64,000 nt of DNA. It comes from Streptomyces barringtoniae. Its GTDB lineage: Bacteria; Actinomycetota; Actinomycetes; Streptomycetales; Streptomycetaceae. The stretch lies in assembly GCF_020819595.1 (NCBI RefSeq), contig NZ_JAJHNP010000010.1:248001-312000 (forward strand), read 5' to 3'. Each line of letters opens with the position of its first letter. Positions within the stretch are counted from its first letter, which is position 1. The notes under the pieces were generated by a model. The model was not told where the DNA came from and did no database searches. It saw only the letters and a program-made list of their open reading frames with translations. A program made the translations under genes and the position numbers. Below, piece after piece: positions 1 to 64,000 of this stretch.

Positions 1-1970
1 AACAGGCCGTTCTGGTACGGGTAGTGCTCCACCCAGTCCGGTCGGGTCGTCGAGAAGCCGAAGTTGTACGGGCCCGCCTTCAGCGTCCTGTCGTACGACA
101 CGTACTGCCGGTTCTCGGCGATGTAGTACTGCTTGTAGTTCTTGGTGAAGGACGCGCCGATGCGGGAGAAGCCCGCCGCGGTCCAACCGGCGTCCTGCGT
201 CTCGGCGTTGTCCGAGAAGAGCGGCGTGCCGTCTGCGGTCACGGTGATCTCGTCGGCCGTGAAGCCGTTCTCCGCGACACCGCTGTCCGTGGCGTAACGG
301 AAGCGCAGGTCGATCTTCTTGCCCGCGTAGGCGTCCAGCGGGTACGACAGCTTCTTGTGCGCCTGCGAGAAACCGGTCAGCGCCGGCTTGCCGCTGCCGT
401 CACGCGGGATGGCCTGGCCGTCCGCCGTGCCGTCCAGGGCGGTCCAGTTGGCGCCGCCGTCGGTCGACACCTCGGTGTAGACGTAGTCGTAGCCGTCCTC
501 GGTGGCCCACCAGCCGTCCAGGTCCAGCTTCGCCGAGGACTTGCCGGTCAGGTCCACGGACCGGGTCAGCGTGTTCTTCAGGTTGTTGCCGCTGCCGCTC
601 CACCACTGGGCCGAGCCCTGGGCCGGCTGGGTGATGGTCGTGGTGACCGCCTTGTCCGGCAGGGTGACCACGAGGGCCTGCTTGTCCCAGGTGTTGTACT
701 CGGCGACGCCCAGCTTGTGCGTGGACTGCGCACCGGCCTTGGCGCTGTCGTAGTTCAGCCAGCCGAGCTGCAGCTTGTCCCAGGCGTTCATGTCGCCCGG
801 CAGGTCGCCGATGGACTCCCTGCCGGTGCCGAGCCAGGAACCGGAGGACATCAGGGTCCAGAAACCGGTGGAGTTGTCGCCGCCGGCGGTGTCGTACTCG
901 TCGGGCAGGCCGAGGTCGTGGCCGTACTCGTGGGCGAAGACGCCCAGGCCGCCGTTCTCCGGCTGGATGGTGTAGTCGCCGACCCAGATGCCGGTGTCGC
1001 CGATCTGGGCGCCGCCCAGCTTGTTGTCCGCGGGTCCGGTGGCGCCGGCGTCGGTGCCGAAGGCGTACCAGCGGTGGGCCCAGATCGCGTCCTTGCCCTG
1101 CGCGCCGCCGCCCGCGGACTCGTCCTCACCGGCGTGCACGAGCTGGAAGTGGTCGATGTACCCGTCGGGCTCGTTGAAGTTGCCGTCGTGGTCGTAGTCG
1201 TAGCGGTCCCACTGGTCGTACTGGGCGAGGTCCTTCTTGATGTCGGCGTCGGACTTGCCGGCCGCCTTCTGCTGGGCGACCCAGGCGTTGACGCCGTCGC
1301 TGACCGCGTTCCACACGCTCGGGCAGTTGGTCTGGCCGCAGGCGTTGTTGCCGTAACGGGCCTCGTTGTAGGGGACCTTGACCCAGTCCGTGACCTCGCC
1401 GTCCACCGAGTAGCGGCCCGAGGACTGCTTCTCGTAGTACTTCTTCAGCGACTCGGTCTTGCTGCCGGTGCCGAAGTAGAGGTCCTGGTAGTGCTTCTGG
1501 TCGTAGTCCTTCTGCCAGGCCGTGGAGTTGTCCTTCTTCCGGTCCGGCGCGGCGATGGTGTTGTGCAGCGGGCCGGGCGTGCCGCCGAACTTCGGGTCGG
1601 TCTTGTCCCCGAACTCCACCAGGATCGTGAAGATCCTGTCGGTCTTCTCGCGGCTCAGCTCGACGTACTTGCTCTTGCCCTTGCGGCTCTTGAGAGCCAC
1701 GACCTTGGAGCCGTCCCGGTCCTGGGCCTTGGCCTTCCCCGATATGAGCTGGCTCAGCGCTTCCTGGCGCTGGGCCTCCTGGGTCTTGCTGAGCGGGCCG
1801 TCGAGGTCGTGTGCCCGCTGTCGCACCGGAGCCGGGTCGTGCCGGTCGACGGCCGCGGACCGGGTCTGGGTGCTCGCCTCCGCGACGGCGAAGGTGGCGA
1901 ATGTCGCGGAGGCCGCCGCGAGCGTCACACCGATCGCAGCCGCTCTGAACGTCCAGGATCTGCTGGTCAC
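1..1970 (-). CDS. Secreted M6-family metalloprotease (immune inhibitor A type), 3' end cut by window
   Basis: Zinc metalloprotease predicted to be exported and to degrade extracellular protein. The GTG start at 1970 has a clear GGAGGA site about 6 bases upstream (1976-1984) and begins a signal peptide (VTSRSWTFRAAAIGV, alanine-rich to about residue 33). The M6 zinc motif HEYGH lies at residues 347-351, followed by the G-x-x-D-E part of the extended motif. Just before it is an Asp-rich stretch that probably binds calcium. The region after about residue 440 looks like the beta-sandwich and immune-inhibitor A domains usual in this family. About 656 residues are visible; the C-terminus lies outside the window. 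The gene is monocistronic as far as seen, and its upstream region holds an inverted repeat (2003-2022). Family call is firm; substrate is unknown. Confidence 0.93.
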   Translation of the reverse strand, partial: MTSRSWTFRAAAIGVTLAAASATFATFAVAEASTQTRSAAVDRHDPAPVRQRAHDLDGPLSKTQEAQRQEALSQLISGKAKAQDRDGSKVVALKSRKGKSKYVELSREKTDRIFTILVEFGDKTDPKFGGTPGPLHNTIAAPDRKKDNSTAWQKDYDQKHYQDLYFGTGSKTESLKKYYEKQSSGRYSVDGEVTDWVKVPYNEARYGNNACGQTNCPSVWNAVSDGVNAWVAQQKAAGKSDADIKKDLAQYDQWDRYDYDHDGNFNEPDGYIDHFQLVHAGEDESAGGGAQGKDAIWAHRWYAFGTDAGATGPADNKLGGAQIGDTGIWVGDYTIQPENGGLGVFAHEYGHDLGLPDEYDTAGGDNSTGFWTLMSSGSWLGTGRESIGDLPGDMNAWDKLQLGWLNYDSAKAGAQSTHKLGVAEYNTWDKQALVVTLPDKAVTTTITQPAQGSAQWWSGSGNNLKNTLTRSVDLTGKSSAKLDLDGWWATEDGYDYVYTEVSTDGGANWTALDGTADGQAIPRDGSGKPALTGFSQAHKKLSYPLDAYAGKKIDLRFRYATDSGVAENGFTADEITVTADGTPLFSDNAETQDAGWTAAGFSRIGASFTKNYKQYYIAENRQYVSYDRTLKAGPYNFGFSTTRPDWVEHYPYQNGL

Positions 1971-2002
1971 TTGAGTTCCTCCCCTGCGCCTGTTCGGCGC
2001 AT

Positions 2003-2022
2003 GTCAAGTGACGACATTTGAC
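2003..2022. promoter_or_regulatory. Inverted repeat upstream of the M6 protease
   Basis: GTCAAGTG and CATTTGAC flank a 4-base ACGA spacer; the arms match except for one base. The repeat is 33 bases upstream of the protease start codon, so it would sit near the core promoter or the transcript start. It could be a repressor operator. No regulator can be named. Confidence 0.35.
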
Positions 2023-2251
2023 TAGAGGTTTAGGAGAAAAGACAGACCTTGACTCGGCCACTCCCTGTGCACTATGCGGAGATGGCGTCCGCTTTACGGA
2101 TACCGTGCTTCCTGTGCGCCCCCCGTGCACCGGTACCGTGGGTTAGGTCACGCTTACCGGGCGTCCCGTTCGGGCATGCACGCGAAGAGAGTCGAATGGC
2201 ACGCCCCGATACGCCGAAGAATCCCCGAAGAGTTCCGAGGACACGATTGCC

Positions 2252-2542
2252 ATGCCTCGTCCGACTGCCGCACAGCTCGTTTACGGCTCATGCACCGTGA
2301 TCTTCTCGACGCTCGCCATGCTGCTGCTGTCCCAGACGAGTTCGGGCCTCGGGGTCACCGTCATCGCCCTCGCGGCGCTGGCCCTGGGGCTGCTCGTGGC
2401 GATGACGGTGCCGCTGCCGAAGGTCCGCACGACCGAGGCGACCACCGATGCACCGGCCGAGGCACCGGCCGAAGAGCGACCTGTGCGGGGGCGCGGCGCC
2501 GAACCCGCGCCCCAGGAGCAGCCGGTGTCCACCGCCCTGTGA
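2252..2542 (+). CDS. Small conserved membrane protein
   Basis: A 96-residue protein with two hydrophobic segments (about residues 10-27 and 34-54), followed by a charged Pro/Glu/Ala-rich cytoplasmic tail (about 57-96). The ATG at 2252 starts MPRPTAAQLVYGS; the ribosome site is weak (GAGGACA). The arrangement, two transmembrane helices plus an acidic tail, is common among uncharacterised Streptomyces membrane proteins. It is followed directly by a strong hairpin (2558-2595) and is convergent with the RDD gene. Function unknown. Confidence 0.75.
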   Translation: MPRPTAAQLVYGSCTVIFSTLAMLLLSQTSSGLGVTVIALAALALGLLVAMTVPLPKVRTTEATTDAPAEAPAEERPVRGRGAEPAPQEQPVSTAL

Positions 2543-2557
2543 ACAGAGCGCAGACGG

Positions 2558-2595
2558 AAGCGGCGGGCCCGTGATCCCACGGACCCGCCGCTTTC
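2558..2595. terminator. Bidirectional hairpin terminator
   Basis: AAGCGGCGGG pairs with CCCGCCGCTT. After one C/A mismatch, CCGTG pairs with CACGG around an ATCC loop, and a TTT tail follows on the plus strand. It lies between two convergent genes ending at 2542 and 2620 and can serve both. Confidence 0.8.
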
Positions 2596-2619
2596 GTATG
2601 GGCACCCATGCCGATTCGG

Positions 2620-3408
2620 TCAACCGGTGCTGACCACCACCGTCTTGGCCGCCTTGTCGTGCAGCCCCTGCTTGTACGGCTTGTCGAAGTAGCTCCAACC
2701 GCCGCAGACCGCCGTCCAGATACAGGCGCAGCAGAAGGCGAACGGCACCCACAGCACCAGGGCGCGGATCAGGTTCGTCTGCACCGAGGGCGTGGCGCCG
2801 TTGTCCAGGTTCGCCACCCGCATGTTGAACCACTTCTTGCCGAGGGTCTGGCCGTACTGGGTCATCATGAACGTGTCGTACGCGACGTACAGCACCGCCG
2901 CGACGAAGGACTGCGCCACGGACCGGCCGACCTCGACGTGGTCGTCGTTGACGGTGTACTCGCGCACTCCGAACGCCCAGGTGAGCAGCCAGACGACGAT
3001 GCCGACCAGGATCATGTCGATGATCCGCGCGAGCGTCCGCTTGCCGCTGTCGGCGAGCGGGGGCATGCCGGCCAGCGGATCGGAGGGGTAGCCACCGGCG
3101 CCCGCACCGTAAGGACCGGTGCCGTAGGGGCCGCCTCCATAGGGTCCGCCTCCGTAGGGAGGGGGCTGGTCTCCGCCGTACGGGGGCGGTGGCTGGTCGC
3201 CGTACGGCGGCGGTGGCTCGCCGCTCCCGTACGGGGGTGGCTGGCCGCCGCCCGGGGGCTGCCCGCCGCCGGGCGGCGGGGGCTGTTCGGCGCCGCCGTA
3301 CGGGGCGTCGTACGGCGAGCCCGACCCCTGGTCCGACGGGGGCCGCTTCCTGAACGGGTCGTCCTCGGGGGGCTGCTCTCCCGAGCCGGGGGGCGGTTCG
3401 CTGCTCAT
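2620..3408 (-). CDS. RDD family membrane protein with Pro/Gly/Tyr-rich N-terminus
   Basis: 262 residues. The first ~110 residues are a low-complexity cytoplasmic region of PPPYG/GGGPYG-type repeats. The RDD membrane domain follows: Arg-Ile-Ile-Asp in helix 1 (RTLARIIDMILVG), then further hydrophobic segments, the TLGKKWFNMRV loop and the conserved end GLHDKAAKTVVV. RDD proteins are small polytopic membrane proteins, mostly of unknown function; some have been proposed as ion exchangers. The ATG at 3408 begins MSSEPPPGSGEQ. The next gene upstream (ending 3483) is a second RDD protein, so the two are probably co-transcribed paralogues. Confidence 0.88.
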   Translation of the reverse strand: MSSEPPPGSGEQPPEDDPFRKRPPSDQGSGSPYDAPYGGAEQPPPPGGGQPPGGGQPPPYGSGEPPPPYGDQPPPPYGGDQPPPYGGGPYGGGPYGTGPYGAGAGGYPSDPLAGMPPLADSGKRTLARIIDMILVGIVVWLLTWAFGVREYTVNDDHVEVGRSVAQSFVAAVLYVAYDTFMMTQYGQTLGKKWFNMRVANLDNGATPSVQTNLIRALVLWVPFAFCCACIWTAVCGGWSYFDKPYKQGLHDKAAKTVVVSTG

Positions 3409-3482
3409 GGCCCGAGTGGACCGCGAACGCCCCGGCTCCGCATCCGGCGGACGGCCGTACGGAGTACGGCCGTGCCCCGCGC

Positions 3483-5093
3483 TCAGCCCGCGACGAAGGT
3501 GTGCGCCGCCTTGTCGTGCCAGCACTGGCGCCAGGGCCGGTCGAACAGGCACCACAGCACGCCCACGATCCCGATGCCGAGCAGCCCGGGCACGCTGTAG
3601 ACCAGCCAGCGGCGCAGCGCCGGGCCGAAGGTGGGGGGCTCGTGCGCCTCGATGTCCCGGACCTCGAGACCGAGCAGCTTCTTGCCGAGGGTGCGGCCCC
3701 ACTTGGCGGTCGGCAGCACCTCGTACCCGACGCCGACCAGCAGCAGGACGGCGAGCACGATGCCGAGGCTGGTGGCGGTCGTGCCGTCGAGCAGCCAGAC
3801 CGTGACCTCGCGGCCGGACAGCTTGGCCGCGTCGATCTTCTGCTGCACGTGGTCGACGGCCTTGATGCCGAGCGGTACGCCGGCGGCGGCCGTCACGGCA
3901 CCCACGACCAGGGTGTCGATCAGCCGGGCGGCGAACCGCTTGCCGAGTCCGGCGGGACGGGCGGCGGCCTGCCGGCGCGCGGCCGCCTGGAACAGGTCCT
4001 CCACCGGCGGCTTCCACGGCGCCACGGGCTGGTCGTCCGCGCCGCCGGCCAGCTGGTGCACCTGCTGCGCCCAGGACGCCTGTCCGCCGCCGGATCCGCT
4101 GGTCACCGGGGTGACCGGGGCACCGCCCTGCGCCGGCACCGAGGGCGCGACGGCCGCCTGGGCGGGGGGTGCGGGCTGGGTCTGCGGTGTCTGCGCGGCG
4201 GCGGCACGGGCGGCGGCGGCCTTGCCGGCACCGAAGCCGGGGCCTCCGGCCGGGGAGGCGGGGTTCGGGGAGGCAGAGGCGGGGTTCGCGGCGGGCGGGG
4301 TGGGTGCGCCGACGGGGCCCTGCGGCCCGAAGCCATCGGGCGCCGCCCCCGCGCCGGAGGCGTGCGGGCCGAAGCCGGAACCGGTCCCGGCGCCGACACC
4401 GGGGGCCTGCGGGCCGAAGCCGCCGGGCGCCGCGGACGAACCGGCCGCCCCCGCGTCCTGGCCGCCCGCCTGCGAACCGGACGCGGGCGCCGCGAAGCCG
4501 GGGCCCTGGGCCGCGCCGTGCGGTCCGAAGCCGGAGGCCTGCGGGCCGGAGCCGGGCTGCCCGCCCTGGCCCTGGCCGGGTACCGGGCGGAACGTCATCG
4601 TGCCGTCGTCCTGCACGGCCGCGGGTCCCGGGACCGGCCGGCGGAAGATGAAGGTGCCGCCGGGGTCCTGGTCGACGCCCTCCCCCGGCGGGGCCGAGGC
4701 CGTGCCGTCGGTGCGGCCCGCCTGGCCGGCCGGCCGGGCCGGGCCGTCGGCGGGCACCCGGGGGTCGGTACCCCAGGCGGTGCGCCCGTCGCCGTCCCCG
4801 GCGGAACCGAACCGCCCCGCGGACGGGCCGGCACCACCGGCACCGGGCTGTCCGGAGGGTGTGGGGGCCGGGTCCTCGTCGAAGAAGTGCGGGCCCGTCT
4901 CCTCGACGGCCGGGGCCGCGGGACGGACACCGGGCGGCGGGGCGAGCGGTTCGCCGTCCTTCGGCGCCGGACGGCTGGTGCCGGGCACCCAGGAGGCGCC
5001 GTTCCAGTACCGGACGTATCCGGGGATGGACGGGTCCGGGTAGTAGCCCTCGCGGGGCCTGTCGTCACCTGGGGCCGGGGTTGGGGCGCTCAT
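3483..5093 (-). CDS. RDD family membrane protein with DUF2510 domain and long disordered linker
   Basis: 536 residues. The N-terminus (about residues 14-40) is a DUF2510 module with the YYPDP and YWNGASWV signature. About 320 residues rich in Gly, Pro, Ala and Gln follow, with repeated GFGPQ/GFGPH units. A C-terminal RDD domain begins near residue 385 (LGKRFAARLIDTLV), contains WGRTLGKKLLGLEVRD and ends CWHDKAAHTFVAG. The start is taken at ATG 5093 (MSAPTPAPG), where the DUF2510 module begins soon after; the ribosome site is weak. It sits upstream of a shorter RDD paralogue on the same strand with a 74-base gap. Role unknown; the linker suggests a scaffold-like cytoplasmic arm. Confidence 0.85.
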   Translation of the reverse strand: MSAPTPAPGDDRPREGYYPDPSIPGYVRYWNGASWVPGTSRPAPKDGEPLAPPPGVRPAAPAVEETGPHFFDEDPAPTPSGQPGAGGAGPSAGRFGSAGDGDGRTAWGTDPRVPADGPARPAGQAGRTDGTASAPPGEGVDQDPGGTFIFRRPVPGPAAVQDDGTMTFRPVPGQGQGGQPGSGPQASGFGPHGAAQGPGFAAPASGSQAGGQDAGAAGSSAAPGGFGPQAPGVGAGTGSGFGPHASGAGAAPDGFGPQGPVGAPTPPAANPASASPNPASPAGGPGFGAGKAAAARAAAAQTPQTQPAPPAQAAVAPSVPAQGGAPVTPVTSGSGGGQASWAQQVHQLAGGADDQPVAPWKPPVEDLFQAAARRQAAARPAGLGKRFAARLIDTLVVGAVTAAAGVPLGIKAVDHVQQKIDAAKLSGREVTVWLLDGTTATSLGIVLAVLLLVGVGYEVLPTAKWGRTLGKKLLGLEVRDIEAHEPPTFGPALRRWLVYSVPGLLGIGIVGVLWCLFDRPWRQCWHDKAAHTFVAG

Positions 5094-5338
5094 GTCCGTC
5101 GTCCCGTATCTGCTCGGGGGTGGGATGGGAGCCTCCACATCTATCAGACCGCGGCACTCCGCAGCGCCAGTCCCGCAGGACCCACCCCTTTCCGGGCAAC
5201 GCCGTACCCGGCTCCCGCACGTCCCCGAAAAAGATTTCCCCGAACCCGCGTAATGGCCCGGCTCCTGCCCGCTCTCCCCCGGTGCGGGCCCGTTCCGAGC
5301 GGACCCGGCCAAGCCCCGACAGAAAGGACACGCAGGTC

Positions 5339-5752
5339 ATGCATCACACCGTGGTGGAGCGGGAGCTCGAACTGAGGCTCGTCCTGTCGCCGGAGCGCGG
5401 CATCCCGGTGCCGGCCCGGCTGAGCTACCGCTCCGAGGATCCGTACGCCGTCCACATCGCCTTCCACATCAACTCCGACTGTCCCGTCAACTGGACGTTC
5501 GCCCGCGATCTGCTGGTGGAGGGTGTGTTCCGGCCGTGCGGGCAGGGGGACGTGCGGGTGTGGCCGTCGAAGGCGGAGGGGCGCAGTGTCGTGCTGATGG
5601 CGCTGAGCTCACCGGACGGGGACGCGCTGCTGGAGGCGCCGGTCCCGCAGGTGTCGGCCTGGCTGGAGCGGACGCTGCGGGCCGTGCCCCCGGGGAGCGA
5701 GGGCGGGCAGCTGGGCATCGACGACGCGCTCGACCAGCTGCTCGCCCAGTGA
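5339..5752 (+). CDS. ssgG: SsgA-like sporulation and cell-division protein, probably SsgG
   Basis: 137 residues, the usual SALP length. It begins MHHTVVERELELRLVLSPE and contains the family core with a SYRSEDPYAVHIAFH stretch and WTFARDLLVEG. SsgA-like proteins are found only in morphologically complex actinomycetes and guide septum placement and spore-wall maturation. The name ssgG rests on recalled gene order (ssgG sits next to a FAD oxidase and hpd in S. coelicolor), not on alignment. The ATG at 5339 has an AAAGGA site about 9 bases upstream. It is divergent from the RDD gene at 5093 and convergent with the FAD oxidase. SALP family call firm; paralogue assignment inferred. Confidence 0.9.
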   Translation: MHHTVVERELELRLVLSPERGIPVPARLSYRSEDPYAVHIAFHINSDCPVNWTFARDLLVEGVFRPCGQGDVRVWPSKAEGRSVVLMALSSPDGDALLEAPVPQVSAWLERTLRAVPPGSEGGQLGIDDALDQLLAQ

Positions 5753-5763
5753 GCGCCCCAGGG

Positions 5764-7173
5764 TCAGAGCACCTTGCCCGGGTTGAGGATGCCCAGGGGA
5801 TCGAAGGCGTGCTTCACGGCCCGCTGCATCTCGACCCCGACCGGCCCGATCTCCCGGGCGAGCCACTCCTTCTTCAGGACGCCGACGCCGTGCTCGCCGG
5901 TGATGGTGCCGCCGAGCTCCAGGCCGAGGGCCATGATCTCGTCGAAGGACTCGCGGGCGCGCCGGGACTCGGCCTCGTCCTGGGCGTCGAAGCAGACGGT
6001 GGGGTGGGTGTTGCCGTCGCCGGCGTGTGCGCAGACGCCGATGGTCAGGCCGTACTTGGCGGCGATCCGCTCGACGCCCTCCAGCATCGCGCCGAGCTGC
6101 GAGCGGGGCACGCACACGTCGTCGATCATCGTCGTGCCCTTGACCGCCTCCAGCGCGGTCAGCGAGAGCCGCCGGGCCTTCAGCAGCAGCTCCGACTCGG
6201 CCGCGTCCTCGGCCGGGACGACCTCGGTGGCTCCGGCGGCCTCGCACAGCGCGCCGACGGCGGCGAGGTCGGCGGCCGGGTCCGGGGTGTCGAAGGCGGC
6301 CAGCAGCAGCGCCTCGGTGGTTTCGGGGAGGCCCATGTGGGCGAGGTCGTTGACCGCCTTGACGGTCGTACGGTCCATCAGTTCGAGGAGGGACGGGAGG
6401 TGACCGCCCTCCATGATCCGGCAGACGGCGTCGCAGGCAGCCGCCGCGGAGGGGAACTCGGCGGCCAGCACCAGCTGCTGCGGCGGCTTGGGCTTCAACG
6501 CCAGCACGGCGCGTACGACGATGCCGAGCGAGCCCTCGGAGCCGACGAAGAGGCGGGTGAGGTCGTAGCCGGCGACGCCCTTGGCGGTGCGGCGGCCGGT
6601 GGACATCAGGCGGCCGTCGGCCAGCACCACGTCCAGGCCGAGCACGTACTCGGCCGTGACCCCGTACTTCACACAGCACAGGCCGCCGGACCCGGTGCCG
6701 ATGTTGCCGCCGATGGTGCACATCTCCCAGCTGGAGGGGTCCGGCGGGTAGTACAGGCCGTGTTCCTCGACCGCGCGGGACAGGGCCGCGTTGATCACTC
6801 CGGGCTCGACCACGGCGATCCGGTCGACGGGGCTGATCTCCAGGATGCGGTCCATCTTGGTGAGGGACAGCACGATGCAGCCGTCGGTGGCGTTGGCGGC
6901 GCCGGACAGGCCGGAGCGGGCGCCCTGCGGGACCACCGGGACGCGTAGTTCGGTGGCGGTGCGCATGACGTGCTGGACGTGTTCGACGGTGCGCGGCAGG
7001 ACGACGACGGCCGGGGTGCCGGCCGGGCAGAAGCTCGCCATGTCGTTGGCGTAGGCGGCAGTGACGTCGGGGTCGGTCAGGACGGCCTCGGCGGGCAGGC
7101 CGGCCAGGAGCCGGTCAGTGAGGTCGCTCGTGACCACGGCGTCTTCGGAGCGGGGCGCTTCGATGCGGCTCAT
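5764..7173 (-). CDS. FAD-binding oxidase, GlcD (glycolate/D-lactate dehydrogenase) type
   Basis: 469 residues, the usual length of the GlcD/LDHD branch of the vanillyl-alcohol oxidase flavoproteins. The FAD-binding PP-loop PQGARSGLSGAANA is near residue 80, GGNIGTGSGG near 150, and the C-terminal HAGDGNTHP motif near 385. GEHGVG near 430 completes the FAD/metal signature. The enzyme should oxidise a D-2-hydroxy acid (glycolate or D-lactate), but the physiological electron acceptor and substrate cannot be read from sequence. The ATG at 7173 has a poor ribosome site. It lies downstream of hpd on the same strand, but a hairpin (7323-7356) separates them. Confidence 0.9.
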   Translation of the reverse strand: MSRIEAPRSEDAVVTSDLTDRLLAGLPAEAVLTDPDVTAAYANDMASFCPAGTPAVVVLPRTVEHVQHVMRTATELRVPVVPQGARSGLSGAANATDGCIVLSLTKMDRILEISPVDRIAVVEPGVINAALSRAVEEHGLYYPPDPSSWEMCTIGGNIGTGSGGLCCVKYGVTAEYVLGLDVVLADGRLMSTGRRTAKGVAGYDLTRLFVGSEGSLGIVVRAVLALKPKPPQQLVLAAEFPSAAAACDAVCRIMEGGHLPSLLELMDRTTVKAVNDLAHMGLPETTEALLLAAFDTPDPAADLAAVGALCEAAGATEVVPAEDAAESELLLKARRLSLTALEAVKGTTMIDDVCVPRSQLGAMLEGVERIAAKYGLTIGVCAHAGDGNTHPTVCFDAQDEAESRRARESFDEIMALGLELGGTITGEHGVGVLKKEWLAREIGPVGVEMQRAVKHAFDPLGILNPGKVL

Positions 7174-7322
7174 GATCAAAGGGTCGCACTCACGGCCACC
7201 GGTGTGAACCCCGTCCAACCCCGTCCGTACTCCGCTCGGTCGACCCGGACCGGCTCGTCGTACCGACGGACGGGGTGTTTGTTGCGGGCGGAGTGGCCGC
7301 GTCGGCCACCCCCGTCGCGGGC

Positions 7323-7356
7323 GTTGGGCGGCGTGCCGCAAGCGCCGCCGCCCAAC
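7323..7356 (-). terminator. Hairpin downstream of hpd
   Basis: GTTGGGCGGCG pairs perfectly with CGCCGCCCAAC around a 12-base loop, starting 16 bases after the hpd stop codon. No T-run follows, which is common for Streptomyces terminators. It would isolate hpd from the FAD oxidase. Confidence 0.6.
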
Positions 7357-7372
7357 TGCGCCCCGTACGGGC

Positions 7373-8581
<1,209 letters not shown>

Positions 8582-8640
8582 TCAGTGATACGACCGTGTT
8601 GCCGGTCTTTCTGTACAGGATGCCCATCCCTGGGGGTGCC

Positions 8641-9114
8641 GTGGCGATCGATCATCTGGACGGGCGGATCATCGTGCTCCTCGCCCGGGAGCCGCGCATC
8701 GGCGTGCTGGAGATGTCCCGGCGGCTCGGGGTCGCCCGGGGCACGGTGCAGGCGCGCCTGGACCGGCTTCAGTCGAACGGGGTCATCCGGGGATTCGGCC
8801 CCCAGGTGGACCCGGCGGCGCTCGGCTATCCGGTCACCGCCTTCGCCACGCTGCAGATCCGGCAGGGCCAGGGCGCCGACGTCCGCGCACACCTGGCGAC
8901 GGTGCCGGAGGTGCTGGAACTGCTGACCACCACGGGCAGCGGCGACATGCTGTGCCGCCTGGTGGCCCGCTCCAACGCCGATCTCCAGCGGGTGATCGAC
9001 CGGGTCATCGGCTTCGACGGCATCGTCCGGGCGTCCACGGCGATCGTCATGGAGAACCCGGTTCCGCTGCGGATCATCCCGCTGGTGGAACAGGCGGCGG
9101 CGGACAGTGCGTGA
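8641..9114 (+). CDS. AsnC/Lrp family transcriptional regulator
   Basis: 157 residues. An N-terminal winged HTH (about 5-60; SRRLGVARGTVQARLDRLQSNG is the recognition region) is followed by a RAM/Lrp ligand domain (about 70-150; TTGSGDMLCRLVARSN holds the effector site). The GTG at 8641 is preceded by GGGGG at a good distance and gives the normal family length; in-frame starts at 8620 (ATG) and 8596 (GTG) are possible. It is divergent from hpd with a 120-base gap, so it is a likely regulator of tyrosine catabolism with an aromatic amino acid as effector (inference). Its stop lies 3 bases before the end of the convergent peptidase gene. Confidence 0.9.
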   Translation: MAIDHLDGRIIVLLAREPRIGVLEMSRRLGVARGTVQARLDRLQSNGVIRGFGPQVDPAALGYPVTAFATLQIRQGQGADVRAHLATVPEVLELLTTTGSGDMLCRLVARSNADLQRVIDRVIGFDGIVRASTAIVMENPVPLRIIPLVEQAAADSA

Positions 9115-9117
9115 TGC

Positions 9118-9909
9118 TCAGCAGCTCGGCACGGATCCCTTGCCGTTCTCCAGCGCCTGAAGGGAGTTCACCGCTCCCTTGAGCGTGGTGACCGGGACCA
9201 GGCGCAGGCCCTTCGGGAGTTCTGCCTTGGCGTCGGTGCACTCGGCCTTCGGGACCAGGAAGATCGTGGCGCCGTCGCGTCGGGCGGCCTGGGTCTTCAG
9301 GGCCACCCCGCCGACCGCGCCGACGTTGCCGGAGGCGTCGATCGTGCCCGTACCGGCGATGGTGCGGCCGCCCGTGAGGTCGCCGCCGCTGCCGTCGCCG
9401 TGCAGCTTGTCGATGATGCCCAGGGTGAACAGCAGGCCCGCGCTCGGCCCGCCCACGTCGGCCAGCCTCAGCGTGACCTTGACCTTGTCGGCGCTCAGCC
9501 CCAGGTACTTCAGCGCCGCCCGGGTCGCCGCGTCCTGGGACTGCTGCATCTGCGCCGCGTTGTGCTTCTCGATCTCCTTGACGGTGTCGCCGCTCGGGTA
9601 GACCGCGTCGCGCGGCATGACCGCCCGGTCGGTGCGGAACCAGTTGCCGGCCACGTCACCGAGGCTCACCCGGGTGTCCGGGCCGGTCGCCACGATCGTG
9701 ACCATCCGCAGCTGCCCGCTGGTCCTGCGGACCGGAGCACCGGAGACGCTGATCACCTGGGTGCCCTTGTTCGCGCCCAGCACGTTCGCCGTCATGCCGG
9801 GCTGCGCCACCGAGAACGGCAGCGGCGCGAACGCCGCCGTGGCCAGCAGGGCCACGACGGGCAGCGCGCAGACGGCTACAGCCTGGGGACGCGTGAGACG
9901 TGAGAGCAC
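9118..9909 (-). CDS. Membrane-anchored Lon-like (S16) serine peptidase domain protein
   Basis: 263 residues. An N-terminal signal-anchor (about 8-32) is followed by an extracytoplasmic domain ending in a Lon-type peptidase fold. The nucleophile motif GGPSAGL places Ser near residue 156; the partner Lys is probably K205 (GVALKTQAA). Related actinobacterial YlbL-type proteins carry a PDZ domain between the anchor and the peptidase; I see no convincing PDZ motif here, and the protein is short for that group. GTG start at 9909, poor ribosome site. No ATPase module is present, so any activity would be ATP-independent. Convergent with the AsnC gene. Confidence 0.82.
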   Translation of the reverse strand: MLSRLTRPQAVAVCALPVVALLATAAFAPLPFSVAQPGMTANVLGANKGTQVISVSGAPVRRTSGQLRMVTIVATGPDTRVSLGDVAGNWFRTDRAVMPRDAVYPSGDTVKEIEKHNAAQMQQSQDAATRAALKYLGLSADKVKVTLRLADVGGPSAGLLFTLGIIDKLHGDGSGGDLTGGRTIAGTGTIDASGNVGAVGGVALKTQAARRDGATIFLVPKAECTDAKAELPKGLRLVPVTTLKGAVNSLQALENGKGSVPSC

Positions 9910-9941
9910 GGGATCAATCTAACGTGACCACCGGTTGTGCC

Positions 9942-11051
9942 TCATGCCGCGTACAGGTCCCCTCGCCGACGGGTGAAGCGGCGCAGGGCCTCCGGAAGGG
10001 GCTCGATGCCGATACCGGGGGCGGTCGGCACCGGCAGGTGGCCGTCCCGCAGGACGAACGGCTCGGTGATGTCCTCCGCGAAGTAGCGGGACGAGGCGGA
10101 GGTGTCCCCGGGGAGGGTGAAGCCGGGCAGGGCGGCCAGGGCCAGGTTGGGGGCACGGCCGATGCCCGTCTCCAGCATGCCGCCGCACCACACCGGGACG
10201 CCGTGCGCGTGCGCCACGTCGTGGACCCGGCGGGCCTCCAGGTAGCCGCCGACCCGGGCGGGCTTGACGTTCACCACCCGGCAGGCGTCCATCGCGATCG
10301 CGGCGGCGGTGTCGGAGGCGTGGTGCAGGGACTCGTCCAGGCAGACGGGGGTGCGCAGGCGCTTCTGCAGCCGGGCGTGGGCGTACAGGTTGTTCTCCTC
10401 CAGCGGCTCCTCGATCAGCAGCAGCCCGAAGTCGTCCAGGCGCCGCAGGTGTTCGGCGTCCGCGAGGGTGTAGGCGGTGTTGGCGTCCACCTGGAGGGGC
10501 AGGGCGTCGCCGAAGCGGTCGCGGACCGCGCGGACCGGCTCCACGTCCCAGCCGGGCTCGATCTTCAGCTTGATGCGCACATACCCCTCGGCGAGGTAGC
10601 GCTCGACGTCGTCCAGCAGCTGCGGCACCGAGTTCCTGATGCCGACCGACACCCCGGCGGGCACCCGGTCCCGTACCGCGCCGAGATACGTCGCGAGCGG
10701 CATGCCGTACGCGCGCAGCTCGGCATCCAGCAGCGCCGTCTCCAGGGCCGCCTTCGCCAGCTCGTGGCCCTTGACCTTCGCCATGGCCGGTGCGAGGGCG
10801 GCGGTCGTGACCTCCCCCAGCGCCGCCACGCGCGGGATCAGGAAGTCGCGCAGCACTATCTCGGCGCCGGCGACGAACTCCGAGCAGTACAGCGGCTCGG
10901 GATCGGCGGCGAACTCCGACCAGCCCTCGGCGGAGTCGGTGACGACGTGCAGGAGGAAGGTGTCCTTCGCCGTCATCGTCCCGAAGGACGTACGGAACGG
11001 GGTGACCAGCGGGATCGCGACGTGCACGATCTCGACGCGCTCCAGCTTCAT
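9942..11051 (-). CDS. N-succinylamino acid racemase / o-succinylbenzoate synthase family (enolase superfamily)
   Basis: 369 residues. Acid/base lysines K161 and K163 (IKLKIEP) and K263 (NVKPARVGG) match the catalytic positions of characterised racemases. Metal ligands are visible in QVDANT, LIEEPLEE and CLDESL. The fold is the enolase capping domain (about 1-120) plus a barrel. Family members either racemise N-succinyl amino acids or make o-succinylbenzoate for menaquinone. No men gene is nearby, whereas a GNAT gene overlaps its start (ATGA at 11048-11051) and an M20 desuccinylase is close, so the racemase role is favoured. ATG start 11051. Confidence 0.92.
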   Translation of the reverse strand: MKLERVEIVHVAIPLVTPFRTSFGTMTAKDTFLLHVVTDSAEGWSEFAADPEPLYCSEFVAGAEIVLRDFLIPRVAALGEVTTAALAPAMAKVKGHELAKAALETALLDAELRAYGMPLATYLGAVRDRVPAGVSVGIRNSVPQLLDDVERYLAEGYVRIKLKIEPGWDVEPVRAVRDRFGDALPLQVDANTAYTLADAEHLRRLDDFGLLLIEEPLEENNLYAHARLQKRLRTPVCLDESLHHASDTAAAIAMDACRVVNVKPARVGGYLEARRVHDVAHAHGVPVWCGGMLETGIGRAPNLALAALPGFTLPGDTSASSRYFAEDITEPFVLRDGHLPVPTAPGIGIEPLPEALRRFTRRRGDLYAA

Positions 11052-11797
11052 GCCGTGGCCCCCTCACGGGTGAGGGTGTACCAGCCGTCGCGGGACATCC
11101 CGGTGGCCCGGAACCCCTCCACGAAGGCCGTCAGCAGCACCTCGCGCACCGCGTACCGCCAGCGCAGCGCCAGCGCCGGGTCGGCGGCGCGCAGCTTGAC
11201 GACGTCCTCCGGCACCCGGCACCAGAGGTGCCGCTCGTCGCGGCGGACGAGGGGGTCGCCGTCGGGGGCGATCGCGGTGACCGGTCCACGGGGTGCGACG
11301 TCGTACGACGCCGTCGGCGCGGTCAGGTCCCAGGTCACCGTCAGCCGGTCGCTCTCGTCGCCGTCGTTCACGCCGTCGGTCATCGGGCCGTAGAAGTCGA
11401 CCAGGTACTCCGTGCCGGTGGCGCCCAGCTTGGCCAGGTTGAAGCGGGCGTTGCGGCCGACCAGCGGGTCGAAGGTCCAGCGCATGGTGCCCGCGCCCGC
11501 GCCGAGGGCCCAGTCCCGCTGGGCCCGCTTCACCGCGTGTCCGAGCCCCTGCTCGGCGGCGGCCACCAGCGAGTACGTGCTGCGGTCGGCACCGAGGACG
11601 GCGACGGAGGCGCCCGCGAGCCGCTGCCCGTCGTACGCGCCGTGCACCGCGCCGCCGGCGTGCACCAGGCTGTGCAGAACCTCGGCCGGGTAGGGCGGGG
11701 CGGTGCGGGGCGTCCGCCAGACGTCGCTGAAGTAGTCGGCCACGGCCGCGAGGGAGGCGACGTCGTGGACGGTACGGATGGTGACTCCTGCTGTCAT
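11048..11797 (-). CDS. GNAT-fold acyltransferase, candidate D-amino acid N-succinyltransferase
   Basis: 249 residues, begins MTAGVTIRTVHDVASL at ATG 11797. The GNAT core is seen in GAVHGAYDGQRLAGASV and the region after; the MRWTFDPLVGRNARFNLAKLGA motif is typical of the COG3375-type predicted acetyltransferases. Its stop overlaps the racemase start by 4 bases, so the two are translationally coupled. In Geobacillus-type gene clusters a GNAT enzyme of this kind succinylates D-amino acids before racemisation. I infer the same here. Divergent from the PucR regulator with a 102-base gap. Confidence 0.82.
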   Translation of the reverse strand: MTAGVTIRTVHDVASLAAVADYFSDVWRTPRTAPPYPAEVLHSLVHAGGAVHGAYDGQRLAGASVAVLGADRSTYSLVAAAEQGLGHAVKRAQRDWALGAGAGTMRWTFDPLVGRNARFNLAKLGATGTEYLVDFYGPMTDGVNDGDESDRLTVTWDLTAPTASYDVAPRGPVTAIAPDGDPLVRRDERHLWCRVPEDVVKLRAADPALALRWRYAVREVLLTAFVEGFRATGMSRDGWYTLTREGATA

Positions 11798-11825
11798 GGC
11801 ACGAGTCTCGAAGGAGCCGGCCCCT

Positions 11826-11853
11826 CGCGTGTTGTGCGAGCGGCCAACGCGCG
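11826..11853. promoter_or_regulatory. Imperfect inverted repeat between divergent GNAT and pucR-like genes
   Basis: CGCGTGTTG and CAACGCGCG are inverted copies with one mismatch and a 10-base spacer. It lies in the only gap between the GNAT-racemase unit and the PucR-type regulator gene, so it is a candidate operator for that regulator. GC-rich sequence makes chance repeats common. Confidence 0.3.
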
Positions 11854-11899
11854 CGTACGTTCGTTTCACCATCCGCCAACCGCCCGCTTGGGAACCTCC

Positions 11900-13453
11900 A
11901 TGAACGCCTGCACCCTCGGTGACCTCCTGGACGTCGTCGGCGGCCCCGCCCTGCGCCTGCACACGGCCCCCGCCGGGCAGGCCGTCCCGGTGACCGAGGC
12001 CGTGCTCCACGACGGCCGGACCCCGCTCCCCCGGCAGCCCGGCGCACTCCTGCTCGCGGTCGGCGTCCCGGCGGCGGAGGCCGGGCCGCTGCTGCGGGCG
12101 GCGGCCGAGGCCGGGCTGACCGGGGTGGTGGTGCGCGGCGCGGACGGCCCGGTCGCGCAGGCGCAGGCGCACGGCGTGGCGCTGCTGTCGGTCGCCGAGG
12201 ACGCGACCTGGCACCACGTCCATCTGCTGCTCGCCTCGGCCATCGCCGCCCAGCCCGCCGCCATGCCCTCCGACAGCGGCCTCGGCGACCTGTTCGCGCT
12301 GGCCGACGCGATCGCGACGGCGACCGGCGGGGCCACCGCCGTCGAGGACCCGCGGCAGCGGATCCTCGCCTACTCCACCGTCCCCGGCCAGCCGGTGGAC
12401 GAGGACCGCCGGCAGGGCATCCTCGGCCGCCAGGTACCGGCCAGCACGGAGAACACCGAGCAGTACCGCCGGCTCTTCGCCGCCGACCGGCCGATCCGGC
12501 TGCCCGCGCTGTCGGACGGGGACCTGCCCCGCCTCGCCATGCCGGTACGGGCCGGCGGGGAGACGCTCGGCTCGGTGTGGGTGATCGACGGCGGCTCGCT
12601 CGCCCCGGACGCCGAGGACACCCTCACCCAGGGCGCCTCCACGGCCGCCCTGCTCCTGCTGCGGGCGCGTGCGGCCCGGGAACTGGCCCGGCACCGGGGA
12701 AGCGAGTTGCTGCGCCGCCTGCTGGACGGCTCGGCGGCGGACGCGGCGACGGCCGCCGAGCGCCTGGGCCTCGCCGGTCCCGCCCGGGTGGCGGCCTTCG
12801 TGCTGGACTCCGCCGCCGGCGTCCCGGACGCCGAGCGCACGGCGCTGCGCCTGCTGGACGTCGTACGCCTGCAGTGCGAGGCGCGCTACGGGCGGCACGC
12901 CGGCGTGCTGGTGGACGGGGTGGTGTACGCGGTGCTGCCCGGCCCCGGTGAACGGCACAAGAGGCTGGCCGAGGACATCGTGGCCCGGGCCGGGCAGGCG
13001 CTGCGGGTGCCGGTGCGGGCGGCGCTCGGCGAGGTCGTCCCGGACGCGGCGGGGCTGGCGGACTCCCGGGCGGACGCGGACCTGGTGCTGCGGGTGCTGG
13101 ACGCGGACCTGCCGGTGGCCGGCGTGGACGAGGTACGGCCCCGGGTCACGCTGTTGCGGCTGACCGAAGTGATGGGCGGACGCCGGCAGTTGAGCGCGGG
13201 CGCCTGGCGCCGGGTGCTGGCGTACGACGCCGCGCACGGCACGGAGTACGCCCGCACCCTGATCTGCTGGTTCGACGCGGGCTGCGACATGGCGGGTGCG
13301 GCGAAGCTCCTCGCCGTCCATCCCAACACCTGCCGCTACCGCCTGCGCCAGCTCCAGCAGCACGCCGGGGTCGACCTGGACGACCCCGACGAACGGCTGG
13401 TGCTCTGGCTGCAGTTGAGGGTGCTGGGCGGGCTCAGCTCAGCCACGCCCTGA
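11900..13453 (+). CDS. PucR family transcriptional regulator
   Basis: 517 residues. An N-terminal PucR ligand domain (about 1-130, starts MNACTLGDLLDVVGG) is followed by a central GAF/GGDEF-like region (about 140-420). The C-terminal HTH of the PucR/CdaR type is at about 455-505; recognition helix CDMAGAAKLLAVHPNTCRYR. These regulators usually control purine or amino-acid breakdown and often activate adjacent genes when a metabolite binds. It lies between the GNAT-racemase pair and the M20-permease pair and is divergent from the first, so it probably controls the whole module. ATG start 11900. Its last 20 bases overlap the convergent M20 gene. Confidence 0.92.
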   Translation: MNACTLGDLLDVVGGPALRLHTAPAGQAVPVTEAVLHDGRTPLPRQPGALLLAVGVPAAEAGPLLRAAAEAGLTGVVVRGADGPVAQAQAHGVALLSVAEDATWHHVHLLLASAIAAQPAAMPSDSGLGDLFALADAIATATGGATAVEDPRQRILAYSTVPGQPVDEDRRQGILGRQVPASTENTEQYRRLFAADRPIRLPALSDGDLPRLAMPVRAGGETLGSVWVIDGGSLAPDAEDTLTQGASTAALLLLRARAARELARHRGSELLRRLLDGSAADAATAAERLGLAGPARVAAFVLDSAAGVPDAERTALRLLDVVRLQCEARYGRHAGVLVDGVVYAVLPGPGERHKRLAEDIVARAGQALRVPVRAALGEVVPDAAGLADSRADADLVLRVLDADLPVAGVDEVRPRVTLLRLTEVMGGRRQLSAGAWRRVLAYDAAHGTEYARTLICWFDAGCDMAGAAKLLAVHPNTCRYRLRQLQQHAGVDLDDPDERLVLWLQLRVLGGLSSATP

Positions 13454-14489
13454 GCCTGGATTCACACCGCTCGAGGTGCTCCACGGGGACGTACTCCCCC
13501 GCCGTGTGGGCGAGGGAGGGGTCCCCGGGACCGTAGTTGAGCGCGGGCACGCCCAGCGCGGCGAACCGGGCGACGTCCGTCCAGCCGAGCTTGGGCCGTG
13601 GCTCGGCGCCGAGCGCGGCGACGAGCCCGCCGACCCGGTCCAGGTGCGGCAGGGCACCGCCGACGGCCTCGGTGACGCGCACCTCGTACTCCGGGAAGAG
13701 CGAGCGCACGTAGGCCTCCGCCTGCTGCGGCGAACGGCTGGGCGCGAAACGGCAGTTGACGGTGACGACACACTCGTCCGGTACGACGTTCCCGGCGACC
13801 CCGGCCCGTACGGCGACGGCGCTGAGCCCCTCCCGGAACTCCAGCCCGTCGACGTGGACCCGCTCGGGCCGGTGCGCGTCCAGCCGCTCGAGGATCCGGC
13901 CGGCCTTGTGGGCGGCGTTGACGCCCTGCCAGGCGCGGGCGGTGTGGGCGCGGGCGCCCTTGACCACGATGTCGGCGGTGAGGATGCCCTGACAGCCGGC
14001 CTCCACGCCCGCGTCGGAGGGCTCCATGAGGATGGCGAGTGAGGCGTCGGCGAGCAGCTCGGGCCGCTCGGCGCCGATGCGGGCGAGCCCGTTGCGGTCC
14101 CCTTCCACCTCCTCGCACTCGTAGAAGACGTAGGTGAGGTCGCGGACGGGAGCGGAGACGGTGGCCGCCAGCCGCAGGGCGACGGCCACCCCGCCCTTCA
14201 TGTCGCAGGCGCCGAGCCCGTGCACACGGCCGTCGGCGAGCCGGGAGGGCAGGTTTCCGGCGGCCGGGACGGTGTCCAGGTGCCCGGCGATCAGGGCGCG
14301 TTCGCCGCGTCCGAGGCGAGTGCGGGCGACGACGGAGTTGCCGACCCGGTCGACGGTGAGATGGGGCAGGGCGCGCAGGGTTTCCTCGACGGCGTCCGCG
14401 ATCTCCGTCTCCCGTCCGCTCTCGGAGGGCAGGTCGACAAGGGCGCGGGTGAGGGTGACGACGTCGGCGCTGAGGTCGAGGGCGGTCAT
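13434..14489 (-). CDS. M20 family peptidase, DapE-like N-succinyl-amino acid desuccinylase
   Basis: 351 residues. Metal-binding motifs are AGHLDTVPA (about residue 68), GLGACDMKGGV (about 92) and the catalytic Glu pair in YECEEVEGDRNG (about 127). A lid domain of the M20 type occupies about 165-275. By sequence it resembles actinobacterial succinyl-diaminopimelate desuccinylase, so a lysine-pathway role is possible. No dap gene is near, whereas the racemase and GNAT are 2-3 kb away, which favours desuccinylation of N-succinyl-L-amino acids. ATG 14489 overlaps the permease stop (ATGA), so it is co-translated with the permease. Confidence 0.88.
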   Translation of the reverse strand: MTALDLSADVVTLTRALVDLPSESGRETEIADAVEETLRALPHLTVDRVGNSVVARTRLGRGERALIAGHLDTVPAAGNLPSRLADGRVHGLGACDMKGGVAVALRLAATVSAPVRDLTYVFYECEEVEGDRNGLARIGAERPELLADASLAILMEPSDAGVEAGCQGILTADIVVKGARAHTARAWQGVNAAHKAGRILERLDAHRPERVHVDGLEFREGLSAVAVRAGVAGNVVPDECVVTVNCRFAPSRSPQQAEAYVRSLFPEYEVRVTEAVGGALPHLDRVGGLVAALGAEPRPKLGWTDVARFAALGVPALNYGPGDPSLAHTAGEYVPVEHLERCESRLRAWLS

Positions 14490-15937
14490 GCGAGGTCTTC
14501 CGGGGAGGTCCGGGCGAGCTTGGAGTGCCGGACGCCGTAGAGGCCGTAGATGACGAGCCCGGCCGCCATCCATGCCCCGAAGGCGATCCAGGTGTCGGTG
14601 TCCAGGCTGCCCAGCATGTAGACGCAGAAGCCGACGCCGAGCAGGGGCGTGACGGGCGAGAACGGCACCCGGAAGGAGCGCGGGATGCCGGGGCTGCGCC
14701 GGCGCAGCAGGACGACCGCCAGGTTGACCAGCATGAACGCGAAGAGGGTGCCGATGCTGGTGGCGTCGGCGAGGCTGCCGAGCGGGACGAGGACGGCGAT
14801 GAAGCCGGACACGATCACCGTGTTGGCGCGGGGCACTCCGGTGCGCGGGTGGACCTTGGCGAACAGGGGCGGCACGAGACCGTCCCGGGCCATGGCGAAG
14901 AGGATGCGGATCTGCCCGTACTGCACGGTGAGCACCACGCTGGTGGTGGCGACGACCGCGCCGATGGACAGCAGGATCGGCCACAGGTTCCCGCCGCCGA
15001 CGGAGCGCACGAGCACCTCGCTGAGCGTGGCCTCGGTCCCCGCGAACTGCTTCCACGGCATGGCGCCGAGCGCGGCGACGGCGACGAGCACGTACAGGGC
15101 GGTGACCAGGATCAGGGACAGGATGATGGCGCGCGGCAGGTCCCTTTGGGGGTTGCGTGCCTCTTCACCCGCGGTGGAGGCGGCGTCGAACCCGATGTAG
15201 GAGAAGAAGAGCGAGGCCGCTCCGGCGCTCATGCCGGCGGTGCCGAGCGGGAAGAGGGGGTGGAAGTTACCGGCACGGAAGGCGGTGAAGGCGACGGCGC
15301 AGAACAGCACGAGGGCGGCGATCTTGACGCCGACCATGATGGTGTTGGCGACGGCGCTCTCCCTGGCCCCGCGCAGCAGGACGGCCATGGCGAGTACGAC
15401 GATGAGGGCGGCGGGGATGTTCAGGGTGCCGCCGGCCCCGGGCGGGGCGCTGAGCGAGTCCGGGAGGGTGACGCCGAAGGTGAGGTCGAGCAGCTCGTTG
15501 ACGTACTGCCCCCACCCGACGGCGACGGCGGCGACCGACACCCCGTACTCCAGGATCAGGCACCAGCCGCAGACCCAGGCGACCAGTTCGCCGAGCGTGG
15601 CGTAGGCGTAGCTGTAGGAGGATCCCGAGCCGGGGATCATGCCGGCCAGCTCGGCGTACGACAGCGCCGAGAACAGGGCGGTGACGCCGGCCAGCACGAA
15701 GGAGACGACGACGGCGGGGCCCGCCTCGGGTACGGCCTGGCCCAGCACGACGAAGATGCCGGTGCCGAGGGTGGCGCCCACGCTGAGCAGCGTCAGCTGG
15801 GCCACGCCCATGGTCCGCCTGAGCGGGCTGCCGGCGGCTTCCCCGACGAGACGTTGCACCGGCTGGCGGCGGGTGAGCCGACGTGTCCTGATTGCTTCTT
15901 GTGCTGTGGCCTCCGGCCGGGTGCCAACTGTGTCCAC
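14486..15937 (-). CDS. APC family amino acid permease
   Basis: 483 residues with about 12 membrane helices. The helix-1 signature VGATLGTGIFVVLG and the substrate-site loop FFSYIGFDAASTAGEEARNPQRDLP are typical of cationic amino acid transporters of the APC superfamily. The GTG at 15937 (VDTVGTRPEATAQ) has GGAGGGAA about 10 bases upstream; longer starts upstream lack such a site. It overlaps the desuccinylase start by 4 bases, so import and processing of an amino acid are linked. Substrate specificity cannot be assigned. Confidence 0.92.
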   Translation of the reverse strand: MDTVGTRPEATAQEAIRTRRLTRRQPVQRLVGEAAGSPLRRTMGVAQLTLLSVGATLGTGIFVVLGQAVPEAGPAVVVSFVLAGVTALFSALSYAELAGMIPGSGSSYSYAYATLGELVAWVCGWCLILEYGVSVAAVAVGWGQYVNELLDLTFGVTLPDSLSAPPGAGGTLNIPAALIVVLAMAVLLRGARESAVANTIMVGVKIAALVLFCAVAFTAFRAGNFHPLFPLGTAGMSAGAASLFFSYIGFDAASTAGEEARNPQRDLPRAIILSLILVTALYVLVAVAALGAMPWKQFAGTEATLSEVLVRSVGGGNLWPILLSIGAVVATTSVVLTVQYGQIRILFAMARDGLVPPLFAKVHPRTGVPRANTVIVSGFIAVLVPLGSLADATSIGTLFAFMLVNLAVVLLRRRSPGIPRSFRVPFSPVTPLLGVGFCVYMLGSLDTDTWIAFGAWMAAGLVIYGLYGVRHSKLARTSPEDLA

Positions 15938-16010
15938 CGCGCTCTTCCCTCCGCCTCGGGGCTGTATGGCCCTTGATGATGCGGAGGGGGAGGAGCGGCG
16001 GGGTGTGCGG

Positions 16011-16044
16011 ATCGGCCAAAGGTGCGGATGCGGGATTGGCCGGA
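16011..16044. promoter_or_regulatory. Inverted repeat upstream of the amino acid permease
   Basis: ATCGGCCAA and TTGGCCGGAT face each other across 16 bases, about 75 bases upstream of the permease start. The CGGCCAA heptamer also occurs in the gap upstream of the GNAT gene (11841-11847). It could be a shared operator for the PucR regulator. Heptamers are weak evidence in DNA this GC-rich. Confidence 0.3.
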
Positions 16045-16192
16045 TGAGCAATGGAGTGGCGGGGGACGTATGCCGGGGCGGGTCCGTGGGGGCCGGGCGC
16101 GCAGTTCCCGCGCCGCTTGGGGCGCCGCAGTGGGGTGGAGGTGAGCGCAACCCACCCGGCCCGCTTCAGTACAGGGCCACCCCTCGCACGGC

Positions 16193-16834
16193 TCAGCGCA
16201 ACGCTTCGGCGACCTCCTTCGCCGCCTCCACCACCCTCGGCCCCACCCGCTCCGGCACGGAGTCCGCCAGCATCACCACACCCACGCTGCCCTCGACGCC
16301 CGTGACCCCCACCAACGGCGCCGCGGCCCCGCTCGCCCCGGCCTCCAGCTCTCCGTGGGTGAGGGTGTACCCGGGCTCCACGGACGGCGACTGGCGCGCG
16401 GCCAGGATCGCCCTGCCCGCCGCCCCCCGGTCCAGCGGATGCCGGAACCCGGCGCGATACGCCACGTGATAGTCGGTCCAGCTCGGTTCGACCACGGCGA
16501 CGGCCAGCGCCTCCGTGCCGTCCACCAGCGTCAGATGCGCCGTGGCCCCTATGTCCTCGGCGAGCGAGCGCAGCGCGGGCAAAGCGGCCTCCCGCACCAG
16601 CGGATGCACCTGCCGGCCGAGCCGCAGCACCCCGAGCCCGACCCGGGCTCGCCCGCCCAAGTCGCGTCGTACGAGGGCGTGTTGTTCCAGCGTGGCGAGC
16701 AACCGGTACACCACGGTACGGTTCACGCCCAGTTTCGTGGACAGCTCGGTGACGGTCAGCCCGTGGTCGGTGTCGGCGAGCAGCTTGAGGACACGCAGTC
16801 CCCGATCGAGCGTCTGAGAGGTCTCCGCGGTCAC
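16193..16834 (-). CDS. IclR family transcriptional regulator
   Basis: 213 residues. An N-terminal winged HTH (LTVTELSTKLGVNRTVVYRLL, about 27-50) is followed by the IclR effector domain (about 75-210). The GTG at 16834 is chosen because AAAGGAG lies 8 bases upstream; a GTG at 16843 would overlap that site. The effector domain is slightly shorter than in classical IclR proteins. Its target is not evident: it lies upstream of the permease on the same strand with a 255-base gap. Confidence 0.88.
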   Translation of the reverse strand: MTAETSQTLDRGLRVLKLLADTDHGLTVTELSTKLGVNRTVVYRLLATLEQHALVRRDLGGRARVGLGVLRLGRQVHPLVREAALPALRSLAEDIGATAHLTLVDGTEALAVAVVEPSWTDYHVAYRAGFRHPLDRGAAGRAILAARQSPSVEPGYTLTHGELEAGASGAAAPLVGVTGVEGSVGVVMLADSVPERVGPRVVEAAKEVAEALR

Positions 16835-17130
16835 GACGCCCACTCCTTTGGTGGTGAGGTCGACGGCCCTCCGAGCGGCGGATGCGTCACCGAGTCCCGT
16901 CGGCGACGCGCTTCAGAGGCCGCCGATCGGCAGGACGACCCGGCGGCTCCGGGTCGTGTCGCTTCACGGCTGCGCTCCGCGGCGGCGCTGCCACGGGGCG
17001 TGTGCGTAGCGGGACAGTAGCGGTGGAGGTTCGCTGAGCGGAAGTCTCAGTCCAGAATCCGGGCAAGACCATATCCGGCCTGCTGCGATTCGTCCGGATA
17101 CGCACATGCCCCAGGAACCTGCACGGCGAC

Positions 17131-18930
17131 TCATCGCATGCGCGTGGCCCACTCCTGCACCTTGGCGATCCGCTGCCGCAGCTGCCCGGCCGTGGCCTCC
17201 GCGCTGGGCGGCCCGCCGCAGACCCGGCGCAGCTCGGTGTGGATCACCCCGTGCGGCTTGCCGCTCTGGTGGACGTAGGCGCCGACCATCGTGTTGAGCT
17301 GCTTGCGCAGCTCCATCATCTCCTTGTGCGTGACCACCGGCCGTCGCTCGGCCGGCAGCTCCAGCAGGTCGGCCTCGGTGTCCGGCTTCTTGCGGCTGTG
17401 CGCGATCTGCCGGGCCTGCCGCTTCTGCAGCAGCAGCTGGACCTGCTCGGGCTCCAGCAGCCCCGGAATGCCGAGGTAGTCCTGCTCCTCCTCGCTGCCC
17501 GGGTGCGCCTGCATGCCGAACTCGGCGCCGTCGTAGAGCACCCGGTCGAAGACGGCGTCGGACTCCAGCGCCTCGAAGGGCAGCATGTCCTGCTCGCCGG
17601 TGTCCTCGTCCTGCTGCTTGTTCGCCTCCTCCATCTCCTTCTCGGATTCGGCGTACGGGTCCTCCTCGCCCTCCTTCTTCGGCTTGTCGAGGGCGTGGTC
17701 CCGTTCCTTCTCCATCTCGTTGGCGAAGGTGAGCAGGTCGGGCACGGTCGGCAGGAACACGGACGCGGTCTCGCCGCGCCGCCGGGACCGTACGAAACGC
17801 CCGACGGCCTGCGCGAAGAAGAGCGGGGTCGAGATCGTCGTCGCGTACACGCCCACCGCGAGCCGGGGCACGTCGACGCCCTCGGACACCATGCGCACCG
17901 CGACCATCCACCGGTCGTTGCTCTCGCTGAAGTCGTCGATCCTCTGCGAGGCGCCGGCGTCGTCGGAGAGGACGAGCGTCGCCTTCGTCCCCGTGATCTC
18001 GCGGATCAGCTTGGCGTAGGCGCGGGCGGAGTCCTGGTCGGAGGCGATGACGAGGGCACCGGCGTCCGGGATGGCCTTGCGGACCTCGGTCAGCCGCTGG
18101 TCGGCGGCGCGCAGCACGCTGGGCATCCAGTCGCCGCGGGGGTCGAGCGCCGTACGCCAGGCCTGGCTGATCGCGTCCTTGGTCATCGGCTCGCCGAGCC
18201 GGGCGGCGATCTCGTCACCGGCCTTCGTGCGCCAGCGCATGTTGCCGCTGTAGGAGAGGAAGATGACCGGCCGGACGACCCCGTCCGACAGGGCGGAGCC
18301 GTACCCGTAGGTGTAGTCGGCGGCGGACCGCCGGATGCCGGCGTTGTCCTCCTCGTACGTCACGAAGGGGATGGGGTTGGTGTCGGACCGGAACGGCGTA
18401 CCGGTCAGGGCGAGGCGCCGCGTCGCCGGCTCGAAGGCCTCCAGACAGGCCTCGCCCCAGGACTTGGAGTCACCGGCGTGGTGGATCTCGTCGAGGATGA
18501 CGAGCGTCTTGCGCTGCTCGACCCGGTTGCGGTGCAGCATGGGCCGCACGCCGACGCCGGCGTAGGTGACGGCGACGCCGTCGTACTCCCGGCCGAGGGG
18601 CCCCGCGCTGTACTCGGGATCGAGCTTGATCCCTATCCTGCCGGCCGCCTCGGCCCACTGCTTCTTCAGGTGCTCGGTCGGCGCGACCACGGTCACCTGC
18701 TGCACGACGTGGTGATGCAGCAGCCAGGAGGCGAGCGTCAGCGCGAAGGTCGTCTTGCCGGCGCCGGGCGTGGCGACGGCGAGGAAGTCACGCGGCTGCT
18801 CCTGGATGTACTTCTCCATCGCCCCCTGCTGCCAGGCGCGCAGCTTGCTGGCGGTACCCCAGGGCGCGCGGCCCGGGAAGGCGGGCGACAGGTGGTGGGA
18901 GTGAGCGGAGGAAGCGGCGGTGGTAGTCAC
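17131..18930 (-). CDS. DEAD/DEAH-box superfamily 2 helicase
   Basis: 599 residues. Walker A is ATPGAGKTT (about residue 55), motif II LDEIHH, motif III LTGTPF, and motif VI QAVGRFVRSRR. The core matches the UvrB/Res-type helicases found across actinobacteria. The region at about 410-450 is a strongly acidic Lys/Glu-rich insertion (KPKKEGEEDPYAESEKEMEE), likely a flexible arm. GTG start 18930 with GGAGA close upstream. Nothing in the neighbourhood (no methylase or nuclease) suggests a restriction or defence role; it is probably housekeeping DNA/RNA metabolism. Confidence 0.9.
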   Translation of the reverse strand: MTTTAASSAHSHHLSPAFPGRAPWGTASKLRAWQQGAMEKYIQEQPRDFLAVATPGAGKTTFALTLASWLLHHHVVQQVTVVAPTEHLKKQWAEAAGRIGIKLDPEYSAGPLGREYDGVAVTYAGVGVRPMLHRNRVEQRKTLVILDEIHHAGDSKSWGEACLEAFEPATRRLALTGTPFRSDTNPIPFVTYEEDNAGIRRSAADYTYGYGSALSDGVVRPVIFLSYSGNMRWRTKAGDEIAARLGEPMTKDAISQAWRTALDPRGDWMPSVLRAADQRLTEVRKAIPDAGALVIASDQDSARAYAKLIREITGTKATLVLSDDAGASQRIDDFSESNDRWMVAVRMVSEGVDVPRLAVGVYATTISTPLFFAQAVGRFVRSRRRGETASVFLPTVPDLLTFANEMEKERDHALDKPKKEGEEDPYAESEKEMEEANKQQDEDTGEQDMLPFEALESDAVFDRVLYDGAEFGMQAHPGSEEEQDYLGIPGLLEPEQVQLLLQKRQARQIAHSRKKPDTEADLLELPAERRPVVTHKEMMELRKQLNTMVGAYVHQSGKPHGVIHTELRRVCGGPPSAEATAGQLRQRIAKVQEWATRMR

Positions 18931-19175
18931 GGTCTCCGTTTTTTGGGGCTGGAATTCAGGGGCCGCGCGCAGCGCGTCCGTTGGGGCGGTGGTGGGTGAC
19001 GGGTGGGATCGGCTACGTATGACAACCGGGCCACCCTACCGGCGCCCCGGCGGTGTCAGCGTGCGAACGAGGCCGGGTCGCCCGTGGGTGGGACCCACGT
19101 CACAGCCGCCGCAGCCGCCCCTACGTCACCCGGCGATGGGCCGTCGCCAGGTCATCGCGCCCTCACATTCCCCCG

Positions 19176-20597
19176 TCACCGTGCCCTCAGACGTGTCGTC
19201 ACCCATGCCCCGGCCAGCGCCACCGCGGCCATCGGCAGGAACACGGCGGCGAAGGCCGCGGGATGGGCGCCGCCGGACGTCGCGGCCGTGCTGCCGCCGC
19301 CCAGGGACGCGAAGGCGGCGCCGGTCGCGGCGAGCAGGACGACGTTGGACAGGGCGTCGGAGATCTGGAGCGCGGCGGAGTTGGTGCCGGCCTCCTTCGG
19401 GGCGGACAGCTTCAGCAGCAGCACGCTGGTGGAGGAGATCACCAGGCCCATGCCGAAGCAGCCGAAGCTCCAGGCGACGGCGAGGGTCCAGACGGGCACG
19501 GAGTGCACGAGCACACTGGGCGCGGCGGCGATCGCGGCGGCGACCAGCACCATCCCGGCGGTCATCAGCCGCTCCCGGTAGGGCTGCACGCGCGGCCGGG
19601 ACTGCACCCACGAGCCCAGCGCCCAGGTGCCGCCGCCCGCCGCCAGCGAGAACCCGGCGAGCATCGGGGACAGCCCGCGCTGGGTGACCAGCATCAGCGG
19701 CACGAAGGACTCGGCGGCGATGAAGGAGCCGGCGGACAGCCCGCGCAGCAGCACGACGGAGGGCAGTCCACGGGCCGCGCGGTAGGTGCCGGGCGGGAGG
19801 AGACCGAGGACGGCGGGCACCAGCAGGGCGGCGCCGGCCAGCCCGGGGAGGAGGGAGAGGGGACGCAGGTCCTGGGCGGCGTACTGGAGGAGGCCGGCGC
19901 CGAGGGAGATGCCGAGGGCGAGCCGGATCCGCCGCCGGTCGAAGGAGCCGGCGCCGGTCTCCGCGTCCACCGGGCCCGAGGCCCTGCGGCGTATCTGCGG
20001 CAGGGCGAGGGCGAGCGGGAAGACGACGAGGGCCGGGATGCCGAGGAAGACCCAGCGCCAGCCGAGGTGCTCGGTGACGGCGCCGGAGGCGAGCGGGCCG
20101 ACGACGGACGGTACGACCCAGCCGGCCGCGAACGCCGCCATGATCGCGGGTCGCAGCCGCTCGGGATAGGCACGGCCGACGACGACGTACAGGGCGACGA
20201 TGACCAGCCCGCCGCCGAACCCCTGCACGGCCCGCCCGAGGATGAACACCCACATGGCCTGCGCGGTCCCGGCGACGACGAGTCCCGCGGCGAAGGCCCC
20301 GATCCCCGTGGTCAGCGCACCGAGCGGCCCGCGCCGGTCGGACCACTGGCCGGCCAGCACCATGCCGAACAGGCTGGTCGTGAAGTACCCGGAGAAGGCG
20401 AACGCGTACAGGGCCACGCCGTCCAGTTCCCGCGCCGCGACCGGCATGGCGGTGCCGACGGCGGTCGCCTCGAAGGCGATCAGCAGCACGACGGAGACGA
20501 TCCCGACACTGAGCGCCCGGTAGGCCCGGCCGAGCACACCGTCGTCCTGCTCGACGGAGTTCACCACGGCGGCATCACGGGATTCGAGGGCACTCAT
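19176..20597 (-). CDS. MFS transporter, probable drug or metabolite exporter
   Basis: 473 residues with about 12-14 hydrophobic helices. It starts MSALESRDAAVV at ATG 20597. The motif-A loop GQWSDRRGPLGAL between helices 2 and 3 and the helix-1 signature FEATAVGTAMP are typical of drug:H+ antiporters. No dedicated regulator lies beside it. Substrate unknown. The tRNA-Cys gene lies upstream on the other strand. Confidence 0.9.
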   Translation of the reverse strand: MSALESRDAAVVNSVEQDDGVLGRAYRALSVGIVSVVLLIAFEATAVGTAMPVAARELDGVALYAFAFSGYFTTSLFGMVLAGQWSDRRGPLGALTTGIGAFAAGLVVAGTAQAMWVFILGRAVQGFGGGLVIVALYVVVGRAYPERLRPAIMAAFAAGWVVPSVVGPLASGAVTEHLGWRWVFLGIPALVVFPLALALPQIRRRASGPVDAETGAGSFDRRRIRLALGISLGAGLLQYAAQDLRPLSLLPGLAGAALLVPAVLGLLPPGTYRAARGLPSVVLLRGLSAGSFIAAESFVPLMLVTQRGLSPMLAGFSLAAGGGTWALGSWVQSRPRVQPYRERLMTAGMVLVAAAIAAAPSVLVHSVPVWTLAVAWSFGCFGMGLVISSTSVLLLKLSAPKEAGTNSAALQISDALSNVVLLAATGAAFASLGGGSTAATSGGAHPAAFAAVFLPMAAVALAGAWVTTRLRAR

Positions 20598-20773
20598 GGT
20601 CGCCAGAGTAAGGCGCACGCCGCGGTTTTACCCCTGTCGGTGGACTGGCTCGTCCTCCGACCTTGGTCGTACGTCCCACGTCGTTCATGAACGCCGCATG
20701 GCAGTCGCATTGCAGCACCGCCGCCCGCCTTGAGCCCTCGCGCCCCTCCCCCTAACGTCATGTCCACGAACAC

Positions 20774-20848
20774 GGCCGTGTGCCCGAGTGGTTGAGGGGC
20801 TCGCCTGCAAAGCGAGTTACGTGGGTTCGAATCCCGCCACGGCCTCCA
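20774..20848 (+). tRNA. tRNA-Cys (anticodon GCA), CCA encoded
   Basis: Acceptor stem GGCCGTG pairs with CACGGCC, followed by discriminator T and an encoded CCA. The anticodon arm CTCGC-CTGCAAA-GCGAG has anticodon GCA. The T arm is GTGGG-TTCGAAT-CCCGC with one T-G pair, and the variable loop is short. 75 bases including CCA. tRNA genes are common attachment sites, but I see no integrase or repeated 3' end nearby. Confidence 0.97.
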
Positions 20849-20999
20849 GCGCCTTGACCAGGCAAAAGAGCGGACGATTGTGGTTGGCAGGGCGGTCAGG
20901 GAGGGGATCCTGCCCCTGTTCCTGACCGCCCTGCGGGTGGGTGGACTTCTTCCATGTGCGGTTGTGTGGTTGGCGGGCAGAACTGCCGCCGGTCGTCCG

Positions 21000-21242
21000 T
21001 CAGTTGCAGAAGTTGAGGATGGGGAGGAGACCGTTGCCGCACTGGTTCTCTTCGCCCCCGCCGCCGCCACCGTGGCCGTACGCGGGGGCGGCCTTGGTGG
21101 CGACGTGCGTGGGGGGCGTCGCGGCGACGGCGGATGTGGCAGTTGCCACCCCCGCCGCACAGGCGATGCTCAGGGCGGCACACGCCGCGAATACTCGCGG
21201 CATCCGGGAAACGGTCTTCTTGGGGTGAGGTGCAGTGTTCAT
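21000..21242 (-). CDS. Small secreted peptide with chaplin-like C-terminus
   Basis: 80 residues from ATG 21242 (MNTAPHPKK), with GGTGAGG as ribosome site. A Sec signal peptide runs to about residue 40 (VFAACAALSIACAAGV, then TSAVA-A). The mature part is about 40 residues: Thr/Ala/Pro-rich, then a Gly run (GHGGGGGGEEN), ending QCGNGLLPILNFCN with cysteines at 68 and 79. The final segment resembles a shortened chaplin end (CGN..., LLNP..., a second Cys near the end). It is too short for a chaplin domain, so I do not call it one. A disulfide-looped, surface-active peptide is possible. Confidence 0.65.
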   Translation of the reverse strand: MNTAPHPKKTVSRMPRVFAACAALSIACAAGVATATSAVAATPPTHVATKAAPAYGHGGGGGGEENQCGNGLLPILNFCN

Positions 21243-21625
21243 GCCCTCACCATGCACACCCCCGCGACCAGTTGCCCGCCGAGCGCATCCGAGCGGGTGA
21301 GCCACCCGCGAGGGCCGGATCCGAATGGGCAAGGCTCCGCGCCCTGGAGGCGGGATCGTGGGTCAGCAGCCCGTTCCGGTGTCGAAGAAGCCCATCCCGG
21401 CCTCACGGGCGTCGACGCCTGGGCCGGGGCAGAAGCCGGCCGACCTGGACGGGCGCGGCAAACCTGCGGAAGCACGGCGTCGACGACGAGGACGACTGCA
21501 GCGTCCGGCAACACCTGGAGCAGTGGGTGACTCCTGGCAACCCGTGAGTCAACTGCGCATCGGTGGCGGCGGATTACGCCACCCTGTGCGAAGGAAGCCA
21601 GGGCGATCGGATCGGGCGGGCCGGG
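21243..21625. other. Gene-poor stretch with a possible coding remnant
   Basis: No complete gene is convincing here. The plus-strand frame ending at the TGA at 21545-21547 reads protein-like over its last ~25 codons (LRKHGVDDEDDC, then VRQHLEQWV), with no good start or ribosome site before it. It may be the decayed end of a lost gene. The rest includes the promoter region of the small secreted peptide. Confidence 0.35.
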
Positions 21626-22792
21626 TCAGAGGACGCCGCCCGCCTCGTCCTGGAACATTTCCGTCCAGTAGTGCCAGTCGGTGCCGGGCGCCGTGCCCGT
21701 GGGGTCGACGGCCGACAGGGTGTGGATCATCGCCGCGGCCAGCTGGTCGTACGCCTCCGCCGTCAGTTCGTTGCCGAGGTGTTCGTCGATGGTGCGCTCG
21801 TGGTGCAGGAGCCAGAACGTGAAGGCGAGGGTGGAGACATCGGTGTTGAGGGGGTGGAGCGTCGCGTCCGGCTCGCTGAAGGTGAGCACCGCGCCCGTTC
21901 TGCCGTCGACCACCACGCTGTGGTCCTCGATCAGACGCCCGAGCCGGATCAAGTGATCGGCGTGGGCGGGGAGTTCGCCCCACGAACTGTCGTCCGCGCC
22001 CTCCTCCGTGACGTACTCGCGGAGCGTCGGCAGCGGGACGTCCGTGTCGGCGTGGAAGAGGACCGCCGCCTCCGGCAGCCCGGTCTCGCGCAGGAAGCGC
22101 CGGGTCGGCTCGTGCGTGAGCGTGGCGGGGAAGTCGACCTCTTCGAAGCGGACCACCCGGCCGTGCCCGAACTCCTGGTCCAGCAGTCGGGCGGGGACGT
22201 CCAGGGTGAGGCCGGAGGTGGTGCCGGGGCCCGCGGCGAGGGCGAGCGGGCGGATCAGGGCCGCCGCCTTCCAGTACGGCGGGACCTCGCCGCCCGCGCC
22301 CTCCTCGAAGAGGGAGAGGAGGCGGCGGGTCGCCTCGGCCGCCGTCTCGGGGCCGTACCGGTCCGCGAGGGAGGCGAAGCGGCCGCGCAGGCCGGCCAGT
22401 TCCTCGGTGACCGCGGCGAAGCGCAGCAGCGTGGCCAGGGAGGACGCGAAGGGGCGGGGGCGGGGGCGGGACGGGTCGAAGAGGTAGGCCGTGGTCAGTT
22501 CGCCGGTGCCGCCGTCGAGCAGGATCGACTCGCGGTCCATGCCCGCCGGGTTGAGGAGTTCGCCTATCACCAGCCGGTCCCGCAGTTCGTCCGCCACCCG
22601 GAACGGGGCGTCCGTGGCGTCGGCGAGCGTGCGCAGGCCGTGCGTGCGCAGCGGGGAGAAGGTCAGCAGGCCGGTGGCCGCGGGCAGCCCGGTGCCGCCG
22701 AGCAGGCCGCGCGTGGGCGGGTGCGTGACATACCGGTCCAGCTCCGCCTCGGTCAGCGTGATCGCCGGAAACCCGGCCTCGGTCGTGCTCAT
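21626..22792 (-). CDS. Double-domain SUKH-4-like immunity protein, orphan
   Basis: 388 residues. Two related halves are visible. Residues about 10-135 contain THPPTRGLLGGTGLP, and about 195-385 contain LTHEPTRRFLRETGLPEA. Each is followed by a pattern (RLGRLIEDHSVVVDGRTG, LNTDVSTLAFTFWLL) typical of the SUKH-4 immunity fold. SUKH proteins neutralise polymorphic toxins in other bacteria. No toxin with LXG, WXG or RHS features lies in the window, so it is an orphan or works on something else. ATG 22792 with GGGGGAG upstream. Family call is from motif memory and moderately sure. Confidence 0.7.
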   Translation of the reverse strand: MSTTEAGFPAITLTEAELDRYVTHPPTRGLLGGTGLPAATGLLTFSPLRTHGLRTLADATDAPFRVADELRDRLVIGELLNPAGMDRESILLDGGTGELTTAYLFDPSRPRPRPFASSLATLLRFAAVTEELAGLRGRFASLADRYGPETAAEATRRLLSLFEEGAGGEVPPYWKAAALIRPLALAAGPGTTSGLTLDVPARLLDQEFGHGRVVRFEEVDFPATLTHEPTRRFLRETGLPEAAVLFHADTDVPLPTLREYVTEEGADDSSWGELPAHADHLIRLGRLIEDHSVVVDGRTGAVLTFSEPDATLHPLNTDVSTLAFTFWLLHHERTIDEHLGNELTAEAYDQLAAAMIHTLSAVDPTGTAPGTDWHYWTEMFQDEAGGVL

Positions 22793-23015
22793 CGCTCCCC
22801 CGCGATCTTCCCCATGTGCGCCGGCGCGTGTACGTCGACGGGCAGCCGCCCCCACTGCTGAGCACACTACGCCGCCCCACTGACAACGGCCCCCACCAGC
22901 AAGGACGTCGGGCGGCCCGGGCACGTTGCGCGGCCGCGAGAAGGGCCCGCACCGTCAGTCGGCTCGGGCCGCCCGGGCAACCCCGACTGCCGTGCCGGGC
23001 CCCGTCACGACCGGC

Positions 23016-25325
23016 TTACTGGTCCGTCACCACCGCCGCCTGCGGGCGGATGGGGAGCCGGTTGACCGGGCGGCCGGTGGCCGCGCGGACCGCGGAGGCG
23101 ACCGCGGCCGGTGCCGTCACGACCGGGACCGCGCTGACGGACTTGGCCCCGAAGGGGGCGACCACGTCCCGTTCCTCGACCAGTCTGACGATCCGGATGT
23201 CCGGGGCGTCCAGCGCGGTCGGCAGGGCGTATCCGGTCAGGTCGGGGTGGCGGATCAGGCCGCGCGGGGTGCGCAGGTTCTCGGTGAGCGCGATGCCGAC
23301 ACCCTGGGTCACGCCCGCCTCGATACGGGCGGCCAGCTGCGTGGGGTTGAGGATCCGGCCCACGTCCTGGGCGACCGCCAGCTCCACCACGCGCACCGAG
23401 CCCAGCTCGATGTCGACGTCCACCACCGCGCGGATCGCGCAGAAGGCCAGGCCCACGAAGGCGTCGCCCTGGCCGGAGGCGTTCAGCGGCTCCGTGGGAT
23501 GCGGTCGGCACTGCGCGGTGGCCCACAGCTCCTTGCCGTCCAGCGCCTCGGTGACGGTGGTCGACAGCACACCGTCGTACGACGTGATCTTGCCGTCGGT
23601 GATCTGGAGCAGCTCCGTCGACATGCCGAACTTGTGCGCGAGCGGCTGCAGGAGCTGGGTGCGGACCATCTTCGCCGCGCGCTCCACCGCGCCGCCCGAC
23701 ACCCAGGTGTGGCGGCCGCGGCAGCCCGCGCCGGCCGGGGGCTGGTCGGTGTCCACCGGCGCCACGTGGACTTCCTCGATGCCGAGGGTCTCCTGGACGA
23801 TCTGCCGGGCGAGGGTGGTGAAGCCCTGGCCGGTCTCGACGGCGGCGCAGAGGACGGTCGCGACGCCGTCGTGGACCTTGACCGTCGCCGTGGACACCTC
23901 GTCGGCGCCCTCCGCGCCGAGCATGTGCACCATGCCCAGGCCGTAGCCGACGCCCCGGCGCACCGCGCCGGGTTCGCCCGCGCCCTCGGGTCCGCCGGGC
24001 AGCAGCCACTCCTCCTCGGGCGTGTCCTTGGGCAGGGCCGGGAGCGGGAAGTCCCGCACCGCCTGCAGGAGTTCGGCCACCGGGGCGGGGCAGGTCACCG
24101 TCTGGCCGATCGGGAGGACATCGCCGGTCGCGAGGACGTTGCGCAGGCGCAACTCGGCCGGGTCCAGGCCCAGCTTCTTCGCCAGCTTGTCCATCTGGGC
24201 CTCGTAGGCGGCGCACACCTGCATCGCACCCTCGCCGCGCACATGGCCGGAGGGCGGGTTGTTGGTGCGCACGGCCCAGCCCTCGATGAAGGCGTTCGGG
24301 ACGACGTACGGGCCGCATGCGAAGGAGACGGCTGCGGCCAGGGCGTCGGAGGAGGTGTCGGCGTACGCGCCCCCGTCCAGCAGGATCTGCGCCTCCACCT
24401 TCACCAGCTTGCCCTCGGCGTCCGCGTGGTGGCGGTACCGGAGCAGCGTCGGATGGCGGTGGGTGTGGCCGAGGAAGGACTCCTCGCGGGTCGCGGTGAG
24501 CTTCACCGGGCAGCCGGTCTTCAGGGCGAGCAGGCCGAGCGGGAGCTGGAAGCCCTGGTCCTCGCGGTCGGCGGTGGCGCCCGGCACCCCGGTGACGACG
24601 ATCTTCACCCGATCCGGGGACAGGCCGTAGCAGGCCGCGGCGGTGTTGCGGTCGGTGTGCGGGTCGGTGGAGGCCAGGTACAGCTCCACGCCGCCGTCGG
24701 GCCGCGGCACGGCGAGGCCCGCCTCGGCGCCGATCGGGGCCGGGTCCTGGCGCCCTATGCGGTACTGGCCCTCCACGACGACCTCGCCGACCGCCGACGG
24801 GTCGCCGTGGTGCAGCGGGATGTGCCGGATCAGGTTGCCGTCGGGGTGCAGCGGCTCGGCCTCGAAGGCCTGCTCGGGGTCGACGACCGGGTCGAGTACT
24901 TCGTACTCGACGATGACGGCCGCCGCGGCCATCCGCGCGGTGTCCGGATGGTCGGCGGCGACGGCCGCGATGGGCTCGCCGTGGTGGCGTACGACCTCCG
25001 AGGCGAACACCGGCCGGTCAGGAGTGCCCCGGCCGTGGCGCGGGGTGCCGGGCACGTCCTCGTGCGTGACGACGGCCCGTACGCCGGGCATCTCGCGCGC
25101 GTGGCTGGTGTCGATGGACACGATGCGCGCGTGCGCGTGCGGGGAGCGCAGGACGGCCGCCCACAGCAGGCCCTCGGCCCACAGGTCGGCGGCGTACGGG
25201 AAGGTGCCCTCGGTCTTGGCGCGGGCGTCGGCGTGCGGCAGGGAGGCGCCGATGCCGTGCGGCAGCGGCTCGGCCTCGGGGGCGGGTTCCGTGGCGGTGG
25301 TCGCCGTGGCGGCTTCGTTGCTCAC
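23016..25325 (-). CDS. Xanthine dehydrogenase-family molybdopterin-binding (large) subunit
   Basis: 769 residues. The aldehyde oxidase a/b hammerhead domain lies at about 20-140, with the molybdopterin-binding domains following. Motifs include DREDQGFQLPLGLLALKTG, GAYADTSSDA, NNPPSGHVRGEGAMQ and a C-terminal PFGAKSVSAVPVVTAPAAV that holds the catalytic Glu region in this family. It would hydroxylate a purine or aldehyde using Mo-cofactor. GTG 25325 overlaps the iron-sulfur subunit stop by 4 bases (GTGA). The gene order FAD, FeS, Mo is that of CoxMSL-type operons. TAA stop, rare in this window. Substrate not determined. Confidence 0.93.
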   Translation of the reverse strand: MSNEAATATTATEPAPEAEPLPHGIGASLPHADARAKTEGTFPYAADLWAEGLLWAAVLRSPHAHARIVSIDTSHAREMPGVRAVVTHEDVPGTPRHGRGTPDRPVFASEVVRHHGEPIAAVAADHPDTARMAAAAVIVEYEVLDPVVDPEQAFEAEPLHPDGNLIRHIPLHHGDPSAVGEVVVEGQYRIGRQDPAPIGAEAGLAVPRPDGGVELYLASTDPHTDRNTAAACYGLSPDRVKIVVTGVPGATADREDQGFQLPLGLLALKTGCPVKLTATREESFLGHTHRHPTLLRYRHHADAEGKLVKVEAQILLDGGAYADTSSDALAAAVSFACGPYVVPNAFIEGWAVRTNNPPSGHVRGEGAMQVCAAYEAQMDKLAKKLGLDPAELRLRNVLATGDVLPIGQTVTCPAPVAELLQAVRDFPLPALPKDTPEEEWLLPGGPEGAGEPGAVRRGVGYGLGMVHMLGAEGADEVSTATVKVHDGVATVLCAAVETGQGFTTLARQIVQETLGIEEVHVAPVDTDQPPAGAGCRGRHTWVSGGAVERAAKMVRTQLLQPLAHKFGMSTELLQITDGKITSYDGVLSTTVTEALDGKELWATAQCRPHPTEPLNASGQGDAFVGLAFCAIRAVVDVDIELGSVRVVELAVAQDVGRILNPTQLAARIEAGVTQGVGIALTENLRTPRGLIRHPDLTGYALPTALDAPDIRIVRLVEERDVVAPFGAKSVSAVPVVTAPAAVASAVRAATGRPVNRLPIRPQAAVVTDQ

Positions 25326-27316
25326 GCCTGGCCTCCGTCCTGGCCGTAGTGCGGGTCGTGCGGTCCAGAGGTGCCGTACGGGTCGGGCGTGCCGTACGGG
25401 TCGGGCGTGCCGTACGGCGGCGTGTCCGTGCCGTAGGGCGGCGTGTCGCCGTAGCCGCCGGGAGCGGCCTGCGGCGTGTCGAACGCGCCCGGGGCCTCGA
25501 ACGCCGACGGGTTGACCCCGCCGGCCCCGGGGCCCGCCTGGTGGGGAATACGGGCCCCGTCCGCGTCCGTCTCGACGTCTGCGGCGTGCGCGGCCTCGCG
25601 TTCTGCGACGACCTCCTGGACGGCTTCCAGGACGCCCCGGTAGCCGGAGCAGCGGCACAGGTTGCCGCACAGCGCCTGCCGGGTCTCCAGCTCGGTCGGC
25701 GCGGGGTTGCCCTCCAGCAGGTCGTGCAGGGTCATCGCCATGCCGGGCACGCAGAAACCGCACTGCACGGCACCGCAGCGGGCGAGCGCGCGCTGCACGT
25801 CGGAGGACTGTCCGTCGACGGCCAGGCCCTCGACCGTACGCACCTCGCTGCCGGCGGCGGTGACCGCCGGGACCAGGCAGGAGGCCACCAGGCGGCCGTC
25901 GACCTGGACGTTGCAGGCGCCGCACTCGCCCTGCGAGCAGCCGTCCTTGGCGCCCGCGAGCCCGAGCCGCTCCCGCAGGACGTACAGCAGCGACTCGCCG
26001 ATCCAGGCGTCGGTGACGGGCCGGTCGGCGCCGTTGACGCGCAGGACGTAGGAGGCCAGCGGGTGGTCGTCGTGCGGCGGGAGGGGGGCGGTGTGCTCCG
26101 CGTGTCCCCCGGCGGCGGCTTCCTGTGGCTGGGCCGCGGTGTCCTCGGGCGCGTCGTCCGCCCCGGGTGCGCCCACTGCGGCCTCGGGCGCGTCGGCGGC
26201 GTGCTCCGGGACGGCTGCGGGGGCCGGGGTCCGAGGCGCCGTGCGGTCGGCGGGCGCCGCGTCGGGGCTCGTGGGTGTGCTGAGCCCTGTGGCCGCCTGT
26301 GGGGCTCCGGCGGGGGCCGTGCGGCCTTGGGGACCCGTTCGGCCTACTGGGCCGTCAGCGGGGCGCCCAGGGGCCTCCGCGGGGCCGCGGCCGTCCCTGC
26401 CCGGTGCCGGTCCCGCCGTCGACTCGGCCCGCTGCTGCGGGAACGCGGTCCGCGCGCCGGGCCGCGCCGGCTCCGGGGACTCGGGGAACTCGGCAGGCTC
26501 GGCGGACTCGTCGGCGCCGCGGTGGCCGGCTTCGGCGCGGCGAGCCTCGACGTGCGCCTCGGGGGCCTCGGCCCGGCGGCCGTCGCCGTGCCCGGCCGGC
26601 TGATGCCCGGCGCCCCCATGCCCGGGTTCTCCTGCTCCGGTCCCCTCGCGAGCGGCCGGGGCGCGGTCGCCCGGGACCTGCCCGTACCGCTCGTCCGGTG
26701 CGGGTGCGTAGCGGGGTGCGGCCGGACCGCCCGCCGGACGGGCGTCGGGGTGGTCGGGCTCGGCGGGCCGGTCCCAGGGGCGGGCCGCCTCCTCCGTCGC
26801 CCAGGGCGCGGGCGCGCCGCCGGGCAGAGTGGCCGGCGGGGTGCCGCCCCACTGCTCGACCAGGGACGACGTGGTGAACTCGCCGGACTCGTCCGGAAGA
26901 TCGCCACCGGCGACCGGGATCGACCACTGCCCGGTGACGTCGTGGCCGGGCGCGGCCGGGGCGGCGGGCTCCTCGAAGGTCCAGTGCTGGGTCGCGCCGG
27001 GGTTGTAGGTGAACCGGTCGTCCGCGGCCTGCGTCTGGGGCGTGGCGTTCGGGTCGGGCCACTCGGCGCCGCCCGCGGGCGCGGTCCAGGTGCCGGTCGC
27101 GGCGGGCTCGCCGGTGCCGGGGGCGACCGCTATCCGCGGCGGCACATAGCCGTGGCCCGGCGCGGCCAGCGGGCTGTCGCCGGACAGCAGGGCGTCGATG
27201 CCGCCCTCGGGGAGCTTGACGAAGGCGGTGGCGCCGTCGTCGTAGTCGCCCTGGGGCAGCGGGTCCCAGCGTCCGCCGCCCTGGGGCGTGCCCTGTCCGT
27301 GCTGGTCGTCGGTCAC
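25322..27316 (-). CDS. 2Fe-2S subunit of xanthine dehydrogenase with giant disordered extension
   Basis: 664 residues, whereas the usual subunit has 150-180. Residues 1-415 are low complexity (Ala, Pro, Glu, Gly, Arg). Residues about 417-590 are a complete XDH small subunit. It has the plant-type ferredoxin cluster (CSQGECGACN, then a fourth Cys in LVASC) and the helical [2Fe-2S] domain (CGFCVPGM and CGNLCRCSGY). A Pro/Gly/Tyr-rich tail follows (repeats of YGTPDPYGTPDP, about 625-650). GTG 27316 has GGGGAGG upstream and overlaps the FAD-subunit stop. The extension is co-linear and in frame, without stops, so it is part of the protein, not a sequencing join. Confidence 0.9.
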   Translation of the reverse strand: MTDDQHGQGTPQGGGRWDPLPQGDYDDGATAFVKLPEGGIDALLSGDSPLAAPGHGYVPPRIAVAPGTGEPAATGTWTAPAGGAEWPDPNATPQTQAADDRFTYNPGATQHWTFEEPAAPAAPGHDVTGQWSIPVAGGDLPDESGEFTTSSLVEQWGGTPPATLPGGAPAPWATEEAARPWDRPAEPDHPDARPAGGPAAPRYAPAPDERYGQVPGDRAPAAREGTGAGEPGHGGAGHQPAGHGDGRRAEAPEAHVEARRAEAGHRGADESAEPAEFPESPEPARPGARTAFPQQRAESTAGPAPGRDGRGPAEAPGRPADGPVGRTGPQGRTAPAGAPQAATGLSTPTSPDAAPADRTAPRTPAPAAVPEHAADAPEAAVGAPGADDAPEDTAAQPQEAAAGGHAEHTAPLPPHDDHPLASYVLRVNGADRPVTDAWIGESLLYVLRERLGLAGAKDGCSQGECGACNVQVDGRLVASCLVPAVTAAGSEVRTVEGLAVDGQSSDVQRALARCGAVQCGFCVPGMAMTLHDLLEGNPAPTELETRQALCGNLCRCSGYRGVLEAVQEVVAEREAAHAADVETDADGARIPHQAGPGAGGVNPSAFEAPGAFDTPQAAPGGYGDTPPYGTDTPPYGTPDPYGTPDPYGTSGPHDPHYGQDGGQA

Positions 27317-28206
27317 GACAGCGCCCTCCCCAGTGCTCGTCGGGCCAGTGCGGCGACGGTGCGCCGCAGGTGCAGTACGGCGGGCGGAAGCGGGGCCACC
27401 GAGCCGTCGGCCTCCGGCGCCGGGTCCGGGATGCAGGCCGCGGCGACGTACTCCCCGAAGGCGTTCAGGGCCTCCGGGACAAGCGCGCGGTCGTTGTCCC
27501 AGTCGATCAGCTGGGCGACCCACTGCTCGGCCTCCAGGGGCCTGAGCGGCATCGGCGCTATGGCACCGACGGCGCACCGCACTCCGCGCCGGGCGGGGTC
27601 GAGGACCAGGGCCACGGAGGCCAGCGCACGGCCCGGGCCGGTGCGTCCGGTCGCCTTCAGGAAGACCTGCGGGGCGTGCAGCAGCGGCACGCGCACGTAG
27701 CCGATGAGTTCGCCGCCGCGCAGCATCTCCATGCCGGCCAGCAGGTGCGACACCGGGATCTCCCGGCGGGCTCCGCCCGGGCCCGCGATGATCAGCGTCG
27801 CCTCCAGGGCGGCCAGCACCGGCAGCGCGTCGCCGGTGGGGGCGGCCGAGGCGATGTTGCCGCCCAGGGTGCCCGCGTTGCGGATGTGCGGCGGGCCCGC
27901 GGCGCGCGCTGCGGCGGCGAGCGCCGGGATCAGGGCCGCGAAGTCGGGGCGGCCCATGCGCGCGTGTGTGAGGCCCGCGCCGAGCAGCGCGTGGCCGTCC
28001 TGGTACTGCCAGCCGCGGATCTCGCTGATCCGCCCGAGACCCACCAGGGCGGCGGGCCTGAGCTGGCCGGAGTTGACGGCGGCCATCAGGTCGGTGCCGC
28101 CCGCGACGGGCACGGCGGTGGGCATGGCCGCGAGGGCCGCCACGGCCTCGTCCAGCGTCGTGGGCAGCGTGACGGCCTGCTCCGCCTGCGGTGCGTGCGT
28201 GGTCAA
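27313..28206 (-). CDS. FAD-binding subunit of xanthine dehydrogenase (CoxM type)
   Basis: 297 residues from a TTG at 28206 (LTTHAPQAEQ) with GGAAGGGG upstream; a GTG at 28233 would add 9 residues. FAD motifs are VAGGTDLMAAV (about 40) and GTLGGNIASAAPTGD (about 115). It shuttles electrons from the iron-sulfur clusters to the acceptor. First gene of a three-gene operon with 4-base overlaps at both joints. Confidence 0.92.
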   Translation of the reverse strand: MTTHAPQAEQAVTLPTTLDEAVAALAAMPTAVPVAGGTDLMAAVNSGQLRPAALVGLGRISEIRGWQYQDGHALLGAGLTHARMGRPDFAALIPALAAAARAAGPPHIRNAGTLGGNIASAAPTGDALPVLAALEATLIIAGPGGARREIPVSHLLAGMEMLRGGELIGYVRVPLLHAPQVFLKATGRTGPGRALASVALVLDPARRGVRCAVGAIAPMPLRPLEAEQWVAQLIDWDNDRALVPEALNAFGEYVAAACIPDPAPEADGSVAPLPPAVLHLRRTVAALARRALGRALS

Positions 28207-28464
28207 ACCGGCTGCCCCTTCCCGCTGCCCCACCTGGTCCCACCTGTGTGGCCGTACGGTACGTGCTCACAGGGCGGACGTGGCAACTCTGGCACATCTT
28301 CGCAAGGGGCGAAGACGGGGGTCCCTTAGGAGGCATTCGCCCACCTCATCGCGGAGATGGTCCGTTTTCGCACGGCATCACCGGTGCACACCGATTGACA
28401 CTCTTCGGTGACTCTTGGCGCGGTTTTCCAGCACTCGTTCGATACGACCGGCCGGACCGGACGC

Positions 28465-30135
28465 TCACCTGTTCGACGGCGGTCCCTCGATCGGGCGACC
28501 GGGCACACCGGGGCGTTTCTGCCACGGCCGGGGTCCGGTGGGCGGCCGGTAGCCGACACCGAGGGCGTCAAGTCGCGCGTAATGGGCGGTCATACGGCGT
28601 TCGAAGCCGGCGAAGTCCCGTTCCGCGGGGGCGGGCAGCCGGCTCCAGGCCACCTCGGCGAAGGCCGCGAGCCGGGGGAAGGTCTGGTAGTCCACGCGCG
28701 CGGTGTCCTCCAGCACCTCGGTCCAGACGTTGGCCTGAGTGCCCAGCACATGCCGGGCCTCGTCCTCGGTGAGCCCGTCCGGGACGGGCTCGAACCGGTA
28801 GACGTCCTCCAGGGTGCGCACGAAGCCGATCGGCACCGGTTCGTCCTCGCCCGGGGCCTGACGGTGGTCCAGATACACGTACTGCTCGGGGCACATGACG
28901 ACGTCGTGGCCGGCCCGCGCGGCCGCGATCCCGCCGCCGTAACCGCGCCAGGACGACACCGCGGCGCCCTTCGCCAGCCCGCCCTCCAGGATCTCGTCCC
29001 AGCCGATGAGCCGGCGCCCGCGCGCGGCGAGCCAGGCGTCGAAGTGCCCGATGAACCACGACTGCAGCTCGTCCTCGTCGGCGAGAGCGAGTTCCGCGAT
29101 CCGGGTCTTGGCCGTCACCGACTCCGTCCACTGCTCCTTGCGGCATTCGTCGCCGCCGACGTGGACGAAGTGCGAGGGGAACAGCTCCAGGACCTCCTCG
29201 AACACCCCCTCGTAGAAGCGCAGGGTGGTGTCAGTGGGGGCGAGTACGTTGGCGGAGATCCCCCAGTTGTCCCAGACGGTGAGGGCGGTGGTGTCGATGA
29301 CGTCGGTGTTGCCGAGTTCCGGGTACGCGGCGATGGCGGCCTGCGAATGGCCAGGTACGTCGATTTCCGGGACGACGGTGATATGCCGCTCGGCGGCGTA
29401 GGCGACGATCTCCCGGATGTCGTCCTGGGTGTAGTAACCACCGTGTGGTTTCTCCTCCCACAGCGGGGAGGCCCGGTGACCGAATTTCGACCGTGCCCGC
29501 CAGGAGGCGGTTTCGGTCAGCTTCGGATACCGCTTGATCTCGATCCGCCAGCCCTGGTCGTCGGTCAGATGGAAATGGAAGACGTTGAGTTTGTGGGCCG
29601 CCATCAGGTCGAGATAGCGCAGCACGCCTTCCTTCGGCATGAAGTGCCGCGCCACGTCGAGGAGTAGACCGCGCCAGCCGAAACGGGGGGCGTCGCGGAT
29701 GGTGACGGCCGGGAACTCCCACTCGGTGCGGCCGCCGACGGGGGCGCGCCGGAAGGCCTCCGGACCGAGCAGCTGACGGAAGGTCTGGGCGCCCCAGAAC
29801 AGGCCGGCCTCGCTCGCGCCGTCGATGCAGACGAGGTAGCCGTCGGCGCACAGCTGATAGGCCTCCGGGCTGCCGAGTTCCTCCTCGAGCGAGGGGTTGA
29901 TCCGCAGCAGGACGCGGGAGCCGCTGTCGCTGTGCGGGGCCAGCGGCAGTCCGGTCGCCGCGCCGACGGTCGTGCGCAGCCAGCGCGCGACCCTCTCGGT
30001 GCCCTCGGTGGCGTCGATCTCGGTGTCCGCGTCGATGACGAAGCCGGTGCCGCCGCCGGGCAGCGAGGCCGACACGCTGTTCGGCGCGGGGACCAGCGCC
30101 GCATCCGGTTCCGGGAAGAGGGGTTTGTCGCTCAT
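28465..30135 (-). CDS. GH20 beta-N-acetylhexosaminidase
   Basis: 556 residues. It releases terminal N-acetylglucosamine from chitin oligosaccharides or muropeptides. The GH20b domain lies at about 15-150, the catalytic barrel from about 155. The D329-E330 pair (HVGGDECRK) is the general acid and its neighbour that positions the substrate acetamido group. WGAQTFRQLL, HFHLTDDQGWRIEI and WDNWGI are family-typical. No signal peptide is visible at MSDKPLFPEPD, so it is probably cytoplasmic. ATG 30135 has GGAG 5 bases upstream. The upstream region carries a DasR-like site and a pair of 17-base palindromes. Confidence 0.95.
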   Translation of the reverse strand: MSDKPLFPEPDAALVPAPNSVSASLPGGGTGFVIDADTEIDATEGTERVARWLRTTVGAATGLPLAPHSDSGSRVLLRINPSLEEELGSPEAYQLCADGYLVCIDGASEAGLFWGAQTFRQLLGPEAFRRAPVGGRTEWEFPAVTIRDAPRFGWRGLLLDVARHFMPKEGVLRYLDLMAAHKLNVFHFHLTDDQGWRIEIKRYPKLTETASWRARSKFGHRASPLWEEKPHGGYYTQDDIREIVAYAAERHITVVPEIDVPGHSQAAIAAYPELGNTDVIDTTALTVWDNWGISANVLAPTDTTLRFYEGVFEEVLELFPSHFVHVGGDECRKEQWTESVTAKTRIAELALADEDELQSWFIGHFDAWLAARGRRLIGWDEILEGGLAKGAAVSSWRGYGGGIAAARAGHDVVMCPEQYVYLDHRQAPGEDEPVPIGFVRTLEDVYRFEPVPDGLTEDEARHVLGTQANVWTEVLEDTARVDYQTFPRLAAFAEVAWSRLPAPAERDFAGFERRMTAHYARLDALGVGYRPPTGPRPWQKRPGVPGRPIEGPPSNR

Positions 30136-30163
30136 GCCGCTCCGTCGCACCTCCGCCACGCAC

Positions 30164-30201
30164 GTTGCACGGAGTGCAACGGCCGTTCCACTGCGTACAA
30201 C
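30164..30201. promoter_or_regulatory. Paired 17-bp operator-like palindromes upstream of the hexosaminidase
   Basis: GTTGCACGGAGTGCAAC (30164-30180) is a perfect 7-base inverted repeat with a 3-base centre. GTTCCACTGCGTACAAC (30185-30201) matches it at 13 of 17 positions. Start-to-start distance is 21 bases, two helical turns, so two dimers would bind on the same face. They lie 29-66 bases before the start codon. The form suits a LacI- or ROK-type repressor; none is encoded next door. Confidence 0.6.
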
Positions 30202-30216
30202 TGCGACGGAGGCTAC

Positions 30217-30230
30217 AGGTCTTGACCACT
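30217..30230. promoter_or_regulatory. DasR-responsive element-like site
   Basis: AGGTCTTGACCACT, reversed AGTGGTCAAGACCT, matches the DasR consensus (A-C/G-TGGTCTAGACCA-C/G-T) closely. DasR is the GntR-type repressor of GlcNAc and chitin use, and a hexosaminidase is an expected target. It is 82 bases upstream of the start codon. Confidence 0.65.
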
Positions 30231-30294
30231 CATGGCCAGAGACCACTCGCGGCGGAGAACGCCCACGACCAGAGACCACTCACGGCCGGAGAAC
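30222..30294. repeat. Three GACCACTC repeats, two within a ~33-bp duplication
   Basis: GACCACTC occurs at three places downstream of the DasR-like core. The last two lie inside a near-duplicate unit CCAGAGACCACTC...GGCGGAGAACGCC / CCAGAGACCACTC...GGCCGGAGAAC. Each GACCACT is half a DasR site. They may be half-sites or simply a duplication. Confidence 0.5.
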
Positions 30295-30354
30295 ACGAAG
30301 ACCCCGGCATGCGCGCAGGCACACACCGGGGGCCTCCCGTACGCGGACGGACCC

Positions 30355-30633
30355 CTACTTGTCGCCGCCCTTGTCCTCGCCGCCGCTGCCCATGGACTCG
30401 TAGATCTCCTTGCACATGGGGCACACGGGGTACTTCTTCGGGTCGCGGCCCGGCACCCAGACCTTGCCGCACAGCGCCACGACGGGGGTGCCGTCGAGGG
30501 CGCTCGCCATGATCTTGTCCTTCTGGACGTAGTGGGCGAAGCGCTCGTGGTCGCCGTCGCCGTGGGACACCTGTGGCGTCGGCTCTACGAGGGTCCCCGT
30601 ACCAGTCCCGCGCTCGGGCTCGAGAGTGCTCAT
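30355..30633 (-). CDS. DUF3039 zinc-ribbon protein
   Basis: 92 residues. The C-terminal half is the DUF3039 module: ALDGTPVVALCGKVWVP and YPVCPMCKEIY provide three cysteines plus an upstream His (HERFAHYV) for a likely zinc site. The ATG at 30633 has GGGG upstream. Widespread and uncharacterised in actinobacteria. TAG stop. It follows the yqgE gene on the same strand with 29 bases between, so probably co-transcribed. Confidence 0.85.
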   Translation of the reverse strand: MSTLEPERGTGTGTLVEPTPQVSHGDGDHERFAHYVQKDKIMASALDGTPVVALCGKVWVPGRDPKKYPVCPMCKEIYESMGSGGEDKGGDK

Positions 30634-30662
30634 AAGCCCCAGGGTACTGAAGCGCACAGCTA

Positions 30663-31235
30663 TCAGTTGAGCGACGGGTCGTCCGGATACGTGGCCACCA
30701 TCGCCAGTTCGTTGCGCTGGCGGCGCAGCACCTCGCGCCAGAGCCTCTCCGGGGCCGGTGAGGAGACGTCCCCGGGTTCGGACTCGACCACGTACCAGGC
30801 ACCCTCGACGAGCTCGTCCTCCAGCTGGCCGGGCCCCCAGCCGGCGTATCCGGCGAAGATCCGCAGGGAACCGAGGGCCGAGGCGAGCAGTTCCGGCGGG
30901 GCCTCCAGGTCGACCAGACCGATCGCGCCGTGCACCCTGCGCCAGCCGAGCGGGGCGAGGTCGCCGTTCGCACCGCCCGGGATGACCGCGACGCCGAGCG
31001 CGGAGTCCAGCGAGACGGGGCCGCCCTGGAAAACCACGCCGGGCTCACCGGTGAGGTCGGCCCAGCCTTCCAGGATGTCGCCCACGTCCACCGGGGTGGG
31101 GCGGTTGAGGACGACGCCGAGGGAACCCTCCTCGTCGTGGTCGAGAAGGAGCACCACCGCGCGGTCGAAGTTCGGGTCCGCCAGGGCGGGAGTGGCCACG
31201 AGCAGCCGCCCTGTGAGCGAGGACACCTCGGTCAT
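30663..31235 (-). CDS. YqgE/AlgH family protein
   Basis: 190 residues, usual length. Signatures: LLVATPALADPNFDRAVVLLLDHDEEGSLGVVLNRP near the N-terminus, and VFQGGPVS and AGYAGWGPGQLEDEL further on. Function of the family is unsettled despite solved structures. The start is taken at ATG 31235 (MTEVSSL); an ATG three codons upstream (31244) is equally possible. Confidence 0.9.
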   Translation of the reverse strand: MTEVSSLTGRLLVATPALADPNFDRAVVLLLDHDEEGSLGVVLNRPTPVDVGDILEGWADLTGEPGVVFQGGPVSLDSALGVAVIPGGANGDLAPLGWRRVHGAIGLVDLEAPPELLASALGSLRIFAGYAGWGPGQLEDELVEGAWYVVESEPGDVSSPAPERLWREVLRRQRNELAMVATYPDDPSLN

Positions 31236-31513
31236 GCCAGACATGATCCCGCATCTTCCCCTCCGGTGGGGAGCCAATCGGGGTGCGGGAGTGAACGCAG
31301 CTCAGGGAGCACGGAAGCGCCCCGGGCGCACTGCCCGGACCGGTGACCCCATGTGCCCGATAGCGCACGGTTCGTGTTGTGACACAGCTATGACGCGACT
31401 GGGCGGTCCTTGGACTTACGGGAGGGGGGTGATCGGCGATTACCCTGTCTCTCCCGGCCCCCGCGCAACAGTGATCGGCCGCCCCCTGACCAACTCATCG
31501 GAACGCGAGATAC

Positions 31514-32854
31514 ATGACCGTCAACGACGATGTCCTGCTTGTCCACGGCGGAACCCCGCTGGAGGGCGAGATCCGTGTCCGCGGTGCGAAGAACCTCGTA
31601 CCGAAGGCCATGGTCGCCGCCCTGCTGGGCAGCGCGCCGAGCCGCCTGCGCAACGTTCCCGACATCCGTGACGTGCGGGTCGTCCGCGGCCTGCTGCAGC
31701 TGCACGGGGTGACGGTCCGGCCCGGGGAGGAGCCCGGCGAGCTGGTGCTCGACCCCACGCACGTCGAGAGCGCCAACGTGGCTGACATCGATGCCCACGC
31801 GGGCTCCAGCCGTATCCCGATCCTGTTCTGCGGCCCGCTGCTGCACCGCCTCGGCCACGCGTTCATCCCCGGTCTCGGCGGCTGCGACATCGGCGGCCGG
31901 CCCATCGACTTCCACTTCGACGTGCTGCGGCAGTTCGGCGCGACCATCGAGAAGCGCGCGGACGGGCAGTACCTGGAGGCCCCGAAGGGCCTGCGCGGTA
32001 CTAAGATCCGGCTGCCGTACCCGTCCGTCGGCGCGACCGAGCAGGTGCTGCTGACGGCCGTACTCGCCGAGGGCGTAACGGAGTTGTCCAACGCGGCCGT
32101 CGAGCCGGAGATCGAGGACCTGATCTGCGTCCTGCAGAAGATGGGCGCGATCATCGCGATGGACACCGACCGCACGATCCGCATCACCGGTGTGGAGCGG
32201 CTCGGCGGTTACGCCCACCGCGCCCTCCCGGACCGCCTGGAGGCCGCCTCCTGGGCTTCCGCCGCGCTCGCGACCAACGGCAACATCTACGTCCACGGCG
32301 CCCAGCAGCGGTCGATGATGACGTTCCTGAACACCTACCGCAAGGTGGGCGGGGCCTTCGAGATCGACGACGAGGGCATCCGTTTCTGGCACCCCGGCGG
32401 CCAGTTGAAGTCCATCGCGCTGGAGACGGACGTACACCCCGGTTTCCAGACCGACTGGCAGCAGCCGCTGGTGGTGGCCCTGACCCAGGCCACGGGCCTG
32501 TCCATCATCCACGAGACGGTCTACGAGTCCCGTCTGGGCTTCACCTCGGCCCTCAACCAGATGGGCGCCCACATCCAGCTCTACCGCGAGTGCCTGGGCG
32601 GCTCCGACTGCCGCTTCGGCCAGCGCAACTTCCTGCACTCCGCGGTCGTCTCCGGACCCACCCGGCTCCAGGGCGCCGACCTGGTCATCCCCGACCTGCG
32701 CGGCGGCTTCTCGTACCTGATCGCGGCCCTGGCGGCCGAGGGCACCTCCCGCGTCCACGGCATCGAGCTGATCAACCGCGGCTACGAGAACTTCATGGAG
32801 AAGCTCGTGGAACTGGGCGCGAAGGTGGAGCTGCCGGGCAAGGCGCTCGGCTGA
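31514..32854 (+). CDS. murA: UDP-N-acetylglucosamine 1-carboxyvinyltransferase
   Basis: 446 residues. First committed step of peptidoglycan precursor synthesis: enolpyruvyl transfer from PEP to UDP-GlcNAc. The Lys-Asn pair (RGAKNLVPKAM) and the catalytic loop Cys, C124 (GLGGCDIGGRPIDFH), are present. The Cys predicts sensitivity to fosfomycin-type inhibition. It differs from E. coli-type MurA in the loop (SSRIPILFCGPLL) as is usual for the actinobacterial enzyme. ATG 31514. The ribosome site is weak. A 15-bp hairpin terminator follows. Confidence 0.95.
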   Translation: MTVNDDVLLVHGGTPLEGEIRVRGAKNLVPKAMVAALLGSAPSRLRNVPDIRDVRVVRGLLQLHGVTVRPGEEPGELVLDPTHVESANVADIDAHAGSSRIPILFCGPLLHRLGHAFIPGLGGCDIGGRPIDFHFDVLRQFGATIEKRADGQYLEAPKGLRGTKIRLPYPSVGATEQVLLTAVLAEGVTELSNAAVEPEIEDLICVLQKMGAIIAMDTDRTIRITGVERLGGYAHRALPDRLEAASWASAALATNGNIYVHGAQQRSMMTFLNTYRKVGGAFEIDDEGIRFWHPGGQLKSIALETDVHPGFQTDWQQPLVVALTQATGLSIIHETVYESRLGFTSALNQMGAHIQLYRECLGGSDCRFGQRNFLHSAVVSGPTRLQGADLVIPDLRGGFSYLIAALAAEGTSRVHGIELINRGYENFMEKLVELGAKVELPGKALG

Positions 32855-32876
32855 CGGGTTCCCGCGCCGTACGACG

Positions 32877-32913
32877 AAGGGGCGGCCCTCCGGTGAAGGA
32901 GGGCCGCCCCTTT
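32877..32913. terminator. Strong hairpin terminator between murA and hupA
   Basis: AAGGGGCGGCCCTCC pairs perfectly with GGAGGGCCGCCCCTT (15 bp) around a 6-base loop. TTT follows on the plus strand. It lies between convergent murA and hupA. Confidence 0.9.
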
Positions 32914-32971
32914 GACGTCATCGTGCGTCAGAACGCACCGTACGTCGTCCCGTGACGTACGAACGACAGGG

Positions 32972-33253
32972 TCACTTGCCCTTGGCGGCTTCCTTCAGCT
33001 TGCTGCCCGCGGTGACCTTCACGCTGTAGCCGGCGGGGATGTTGATCGGCTCGCCGGTCTGCGGGTTGCGCGCGGTGCGGGCGGCACGGTGGGTGCGCTC
33101 GAAGGTCAGGAAGCCGGGGATGGTGACCTTCTCGTCGCCCTTGGCGACGATCTCGCCGACGGTCTCGGCGAACGCGGCCAGCACAGCGTCGGCGTCCTTG
33201 CGGGTCACCTCGGCGCGGTCGGCCAGCGCGGCCACCAGCTCACTGCGGTTCAT
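32972..33253 (-). CDS. hupA: Histone-like DNA-binding protein HU
   Basis: 93 residues, standard HU length, without the long Lys/Ala-rich tail of the sporulation-specific Streptomyces HupS. It starts MNRSELVAALADRAEVTRKDADAVL and has the beta-arm GEPINIPAGYSVKVTAGSKLKE. Nucleoid compaction and architecture. ATG 33253 with GGGAG 9 bases upstream. Long gene-free promoter region behind it. Confidence 0.95.
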   Translation of the reverse strand: MNRSELVAALADRAEVTRKDADAVLAAFAETVGEIVAKGDEKVTIPGFLTFERTHRAARTARNPQTGEPINIPAGYSVKVTAGSKLKEAAKGK

Positions 33254-33736
33254 GTTGTTACTCCCGTGTTTTTCTTGCCGTTGGGGTGTGCCACGCGACG
33301 GATCCGCCCGAGGCACTGCGATGCCGATGCGCTCGCGCCCAGGGACGCATCCTGCCCCTACCTGCGGCGGTAAAGCCAATCCGGCACCCGTAGGAGTCGT
33401 GAGAACACCCTGGGGAGTCACACGAAAAGCGCCTGCTCGGCGTCACCCTAGAGTGCGCCCGGCATCGGCTGGTTCCACGACGCGCCGGTGCACGGGCCGC
33501 CGTGGTGATCCTCACAGGCCCTGCACAGTACGGCACGCCGTCACCGGACCGACGCCCGGCCGCCGCTTCGCCTTCACCCGGACGGGAGCGGCGGCGCCCG
33601 GACCACGGCCTCGGCCCGCCCGGGCCGGATCCTCCGCACGCCACGGCCGAAGCGGTACGGCCGGGCCCTGCGGCGTCAGGTCCGTGCTCTCGGCGCATGA
33701 CGTCGCGGGGCTGGGGAGGACGTTTGACGACAGGCC
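33254..33736. other. Gene-free stretch upstream of hupA
   Basis: 483 bases without a credible gene: the open frames are short and arginine/proline-rich shadow translations. It holds the hupA promoter and leader and the end region of the malic enzyme transcript. I see no strong hairpin or riboswitch. Confidence 0.6.
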
Positions 33737-35152
33737 CTAGGCCGTGGCCCCGGCCGCCTTCGCGGCCTCGCGGACCGCTCCGGCGACGGCGCCCGCGACC
33801 TTGTCGTTGAAGACGCTCGGGATGATGTAGTTCGGGTTCAGCTCGTCCTGGCTGACCACGTCGGCGAGGGCCTTCGCCGCCGCCAGCATCATCTCGGTGT
33901 TGACGGTGCGGGACTGGGCGTCCAGCAGGCCGCGGAAGACACCCGGGAAGACCAGCACGTTGTTGATCTGGTTCGGGAAGTCGGAGCGGCCGGTGGCCAC
34001 AACGGCCGCCGTCTGACGGGCGATTGCAGGGTCCACCTCGGGGTCGGGGTTCGCGAGCGCGAACACGATGGCGCCGTCGGCCATGGCGGCCACGTCGTCG
34101 CCGTCGAGGACGTTCGGCGCGGAGACCCCGATGAACACGTCGGCGTCGCGCACGGCCTCCTTGAGGGTGCCGGTGAGGCCCTCGGGGTTGGTGTTGTCGG
34201 CGATCCAGCGCAGCGGCGAGTCGGCCGGGGCGTTCACCAGGTCCTCGCGGCCGGAGTGGACGACACCGTGGATGTCGGCGACGACGGCGTTCTTCACGCC
34301 GGCGGCGAGCAGCAGCTTGAGGATGGCCGTACCGGCCGCGCCGGCGCCGGACATCACGACCCGGATGTTCTCGATCGCCTTGTCGGTGACGCGAAGTGCG
34401 TTGGTCAGGGCGGCGAGGACGACGATGGCGGTGCCGTGCTGGTCGTCGTGGAAGACGGGGATGTCGAGCGCCTCGCGCAGCCGGGCCTCGATCTCGAAGC
34501 AGCGCGGCGCGGAGATGTCCTCCAGGTTGATGCCGGCGAAGCCGGGGGCGATCGCCTTGACGATCTCCACGATCGCGTCCGTGTCCTGGGTGTCCAGGCA
34601 GATCGGCCAGGCGTCGATGCCGGCGAAGCGCTTGAACAGGGCCGCCTTGCCCTCCATGACCGGCAGCGCCGCCTTCGGGCCGATGTTGCCGAGGCCCAGC
34701 ACGGCGGAGCCGTCCGTCACGACCGCAACGGAGTTGCGCTTGATGGTGAGGCGGCGGGCGTCCTCGGGGTTCTCGGCGATCGCCATGCAGACACGGGCCA
34801 CACCCGGGGTGTAGACCATGGACAGGTCGTCACGGTTGCGGATGGGGTGCTTCGACGCCATCTCGATCTTGCCGCCGAGGTGCATCAGGAACGTACGGTC
34901 GGAGACCTTGCCGAGGGTGACGCCCTCGATCCCGCGCAGCTTCTCGACGATCTCCTCGGCGTGGGCCGTGGAGGTGGCCGCGATGGTGACGTCGATACGG
35001 AGCTTCTCGTGGCCGGACGCGGTGACGTCGAGGCCGGTCACCGAGCCTCCGGAGGACTCCACCGCGGTGGTGAGCTGCGAGACGGCGGTTCCGCTCGCGG
35101 GCACCTCCAGCCGGATGGTCATCGAGTAGGAGACGCTGGGCGCCGTTGCCAT
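33737..35152 (-). CDS. NAD(P)-dependent malic enzyme with N-terminal ACT domain
   Basis: 471 residues. Malate to pyruvate plus CO2. An ACT-like regulatory domain occupies about 1-85. The malic core carries YTPGVARVC (catalytic Tyr), NSVAVVTDGSAVLGLGNIGP, HDDQHGTAIVVLA (metal ligands) and the nucleotide fold GAGAAGTAI. The lack of an extended C-terminal phosphotransacetylase domain marks the short bacterial form. ATG 35152 has GAGGAAG upstream. Recalled homologue SCO2951; cofactor preference not decided. Confidence 0.94.
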   Translation of the reverse strand: MATAPSVSYSMTIRLEVPASGTAVSQLTTAVESSGGSVTGLDVTASGHEKLRIDVTIAATSTAHAEEIVEKLRGIEGVTLGKVSDRTFLMHLGGKIEMASKHPIRNRDDLSMVYTPGVARVCMAIAENPEDARRLTIKRNSVAVVTDGSAVLGLGNIGPKAALPVMEGKAALFKRFAGIDAWPICLDTQDTDAIVEIVKAIAPGFAGINLEDISAPRCFEIEARLREALDIPVFHDDQHGTAIVVLAALTNALRVTDKAIENIRVVMSGAGAAGTAILKLLLAAGVKNAVVADIHGVVHSGREDLVNAPADSPLRWIADNTNPEGLTGTLKEAVRDADVFIGVSAPNVLDGDDVAAMADGAIVFALANPDPEVDPAIARQTAAVVATGRSDFPNQINNVLVFPGVFRGLLDAQSRTVNTEMMLAAAKALADVVSQDELNPNYIIPSVFNDKVAGAVAGAVREAAKAAGATA

Positions 35153-35541
35153 GGCCGACTTCCTCTGCTTTCACCGTGTCGCGAGTTGTGCCGTCCGATC
35201 GTCGCACCTACCGCGGAGTACGCGGTAGTCGCCCTGGATTGCGGACGTTGTGTTCATGAGCGGTGCCTGGTTGCCGCGCATTTTCGGAAAACCACTTCCA
35301 CCATACGAGAAACAAACAGGTGGGAAAAGGGGCGTGCAGGGCAAAGAAAGAGACCCACATCACGTCCGTGATGTGGGTCTCCCTCACGCTCATGACACCG
35401 ACCCGCCATGCTCGCCTCGCGGCAAGTGGTCCCTCGCAGGGACAAAGGTTGGGCCCGGGGGCTTGGATCGGGCCGGTGCCACACCAAGGCTAACAAACCG
35501 GCGCGCCGGGGCCATTCCCGTACGGGAGGTTCACAGGAAAC
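35153..35541. other. Gene-free stretch between malic enzyme and HelD-like gene
   Basis: 389 bases with no convincing coding frame. It contains the hairpin at 35350-35381 and the malic enzyme promoter region. The part at 35240-35350 is noticeably AT-richer than its surroundings. Confidence 0.6.
35350..35381 (-). terminator. Hairpin terminator downstream of the HelD-like gene
   Basis: GAGACCCACATCAC pairs perfectly with GTGATGTGGGTCTC (14 bp, GTCC loop). On the minus strand the stem is followed by TTTCTTTG, so it fits an intrinsic terminator for transcripts arriving from 35542. Confidence 0.75.
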
Positions 35542-37920
35542 TCAGTCCCGCAGCAGGTCCGGCACCCCGGCCGCGTCCGGCTCGTCCCGCTCCCCCGACA
35601 CCACCGTCAGCTGCTGGGTGGCCCGGGTCAGCGCCACGTAGAGCACGCGCAGCCCGGCCGGCGACTCGTCGGCGATCTCCGCGGGCGAGACGACCACCGT
35701 CGCGTCGTACTCCAGCCCCTTGGCCTCCAGGCTGCCGAGCGCGACGACCCGGTCACCGAGCCCGGCCAGCCAGCGCCGGGCCTCCTCGCGCCGGTTCATC
35801 GCGACGACCACGCCGACCGTGCCGTCCACCCGCTCCAGCAGCCGCTCGGCCTCGGCCCGCACGGTCCGCGCCAGCGACTGCCGTACGACCGTGCCGTGCT
35901 CGACGTTCGTTCTCACGAAACGCGGCTCGACCCCGGTGGACCGCACCGCGCTGGGCGCCTCGGAGCCGGGCATGGCGAGCGCGAGCACCTTGGCGGCCAG
36001 CTCGGCGATCTCGGCGGGGTTGCGGTAGTTCACCGTCAGCTCGAAGCGGCGCCGGGGCCGGGTGCCCAGGGCCTCGTCGCGGGCCTCGGCCGCCTCGTCC
36101 GGGTCGGACCAGGAGGACTGGGCCGGGTCGCCGACCACGGTCCAGGTGGCGTGCCGGCCACGGCGGCCGACCATGCGCCACTGCATCGGCGTCAGGTCCT
36201 GCGCCTCGTCCACGATGACGTGCGCGTACTCGGTGCGCTCCTGGGCGAGGCGCTCGGCCCGCTCGCGCTGCGACTCCTCGCGCACCGGCATCAGCTCCTC
36301 CAGGCCGGTGAGCTGGTCCAGCGGATCGACCTCGCGCCGCTTCTTCGGGCGGGCCGGAGCGCCGAGGATCGCCTGGAGTTCGTCCAGCATGGCGATGTCG
36401 TGCACCGACCAGCCGTCCCGCTGGAGCGAGCGGGCGACCTTGCGGATCTCGCCGGGGTTGAGGATCCGGCGGGCCCAGCGGCCGAGCCGCCTGTCGTCGG
36501 CCATGGCGGCGAGCACGGCCTTCGGGGTGAGCTCGGGCCACCAGGAGTCGAGGAAGGCGATGAAGGAGTCCTCGGACGTGACGTCCTCGTCGAAGGAGGA
36601 GCGCAGCTCGGCGGCCAGCTCGGGGTCGGTGTGCCGGGCGGCCGATCCCGACTTGGCCCACAGCGCGTCCAGCAGCAGCTTGCGGGCGCGGGGGCGCAGC
36701 AGGTTGACGGGCGCGGTGCCGCCGAGGGCGGTGCGGCGGATACGTTCCAGCTCCTCCGCCTCCAGCTCCAGCCGGCGTCCGAAGGCGACGACGCGCAGGC
36801 GGGACGGCGGGCCGTCGAACGCCTGCGGCGCGGCGTCCTCGGCAGCGGCGGGCCGGGGGGCGGGCCCCAGCTCCAGGGCGCCCCGGGCGGCCTTCCGCAG
36901 CACCTTCAGCATCCGGTACGAGCCCTTGGCGCGGGCCACGGACGGGGAGTCGTACAGCGTGGCCTCGACGCCGTCGACGAGCGAGCCGATCGCGCGGATC
37001 GCGACCTGGCCCTCCTCGCCGAGCGAGGGCAGCACGCCCTCGGTGTAGGCCACGAGCAGCGGGGTCGGGGAGACGATCAGGATGCCGCCCGCGTACCGGC
37101 GTCTGTCCTGGTAGAGCAGGTAGGCGGCGCGGTGCAGGGCGACGGCGGTCTTGCCGGTGCCCGGGCCGCCCTCCACGTAGGTGATGGAGGCGGCGGGGGC
37201 GCGGATGACCAGGTCCTGCTCGGCCTGGATGGAGGAGACGATGTCCCGCATGGTGTGGCTGCGGGCCTGGCCCAGGGCGGCCATGAGGGCGCCGTCACCG
37301 ATCACGGGCAGCTCACGGCCGTCGAGGCGGGCGGTCAGCTCGGGCCGCATCAGATCGTCCTCGACGCCGAGCACCCGGCGCCCCTTGGACCGGATGACCC
37401 GGCGCCGTACGACCCGCCCGGGGTCCACCGGAGTGGCCCGGTAGAAGGGTGCGGCGGCGGGCGCCCGCCAGTCGATGACCAGCGGCGCGTAGTCCTCGTC
37501 GAGCACGCCGATGCGCCCGATGTGCAGGGTTTCGGCGATGTCGGCGGTGTTGTCGTCCCGCACGGCGCCTTCGGCGGGCTCCACGGCGGTGTAGGCCCCG
37601 TCGGGCCCCTTCTTGCCGTCCTTGCCGAGCAGCAGGTCGATGCGCCCGAAGAGAAAGTCCTCGAACTCGTTGTTGAGCCGGTTCAGATGGATACCGGCCC
37701 GGAAGACCTGCGCGTCCCGCTCGGCCAGCGCGCCCGGGGTGCCGACCTGGCCGCGCTTGGCCGCGTCGTTCATCAGGAACTCGGCCTCGTGGATCTTCTC
37801 CTCGAGACGCCGGTACACCCGGTCCAGGTGTTCCTGTTCGACGCTGATCTCTCGGTCGCGGACGGAATCGTGTGCGTCGTGTACCGAGCCGACCGCGGAC
37901 TGCTGAACCTGAGCGGCCAC
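35542..37920 (-). CDS. HelD/HelR-like RNA polymerase recycling ATPase
   Basis: 792 residues. UvrD/Rep-like superfamily 1 core with Walker A GGPGTGKTA (K257), motif II VIVDEAQDL and a late VALTRATQQL motif VI. It has the HelD-type N-terminal coiled coil (about 25-100; VEQEHLDRVYRRLEEKI) that enters RNA polymerase. HelD proteins release stalled or inhibitor-bound polymerase. Streptomyces HelR protects against rifamycins, but I see no rifamycin-associated element palindrome upstream. GTG 37920 with AAGGGGG upstream. Next to sigU and its anti-sigma gene on the same strand. Confidence 0.9.
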   Translation of the reverse strand: MAAQVQQSAVGSVHDAHDSVRDREISVEQEHLDRVYRRLEEKIHEAEFLMNDAAKRGQVGTPGALAERDAQVFRAGIHLNRLNNEFEDFLFGRIDLLLGKDGKKGPDGAYTAVEPAEGAVRDDNTADIAETLHIGRIGVLDEDYAPLVIDWRAPAAAPFYRATPVDPGRVVRRRVIRSKGRRVLGVEDDLMRPELTARLDGRELPVIGDGALMAALGQARSHTMRDIVSSIQAEQDLVIRAPAASITYVEGGPGTGKTAVALHRAAYLLYQDRRRYAGGILIVSPTPLLVAYTEGVLPSLGEEGQVAIRAIGSLVDGVEATLYDSPSVARAKGSYRMLKVLRKAARGALELGPAPRPAAAEDAAPQAFDGPPSRLRVVAFGRRLELEAEELERIRRTALGGTAPVNLLRPRARKLLLDALWAKSGSAARHTDPELAAELRSSFDEDVTSEDSFIAFLDSWWPELTPKAVLAAMADDRRLGRWARRILNPGEIRKVARSLQRDGWSVHDIAMLDELQAILGAPARPKKRREVDPLDQLTGLEELMPVREESQRERAERLAQERTEYAHVIVDEAQDLTPMQWRMVGRRGRHATWTVVGDPAQSSWSDPDEAAEARDEALGTRPRRRFELTVNYRNPAEIAELAAKVLALAMPGSEAPSAVRSTGVEPRFVRTNVEHGTVVRQSLARTVRAEAERLLERVDGTVGVVVAMNRREEARRWLAGLGDRVVALGSLEAKGLEYDATVVVSPAEIADESPAGLRVLYVALTRATQQLTVVSGERDEPDAAGVPDLLRD

Positions 37921-37989
37921 CGGGCCCCCTTCTGACGTGCTGGGCAGCCGTCAACCGTACGCGAAGGGGGCCCGTCGAAGCTACGGCAG

Positions 37990-38823
37990 CTACGCGTTCA
38001 CCTGAACCAGCTTCTTGCCCTGGAAGGTCACGACCTCGAAGTGGTCGATCTCGTTGGGCTTGAAGGCCGCCGCGCCGCCGATGTAGAGCGGCTTCTTGGA
38101 CTCCGGCGTCTTGCCGTTCGGGATGCCGTAGCCGGTGTCCGGTACGGACCAGGAGGACATCGTCACGCGCTGCCCGTTCTTCGCGACGAGCACCAGGGAG
38201 CACTTGATCGGACCCGTGGCGTTCTTCAGCTCCAGGACCGCCTGAGTGCCCCAGTCCTTCTGGGCCATCGCGACGGTGGCGCTGATCTGCGACGACGGGT
38301 CCGTGGCCGACTTCTTGTCGGGCATGGCCTCGAAGGTCGTCTGCGCCGAGGACGCGGTGACCTGGCCCCCGCTCCCGCCCGAGCCGCCGTTGACCGCCAC
38401 CGCGGCCAGCGGTCCGGCGATGATCAGCGCGGCGGCCGCAGCGATCATGTAGAAGCTGCGCCGGCGCTTCTGGGCACGCTTCTCCGCGACCTCGTCGACC
38501 AGCTTCTCCACGATCCGCGGGCTGGGCTTGGCGGACAGCGACTCGCCGATCGCGGGGGTGCTGCCGGAGCCCGGCAGGTCCGCGAGCGCGGCCAGCATCG
38601 GTTCCATCCCGGCCAGCTCGTCGAGCTGCTGGGCGCACCACTCGCAGCCGGCGAGGTGGGCCTCGAAAGCGGTTGCCTCGGCGTCGTCGAGAATCCCGAG
38701 GGCATAGGCGCCGACGGTCTCGTGCTCGCTCGGCACGGAAGATCCCGATTGGGGGCTCATGGGTCCAGACATACCCGGACCACCTGCACCGAATCCCTGC
38801 ATTCCCCCGTAACCACTGCTCAT
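37990..38823 (-). CDS. rsuA: Anti-sigma factor of SigU with zinc-binding domain
   Basis: 277 residues. The N-terminal ZAS-type zinc-binding motif is HLAGCEWCAQQ (H-x3-C-x2-C) with an upstream His in EHETVGAYAL. One membrane helix (about 124-145, SFYMIAAAAALIIAGPLAA) separates it from an extracytoplasmic RskA-like domain (about 150-277). It holds the ECF factor at the membrane until a signal triggers release, probably proteolysis. The start is ATG 38823; a GTG one codon earlier overlaps the sigU stop (GTGA). Gene symbol from recalled S. coelicolor naming. Confidence 0.9.
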   Translation of the reverse strand: MSSGYGGMQGFGAGGPGMSGPMSPQSGSSVPSEHETVGAYALGILDDAEATAFEAHLAGCEWCAQQLDELAGMEPMLAALADLPGSGSTPAIGESLSAKPSPRIVEKLVDEVAEKRAQKRRRSFYMIAAAAALIIAGPLAAVAVNGGSGGSGGQVTASSAQTTFEAMPDKKSATDPSSQISATVAMAQKDWGTQAVLELKNATGPIKCSLVLVAKNGQRVTMSSWSVPDTGYGIPNGKTPESKKPLYIGGAAAFKPNEIDHFEVVTFQGKKLVQVNA

Positions 38824-39401
38824 CACGCCGTCACCCCCCGCTCCTCCAGTGCCAGCTTCATCGATCGCAGGGCGTAGAAAACCCGAGACCGCACCGTGCC
38901 GCTGGGTATCCCCAGCGTCTCGGCCGCCTCATTGACCGTACGCCCCTTGAAGTACGTCTCGACGAGCACCTCCCGGTGGGCCGGGGTCAGGTCGTCGAGC
39001 GCGTCCGACAGCGTCATCAGCCACAGCGCCTTGTCGATCTCGTCCTCCGCGGGGATGACCTCCAGCGGCGACGGATCGACCTCCTGCGGCCGGGCCTGCC
39101 GGCTGCGGTGGCCGTCGATGACGATGCGGCGCGCGACCGTCACCAGCCAGGGGCGTACCGAACCGGTCGCCCGATTGAGCTGACCGGCGTTCTTCCAGGC
39201 ACGGATGAGCGTTTCCTGCACGACGTCCTCGGCGCGCTGCCGATCACCGGCGACCAGCCGGAGGACATACGCGAGCAGGGGTCCGGCGTGCTCTCGATAC
39301 AGCGCACGCATCAGCTCCTCATCCGGTTCCGAGGGCTGTGAGGACATGCGATGTCGGGCCCTCGATCCACGTTCATTGGCCACGGCCGCATCCTTGCGCA
39401 C
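38823..39401 (-). CDS. sigU: ECF sigma factor SigU
   Basis: 192 residues from GTG 39401, preceded by GGAGGTGGG at 5 bases. A second GTG at 39383 (186 residues, AAGGA upstream) is also plausible. Sigma region 2 is LLAYVLRLVAGDRQRAEDVVQETLIRAW, region 4 HREVLVETYFKGRTVNEAAETLGIPSGTVRSRV. It directs polymerase to a stress or secretion regulon. In S. coelicolor excess SigU blocks aerial development. Translationally coupled to the anti-sigma gene. Confidence 0.92.
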   Translation of the reverse strand: MRKDAAVANERGSRARHRMSSQPSEPDEELMRALYREHAGPLLAYVLRLVAGDRQRAEDVVQETLIRAWKNAGQLNRATGSVRPWLVTVARRIVIDGHRSRQARPQEVDPSPLEVIPAEDEIDKALWLMTLSDALDDLTPAHREVLVETYFKGRTVNEAAETLGIPSGTVRSRVFYALRSMKLALEERGVTA

Positions 39402-39622
39402 GCCCACCTCCGGTGTCCGGGGGTTCCCCCAGTCGGTCGCTCGCCCACCCGTACGGAAGGAAGGGGCCCGGCGTTCAAACGGAGGGCACAGTTTCTCGTG
39501 GCTGACGTGACGACAGGGACATGCGAGCACATTCCTCCCGCCCGATCTTTACAATTCCGGCACATTGCCGGGGCGGCTCTCAATTCCCGTGTACGAGGCA
39601 CCCAAACCCGGTGTTACGAAGA

Positions 39623-40216
39623 TCACGCCCTCGCGAGCGCGGCCCGCCGCCGGTGCCGGGCCACCCGCTCCCGGTTCCCGCACACCTCACTGGAACACCA
39701 CCGCCGACGCCGCCCCCGGGAGGTGTCGAGGTACACGAGCGGACAGTTGTCCCCTTCACACTCCCGTACGGCGGCCCGGGCGACGGGATCGGTGAGCAGC
39801 TCCACGGCGTCCCGCGCGACCAGCGCGAGCAGAGCGGCGCAGGCCGGCGGGCCGGCCAACTCCCTTGTGAGTGCGCCGTCCGCACCGCGTACGGCACGCG
39901 GGACGGGGGTCGAGGCGTACGCGGCCTCGTTGACCCGCCGGAGCGCGCTCTCGTACGACGGTGTGTCCGGCGCACGCGGGTCGCGCACCAACGTCCCGAT
40001 GTGGGCGCGCAGTTCCCGGAACGCGACGAGCCAGGAGGCGTCGGCGTGTCCGAGCGCCGTCCCCCCGGGCACGAGCCCCACCCCGCCGATCCACGCGCGC
40101 AACGCCTCGACGCCGTCCAGCCGTTCGACCGGATGCGTGGTGGCGAGGAGATCGAGACAGATCCGTCCGGCGTCGAACCGTGGCTCGTACGCGGGGGGCG
40201 CCGTACCCAGTGCCAT
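39623..40216 (-). CDS. ABATE/CGNR zinc-finger regulator
   Basis: 197 residues. An N-terminal helical ABATE domain (about 12-140) is followed by the CGNR finger: CEGDNCPLVYLDTSRGRRRRWCSSEVCGNRERV. The four cysteines and the CGNR signature are intact. Such proteins are predicted stress-linked transcription factors. ATG 40216. Divergent genes are absent, so its target is unclear. Confidence 0.9.
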   Translation of the reverse strand: MALGTAPPAYEPRFDAGRICLDLLATTHPVERLDGVEALRAWIGGVGLVPGGTALGHADASWLVAFRELRAHIGTLVRDPRAPDTPSYESALRRVNEAAYASTPVPRAVRGADGALTRELAGPPACAALLALVARDAVELLTDPVARAAVRECEGDNCPLVYLDTSRGRRRRWCSSEVCGNRERVARHRRRAALARA

Positions 40217-40321
40217 GTGCCTGTCACCGCCTAGGCAGGAAGCGTGGGGGCTCTTCTCTGTGGGCCTCTCCTCTTCACAGTGCCCGCCCGGACGCCCGGC
40301 CGGAACCCCTCGTACCCCTGT

Positions 40322-41065
40322 TCAGGCGGAGCCGGGGGTCCGGCGCAGGACCAGGGACAGGAAGCCGAAGGAGTCCCGGTAGACGCGCAGCCACTCGGTG
40401 CGGCGGGCCGTGGCGGTCTCGGGCACCTGAGCGCTGTCCGGATCGTCCGGGTGGTCCAGGGCCCATGCGGCCAGCGCACCCCAGCAGGCCCATTCGTAGT
40501 CGTCCAGCTCCTGGCGCGTGCTGATGTGACCGTCGACGGGAGTCCAGCCGGCGGCGGCGACACGGTCCATGGTGGTCGCCAGGTCGGTGAAGTCACCGAG
40601 CATCTCGACGGCCTCCCGCGAGGGGGGCCGTTCCCAGAACCCGTCGCCGATCAGGACCCGGCCGCCGGGAGCGAGGTGGCTGCGGGCCGCGGCGAGCGTG
40701 GGGAGCAGACCGCCGAAGGCGTGCGCGGCACCGAAGCTGAGGATCACGTCGAACGGCTCCGCCGACACGAACTCCTCGGCCTTCCGGTGGTGTAGGACGA
40801 GCCGGTCCCGGACGCCGAGGTCACCCGCCGCGGCGGGGGCCTGGGACAGGGCGTCCTCGGAGACGTCCACACCCTCGGCACGCACGCCCGGCCGCAGCGC
40901 CAGGGCCCGCAGAAGCCATTCCCCCGGGCCGCAACCGAGGTCGAGCACCCGCTCGTCGCCCCTCGCAAGACCGCGCTCCAGCAGGCGCCGCACCGAGTCG
41001 TCGCCGAGCGGGGACTTGATCGGGTGGCCGCGATGGGCGATCCGGGACATCTGTTCACGCTTCAC
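40322..41065 (-). CDS. Class I SAM-dependent methyltransferase
   Basis: 247 residues. Motif I VLDLGCGPGEWLLRAL, acidic end of strand 2 GVDVSEDAL, and LSFGAAHAFGG at motif IV. A helical C-terminal part (about 175-247) is likely the substrate lid. The GTG at 41065 is used; ATG 41050 is the alternative, and neither has a good ribosome site. Substrate unknown. Its product might modify a metabolite rather than DNA or RNA, as no target motif (NPPY/DPPY) is present. Confidence 0.88.
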   Translation of the reverse strand: MKREQMSRIAHRGHPIKSPLGDDSVRRLLERGLARGDERVLDLGCGPGEWLLRALALRPGVRAEGVDVSEDALSQAPAAAGDLGVRDRLVLHHRKAEEFVSAEPFDVILSFGAAHAFGGLLPTLAAARSHLAPGGRVLIGDGFWERPPSREAVEMLGDFTDLATTMDRVAAAGWTPVDGHISTRQELDDYEWACWGALAAWALDHPDDPDSAQVPETATARRTEWLRVYRDSFGFLSLVLRRTPGSA

Positions 41066-41135
41066 CGGTGCAGCGTGCCAACGGCCGGGGCGACACGCGC
41101 CCCCTTTACGGCGCCTGCGCCTCCGCCCAAGTCGC

Positions 41136-42293
41136 CTACGCGTCCGCGTACTTCGCGTCCGTCGCCGGGTCCAGGGCCAGGCGGTAGCCGCGCTTGACCA
41201 CCGTCTGGATCAGCTTGGGGGCGCCAAGGGCCGTGCGGAGTCTCGCCATCGCCGTCTCCACGGCGTGTTCGTCGCGGCCCGCGCCCGGCAGGGCGCGCAG
41301 GAGGTCCGCCCGGGGCACCACCCAGCCGGGGCGACGGGACAGGGCCCGGAGCAGGGACATGCCGGCCGGGGGGACCGGCTTGAGGACGCCGTCGACCAGG
41401 ACCGCGTGGCCCCGGATCTCCACCCGGTGTCCGGCGATCGGCAACGCCCTCGACCGGCCGGGCAGTTCCTGGCACAGGAGCTGGACCAGGGGGCCCAGGC
41501 GGAAGCGTTCCGGCTGGATCGTGTCCACGCCCTGGACCTGGAGGGGGATCGCCGTGACCGGGCCCACGCAGGCCGGGAGGACGTCGTGGGCGAGGGCCGA
41601 CAGCAGGTCGGTGAGCAGGCCCCGCTCCTCCGCCCGGGAGAGCAGCGAGGCGGCCGCGGGGGCGCTGGTGAAGGTGAGGGCGTCCAGGGATCGGGAGACC
41701 GTCGCGTCCAGGAGGCGGTCCAGCGGGGTGATGTCCTCCGGGGGCATCCAGCGGTACACCGGGACCGGGACCACCTCCGCTCCCCCGGCCCGCAGGGACT
41801 CCACGAAGCCCGGGAGCGGTTCGCCGTGCAGCTGTACGGCGATGCGGCGGCCGTCGACGCCCTCCTCCAGCAAGCGGTCCAGGACTTCGGCAAGGGACTC
41901 CGAGGAGGGCGACCACTCCTCCGTCAGCCCGGCCGCGCGGATCGCGCCCTTGACCTTCGGCCCCCTGGCCAGGAGTTCGGTACCGCGCAACCCGCCGAGC
42001 AGCTGCTCGCCGAGGCCCCAGCCGTCGGCGGCCTCTATCCAGCCCCGGAAGCCGATCGCCGTGGTGGCCACGACCACGTCGGGCACCTGGTCGATGATCT
42101 CCTTGGTCGCGGCGAGGAGTTCGCCGTCGTCGGCGAGCGGCACGATGCGCAGGGCCGGTGCGTGCAGGACGGCGGCACCGCGCCGCTGGAGCAGGGCGCC
42201 CAGCTCGTCGGCCCGGCGCGCGGCGGTGACGCCCACGGTGAATCCCGCGAGCGGACCGTGCTCGACGGCTCCGAGTTGCTGCTCTTCGTACAT
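41136..42293 (-). CDS. nnaR: Nitrate assimilation regulator: HemD-like domain plus winged helix
   Basis: 385 residues. The N-terminal two-thirds (about 15-270) is a uroporphyrinogen-III synthase (HemD) fold. The C-terminal part (about 290-375; AGMSLLRALSRRPGWVVPRADLLRALPG, AVETAMARLRTALGA, VVKRGYRL) is an OmpR-type DNA-binding winged helix. Such fusions are known in S. coelicolor as NnaR, a GlnR-controlled regulator of nitrate and nitrite use. It lies directly downstream of narK on the same strand, which supports the call. ATG 42293 with AGGAG. Enzyme activity is doubtful; no hem gene is nearby. Confidence 0.88.
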   Translation of the reverse strand: MYEEQQLGAVEHGPLAGFTVGVTAARRADELGALLQRRGAAVLHAPALRIVPLADDGELLAATKEIIDQVPDVVVATTAIGFRGWIEAADGWGLGEQLLGGLRGTELLARGPKVKGAIRAAGLTEEWSPSSESLAEVLDRLLEEGVDGRRIAVQLHGEPLPGFVESLRAGGAEVVPVPVYRWMPPEDITPLDRLLDATVSRSLDALTFTSAPAAASLLSRAEERGLLTDLLSALAHDVLPACVGPVTAIPLQVQGVDTIQPERFRLGPLVQLLCQELPGRSRALPIAGHRVEIRGHAVLVDGVLKPVPPAGMSLLRALSRRPGWVVPRADLLRALPGAGRDEHAVETAMARLRTALGAPKLIQTVVKRGYRLALDPATDAKYADA

Positions 42294-42323
42294 GGGCTCT
42301 CCTAGCTGGCCGGCGCGCGAATC

Positions 42324-42351
42324 GAGCCTGTCAACGGCGCGTGACAGGCTC
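42324..42351. promoter_or_regulatory. 10-bp perfect inverted repeat upstream of nnaR
   Basis: GAGCCTGTCA and TGACAGGCTC are separated by 8 bases, between narK and nnaR. It may be an operator, an attenuator or a partial terminator for narK. The arms contain TGTCA/TGACA, unlike a GlnR half-site pair, so the regulator is open. Confidence 0.45.
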
Positions 42352-42379
42352 GGTTCGGCTTGATTGCGCCGGTGTTACG

Positions 42380-43759
42380 TCACACTTCGGCGTAGCTGAG
42401 CTGCGCCTTTGTCTCCGAAGCCGCCACCGGCACGGCCTGTTGCGCCGGGCGGCGAAGGTATACGGCCCACGTCACGGCGAAGCAGAGCCCGTAGAAGGCG
42501 AGGAAGGCGACGAACGCTCCGGTGCCACTGCCGTAGGACAGGAAGGACTGGCGGAAGGCGAGGTTGATGCCGACTCCGCCGAGCGCGCCGACCGCGCCGA
42601 TCAAGCCCATGGAGGCGCCGGACAGCCGACGGCCGTAAGCCGCCGCGGCCTCCCCCTCCAGGCCCTTGGCCAGGGCCTTCGCCTGGAAGATGCCGGGGAT
42701 CATCTTGTACGTCGAGCCGTTGCCGAGCCCGCTGAGCACGAACAGGACGACGAAGACGGACACGAACAGCGGCAGCGACTTCTGCAGGCTCGCGGCGATC
42801 AGGACGCCGGTGGCGGCGGCCATGGCGACGTAGTTCCACAGGGTGATGCGGGCGCCGCCGAAACGGTCGGCGAGCCGGCCGCCGAGGGGGCGGATCAGGG
42901 AGCCGAGCAGCGGGCCGATGAAGGTCAGGTACGCCGCCTGGAGCGGGGTGCGGCCGAACTGGATCGTCAGGACCTGGCCGAAGGCGAAGCTGTAGCCGAT
43001 GAAGGAGCCGAAGGTGCCGACGTAGAGGAAGGACATGATCCAGGTGTGGCCGTCCTTCGCGGCGTCCTTTGCCGCGCCGGTGTCGTTCTTCACGGAAGCG
43101 AGGTTGTCCATGAAGAGAGCGGCCAGAACGGCGGCCACGACGATCAGCGGGATGTAGATGCCCAGCAGGACCCGCGGGCCGCCGCTCGCGCCGATGACCG
43201 CGAGGGCGACGAGCTGGATGACGGGCACGCCGATGTTGCCGCCGCCCGCGTTCAGGCCGAGCGCCCAGCCCTTCTTCTTCAGCGGGAAGAAGGCGTTGAT
43301 GTTGGTCATGGAGGAGGCGAAGTTGCCGCCGCCGATGCCGGCGAGCAGGCCGACGACGAGGAACGTGTCGAAGGACGTGCCCGGTGTCATGACCGCGAAG
43401 GCCGCGATCGTCGGGATGAGCAGCAGGCTCGCCGAGATGATCGTCCAGTTGCGGCCGCCGAACACGGCCACGGCGAAGGTGTAGGGAACGCGTACGACCG
43501 CACCGACGAGGGTGACCATCGAGGTCAGCAGGAACTTGTCGGCGGGCGTGAGGCCGTACTCCGGGCCCATGAACAGGACGAGGACGGACCACAGGGTCCA
43601 GACCGAGAAGCCGACGTGCTCCGAGAGGACCGAGAACCACAGGTTCCGGTTGGCGATCCGCTCCCCGGTCGCCGTCCAGAATCCCTCGTCCTCCGGGTCC
43701 CAGCGTTCGATCCAGCGGCCACTGCGACGGGTTGGGGCTGTTGGGGCTGGGGCTGTCAT
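42380..43759 (-). CDS. narK: Nitrate/nitrite transporter (NarK-type MFS)
   Basis: 459 residues, about 12 helices. NarK-type signature helix GIGGGNFASSMTNINAFFPLKKKGWALGLNAGGGNIG contains the substrate loop; RLADRFGGARI is the second MFS motif. Imports nitrate for assimilation or exports nitrite. ATG 43759 has GGAGG 4 bases upstream; an in-frame ATG at 43807 lacks a site. The next gene is nnaR. A GlnR-like pair (GTCAC and GAAAC, 43865-43861 and 43844-43840 on the minus strand) lies upstream, with the 16-base spacing seen in GlnR boxes. Confidence 0.92.
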   Translation of the reverse strand: MTAPAPTAPTRRSGRWIERWDPEDEGFWTATGERIANRNLWFSVLSEHVGFSVWTLWSVLVLFMGPEYGLTPADKFLLTSMVTLVGAVVRVPYTFAVAVFGGRNWTIISASLLLIPTIAAFAVMTPGTSFDTFLVVGLLAGIGGGNFASSMTNINAFFPLKKKGWALGLNAGGGNIGVPVIQLVALAVIGASGGPRVLLGIYIPLIVVAAVLAALFMDNLASVKNDTGAAKDAAKDGHTWIMSFLYVGTFGSFIGYSFAFGQVLTIQFGRTPLQAAYLTFIGPLLGSLIRPLGGRLADRFGGARITLWNYVAMAAATGVLIAASLQKSLPLFVSVFVVLFVLSGLGNGSTYKMIPGIFQAKALAKGLEGEAAAAYGRRLSGASMGLIGAVGALGGVGINLAFRQSFLSYGSGTGAFVAFLAFYGLCFAVTWAVYLRRPAQQAVPVAASETKAQLSYAEV

Positions 43760-43839
43760 CACGCCTCCACGGGGCTCCGGCTGCTCGGTCCGCCGTCGAC
43801 CTGCCATCGACCGGCTCAGCCCGAAGGTAGGGAGGGCGC

Positions 43840-43865
43840 GTTTCCTGCCTGTGGCTGTGGGTGAC
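43840..43865 (-). promoter_or_regulatory. Possible GlnR box upstream of narK
   Basis: On the minus strand GTCAC and GAAAC are separated by 16 bases, about 80-105 bases before the narK start. The spacing fits two GlnR half-sites with one pair between. The middle pair is poor, so this is tentative. Confidence 0.35.
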
Positions 43866-43916
43866 CGGAAGGGAACGTTGCTCTCACTCGGCGCGGGGGC
43901 GGCCGGTGAGGGCCGC

Positions 43917-44888
43917 TCAGGGCTGCATGACAGCGGCGTCGACAGACGGAATCCATCCCCCGGCCGGCCGCCGCAGCCACCCCTCCCCCGCCGCGAGCTC
44001 GGCCGCCGCCCGCCGAAGCGCCTCCAGCCCCGGATGGACCAGCCCCTTCCGCCACACCAGGGAGACCGGCGACAGCGGGACGGGGCCGACGAGCGGGCGG
44101 CGGACGGTGTGGGGCATGGCCGGGAAGTCGACCACGGCCAGCACCGGATGCCGGGTCTTGGCCATGATCCGTTCGAACTCCTCGTCCCCGACGGCCAGCG
44201 GCAGCGGCGCGGCGAGCCGGATGCCCCGCCCCTCGAAGAGCCGGTTCGCCAGGTCGGTCCACTCCAGGGTGCGCGGGTTCCCGGCGCCGGCGTACACGGT
44301 CTCGCCGACCAGCTCGGACAGCGGCACCTCGGCGCGGGCGGCCAGCGGATGGTCCTCGGGCAGTACGACGGCCATCGGCTCGTAGCGCACCGGCTGCTGC
44401 TGCAGACCGGAGCGCAGCGCCGGGTCCAGGCCGGCGAAACGGCCGAAGGAGACGTCCAGCCGGCCGGCCAGCAGTTCGGCGGCGGCCCCGGTCAGGCCGC
44501 TCTCGTAGCGGGCCATCAGCTCGCAGTCCGGGGCGAGTTCACGGGCCCGGTGCAGCACCCGGCGGCCGGTGGCCAGGCCCGGTGAGTTGAGGTCCACCAG
44601 CAGCGGGCGGGACCGGCCGGCGGCGAAGGCGGCGAGCAGGTCGTCCTGGGCGGCGAGGACCCGCCGGGCGTGCGGCAGCAGACGCTCGCCGTCCGCGGTC
44701 GGCGTCACCTGCCGGGTGGTCCGCACGAACAGCTCGGCGCCCAGCTCCCGCTCCAGCCGCCGTATGTCCCGGCTGAGCGCCTGCTGGGCGACGTACAGGC
44801 GGGCCGCGGCGCGGGTGAAGTGCAGTTCCTCGGCCACGGCGACGAAGGCGCGCAGGAGGCGGGGGTCTATGCCGGCGGGGACGGACAT
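43917..44888 (-). CDS. LysR family transcriptional regulator
   Basis: 323 residues. N-terminal HTH (about 8-66: LRAFVAVAEELHFTRAAARLYVAQQALSRDIRRLE) and a periplasmic-binding-type effector domain (about 90-300). The ATG at 44888 starts MSVPAGIDPRLL. Divergent from an MFS transporter with an 84-base gap; probably controls that gene. The C-terminus is somewhat Trp/Pro-rich beyond the usual end. Confidence 0.92.
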   Translation of the reverse strand: MSVPAGIDPRLLRAFVAVAEELHFTRAAARLYVAQQALSRDIRRLERELGAELFVRTTRQVTPTADGERLLPHARRVLAAQDDLLAAFAAGRSRPLLVDLNSPGLATGRRVLHRARELAPDCELMARYESGLTGAAAELLAGRLDVSFGRFAGLDPALRSGLQQQPVRYEPMAVVLPEDHPLAARAEVPLSELVGETVYAGAGNPRTLEWTDLANRLFEGRGIRLAAPLPLAVGDEEFERIMAKTRHPVLAVVDFPAMPHTVRRPLVGPVPLSPVSLVWRKGLVHPGLEALRRAAAELAAGEGWLRRPAGGWIPSVDAAVMQP

Positions 44889-44972
44889 GCCCGTGAACTT
44901 ACAACACAGGTGCGTGAATCGGCACCGAGAAGGTGTTGGACCCCGTGATCCACTCGGGGCGAGGGTGAGTCC

Positions 44973-46178
44973 ATGTCCTCGGTCATGTCCACAACCAGCG
45001 GCTACCGCCGCCTCCTCGGCCTCCCCGGCGCCCGCGCCTTCACCACCGGCAACCTTCTCGCCCGGCTGCCCATGGGCATGTTCAGCGTGAGCGCCGTCGT
45101 GATGATCGCCGGTTCGCGGGGCTCGTACGCCCTGGCCGGTGCCGTCACCGCGACCGGTCTCGCGGCGACCGCGCTGGCCGGGCCCTGGATCGCCCGGCTC
45201 GTCGACCGGCACGGGCAGGCCCGGGTCGCCGTACCGGCCACGCTCGTCTCCGTGCTCGGCAGCCTCGTGCTGCTGCTGTGCGTCCGCTACGACGCCCCCG
45301 GCTGGACCCTGTTCGCCGCCTACGCGCTCACCGCGGCCACCCCGAACATCGGCGGCCTGTCCCGCGCCCGCTGGGCCCATCTGCTGCGCGACGACCCGGG
45401 CGCGCTGCACACCGCGAACTCCTTCGAACAGGCCGCCGACGAGCTGTGCTTCATGCTCGGCCCGGTGCTGGCCTCCTTCCTCACCGGCGCCCTCTTCCCG
45501 GAGGCGGGCACACTCACCGGCGCGGTGCTGCTGCTCGCCGGCGTGCTGCTGTTCACCGCGCAGCGGGCCACCGAGCCGCCGCCGCGGGCCCGCTCACAGG
45601 CGCCCTCGCCGCTGCGCAGCCCGGGCATCCCGCCGTTGCTGGCCTGTTTCACCGCGACCGGGGCGGTGTTCGGCTCGATGGAGGTCGTCACGATCGCGTA
45701 CGCCGACGCACAGGGTCACCGTGCGGCGGCCGGTGCGGTGCTCGCCCTGCAGGCGGCGGGGTCGTGCGCGGCGGGGCTGCTGTACGGCGCGCTGAGGCCG
45801 ACGGGAGTGCGGCTGGGGCACTGCCTGGCGGGCATGGCCGTCCTGATGACGCTGCCGTGGGCGGCCGCGGGCCTCGCCGGTTCGCTGTGGGTGCTGGCGG
45901 GGGCGCTGCTGGTGGCGGGAATGGCCACGGCGCCGACGATGGTGACGGCCATGACACTGGTGCAGCGGCGCACCCCGGCCGCCCGTCTGAACGAGGGGAT
46001 GAGCCTGGTGGTGACGGGGCTGCTGACGGGGATCGCCTGCGGTTCGGCGGTGGGGGGCTGGGTGGCGGAGCACTTGTCGCCGGTCTCCGCGTACGTCGTA
46101 CCGGCGGCCGGCGCCACCGTCGCCCTCGGGTTGGCTTCGCTCACCCGCGTCGGCGGGGTGCCGCCGCGCGGGGAATGA
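44973..46178 (+). CDS. MFS transporter controlled by the divergent LysR gene
   Basis: 401 residues with about 12 helices. The motif-A loop is RLVDRHGQARV; the substrate site is unclear. ATG 44973 with GAGGGTGAG upstream. A second ATG (MSTTSG) is four codons on. Likely exporter of a small molecule, given the regulator arrangement. It ends 36 bases before the hairpin that also bounds ssrA. Confidence 0.9.
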   Translation: MSSVMSTTSGYRRLLGLPGARAFTTGNLLARLPMGMFSVSAVVMIAGSRGSYALAGAVTATGLAATALAGPWIARLVDRHGQARVAVPATLVSVLGSLVLLLCVRYDAPGWTLFAAYALTAATPNIGGLSRARWAHLLRDDPGALHTANSFEQAADELCFMLGPVLASFLTGALFPEAGTLTGAVLLLAGVLLFTAQRATEPPPRARSQAPSPLRSPGIPPLLACFTATGAVFGSMEVVTIAYADAQGHRAAAGAVLALQAAGSCAAGLLYGALRPTGVRLGHCLAGMAVLMTLPWAAAGLAGSLWVLAGALLVAGMATAPTMVTAMTLVQRRTPAARLNEGMSLVVTGLLTGIACGSAVGGWVAEHLSPVSAYVVPAAGATVALGLASLTRVGGVPPRGE

Positions 46179-46213
46179 CAACGGCCCCGCCGCTAGAAGC
46201 GACGGGGCCGTTG
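46179..46213. terminator. Bidirectional hairpin between MFS gene and ssrA
   Basis: CAACGGCCCCG pairs perfectly with CGGGGCCGTTG (11 bp). The inner CGCT/AGCG can also pair around one mismatch. It lies just past the 3' end of ssrA (minus) and just after the MFS stop (plus). Confidence 0.8.
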
Positions 46214-46241
46214 CCCACATGGGGTAACCCCCGGAGGGGTT

Positions 46242-46610
46242 TGGTGGAGATGGCGGGAATCGAACCCGCGTCCAACGGTGCGGAACCAGGGCTTCTCCGT
46301 GTGCAGTTCGCTTCGCTTTTCTCGGCCCCGGCGATCACGCGAACAAGTCGCCGACGGGCTCAGTCACTGTTTGGTTTCCCTCTTCACCCCGTGACCGGGA
46401 TCAAGGTTTAGTTCCCTAGCTGATGCCAGGATCCGGGTCGGGAACAGCCCCGGGCTGACACTTCGCAAGTCGCTACTTAGGCAGCGAGGGCGAAGGAATC
46501 GCGCTTGGTGTTGGCGATTATTTTTTTCGGCCTGTGGTTTACGAGATCATGGCCGCTTCCTCGACACGCTTCCCCTGCTTCGACAGCCGCTGTCGAAACC
46601 GATCATCCCC
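46242..46610 (-). ncRNA. ssrA: tmRNA (transfer-messenger RNA)
   Basis: 369 bases including an encoded CCA. On the minus strand the 5' end GGGGATGATC pairs with the 3' CATCTCC acceptor side (one G-U). The T arm GCGGGTTCGATTCCCGC is at the 3' end and the D-loop-like GGTTTCGACAGC near the 5' end. The tag frame (46515-46477) starts GCC and reads ANTKRDSFALAA then TAA. It rescues stalled ribosomes together with SmpB, encoded next door. The hydrophobic ALAA end marks products for proteolysis. Confidence 0.95.
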
Positions 46611-46702
46611 ATGTTGATTTCTCAAGGTTCACACCAGGCGCTGACGTCCGGTGCTGGTGCCATCGTACGGGAACAACGCAGGTCGGTGCCAGCGTATTCC
46701 CG

Positions 46703-47182
46703 CTAGCCCCGCTGCTTCCGGCGCGCCGCCGACATCGCGCGGTCCGCCTCGCGCCGGTCCTGCTTCTCGCGCAGGGTCTGGCGCTTGTCGTACTCCTTCT
46801 TGCCCCTGGCGAGCGCGATCTCGATCTTGGCGCGGCCGTCCTTGAAGTACAGGGCGAGGGGCACGATCGTGTGACCCGTCTCCTGGGACTTGGACTCCAG
46901 CTTGTCGATCTCCACGCGGTGCAGCAGCAGCTTGCGCTTGCGGCGGGCGCTGTGGTTGGTCCAGGTGCCCTGGCTGTACTCGGGGACGTGCACGTTGTGC
47001 AGCCACGCCTCGTGACCGTCCAGCTGCACGAAGCCGTCGACCAGCGAGGCCCGTCCCTGGCGCAGCGACTTCACCTCGGTGCCCATGAGGACCAGCCCGG
47101 CCTCGTAGGTGTCGAGGATGTGGTAGTCGTGCCGCGCCTTCTTGTTCTGCGCGATCAGCTTGCGCCCTTTTTCCTTAGCCAT
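46703..47182 (-). CDS. smpB: SsrA-binding protein SmpB
   Basis: 159 residues. Core [18 protein letters not shown] and VPEYSQGTW are diagnostic. The basic C-terminal tail ([21 protein letters not shown]) enters the decoding centre. Binds tmRNA for trans-translation. The ATG at 47182 gives [20 protein letters not shown], the usual start; ATG 47194 would add four residues. 92 bases separate it from the 5' end of ssrA. Confidence 0.97.
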
Positions 47183-47238
47183 AGTGCTGACCATTTTGGC
47201 ACCACACCGGGGGTGTGAGTACAGCTGATTACGAGTGG

Positions 47239-48411
47239 CTACGAGGGGTCACCCAGGCCGGTGAGGACCGTCTCGGCCCGGGGCAGGGCCTCCCCGGGGC
47301 TCGCGTCGAGATCGGGGGTGATGCCCCGGGCATCGACCGCGTGGCCGGAAGGAGTGCGGTAGTGGCCGACGGTCAGCTCGGCCACCGAGCCGTCGGGCAG
47401 CTCGCTCGGCATCTGGATGGAGCCCTTGCCGAAGGTGCGCGAGCCGATCACCACCGCGCGGCCCCGGTCCTGCAGGGCCCCGGTGAGCATCTCGGCCGCG
47501 CTCATCGTGCCGCCGTCGACCAGCGTGACCAGGGGCCGGGTGGTGTCGCCGCCGGGGTCGGCGTGCAGGGAGCGCTGGGCGCCGTCGACGTCGTAGGTGG
47601 CGACCAGGCCGCCGTCGAGGAAGGCGGAGGCGGTGTCCACCGCCTCGGTGACCAGGCCGCCGGAGTTGCCGCGCAGGTCGAGGACGATCCCGTCGTCGGC
47701 CGGGGCCTGCCGTACCGCGGCGCGGACGGCGTTGCCGGAGCCCTTGGTGAACGCGGCGATCCCGATGACGGTGACCCCGCCGGGCAGCCGGCGCACGGTC
47801 ACGGAGTCGGTGGACAGGCTGGCCCGGTGCAGGGTCTCGGTCCACGCGCGCGTGCCGCGCTGCAGGCCCAGGGTGACGGGCGTGCCCGCGGCCGCGTCGT
47901 CGGCGTCGCCGCGCAGTAAGGAGACCACCTCGGTGACCGGCCGGCCGTCGACCTTGCTGCCGTCGACGCTGCGCAGCCGGTCGCCCTTGCGGATCCCCGC
48001 CTCGGCGGCCGGCGAGCCCGGCTGCACCCTGGTCACCTCGATCCGGCCGTCCCGCTCGCGCCGCGCCCACAGGCCGACGCCGGTGTAGCGGCCGTCGAGG
48101 GACTCCTGGAACTCCTGGTACTCGCCCTCGGTGTACACCGCGCCCCAGCGGTCCCCGCTGCGGCTGACGGCCCGCTCGGCGGCCTCCATCGGGGACTTGC
48201 CGTCGGCCATCGCCTCGGCGGCGGCCTTCTGGACGTCCTCGTGGCTCGTGGCCGTACCCGTCGGCCCGGTGACGGGCCTGCGTGCGGTGGCGTCCGGCTC
48301 CGGGAAGGAGCCGGTGGCGGCGCCGGTGACCAGGACGCCGGCGAAGACCAGTGTCAGGGCGGCCCCGCGGCTGATGCGGCGGGGCCGGCAGAACAGGTCT
48401 CGGCCTGGCAT
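47239..48411 (-). CDS. S41 family carboxy-terminal processing protease with a TTA codon
   Basis: 390 residues. A signal anchor (about 12-36) is followed by a PDZ domain (about 95-175; [12 protein letters not shown], then [15 protein letters not shown]). The S41 peptidase domain has Ser304 (TMSAAE) and Lys329 (TFGKGS), 25 apart as expected. ATG 48411 has GAGGA about 9 bases upstream; ATG 48435 lacks a site. Codon 165 is TTA (47917-47919), one I can find in no other gene here. Likely cuts extracytoplasmic proteins; position after ftsEX suggests a cell-envelope role. Confidence 0.92.
47917..47919 (-). promoter_or_regulatory. TTA leucine codon (bldA-dependent)
   Basis: In-frame TTA at codon 165 of the S41 protease gene, within [11 protein letters not shown] needs the bldA tRNA, available late in Streptomyces development. 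Confidence 0.85.
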
Positions 48412-48460
48412 GGCGGGGAGTCCTCGGCCTGACATGGCGGTGAGTCTAGGACAACGCGAA

Positions 48461-48490
48461 GGGCCGTACGGGCGGATGCCCGTACGGCCC
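48461..48490 (-). terminator. Hairpin terminator downstream of ftsX
   Basis: GGGCCGTACGGGC and GCCCGTACGGCCC, 13 bp perfect, GGAT loop, 13 bases after the ftsX stop. Confidence 0.85.
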
Positions 48491-48502
48491 TCTTGGCATG
48501 CG

Positions 48503-49420
48503 TCACACCTTCAGGTACTTGCGCAGCGCGAAGAACGCCGCAAGTGACGGCATGAGAACGCTGGTTGCGAGGATCAGCGGCAGCTTGGTCAACACCGCGT
48601 CCCACCCGACGAAGTTGATGAGCGTGAGCTTGTGGGCGAGGTCCATGCCGTGGTCGATGGTGAAGTACCGGCCGACCACCAGGGCCACACAGGCGAGCCC
48701 GCCGCCGATGAGTCCGGCGACCGCGGCCTCGGCGATGAACGGCGCCTGGATGTAGAAGCCCGAGGCACCGACCAGACGCATGATCCCGGTCTCCCGCCGG
48801 CGGCTGAACGCCGACACGCGGACCGTGTTGACGATCAGCAGCAGCGCGACGATCAGCATCATCGCCATCACGCCGAGCGCGCCCCGGTTCATCAGGTTCA
48901 GCAGCTGGAAGAGGTTGTCCAGGATGCCCTTCTGGTCCTGCACGGACTGCACACCGGCGCGCCCGTTGAACGCCGAGGCGATCACCTGGTACTTCCGCGG
49001 GTCCTTGAGCTTGATCCGGTACGACTCCTGCATCTGGTCCGGCGTGAGCGAGCTGGCCAGCGGTGAGTTGCCGAACTGCTCCTTGTAGTGCTTGTACGCC
49101 TCGTCCTGCGACTCGTACGCCACCTTCTCGACGACCGGCATCTTGTGCAGGTCCGAGAGGATCTGCTTCTTCTGGTCCTCGGTCACCGCGCCCTTGGCGC
49201 AGTTGACGTCCGAGTCGGCGTCGTGCTTGTTGCACAGGAAGATCGAAACGTTGACCTTGTCGTACCAGTAGCCCTTCATGGTGCTCACCTGGTCGCTCAT
49301 CAGCAGGGAGCCGCCGAAGAGCGCCAGGGACAGGGCGACGGAGACGATGACGGCGAAGGTCATCGTCAGATTGCGGCGGAGACCGACACCGATCTCCGAC
49401 AGGACGAACTGGGCGCGCAT
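48503..49420 (-). CDS. ftsX: Cell division protein FtsX
   Basis: 305 residues, four membrane helices in the usual 1+3 layout: one near residue 22-45 and three in the C-terminal half. The large extracytoplasmic loop (about 48-175) would engage a peptidoglycan hydrolase. ATG 49420. 33 bases downstream of ftsE, forming the FtsEX ABC-like complex that couples ATP hydrolysis to wall cleavage. Confidence 0.95.
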   Translation of the reverse strand: MRAQFVLSEIGVGLRRNLTMTFAVIVSVALSLALFGGSLLMSDQVSTMKGYWYDKVNVSIFLCNKHDADSDVNCAKGAVTEDQKKQILSDLHKMPVVEKVAYESQDEAYKHYKEQFGNSPLASSLTPDQMQESYRIKLKDPRKYQVIASAFNGRAGVQSVQDQKGILDNLFQLLNLMNRGALGVMAMMLIVALLLIVNTVRVSAFSRRRETGIMRLVGASGFYIQAPFIAEAAVAGLIGGGLACVALVVGRYFTIDHGMDLAHKLTLINFVGWDAVLTKLPLILATSVLMPSLAAFFALRKYLKV

Positions 49421-49453
49421 GGCGTCTTGTCGAGCCTTTCGTCGTGAACTTGC

Positions 49454-50143
49454 TTAGTGCTGGTAGCCGTAGACGCCGCGGGCCTGGTCGCGGACGAGGC
49501 GGCCCTTCTCCAGCTCGATGACGCGCTTGCGCATCTGGTCCACGATGTTCTGATCGTGCGTCGCCATGATGACCGTGGTGCCCGTCCGGTTGATGCGGTC
49601 GAGCAACTTCATGATGCCGACGGAGGTCTGCGGGTCGAGGTTGCCGGTGGGCTCGTCGGCGATCAGCAGCTTGGGCCGGTTGACGAACGCCCGCGCGATG
49701 GCCACGCGCTGCTGCTCACCACCGGAGAGCTCACCGGGCATCCGGTCCTCCTTGCCGCCGAGCCCGACGAGATCGAGCACCTGTGGCACGGACTTGCGGA
49801 TCTCGCCGCGGGACTTGCCGATGACCTCCTGGGCGAAGGCCACGTTCTCCGCGACGGTCTTGTTCGGCAGGAGCCGGAAGTCCTGGAACACCGTGCCCAG
49901 CTGGCGGCGCATCTGCGGCACCTTCCAGTTGGAGAGGCGCGCGAGGTCCTTGCCCAGCACGTGCACCTGGCCGTGGCTGCACCGCTCCTCGCGGAGGACC
50001 AGCCGCAGGAAGGTGGACTTTCCGGAGCCGGAGGACCCCACGAGGAACACGAACTCGCCCTTCTCCACCTCGAGGGAGACATCCCTGAGTGCGGGGCGGG
50101 TCTGCTTGGGGTAGACCTTGGAGACATTGTCGAATCGGATCAC
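49454..50143 (-). CDS. ftsE: Cell division ATP-binding protein FtsE
   Basis: 229 residues. Walker [10 protein letters not shown], signature [12 protein letters not shown], Walker [14 protein letters not shown]-loop ATHD. Partner of FtsX. The GTG at 50143 ([13 protein letters not shown]) is the family-typical start. The ribosome site is weak. Confidence 0.96.
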
Positions 50144-50392
50144 GGATGCACCACGCGTCGCCGGGGGTAGATGAGCGTGACCATACGCGAACCGGGTGTG
50201 CAAGTGCAGTCGCAGGTCGAGGTTGGGTAAGGCTTGTACGTTTTTGTACCGGCCGCGGTTCTCTCCCGGTCCCCTCCCGGCTCTCCGAGGCCCCGCGCAA
50301 GCTCCGCGGGAACCTGGCACAGTGGAGGGGGGAACGTTCTCGGTTCCGTGAGCGTTGATACGAGTGATGGCCGGTGCGAGGAGGGCGAGCGC

Positions 50393-50584
50393 ATGACGTA
50401 CGACCGGTTGGTGTGCGCGAACTGCGCGGCGCCCGTGAGCGAGGGCCGGTGCCCGGTGTGCCGTGCCAACCGCGAGCGACTGCAGCAAGAGGGTTTCCTC
50501 GGCGGGGTGAACCCGATGGCGCTGATCGCGCTGCTTGCAGTGCTGATCGCCGCGGTGGCGCTGCTGGCGCACCAGACCGCCTGA
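50393..50584 (+). CDS. Small zinc-ribbon membrane protein
   Basis: 63 residues. Two CxxC pairs (C8/C11 and C20/C23) form a zinc ribbon; one C-terminal helix (about 40-60, [19 protein letters not shown]). ATG 50393 has GAGGAGGG upstream. It is divergent from ftsE. Conserved unknown in Streptomyces. A strong hairpin follows. Confidence 0.85.
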
Positions 50585-50630
50585 GACGCCTGAGAACCGT
50601 CGCCTGTAAGAAAAGCCTCAGAAACCCGTC

Positions 50631-50660
50631 AGGGCCCGGAGCGTCAGCTCCGGGCCCTTC
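50631..50660. terminator. Hairpin terminator
   Basis: AGGGCCCGGAGC and GCTCCGGGCCCT, 12 bp perfect with GTCA loop; TT follows. It separates the zinc-ribbon gene from the convergent LAETG gene. Confidence 0.85.
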
Positions 50661-50701
50661 CGTGTGCGCGCTGATCGCGCCGCGTGACCGTGGGGTTACA
50701 C

Positions 50702-51643
50702 TCAGGCGGCAGCGCCACCGCGGCCGCTGACCAGACGCGGCAGAACGCGGAAGCCGATGCCGCCGGCGATCATCGTCGCGGCGCCGATGAGCAGGAACGC
50801 GGTCTGGCCGGCACCGGTCTCGGCGAGCTGCTTGCCGCTGCCCTGGGGCTGGGTGTCGGAGCCGGTGTCGGTGAGGGCCGAGGAGCCCTCGTCCTGCGAG
50901 GCGTTGTTGTTGCCGCCGCCCTGCGGGGTGTCGTTGTTGCCGCCGGTGCTGGAGGAGCCACCGGTGGTGTTGCCACCCGTGCTGGAGGAGCCGCCGGTGG
51001 TGCTGCCGCCCGAGGTGCCGGAACCGCCGGTGGTGCCGCCGCCGGTGGTGGTGCTGCCACCGTTGCCGTTGCCACCGCCGTTGCCGTTGCCGCCGCCGGT
51101 GCCGTTGTCGCCACCGTTGCCGTTGCCGCCGCCGGTGTTGCCACCATTGCCGTTGCCGCCGCCGGTGTTGCCACCGGTGCCGTTGTCACCGCCGGTCGTG
51201 GTGTCACCGCCCGTGGTGGTGTCGCCGCCGGTCGTGGTGTCTCCGCCGCCGATGACGCCGCCGATGGTGACGTCACCGCCGGTGTCGCCACCGGTCGTGG
51301 TGTCACCGCCCGTCGTGGCGTCACCGCCGGTCGTGGCGTCACCGCCGGTCGTGGCGTCACCGCCGGTCGTGGCGTCACCGCCGGTCGTGGCGTCACCGCC
51401 GGTCGTGGCGTCGCCGCCGGTCGTGGTCCCGCCGGTGGTGGTGCAGATGCCGAGATCGCAGCCGCCGTCACCGCCGTCGGTGCCGCCGTCGTCGCCGTTC
51501 GCGTGCGCGCTCAGGCTGATCGGGCCGGCCTGGACATCGATGCCCGCGGCGGAAGCCGCGCCGGCTGCGGTCAGCGACGCACCGGCCGCGATCACGGCGC
51601 CGGCGGCTATCCGCGCGACCCGGATCCGCGTCTTCTTCGTCAT
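50702..51643 (-). CDS. Sortase-anchored LAETG surface protein with Thr/Gly repeats
   Basis: 313 residues. Signal peptide to about residue 33, a short Asp/Gly-rich start with CDLGIC, then a low-complexity body of Gly, Thr, Asn, Ser. A hexapeptide TTGGDA occurs about six times, encoded by a near-identical 18-base unit. The end carries LAETG (273-277), a hydrophobic helix and an Arg tail: a class E sortase signal. It would be covalently attached to peptidoglycan. Ser/Thr-rich regions are often glycosylated. Confidence 0.88.
   Translation of the reverse strand: MTKKTRIRVARIAAGAVIAAGASLTAAGAASAAGIDVQAGPISLSAHANGDDGGTDGGDGGCDLGICTTTGGTTTGGDATTGGDATTGGDATTGGDATTGGDATTGGDATTGGDTTTGGDTGGDVTIGGVIGGGDTTTGGDTTTGGDTTTGGDNGTGGNTGGGNGNGGNTGGGNGNGGDNGTGGGNGNGGGNGNGGSTTTGGGTTGGSGTSGGSTTGGSSSTGGNTTGGSSSTGGNNDTPQGGGNNNASQDEGSSALTDTGSDTQPQGSGKQLAETGAGQTAFLLIGAATMIAGGIGFRVLPRLVSGRGGAAA
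51308..51425. repeat. Tandem 18-bp repeat in the LAETG gene
   Basis: The unit GTCGTGGCGTCACCGCCG repeats about six times with few changes. Such runs expand or contract by slippage, so the repeat count could differ between strains. Confidence 0.8.
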
Positions 51644-51898
51644 ATGGTTGCTACCCCCAGTAGCTGTTCGTCAATGAGGCGGCGCATGGGGCGTTGCCGT
51701 GATCGACGGAGGGCAGCCGGTGACGAAGTGTGCGTCAACTCATTCCCCCGGTTCACATGCGCCCCTGAAGTACGCATGCCGCACTTCACCCTTCCGATTT
51801 TTCAAAGCAACGTCAAGGTCGTTGCGGGCGCAATGTCCTGTCGGGGGTGTTTTACGGCGAGTTGAAGCCTGTGAGTGTGATGTAAAACCCAGACAAAA

Positions 51899-51929
51899 GA
51901 CAACTGCCGCCTCTCGGGCGGCAGTTGTC
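51899..51929 (-). terminator. Intrinsic terminator of prfB
   Basis: GACAACTGCCGCC pairs perfectly with GGCGGCAGTTGTC (13 bp, 5-base loop). On the minus strand TCTTTTG follows the stem, 13 bases after the prfB stop. Confidence 0.88.
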
Positions 51930-51941
51930 ATGTCGACAAAG

Positions 51942-53048
51942 TTACTTCTCCTGCTGCTTGCGCCAGCGAATGCCGGCCTCCAGGAACCCGTCGATCTCAC
52001 CGTTGAACACGGCCTCGGGGTTGCCGACCTCGTGCTCGGTGCGCAGGTCCTTGACCATCTGGTACGGGTGCAGCACGTACGAACGCATCTGGTTGCCCCA
52101 GGAGTTGCCGCCGTCGCCCTTGAGGGCGTCCATCTTGGCCTGCTCCTCCTGCCGGCGCCGCTCCAGCAGCTTGGCCTGGAGGACGTTCATGGCGGTGGCC
52201 TTGTTCTGGATCTGCGACCGCTCGTTCTGGCAGGAGACGACGATGCCGGTGGGGAGGTGGGTGATGCGAACCGCGGAGTCGGTCGTGTTGACGCCCTGGC
52301 CACCGGGCCCGGAGGACCGGTAGACGTCGATGCGCAGGTCGGACTCGTCGATCTCGACGTGGTCGGACTGCTCGACGACGGGCAGCACTTCCACACCCGC
52401 GAAGGAGGTCTGGCGGCGGCCCTGGTTGTCGAAGGGCGAGATGCGCACCAGGCGGTGCGTGCCCTGCTCGACGGAGAGGGTGCCGTAGGCGTACGGCGCC
52501 TGGACGGCGAAGGTGGTCGACTTGATGCCGGCCTCTTCGGCGTACGACGTCTCGATCAGCTCGGTCTTGTAGCCGCGCTGCTCGGCCCAGCGCAGATACA
52601 TGCGCTGGAGCTTCTCGGCGAAGTCGGCGGCGTCGACGCCACCGGCCTCGGCGCGGATGTTGACGAGCGCCTCGCGGGCGTCGTACTCGCCGGACAGGAG
52701 GGTACGGACCTCCATCTCGTCCAGCGCCTTGCGCACCGCGGTCAGCTCGGACTCGGCCTCGGCGCGGGTGTCCGGGTCGTCCTCCTCCTCGGCCATCTCG
52801 AAGAGGACGGCGAGATCGTCGATCCGGCCGCGCAGCGTCTCCGCCTTCCTGACCTCGGCCTGGAGGTGGGAGAGCTTGCTGGTGATCTTCTGCGCCTCGT
52901 CCGGGTTGTCCCAGAGGGACGGCGCGGCCGCCTGCTCCTCGAGCACGGCGATGTCTGCCCTCAGCCTGTCGAGGTCCAGGACGGCCTCGATCGACTCCAT
53001 GGTCGAGGAGAGGGACTTCAGCTCTTCGGATACATCGACGACTGCCAC
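51942..53048 (-). CDS. prfB: Peptide chain release factor 2
   Basis: 368 residues. SPF stop-recognition motif at 204-206, GGQ at 249-251 ([10 protein letters not shown]). Terminates at UGA and UAA; it matters here as nearly all genes end TGA. The reading frame is continuous from GTG 53048, so the programmed frameshift seen in many bacteria is absent. Confidence 0.97.
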
Positions 53049-53150
53049 GCATCCAGCGTAACGGCTCCGCGAAGCGTCGAGGGCCGGGTGCTCACGAGCT
53101 GCCGGGGTACCCGGGCCGCCGTGCCGTCTGCGGGCGGAGCCCCTGGTGGG

Positions 53151-54377
53151 TCAGGGGGTGGACGTGCTGTGGGTGTTCTGCGGCGCGTCCGAGTCCCCGT
53201 CGGCCGACGCCAGCCACGCGCCGACGCCCACGACAGCGGCCAGGACCACTCCGGCCACTCCCAGAGTGACCCTTCGACGCCGCACCGCGGCCTTGTGCCG
53301 GGCCGACCCCGGCCTGGGCGCACCGGTGGCCCGGGGAACGCGAGCGGTCCCGTGCGCGCCGCCCGCAAGCTCGTCCGGCCCCGGCACCCTCATCGACGTG
53401 TGCGTGTCCCGGTTGGAGTCCGGCTTGGCCCCGGGGACGAGGGGCACCGCCCCCCGCCGCCGTACCGGCTCCTCCCCCGGCGGAGCCGACGGCATCGGCT
53501 CGTCGGCGGCCTCCTCGGACAGCTCCGGCTCGTCCACGTCCAGCGGCGGCATCCCGGCCAGCGTCGGCAGCTGCTCCCGCAGCCGCGCCGCCAGCTCGGA
53601 GGCGCGCAGCCGGGACGCGGGCGCCTTGGCCAGGCACTGCACGATCAGCTGCCACAGCTCCTCCGGGATGCCCGGGAGGGGTACGACCGTCTCCGTGACG
53701 TGCCTGCGCAGTACCGCCCCCGGATGTCCCCCGCCGAACGGCGTGAACCCGGCCAGCAGCTCGTACAGGACCGTCGCCAGGGCGTAGATGTCCACGGACG
53801 CGCGCGGCGGCAGGCCCTCGACGATCTCGGGGGCGAGGTAGTCCGGCGTACCGATGATCTTCGTGGCCCGCGTCCGCTTCGGCGTGTCGATCAGCTTGGC
53901 CACGCCGAAGTCGGTGAGCAGGGCGGGGTGGGCGCCGCCGGGTCCCAGCGGACCCTGCATGTCGAGGAGCACGTTCTCGGGCTTGACGTCCCGGTGGACG
54001 ATCCCGGCCGCATGGGCCGCGGCCAGCGCGTCGGCGACGTCGGCGACGATCGCCACGGCCGCCTCGGGGGCGAGCCGCCGCTCGCGCTCCAGCCGGGTGC
54101 GCAGGTCGGTGCCGCGCACGAGGTCCATGACCAGGGCCAGGTCGTTGCCGTCGACGACCAGGTCGCGGACGGTGACGATGTGCGGGTGCTCCAGGCCGAG
54201 CAGCGCGGTGCGCTCCTGGACGAAGCGTCCGACGAGCTCCTCGTCGGAGGCGAGGTCCTCGCGCAGCAGCTTGACGGCGACGGGACCCTCCGGCCCCTCG
54301 CCCAGCCACACCGTGCCGGCGCTGCCCCGCCCCAGGATCTGGTTCGCGGTGTACCGGCTGCCGATCTTCCGTGCCAA
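53151..54377 (-). CDS. pkaB: Serine/threonine protein kinase PkaB
   Basis: 408 residues. Kinase domain about 9-265: G-loop ILGRGSAGTV, K36, HRDVKPENV, DFG in LLTDFGVAKL. A Pro/Glu-rich juxtamembrane stretch (about 275-370) and a single helix (about 375-395, GVAGVVLAAVVGVGAWL) follow; only ~12 residues are outside. TTG start at 54377 with AGGAG 5 bases upstream. Downstream of pkaA on the same strand. Symbol from recalled gene order (pkaB-pkaA next to prfB). Confidence 0.92.
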   Translation of the reverse strand: MARKIGSRYTANQILGRGSAGTVWLGEGPEGPVAVKLLREDLASDEELVGRFVQERTALLGLEHPHIVTVRDLVVDGNDLALVMDLVRGTDLRTRLERERRLAPEAAVAIVADVADALAAAHAAGIVHRDVKPENVLLDMQGPLGPGGAHPALLTDFGVAKLIDTPKRTRATKIIGTPDYLAPEIVEGLPPRASVDIYALATVLYELLAGFTPFGGGHPGAVLRRHVTETVVPLPGIPEELWQLIVQCLAKAPASRLRASELAARLREQLPTLAGMPPLDVDEPELSEEAADEPMPSAPPGEEPVRRRGAVPLVPGAKPDSNRDTHTSMRVPGPDELAGGAHGTARVPRATGAPRPGSARHKAAVRRRRVTLGVAGVVLAAVVGVGAWLASADGDSDAPQNTHSTSTP

Positions 54378-54523
54378 GACTGCTCCTACTGACGCGTGTT
54401 GTCGCTAAAACTACGCGTCCGGCGAGCCAACCTTCACCGCGGAGGCGGAAATCACCCGCCAGGTGTCGACAAATCTGCAAGCTCGCGGTCGGTTACCACG
54501 AGTACGCGCCGTTCGGCGGCCGC

Positions 54524-56203
54524 TCAGTTGCCGCCGCCCGAGGAACCGCCCAGATCCTTGATCCACTTGCTCGTCTGGTGGACCCAGTGGGTGACCTCGT
54601 GCCAGTAGCTGCGGCCCTGGCCGATCCAGGTGTGCAGAGGGGTCAGCTCGTAGATCAGCCAGCTCGCCACGACCAGGATGACGATCGTGAACAGGCAGCC
54701 CTTCAGGCAGCCGAGGCCAGGGATCTTCATCGGGTTTGCGCTGCGCTGCCGGGGCGCCCGGGGCTCGCGGGCGGGCCGCTGCGGCTCCGGCGCGGGCGGC
54801 GCGTACCGCTGCGGCTGCTGCGGCGGGGCGTACTGCTGGGGCTGCTGGGCCTGCTGGGGCGCATAGCCGTACCCCTGCTGGTACCCCTGCTGCCGGCCGC
54901 GCGGCTGCGGCTGCTGCGGGCGGGACTGCGGGGCCTGCCGCTGCTGCTGCGGACGGGCCACCTGCCGCTGGGGCCGGTGGCGCAGCGGGTCGTCCTCCGG
55001 GGACAGGAACTGCTGGACCTGCGTCTGCTCGTTGCGGTCGCGGGCCGCGCGCAGCTGGGTCTGCCAGGGGTGCGGCTGCTCGGGCTGCGGGCCCTGCGGG
55101 CCGGTGTTCGGCAGCACCGCCGTCGGGTCCGCGGCGCCCGTGTTCGGCAGTACGGCGGTGGGGTCGGCGGCGCCGACGGGGCCGCCGGTGTGCGGCAGCA
55201 CGCTGGTCGCGGCGTTCGGGTCGTACGCGCCCTGGGGGCCGGTGTTCGGCAGCACCTGGGTGGGGTCGGCGGCGCCCGGGACGGCGGCCGGGGCCGGGTC
55301 GGGGGCCAGCAGCGCGCCCACGCCCTCGGCGGCGGCGATCTGCGCGGCGTTCGCGTGCACCCCGATGCCCTCGGCGACGACCCTCAGGCCGCGCGCGAGG
55401 TTCTCGGCGCTGGGCCGTTCGTCGGGGTTCTTGCGCAGGCAGCGCTCTATGACCGTCCACAGCGGGTCGGGGACGGTCGACGGGCGGCGCGGCTCGGCGC
55501 TCAGGTGCTGGTGCAGCACCTCCAGCGCGGTGCTGCCGGAGAACGGCGGGCGGCCGGTGACCAGCTCGTACAGCAGGATGCCGGCGCCGTAGATGTCCAC
55601 GGCGGAGGTCTGCGGGCGGCCCTCGGCGGACTCCGGTGCCACGTACGCGGGCGTGCCGACGAACTCGTGGGTGCGGGTCAGGCCCGGGGAGTCGGCGAGG
55701 CGGGCGATGCCGAAGTCGGTCAGCATCGGATGCAGCTGGCCGTCGTGCTGCCGGAGCAGCACGTTGGCGGGCTTCAGGTCGCGATGGACGACGCCGTCGG
55801 CGTGGCTCGCGGCGAGGGCGTCGGCGATCTGCGCGGTCATCAGCGCGGCGGCCACCGGCGTGAAGGGGCCGTTCTCGCGCAGGTGGCGGTGCAGGTCGGG
55901 GCCGTCGACGAGGTCCATGACCAGCGCCAGCAGATCGCCCTCGACGACCAGGTCGCGGACCCGGACGACGTTCGGGTGGGTCAGGCGGAGCAGCACGGAC
56001 CGCTCGCGCAGGAAGCGCATCACGATGTCCGGGTCGCTCGCCAGCTCCTCCTTGAGGACCTTGATCGCGACCGTCTCGCCGGGCTGACCGGCCACGGCCG
56101 CCTCGGCGCCCGCGGTCTCGCGCTGGCGGGCACGCCAGACGGTGCCTGTGGCGCCGCGTCCGAGCGGCTCCTCAAGCAGGTACTTGCTGCCGACTGGCCG
56201 CAC
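54524..56203 (-). CDS. pkaA: Serine/threonine protein kinase PkaA
   Basis: 559 residues. Kinase domain about 7-270: GRGATGTVW, K48, HRDLKPANV, DFG (LTDFGIARL). Residues about 312-368 hold four repeats of the form T-x-V-L-P-N/H-T-G, then a Gln/Pro-rich linker (about 395-485). A membrane helix (about 500-520, CLFTIVILVVASWLIYEL) and a short Trp-rich end follow. GTG 56203 with GGGAG. Divergent from the FHA-ATPase, which could read the repeats when phosphorylated. Confidence 0.93.
   Translation of the reverse strand: MRPVGSKYLLEEPLGRGATGTVWRARQRETAGAEAAVAGQPGETVAIKVLKEELASDPDIVMRFLRERSVLLRLTHPNVVRVRDLVVEGDLLALVMDLVDGPDLHRHLRENGPFTPVAAALMTAQIADALAASHADGVVHRDLKPANVLLRQHDGQLHPMLTDFGIARLADSPGLTRTHEFVGTPAYVAPESAEGRPQTSAVDIYGAGILLYELVTGRPPFSGSTALEVLHQHLSAEPRRPSTVPDPLWTVIERCLRKNPDERPSAENLARGLRVVAEGIGVHANAAQIAAAEGVGALLAPDPAPAAVPGAADPTQVLPNTGPQGAYDPNAATSVLPHTGGPVGAADPTAVLPNTGAADPTAVLPNTGPQGPQPEQPHPWQTQLRAARDRNEQTQVQQFLSPEDDPLRHRPQRQVARPQQQRQAPQSRPQQPQPRGRQQGYQQGYGYAPQQAQQPQQYAPPQQPQRYAPPAPEPQRPAREPRAPRQRSANPMKIPGLGCLKGCLFTIVILVVASWLIYELTPLHTWIGQGRSYWHEVTHWVHQTSKWIKDLGGSSGGGN
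55101..55270 (-). repeat. Four T-x-V-L-P-x-T-G coding repeats in pkaA
   Basis: TQVLPNTG, TSVLPHTG, TAVLPNTG and TAVLPNTG, often preceded by DP. Each gives T-x-x-L, a sequence form bound by FHA domains once the Thr is phosphorylated. Confidence 0.75.
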
Positions 56204-56243
56204 GTCACGCGCTCCCTGCTGCTTGCTGCTGCTTGCTTGCCTG

Positions 56244-56267
56244 CATTCCGGTTGTCATTCCGGTTGT
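56244..56267. repeat. Perfect tandem 12-bp repeat upstream of pkaA
   Basis: CATTCCGGTTGT occurs twice back to back, 41-64 bases before the pkaA start. It could be a regulatory site. Next to it, TGCTTGC-type triplet-like repeats fill 56213-56243. Confidence 0.5.
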
Positions 56268-56363
56268 CCGACCCACTGTAGTGCCGCCGTTGCGGGCACC
56301 ACGTGTCGACGGAAAGACGCGCGTCCCGGTCTCCTGGTTGCCGGGAGCGGACGTGACCGATCT

Positions 56364-56431
56364 CAAGTGATCGCGGGTACGGCACTGGTCAGGCACTTTT
56401 GGGGGCAGAGCCGACCAATCAAGATCACTTG
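56364..56431. promoter_or_regulatory. Spaced 9-bp inverted repeat between pkaA and FHA-ATPase
   Basis: CAAGTGATC (56364-56372) and GATCACTTG (56423-56431), perfect, 50 bases apart, in the shared divergent promoter. Together with the tandem repeat it fills a 358-base gap (56204-56561) that has no gene. Confidence 0.45.
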
Positions 56432-56561
56432 TCACCGGGTCCCGGGCGCGTTGTCGGTGGCAGGTGCGAGGATGCCTTCCAGTACTGGCCGACGTGCTCG
56501 TGTGTGGGGTGGGGGGAAGTCCGTCCCGCGCAGACCCGCGCAGAAGGGACCGCTGACGCCG

Positions 56562-59500
56562 ATGCAGATCCGGCTGACCGTCGTAGACCCGCTCGGCCCG
56601 TCCCCGCAACGGGGCCGCGCCGCGAGCCGCGACGTGCTGGTCACGGCGCCCACGGGCACGGACCTGGCCGCGGTCGCGTCGGCGCTGGCCGGGGCGGTCA
56701 CCGGGGAGGGCCGCGACACCGCCAACTCCTCCGTCGTGCTCTATGCCGGCACCGAGCGGCTGGATCCGCGCCGCTGCACCCTCGGCGAGCCTCCGCTGGT
56801 CGACGGCGCCGTGCTGTCCCTGGGCGCCCCGGCGGCCGCCGAGCCGCATCCCGAGCTCGACGACGCGCCGACCCAGCTGCATGTCGTCGCGGGCCCGGAC
56901 GCGGGCGGGGTCCACCTGCTGCACGGCGGCCGGATCACCGTGGGCCGCTCGGCCGACGCGGACGTGCCGCTGGACGACCCGGACGTGTCCCGGCTGCACT
57001 GCGCGGTCACCGTCGGGGCGGACGGGCGCGTGTCCGTCGCCGACCTCGGTTCCACGAACGGTACGGCGCTGGACGGGGTGCGGGTGGGCGAGCGTCCCGT
57101 GCAGGTCCCTGCCGGGGGCTTGCTGCGGATCGGGGAGTCGGCGCTGCGGGTTGCTCCGTCCGGGGGGCTCGCCGCGCGGGCGCGGACCGTCTCCGACGGC
57201 GAGGGCTGCCTTCGGGTCGCCCGGGACGCGGTGACGGGTGCGGGGGCGTCGTCTTCGGATGCGGGTGGACCTGGTGCGGGCGCCGGGGAACCCGTGCGAC
57301 CGGTTCAGCACGGCTATGGCTCTGCCGGCTGGGGGACCTCCGGCAGTGGGGGGCAGGAGCACCGGCGGGGGAACCCGGCCGTGGTGCCGGAACAGGCCGG
57401 GGCACCGTGGGTGGAACAGCGGGGCGGTGACGCCGCGGCGTCCGGTGCCGCCGCCGGCGGGGACACCCACGCGGGGCGCCTCGGGGTCGGCGGCGCGGGC
57501 GAGGAGCCGCCGGGCGATGGCCGCAAGGGCGCGCCGGTCCGGGGCATCGAAGCCCCGCAGGGTGCCCGGCGGCGCGGCCTCGGCGCCTGGGCGCGCCGGC
57601 TGGCCGGTGGGCGTGGCGAACAGTCCACCGGCCCCGAGGCGTACGACGGCCCCGACACCCAGGTGGGCGCCGTTCCGGCGGTCACCGCGCCGCAGCAGTC
57701 CGAGACCTGGCCGGATCCCGCCGCTCTGCTGCTGACGGCACTCGGTCCGGGGCCCCGGCTGTGGGAGCGCGGGCCCGGTCATCCGGAGTACCTGACCGTG
57801 CGGCTCGGCACGGCGGACCGGAGCGCGCCGGACGGCTCCGGCGTGGTGCCCGCGGTGCCCGTGACGGCGGCACTGCGCGAGGCGGGCGCCCTGGGCCTGG
57901 CCGGTCCGCGCCCCCGGCTGTCCGGGCTGACGCGCGCGGTGCTGGCCCAGCTGGCCGCGCTGCACTCCCCCGACCTGCTGGAGATCGTGCTGATCAGCGC
58001 CGACCGCTCCCGCCCCGTGGAGGAGCGCACGGCCGAGTGGTCCTGGCTGGGCTGGCTGCCGCATGTCCGGCCGGGCCACGGCCAGGACTGCCGGCTGCTG
58101 CTGGCCTACGACCGCGAGCAGGCGGCGGCCCGCACGGAGGAACTCCTGCGCCGGGTCGACGACCACGCGACGACCGGCAAAGCCGCGGCCCACCCCACCC
58201 GCGTCCCGGCACCGGGCATCACGCCGGGCGCCCCGGCGCACAGCGAGCCGACGGCCACACCCACGCCGGACTCCCGCACGGGCATGCCCGCCGAGACGTC
58301 GGGGACCCATGCCCCGGCCACCGGCGAGTGGGACACCCCGGCCCAGGGGGGCCTTTCCGGCCACCCCGGCGCCCCCGCACCCGGCTCCGGCGCCCCCGCG
58401 CACGGCCGGGCCACCGGCGACTGGGACAACCCCCTCGCCCCGGGCACCCCCGCCGCGCCGGGCGCGCCGGTCGAGGGCCTCGCTCCCGGCCGGCACGGCG
58501 CCACCGTTCCCGGCGGATCCACCCGGGGACCGGCCTTCGGCGCCGGCGACATCCCGCACGCCGCCGGCGCCTCTGGCCCTGCGGGCGCCCCGTCCCACAA
58601 CCTCGCCCCCGGCCGAACCGGCACCCCCGCGCCCGGGCACACCCCCACCACCGCTGCCGCCCCGAGCGGCACCCACCCGTCGGCCGCCCTCTCGACCCCC
58701 GTTCGCCGCCCGTCCTGGGCCAGGGAAGACGCCGAGGTCGGCGGGGTCGGTGGTTTCGCCGGGCCCTGCACCGTCGTCGTCGTGGACGGGGACCCCGGTG
58801 GCGGCGCCCTGCGGGATGCCGTGGCGCGGCTGGCCGTGGCCGGGCCGCGGGCCGGGATTCATGTGATCTGTCTCGCCGAGACCGAGCCCTCCTCGCCCGC
58901 CTCCCCCGTGGCGCTGACGTACGAGGCCGCGTGCGCGGTGGCGCCGACGTTCCGGCACTGCGGTGCCGTGGCGCTGCTCGGCGGGGATGTCGCGACCGCG
59001 CTGCGGCTGCTGCGGGTGGCGCCGGGCGGACCCGTGGGCACGGGGACGCTCGCCGCCGTGGACGCCGTGTCCCTCGCCTGGGCGGAGCGGTTCGCCCGGG
59101 CGCTGGCGCCGCTGCGGCCGGACGGCCCGGCCGGCGAGGGGGACACGCGCGTGGCGGTGCCGTTGCCGCAGTCGGCGCGGCTGCTCGACGAACTGGGGCT
59201 GGCCCGGGCAACCCCGGCGTCGCTGATGGCGCGCTGGGCCGACGCGGCCGACGACGCCCAGGCGCTGGGCGGCCGGGCGCGGGCGGTGCTCGGTGCCGGT
59301 CCGCGCGGGCCGCTCACCGCCGACCTGGTGGCCGACGGACCGCATCTGCTGATCGAGGGGCCGTCCGGCAGCGGTCGTACGGAGTTGCTGCGGGCCGTGG
59401 TGGCCTCGCTGGCCGCCGCCGAGCGGCCGGACCGGCTGGGCGTGGTGCTGATAGACGGCCGGGACGGCGTCGGGACCGGCCCGGCGCACGGCGAGGGCCT

Positions 59501-60296
59501 GCGGGTGTGCACCGACATACCGCATGTCACCACGCATCTGATCGCCAACGACCCGGTGCGCATGCGGGAGTTCGCCCAGTCGCTGGCCGCCGAGCTGAAG
59601 CGGCGGGCGGAGTTGCTGGGCCGGACGGACTTCGCGCGGTGGCACACGGGGCGTGAGGTGTCCGGCCGGATCGTCGCCCAGCGCACGCCGGCCCCCGCCA
59701 CCGGTGACATAGACGCGCCGCCCAGCTCCACCCTGCGGCTGCGGCCGGGGTCGGCCGCGCGGCAACGGGCCGAGGCCGCGCCGCCGCTGCCACGGCTCGT
59801 GGTCGTCGTGGACGACCTGGACGCACTGGTCGCGCCCCCGCTCGGCTCGCCGGGCCGGCCCGCCGCCGGTTCGGTGATGCGCGCGCTGGAGGCGGTGGCC
59901 CGGGAGGGCGAGCGGCTCGGGGTGCATCTGGTGGCGGCGGCCGGGACCGGCGGGCGTACGGCGGAGACCGAACCCGCGCGGCGGGCGTCCCTGCGGGTCG
60001 TGCTGGACGCTCCCCAGCAGGGGCCGGACGAACCGGCGCCGGGGCGCGGCCGGCTGGCCTGCGCGGACGGGCGGGTCGTCGGTTTCCAGGGCGGCCGGGT
60101 GACGGGCCGTATCCCGCGTACCGCGACCCAGCGGCCCACGGTGGTCCCGCTGGACTGGCAGCGCATGGGCGACCCCCCGGCCCGCCGGCCGGTGCGGGAG
60201 CTGGGCAACGGCCCCACCGACCTGGCCCTGCTGGCGAGCGCGGTGGAGCGGGCGGCCCGGGAGGTCTCGGCGGCCGAGGTGCCGTCCCTGCTGTAG
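56562..60296 (+). CDS. FHA-domain EccC/FtsK-like ATPase with disordered inserts
   Basis: 1244 residues. An N-terminal ubiquitin-like stretch is followed by an FHA domain (about 105-190; TVGRSADADV, SRLHC, DLGSTNGT). A first FtsK/EccC-like part (about 380-535; WPDPAALLLTALG) is split by a Pro/Thr-rich insert (about 535-720). A second part (about 900-1244) has P-loop GPSGSGRT (933-940) and Walker B VVVDDLDAL (D1084). The P-loop has Arg in place of the invariant Lys (R939). No membrane helix is visible, unlike EssC/EccC. ATG 56562 is chosen; earlier starts are possible. Divergent from pkaA. Confidence 0.85.
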   Translation: MQIRLTVVDPLGPSPQRGRAASRDVLVTAPTGTDLAAVASALAGAVTGEGRDTANSSVVLYAGTERLDPRRCTLGEPPLVDGAVLSLGAPAAAEPHPELDDAPTQLHVVAGPDAGGVHLLHGGRITVGRSADADVPLDDPDVSRLHCAVTVGADGRVSVADLGSTNGTALDGVRVGERPVQVPAGGLLRIGESALRVAPSGGLAARARTVSDGEGCLRVARDAVTGAGASSSDAGGPGAGAGEPVRPVQHGYGSAGWGTSGSGGQEHRRGNPAVVPEQAGAPWVEQRGGDAAASGAAAGGDTHAGRLGVGGAGEEPPGDGRKGAPVRGIEAPQGARRRGLGAWARRLAGGRGEQSTGPEAYDGPDTQVGAVPAVTAPQQSETWPDPAALLLTALGPGPRLWERGPGHPEYLTVRLGTADRSAPDGSGVVPAVPVTAALREAGALGLAGPRPRLSGLTRAVLAQLAALHSPDLLEIVLISADRSRPVEERTAEWSWLGWLPHVRPGHGQDCRLLLAYDREQAAARTEELLRRVDDHATTGKAAAHPTRVPAPGITPGAPAHSEPTATPTPDSRTGMPAETSGTHAPATGEWDTPAQGGLSGHPGAPAPGSGAPAHGRATGDWDNPLAPGTPAAPGAPVEGLAPGRHGATVPGGSTRGPAFGAGDIPHAAGASGPAGAPSHNLAPGRTGTPAPGHTPTTAAAPSGTHPSAALSTPVRRPSWAREDAEVGGVGGFAGPCTVVVVDGDPGGGALRDAVARLAVAGPRAGIHVICLAETEPSSPASPVALTYEAACAVAPTFRHCGAVALLGGDVATALRLLRVAPGGPVGTGTLAAVDAVSLAWAERFARALAPLRPDGPAGEGDTRVAVPLPQSARLLDELGLARATPASLMARWADAADDAQALGGRARAVLGAGPRGPLTADLVADGPHLLIEGPSGSGRTELLRAVVASLAAAERPDRLGVVLIDGRDGVGTGPAHGEGLRVCTDIPHVTTHLIANDPVRMREFAQSLAAELKRRAELLGRTDFARWHTGREVSGRIVAQRTPAPATGDIDAPPSSTLRLRPGSAARQRAEAAPPLPRLVVVVDDLDALVAPPLGSPGRPAAGSVMRALEAVAREGERLGVHLVAAAGTGGRTAETEPARRASLRVVLDAPQQGPDEPAPGRGRLACADGRVVGFQGGRVTGRIPRTATQRPTVVPLDWQRMGDPPARRPVRELGNGPTDLALLASAVERAAREVSAAEVPSLL

Positions 60297-60440
60297 CCGA
60301 AGAAACTGTTGTGACGAAGAAGGACGCATACACCCCCGGTCACGAGCCGGTCACGATGCGCGGCTCGACACCGCAGGCGCTCTTGCCGCCCTCGAGCGGC
60401 CCGGCGTAGACCGGACCGCACGGGACAGTCTTCCTGACGC

Positions 60441-60460
60441 TTGACGTTCATTGACGTTCA
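60441..60460. promoter_or_regulatory. Tandem 10-bp repeat upstream of sugar ABC operon
   Basis: TTGACGTTCA occurs twice in a row, one helical turn each, 26-45 bases before the binding-protein start. It may be a repressor operator or overlap the transcript start. Confidence 0.5.
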
Positions 60461-60485
60461 ACGGAGAACGACGAACGGGGAAGTG

Positions 60486-61871
60486 ATGCGCAGCAAGAGC
60501 AGCACCATCCGGACACGCAGGACCGTCACGACACTCGCCGCACTGCTCGCGGGAGCCCTCGCCCTGAGCGCCTGCTCCAGCAGCGACAACGACAAGAAGG
60601 GCGACGGGGGCGACAGCGGCAGCGCCGCCCCGGGCGGCTCCACCGTCAGCCTGCCGAAGCTGAACGGCGCGAACGTGGAGATCGCCGCCGTCTGGACCGG
60701 CCAGGAGCAGAAGAACTTCAAGCAGGTCCTCGCCGAGTTCGAGAAGCGCACCGGCGCGAAGGTCACGTTCGTGCCCGCCCAGGACCCGATCATCAACTTC
60801 GTCGGTTCGAAGATCGCGGGTGGCCAGCCGCCGGACGTGGCGATGCTGCCACAGCCCGGCGCCATCAAGCAGGCCGTGCAGCGGGGCTGGGCCAAGCCGC
60901 TCGGGCCGGAGGCCCTGAAGGAGCTGCAGAAGAACTACTCGCAGGGCTGGCAGGACATCGGCAAGGTGGGCGGCAAGCAGTACGGCGTCTACTACAAGGC
61001 CGCCAACAAGTCGCTGATCTGGTACAACGCCAAGGTCTTCGCGAACGCGGGCGCGAAGGAACCGAAGACCTGGCAGGACCTGCTGACCACCACGCGAGCG
61101 GTGTACGACTCCGGTGTCACGCCGTTCTCGGTGGCCGGCGCGGACGGCTGGACGCTGACGGACTGGTTCGAGAACGTCTATCTGTCCCAGGCGGGCCCGC
61201 AGAAGTACGACGAGCTCGCCCAGCACAAGATCAAGTGGACGGATCCCTCGGTCAAGCAGGCGCTGACGACGCTCGCGCAGATCTGGGGCAAGAAGGACTA
61301 TCTCGCGGGCGGCCAGGACGGCGCGCTGCAGACGGAGTTCCCGGCCTCGGTCACCCAGACCTTCACCGGCGGCGACCAGCCGAAGTCCGCGATGGTCTAC
61401 GAGGCCGACTTCGTGCAGGTCAACATCGGTGAGACCAAGGCGAAGGTGGGCACGGACGCCAAGGTGTTCCCGTTCCCGGCGGCCGGCTCCACCGCGCCGG
61501 TGGTCTCCGGCGGTGACGCGGCGGTGATCCTGAAGGACTCCAAGGCGGCCCAGGCCCTGGTCACCTTCCTCGCCTCCCCGGACGCGGCGACGATCCAGGC
61601 GAAGCTCGGCGGATATCTCTCGCCGAACAAGAACGTGCCGATCCCGGCGTACCCGAACGCGGTGCAGCAGAAGATCGCCAAGGCGCTGATCACGTCCGGC
61701 GACGACTTCCGCTTCGACATGTCCGACCAGGCCCCGCAGGCCTTCGGCGGCACCCCCGGCAAGGGTGAGTGGAAGGACCTGCAGGACTTCCTGAAGAACC
61801 CGAAGGACGTGGCGGGCACCCAGGCGAAGCTGGAGAAGGACGCGGCGGCCGCGTACGGAAGCGGGAGCTGA
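60486..61871 (+). CDS. Sugar ABC transporter substrate-binding lipoprotein
   Basis: 461 residues. Lipoprotein signal: basic start, hydrophobic run and lipobox LSAC (Cys about residue 30), followed by a Gly/Ser/Asp linker. The family 1 (maltose/alpha-glucoside-type) extracellular sugar-binding fold follows. ATG 60486 with GGGGAAG. First gene of an importer operon; sugar unknown. Confidence 0.93.
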   Translation: MRSKSSTIRTRRTVTTLAALLAGALALSACSSSDNDKKGDGGDSGSAAPGGSTVSLPKLNGANVEIAAVWTGQEQKNFKQVLAEFEKRTGAKVTFVPAQDPIINFVGSKIAGGQPPDVAMLPQPGAIKQAVQRGWAKPLGPEALKELQKNYSQGWQDIGKVGGKQYGVYYKAANKSLIWYNAKVFANAGAKEPKTWQDLLTTTRAVYDSGVTPFSVAGADGWTLTDWFENVYLSQAGPQKYDELAQHKIKWTDPSVKQALTTLAQIWGKKDYLAGGQDGALQTEFPASVTQTFTGGDQPKSAMVYEADFVQVNIGETKAKVGTDAKVFPFPAAGSTAPVVSGGDAAVILKDSKAAQALVTFLASPDAATIQAKLGGYLSPNKNVPIPAYPNAVQQKIAKALITSGDDFRFDMSDQAPQAFGGTPGKGEWKDLQDFLKNPKDVAGTQAKLEKDAAAAYGSGS

Positions 61872-61878
61872 GCCGGCG

Positions 61879-63225
61879 ATGGCGTCGGCGGCAACGGCGG
61901 CCGGGGCCCCACCGGGCCCCGCCGCGCCCCGCGGTCGCAGGAGCGTGACCGGCACCCGGAAGACGGTGGCAGTGCTGTTCCTGCTGCCCGCCCTGGTGCT
62001 GCTCGGCGCGCTCGTGGTCTACCCGATCGGGTACTCGGTCATCCGCAGCTTCTACAACGCCTCCGGCGACGGTTTCTCCGGCGCCGACAACTACAGGACG
62101 CTCTTCACCGACGACGGCATCCGCACCGCCCTGAAGAACAACGTCATCTGGGTGGTGTTCGCTCCCACGGTCTCCACGGCGCTCGGTCTGGTCTTCGCGG
62201 TGCTGACCGAACGGGTGCGCTGGGGAACGGCGTTCAAGCTGGTCGTCTTCATGCCGATGGCGATCTCGATGCTGGCGGCCGGGATCATCTTCCGGCTGGT
62301 GTACGACCAGGATCCGCACAAGGGGGTCGCGAACGCGGTGTGGGTGGGTGTCCACGACACCTTCGCGCAGGCGTCGGCGTTCCCGAAGGCCCACCCGGGG
62401 CGCGAGTCGCCGCTCGTGGCCCAGGGGGGCGGGTTCATCACCAAGGCCCCGGTCCGTGCCGGGCAGCCGGTCACCCTGCCCCTCGTCGGCGTCGCCCCGG
62501 ACCAGATGCCGGACAGCGCGAGGAAGGCCGTGGCCGCCAGGCCGGAGCCGGGGAGGATCACCGGCACGACCTGGCAGGACTTCACGCGCGGCAAGGGTGT
62601 GGGACGGCTGGGCGCGCCCGACCCGTCCGAGCTCGGCTACGCCGGGATGCGGATCGAGGCGGTCAAGGACGGCAAGGTGGTCGCCGCCGCCAAGGCCGCC
62701 GGTGACGGCACCTTCACGCTGCCCGCCTCCGCCGACGGGGCCCGGCTGCGGCTGCCGGCGAGCAACTTCAAGGAGCCGTACAACGGCGTCGAGTGGCTCG
62801 GCCCCGCGCTGGTCACCCCGGCGATCGTCGGGGCGTACGTGTGGATGTGGGCGGGTTTCGCGATGGTGCTGATCGCCGCCGGGCTCGCGGGCGTGCCCCG
62901 GGAGCTGCTGGAGGCCGCGCGGGTGGACGGAGCCAACGAGTGGCAGGTCTTCCGCAAGGTCACCGTGCCGCTGCTCGCGCCGGTCCTCGCGGTCGTGACC
63001 GTCACGCTGATGATCAACGTGCTGAAGGTGTTCGACCTCGTCTACATCATCGCGCCGGGCTCCTCCCAGGACGACGCCAACGTGCTCGCCCTGGAGCTGT
63101 ACCGCAAGGGCTTCGCGGAGAACCAGCCGGGCGTCGCGAGCGCGATCGCGGTGCTGCTGCTGGTGCTGGTGATCCCGGTGATGGCGTTCAACATCCGTCG
63201 GCTCAGGCGGGAGGTGCGGCGATGA
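61879..63225 (+). CDS. Sugar ABC permease with large extracellular insertion
   Basis: 448 residues, whereas 290-330 is usual. Six helices and the EAA loop (VPRELLEAARVDGANEWQVFRKV, about 335-357). Residues about 142-302 are inserted between membrane helices and face outward. The latter part (GMRIEAVKDGKVVAAA, GDGTFTLPASADG) looks like a small beta-sandwich. ATG 61879, 8 bases after the binding-protein stop. Similar inserts occur in AglF-like actinobacterial permeases as I recall. Confidence 0.92.
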   Translation: MASAATAAGAPPGPAAPRGRRSVTGTRKTVAVLFLLPALVLLGALVVYPIGYSVIRSFYNASGDGFSGADNYRTLFTDDGIRTALKNNVIWVVFAPTVSTALGLVFAVLTERVRWGTAFKLVVFMPMAISMLAAGIIFRLVYDQDPHKGVANAVWVGVHDTFAQASAFPKAHPGRESPLVAQGGGFITKAPVRAGQPVTLPLVGVAPDQMPDSARKAVAARPEPGRITGTTWQDFTRGKGVGRLGAPDPSELGYAGMRIEAVKDGKVVAAAKAAGDGTFTLPASADGARLRLPASNFKEPYNGVEWLGPALVTPAIVGAYVWMWAGFAMVLIAAGLAGVPRELLEAARVDGANEWQVFRKVTVPLLAPVLAVVTVTLMINVLKVFDLVYIIAPGSSQDDANVLALELYRKGFAENQPGVASAIAVLLLVLVIPVMAFNIRRLRREVRR

Positions 63226-64000
63226 CCTGGCTGCTGGAGAAGATCAACGGTGGTCTGGTCCGCGTGTTCCTGATCGTCGTGGGCCTGTTCTGGCTCGTGC
63301 CGACGATCGGGCTGCTCGCCTCCTCCCTGCGCTCGCCGGAGGACATGAGCGCGAGCGGCTGGTGGAAGGTGTTCACCAAACCGTCCCAACTCACCTTCGA
63401 CAGCTACCAGAAGCTGCTGCAGAGCGGCGACATCACCCACTCCCTGTGGAACACCGTACTGATCACCGTTCCGGCGACGGTCCTGGTCGTCGTGGTCGGC
63501 TCCCTCGCGGGTTACGCGTTCGCGTGGATGGAGTTCCCGGGCCGGGACTGGTGGTTCCTGGGCGTGGTGAGCCTGCTGGTGGTGCCGGTGCAGGTGGCGC
63601 TGATCCCGATCGCCGAACTGTTCGGCAGGATCGGCCTGTTCGGGAGCATCCTCGGTGTGATCCTGTTCCACACCGGCTTCGGTCTGCCGTTCGCGGTGTT
63701 CCTGCTGCGGAACTTCTTCGCGGAGATCCCGCGCGAGCTGCTGGAGGCGGCCCGGCTCGACGGCGCCGGCGAACTGCGGCTGTTCGCACGGGTGGTGATG
63801 CCGCTCGCCGGGCCGGCGATCGCGAGCCTGGGCATCTTCCAGTTCCTGTGGGTGTGGAACGACATGCTGGTCGCGCTGGTGTTCACCAAGTCGGGCACCC
63901 AGCCGATCACGGTCGCGCTGCAGACGCAGGTACGGCAGTTCGGCAACAACATCGACGTGCTGGCACCCGGCGCGTTCATCTCCATGGTGATCCCGCTGGC
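63222..64000 (+). CDS. Sugar ABC permease, second subunit, 3' end cut by window
   Basis: 259 residues visible from ATG 63222, which overlaps the previous stop (ATGA). Starts MTWLLEKINGGLVRVFLIVV. EAA motif IPRELLEAARLDGAGELRLF near residue 168. Resembles AglG-type alpha-glucoside permeases in length and signature. An ATPase gene is not seen; Streptomyces often uses the shared MsiK. Confidence 0.93.
   Translation, partial: MTWLLEKINGGLVRVFLIVVGLFWLVPTIGLLASSLRSPEDMSASGWWKVFTKPSQLTFDSYQKLLQSGDITHSLWNTVLITVPATVLVVVVGSLAGYAFAWMEFPGRDWWFLGVVSLLVVPVQVALIPIAELFGRIGLFGSILGVILFHTGFGLPFAVFLLRNFFAEIPRELLEAARLDGAGELRLFARVVMPLAGPAIASLGIFQFLWVWNDMLVALVFTKSGTQPITVALQTQVRQFGNNIDVLAPGAFISMVIPL

Follow-up and report, generated by a model that had tools for sequence, protein, structure and literature searches.

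In this study of a 64,000-nucleotide stretch of Streptomyces barringtoniae DNA (the window), our main finding is that the membrane kinase PkaA carries four T-x-V-L-P units in the linker N-terminal to its membrane helix, which on balance are probably juxtamembrane phospho-docking motifs, read most likely by the FHA domain of the divergently encoded FHA-EccC protein. This reading rests on the repeat and its conservation, the near-strict use of Thr, the intact FHA residues, the pairing of the two genes and the promoter sequence. It lends partial support to the docking interpretation of an initial annotation of this DNA, whose range, 55101-57135, indeed has the repeats at one end and the FHA domain at the other. 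The features on the kinase side are the following.

54524..56203, minus strand: PkaA, Ser/Thr protein kinase, 559 aa (Pfam and translation)
55397..56176, minus strand: PkaA kinase domain, residues 10-269 (PF00069, E=2.7e-54)
55238..55261, minus strand: repeat 1, TQVLPNTG, PkaA residues 315-322 (translation and genome pattern match)
55184..55207, minus strand: repeat 2, TSVLPHTG, PkaA residues 333-340 (translation and genome pattern match)
55136..55159, minus strand: repeat 3, TAVLPNTG, PkaA residues 349-356 (translation and genome pattern match)
55100..55123, minus strand: repeat 4, TAVLPNTG, PkaA residues 361-368 (translation and genome pattern match)
55016..55036, minus strand: RNEQTQV, second conserved PkaA linker block, residues 390-396 (linker comparison)
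54653..54709, minus strand: PkaA membrane helix, residues 499-517 (hydropathy)
53151..54377, minus strand: PkaB, second membrane kinase, downstream of pkaA on the same strand (PF00069)

PkaA is built from a kinase domain—with VAIK, HRDLKPANV, DFG and the activation loop LTRTHEFVGTPAY—followed by a long Pro/Gln/Ala-rich linker and a single C-terminal membrane helix. Under a strict pattern, VAIK, HRDLKPxNV and DFG are present in 108/118 PkaA rows. Hydropathy predicts exactly one helix in 80/80 Streptomyces orthologues (the best 80 of 382 relatives) and one in 30/38 family rows, the other rows being truncated or having an extra weak segment. The kinase had been placed at the membrane, which agrees with the PknB-like position of the repeats in a juxtamembrane linker before one predicted helix. 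PkaB of S. coelicolor has been described as tail-anchored (PMC3087755).

The four T-x-V-L-P-N/H-T-G repeats that had been read in PkaA are borne out, with their Thr at residues 315, 333, 349 and 361. When the 211-residue linker was shuffled 100,000 times, TxVLP occurred 0.004 times on average and once at most, against the 4 observed, although this comparison alone overstates the case because tandem duplication contributed (tandem arrays with periods of 36 and 54 occur at the DNA level). Across the 9.04 Mb genome, the DNA pattern for TxVLP[N/H]TG has four matches, all of them the PkaA repeats, and D-[P/A]-T-x-V-[L/M/I]-P has three, all within PkaA. The conserved part is T-x-V-[L/M]-P, kept in 80/80 Streptomyces rows (the best 80 of 382 relatives) and 30/36 family rows, or 110/116 for both sets together, and in most relatives it follows Asp (-2) and Pro (-1); these rows are related, so the counts are not independent. 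The eight-residue unit thus stands in its first half only, since N/H-T-G varies among relatives and is not part of the conserved motif, and the copy number of four is not fixed either. Under the looser pattern T-x-[VIL]-[LIMVF], 36/36 complete family linkers from 17 genera hold 1-5 sites, against 0.02-0.16 per linker expected by shuffling (P<0.05 in 35/36); six complete rows of g2 and g5 lack the strict core and have one or two weaker sites. An RNEQT-like block was found in 98/116 linkers.

The sites are almost exclusively Thr. Among 115 distinct linkers, 383 T/S-x-[VL]-[LMFV] sites have Thr and a single one has Ser, against totals of 1019 Thr and 646 Ser in these linkers. Counted per genus, there are 100 Thr and 0 Ser sites in 17 genera, with 294 Thr and 156 Ser in the control context; two truncated linkers (L137 and L158) were left out of the linker-site and Thr/Ser counts. 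This pattern is in keeping with an FHA domain that reads phosphothreonine. Kinases of this bacterial type, as in mycobacterial relatives, may prefer Thr over Ser regardless, and Thr strictness is therefore no proof of an FHA reader. With +2 left free, there are 379 TxxPhiP sites, 344 of them with Val at +2, and one SxxPhiP site. The residue at +3 is Leu (279), Met (98), Val (4) or Phe (2), the only four that the pattern admitted. The T-x-x-L form that had been proposed as acceptable to FHA domains fits the published pTxx[I/L/V] class of FHA ligands (PMC8786283), and Met at +3 falls outside it. TxxPhiP was rejected as a general kinase-linker motif: 4 were seen against 1.76 expected in the 14 other kinases of the genome with a usable juxtamembrane stretch (40 genome matches, 30 taken as loci, of which 5 were unparsed and 1 was PkaA again).

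The divergent gene has the following features, its length counting from an ATG picked in this analysis.

56562..60296, plus strand: divergent gene, ubiquitin-like (inferred) + FHA + EccC-core, 1244 aa (Pfam FHA, FtsK_SpoIIIE)
56562..56831, plus strand: N-terminal region, beta-beta-alpha-beta-beta order, ubiquitin-like by inference (AlphaFold2 secondary structure)
56934..57134, plus strand: FHA domain (PF00498, E=7.9e-16)
59358..59381, plus strand: Walker A GPSGSGRT, Arg replacing the catalytic Lys (sequence)
59799..59822, plus strand: Walker B VVVVDDLD, Asp-Asp as against Asp-Glu of EccC 4NH0 (sequence comparison)

The description of this protein as an FHA domain fused to an EccC/FtsK-like ATPase holds for the FHA domain and for the conserved pair and is doubtful for the word ATPase. 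By family match and contact residues (GR, SRxH and STNG, invariant in 38/38 family rows), its FHA is predicted to be of the phosphothreonine-binding type, and OdhI, FhaA and GarA are among its closest matches of solved structure. The two AlphaFold2 models, with a mean pLDDT of 58 for the UBL-FHA part (below 50 at residues 90-144) and 55 for the EccC core, served for secondary structure and fold class only, and their Foldseek matches agree with FHA and EccC/FtsK. The N-terminal secondary structure is E2-9, E21-28, H36-47, E60-67 and E83-87; the matches listed for the UBL-FHA model include FHA domains, and none of them names a ubiquitin fold. The core has EccC 4NH0 and EccC5 as its best sequence matches, scores 140.7 bits (E=7.3e-41) against TIGR03924 EccCa, under the cut-off of 509.15, and has one FtsK_SpoIIIE stretch versus two in its paralogue L173 and in L166, an FHA-EccC gene from another genome. 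The Walker A Lys position is Arg in 65/65 readable Streptomyces copies (from the best 80 of 382 relatives, 14/79 rows being left out as truncated or frame-broken ahead of Walker A); in 38 family rows it is Lys in 24, Arg in 13 and unreadable in 1, with Lys in most other genera. Hydropathy finds no membrane segment above threshold in the window protein and one after the FHA domain in L173 (252-270) and L166 (232-250); it flags 24/38 family relatives, always in the UBL helix or the EccC core, and 39/65 Streptomyces copies, six of which were listed individually. Compared with EccC/EssC motors, the sequence relation is present, and multiple ATPase domains, a membrane anchor after the FHA and the Walker A Lys are absent. 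The neighbour thus appears to be a soluble EccC relative, degenerate and with a single core, and it may not be an active ATPase because Arg replaces the Walker A Lys.

The two genes are divergent in 37/37 readable family loci, with starts 239-1486 bp apart (3/40 loci, G021, G002 and G034, were without the genes at a contig end). They are likewise divergent in 79 of the 80 best relatives (of 382), a contig end having cut the remaining locus. Because they are never apart among readable loci, co-occurrence cannot prove partnership. Two promoter features lie between them.

56314..56342, minus strand: sigma-E-like promoter GGCAAC-N17-CGTCTT, towards pkaA (pattern match)
56352..56367, plus strand: CGTGACCGATCTCAAG block, common with the sigma-E site listed for SCO2975 (sequence comparison)

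The first has 0 mismatches to the S. coelicolor pkaA site pattern, and a similar, looser site occurs in 79/80 orthologous upstream regions (the best 80 of 382 relatives); TGACCNATCTCAA is present in 62/80 of the same regions. At the CGTGACCGATCTCAAG block a -10 half is not evident in the window sequence. From this common promoter-region DNA, the window FHA-EccC gene is probably the orthologue of SCO2975.

In favour of the docking reading, the nearest out-of-family kinase match (G094:C4, 52%) adjoins a WXG100 gene and the FHA-EccC gene L166, the only such neighbour in the seven out-of-family kinase neighbourhoods examined, and its linker has one DATVAVPP (by eye). A WXG100 gene adjoins both L166 (above cut-off) and L173 (below cut-off). 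Among 20 further EccC-type loci, 19 are EccC-like, 15 of these with a clear FHA score, and a rough gene caller placed a kinase within the stretch in two (L213 and L226). Kinase adjacency is therefore not the rule for EccC-type genes, which argues against generalising from the own-genome cassette L173, and kinases adjoining FHA-EccC genes were rejected as independent replicates. The L173 kinase linker (row L116) contains no TxxPhiP.

The alternative to be taken most seriously, although we consider it unlikely, is that the repeats are phosphothreonine docking sites whose main reader is another FHA protein, of the FhaA/FhaB type encoded near PknB. Another reader is conceivable because PknB orthologues have a similar juxtamembrane motif (APTTALPP, TSMLPP, TQYLPP) in 29/30 loci, the 30th being trimmed by the search pattern, with no Ser version among the 30; some of these motifs share the +2 Val of PkaA. 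With 12 FHA matches, the genome offers other candidate readers, and the mycobacterial PknB juxtamembrane domain is reported to recruit FhaA (PMC6180346, PMC12077195). Against this stand the divergent pairing in every readable family locus and the preference at +2, which is for Val in PkaA and, judged by eye, usually for Ala or Met in PknB, a difference that would suit different readers. It is quite improbable that autophosphorylation of the repeats tunes the activity of the kinase or the conformation of the linker with no FHA reader involved, even though an intrinsic Thr preference would likewise leave Thr alone at the sites. Juxtamembrane phosphosites do act in this way in StkP of S. pneumoniae, which lacks FHA domains (PMC12077195). 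However, Ser is nearly missing at the PkaA sites (1/384) despite being common in the linkers, and the kept Val +2 and Pro +4 exceed the needs of a bare phosphosite. The chance is slimmer still that the phosphorylated activation loop of PkaA is where the FHA-EccC protein docks, with the repeats serving otherwise: the commonest PkaA loops, LTRT-[HSQ]-E-[FL]-VGTP, contain a TxxPhi site, and GarA-PknB is a precedent, both as structure 6I2P among our structure search matches and in a reference title on activation-loop recruitment cited in PMC4322841, but this leaves the conserved Thr-x-Val-Leu/Met-Pro unexplained and the two dockings are not mutually exclusive. Finally, despite the tandem arrays, the copy number of 1-5 and window copies that read LP[N/H]TG, neutral slippage in a linker of low complexity, or remnants of LPxTG sortase signals, are very improbable readings, given that adjacent repeats 3 and 4, AADPTAVLPNTG, carry 6 differences in 12 codons, none of which alters the protein (the repeat 4 unit taking in the preceding AADP), that the motif is conserved over 17 genera, and that, for the sortase reading, which we rejected, the T-G half is unconserved and the motif precedes the only membrane helix, on the kinase side.

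Docking of an FHA domain on PkaA would have several relatives among known systems. The PknB peptide ..GPRT*DPLPR presumably sits in the juxtamembrane region of that kinase. It is reported as phosphorylated, and is a TxxLP site (PMC4322841). PknB-FhaA of M. tuberculosis is alike in that the phosphorylated juxtamembrane domain of a membrane Ser/Thr kinase recruits an FHA protein, whose FHA also binds RP-pT-GTF in CwlM (PMC6180346); PkaA differs in its motif, which comes in 1-5 tandem copies and usually has Val at +2, in having no PASTA match in a Pfam scan and in its EccC-derived neighbour. In T7SSd and T7SSe (TsdC/TseC, TsdD/TseD), a phosphothreonine-competent FHA-EccC/EssC protein has as its neighbour a predicted kinase, the C-terminal part of which is assigned to the envelope; the main text of that source describes them from Olsenella/Bifidobacterium and Bacillota and does not mention Streptomyces (PMC11217815). 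In contrast, the window FHA-EccC protein has no predicted membrane helix and one P-loop core instead of four NTPase domains, and a look through the window genes that flank the pair, unsystematic for small genes, picked out no WXG100 gene. In T7SSb, YukC/EssB is a kinase-fold, single-helix membrane partner of YukB/EssC, and direct binding has been shown between the FHA region of YukB and the pseudokinase domain of YukC (PMC9600267), but the kinase fold of EssB is that of a pseudokinase and the FHA domains of EssC have no phosphothreonine site (PMC11217815), unlike the PkaA pair with its kinase motifs and FHA site. In T6SS, the membrane kinase PpkA and an FHA protein control a secretion machine via Thr phosphorylation, but in A. 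tumefaciens the phosphothreonine is on TssL, not on the kinase, and the machine is another one (PMC3953482). Phospho-juxtamembrane/FHA docking and kinase-FHA-EccC pairs are thus known already; what is new is a repeat-bearing, sigma-E-linked pair. No phosphorylation or binding data on the PkaA linker were found in the literature searched.

In the docking model that we favour, PkaA or a partner kinase would phosphorylate the Thr of the TxVLP units, and an FHA domain, with the one in the divergent protein as the likeliest candidate, would bind pThr-x-V-[L/M]-P; phosphorylation, binding, partner identity and output are what we infer. Docking on PkaA would bring the FHA-EccC protein to the membrane, several copies of the repeat could provide avidity or graded recruitment, and cell-envelope stress probably switches the pair on through sigma-E. 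A role as a scaffold, or as a weak or non-hydrolysing NTPase, is likelier for the recruited protein than one as a working secretion motor. A possible but doubtful extension is that a T7SS motor has turned into a signalling protein, its soluble UBL-FHA-EccC core with a degenerate P-loop being recruited in several copies by the PkaA pThr repeats during sigma-E envelope stress, as a multivalent scaffold without export.

A kinase-FHA pair found together in every readable Streptomycetaceae locus sampled thereby gains a concrete, testable mechanism, with a peptide motif that is exactly defined, a candidate for its reader and the sigma-E stress regulon as a place to search. That PknB has a similar motif points to a juxtamembrane phospho-code of wider reach in actinobacteria. 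If true, the model would represent kinase-directed recruitment built on a repeated phospho-motif and the repurposing of a T7SS-motor relative for signalling.

The four repeats that the initial annotation had noted in PkaA were confirmed: four TxVLP[N/H]TG units lie within residues 315-368, and this exact pattern has no further match in the 9.04-Mb genome. The features on which the argument turns are as follows.

54524-56203, minus strand: pkaA, 559 residues, with a kinase domain (residues 10-269), a linker rich in Pro, Gln and Ala, and a single membrane helix (residues 499-517)
56314-56342: exact GGCAAC-N17-CGTCTT, directed towards pkaA
56352-56367: block CGTGACCGATCTCAAG, matching the sigma-E site of sco2975
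56562-60296, plus strand: divergent FHA-EccC gene, with a start codon of our choice

Six of 12 codons differ between units 3 and 4, every change being synonymous. The linker has another conserved block, RNEQT[QE][VLI] (55016-55036, minus strand), found in 98 of 116 linkers. Next to pkaA, PkaB (53151-54377, minus strand) and its relatives carry an RDTHT block in their linker in 27 of 32 rows (23 by a narrower pattern), and in several other genera PkaB is ~685-746 residues long with a long additional C-terminal part. Further along, 50702-51643 (minus strand) encodes a protein that looks secreted and resembles an LAXTG sortase substrate, combining numerous repeats of the ATTGGD type with an LAETG motif, a membrane helix and a tail that is short.

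The motif is widely conserved. We compared the best 80 of 382 relatives (the Streptomyces orthologues) and 38 Streptomycetaceae rows including the window, two of them truncated, which leaves 36 complete linkers. T-x-V-[L/M]-P occurs in all of these best 80 Streptomyces rows and in 30 of the 36 complete family rows, and is missing from six rows of two genera (g2 and g5). The looser T-x-[VIL]-[LIMVF] occurs one to five times in every one of the 36 family linkers, where 0.02-0.16 sites are expected, and is enriched (P<0.05) in 35. Across 116 linkers, T-x-[VL]-[LMFV] is present in one copy in 4, two in 11, three in 46, four in 53 and five in 2; across its 383 sites, position -2 is Asp 270 times, and Pro occupies -1 at 255 sites and +4 at 349. 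The N/H-T-G half of the repeat is variable among relatives.

Phosphothreonine is a strict requirement of FHA domains (PMC8786283). In related rows (115 distinct linkers), T-x-[VL]-[LMFV]-type sites have 383 Thr and a single Ser, and whole linkers 1019 Thr and 646 Ser; with +2 unconstrained, there are 379 TxxPhiP sites, Phi being hydrophobic (Val at +2 in 344), versus one SxxPhiP site. Family rows from 17 genera give 100 Thr and no Ser, and a control context over all linkers 294 Thr versus 156 Ser. Mycobacterial relatives of the kinase have an intrinsic preference for Thr, and since such a preference would give a similar bias, Thr strictness is a limited test of an FHA reader. A Thr preference of the kinase could explain part of this strictness, which led us to raise slightly the probability of the alternative that the repeats are autophosphorylation sites tuning the kinase or the linker, with no FHA reader, although it stays improbable, and to lower slightly our confidence in docking to an FHA domain. 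The PkaA motif context resembles the CwlM site RP-pT-GTF, which the FHA domain of FhaA binds (PMC6180346). A further TxxPhi site is present in the PkaA activation loop.

PknB offers a close parallel. Its orthologues in 29 of 30 loci (the thirtieth was trimmed by the search pattern) have one or two juxtamembrane TxxPhiP sites and no Ser version, with +2 mostly Ala or Met and at times Val. We take the PknB peptide RT*DPLPR to lie in this juxtamembrane region. Excerpts of the literature report that this peptide is phosphorylated (PMC4322841) and that the PknB juxtamembrane domain recruits FhaA in mycobacteria (PMC6180346, PMC12077195). Because PknB combines a similar motif, FhaA recruitment and a phosphopeptide, a phospho-docking role of the PkaA repeats is well supported by analogy, the identity of their reader less so.

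The candidate reader is encoded by the divergent gene, whose product combines an FHA domain with a core resembling EccC/FtsK. The FHA contact residues GR, SRxH and STNG are invariant in 38 of 38 family rows, and OdhI, FhaA and GarA are among the closest solved relatives of the domain. The core, with one P-loop core in the window protein, has EccC 4NH0 and EccC5 as its top sequence matches, scores 140.7 bits against TIGR03924 (cut-off 509.15), and in a low-confidence model is suggested by Foldseek to resemble EccC/FtsK folds. Walker A has Arg in every one of the 65 Streptomyces copies that could be read (the other 14 of 79 rows, from the best 80 of 382 relatives, being unreadable). Of the 38 family rows, 24 have Lys at this position, 13 have Arg and one could not be read. 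The Walker B pattern matched in 29 of these 38 rows, always with Asp-Asp. Given the Walker A Arg, the label "ATPase" used initially is probably better replaced by degenerate EccC-core protein. The Lys-to-Arg change (59358-59381, plus strand, in the window) is seen in four family genera (g1, g3, g5 and g10) and perhaps arose more than once. Residues 1-90 have a modelled strand order that would be ubiquitin-like; in many T7SS a ubiquitin-like protein is a stand-alone component (PMC11217815). Hydropathy finds no segment above threshold in the window protein. It flags 24 of 38 relatives, always within the core or the ubiquitin-like helix, as well as 39 of 65 Streptomyces copies (six of these displayed), and gives one segment C-terminal to the FHA domain in each of the L173 and L166 proteins, discussed below.

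The two genes keep company. In the family, all 37 loci that could be read have them divergent (start-to-start distance 239-1486 bp), and the FHA gene lies upstream on the opposite strand in 79 of the 80 Streptomyces loci (the best 80 of 382 relatives), the exception being cut by a contig end. Sigma-E targets listed in PMC6767563 include sco2974 (pkaA) and sco2975; the match of the CGTGACCGATCTCAAG block to the sco2975 site suggests that sco2975 corresponds to this FHA-EccC gene. A -10 half is not evident at this block in the window, and its TGACCNATCTCAA form is found in 62 of the best 80 of 382 relatives. A looser sigma-E-like site lies upstream of 79 of these 80 orthologues versus 27 of 1200 random pieces. 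A literature search, with subscription papers mostly outside it, found no study on PkaA linker phosphorylation or SCO2975 function; PkaA is among the PkaI interactors in an interaction screen (PMC4416010).

Of 60 genomes sampled across the class, eight contained a kinase matching at E<=1e-60, and four of these belong to the window's genus. The top out-of-family match (G094:C4, 52%) clusters with PkaA (92/75 support). Its neighbours include a WXG100 gene and a complete FHA-EccC gene, an arrangement seen in just this one of the seven out-of-family neighbourhoods fetched. At this locus (L166), one open frame (7471-10251, plus strand) joins an upstream degenerate kinase-like region (HGN for HRD), reminiscent of the EssB pseudokinase, to the kinase beside the WXG100 and FHA-EccC genes. 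The genome of the window has a second cassette.

L173, 3632-12315: FHA-EssC-like gene, then genes for 99, 578 and 92 residues, then a kinase gene

Its 92-residue product has a WXG100 match below cut-off, the 99-residue one no match, and its kinase a peptidoglycan-binding domain. A general pairing of kinases with EccC-type genes is disfavoured because a kinase lay close to just 2 of the 20 further EccC-type loci.

The proposal that the repeats dock the neighbouring FHA domain is strengthened by the conserved motif, near-strict Thr, invariant FHA residues and gene pairing, but unproven. On balance, we favour the reading that the repeats are predicted phospho-docking motifs for an FHA domain, most likely that of the divergent FHA-EccC protein.
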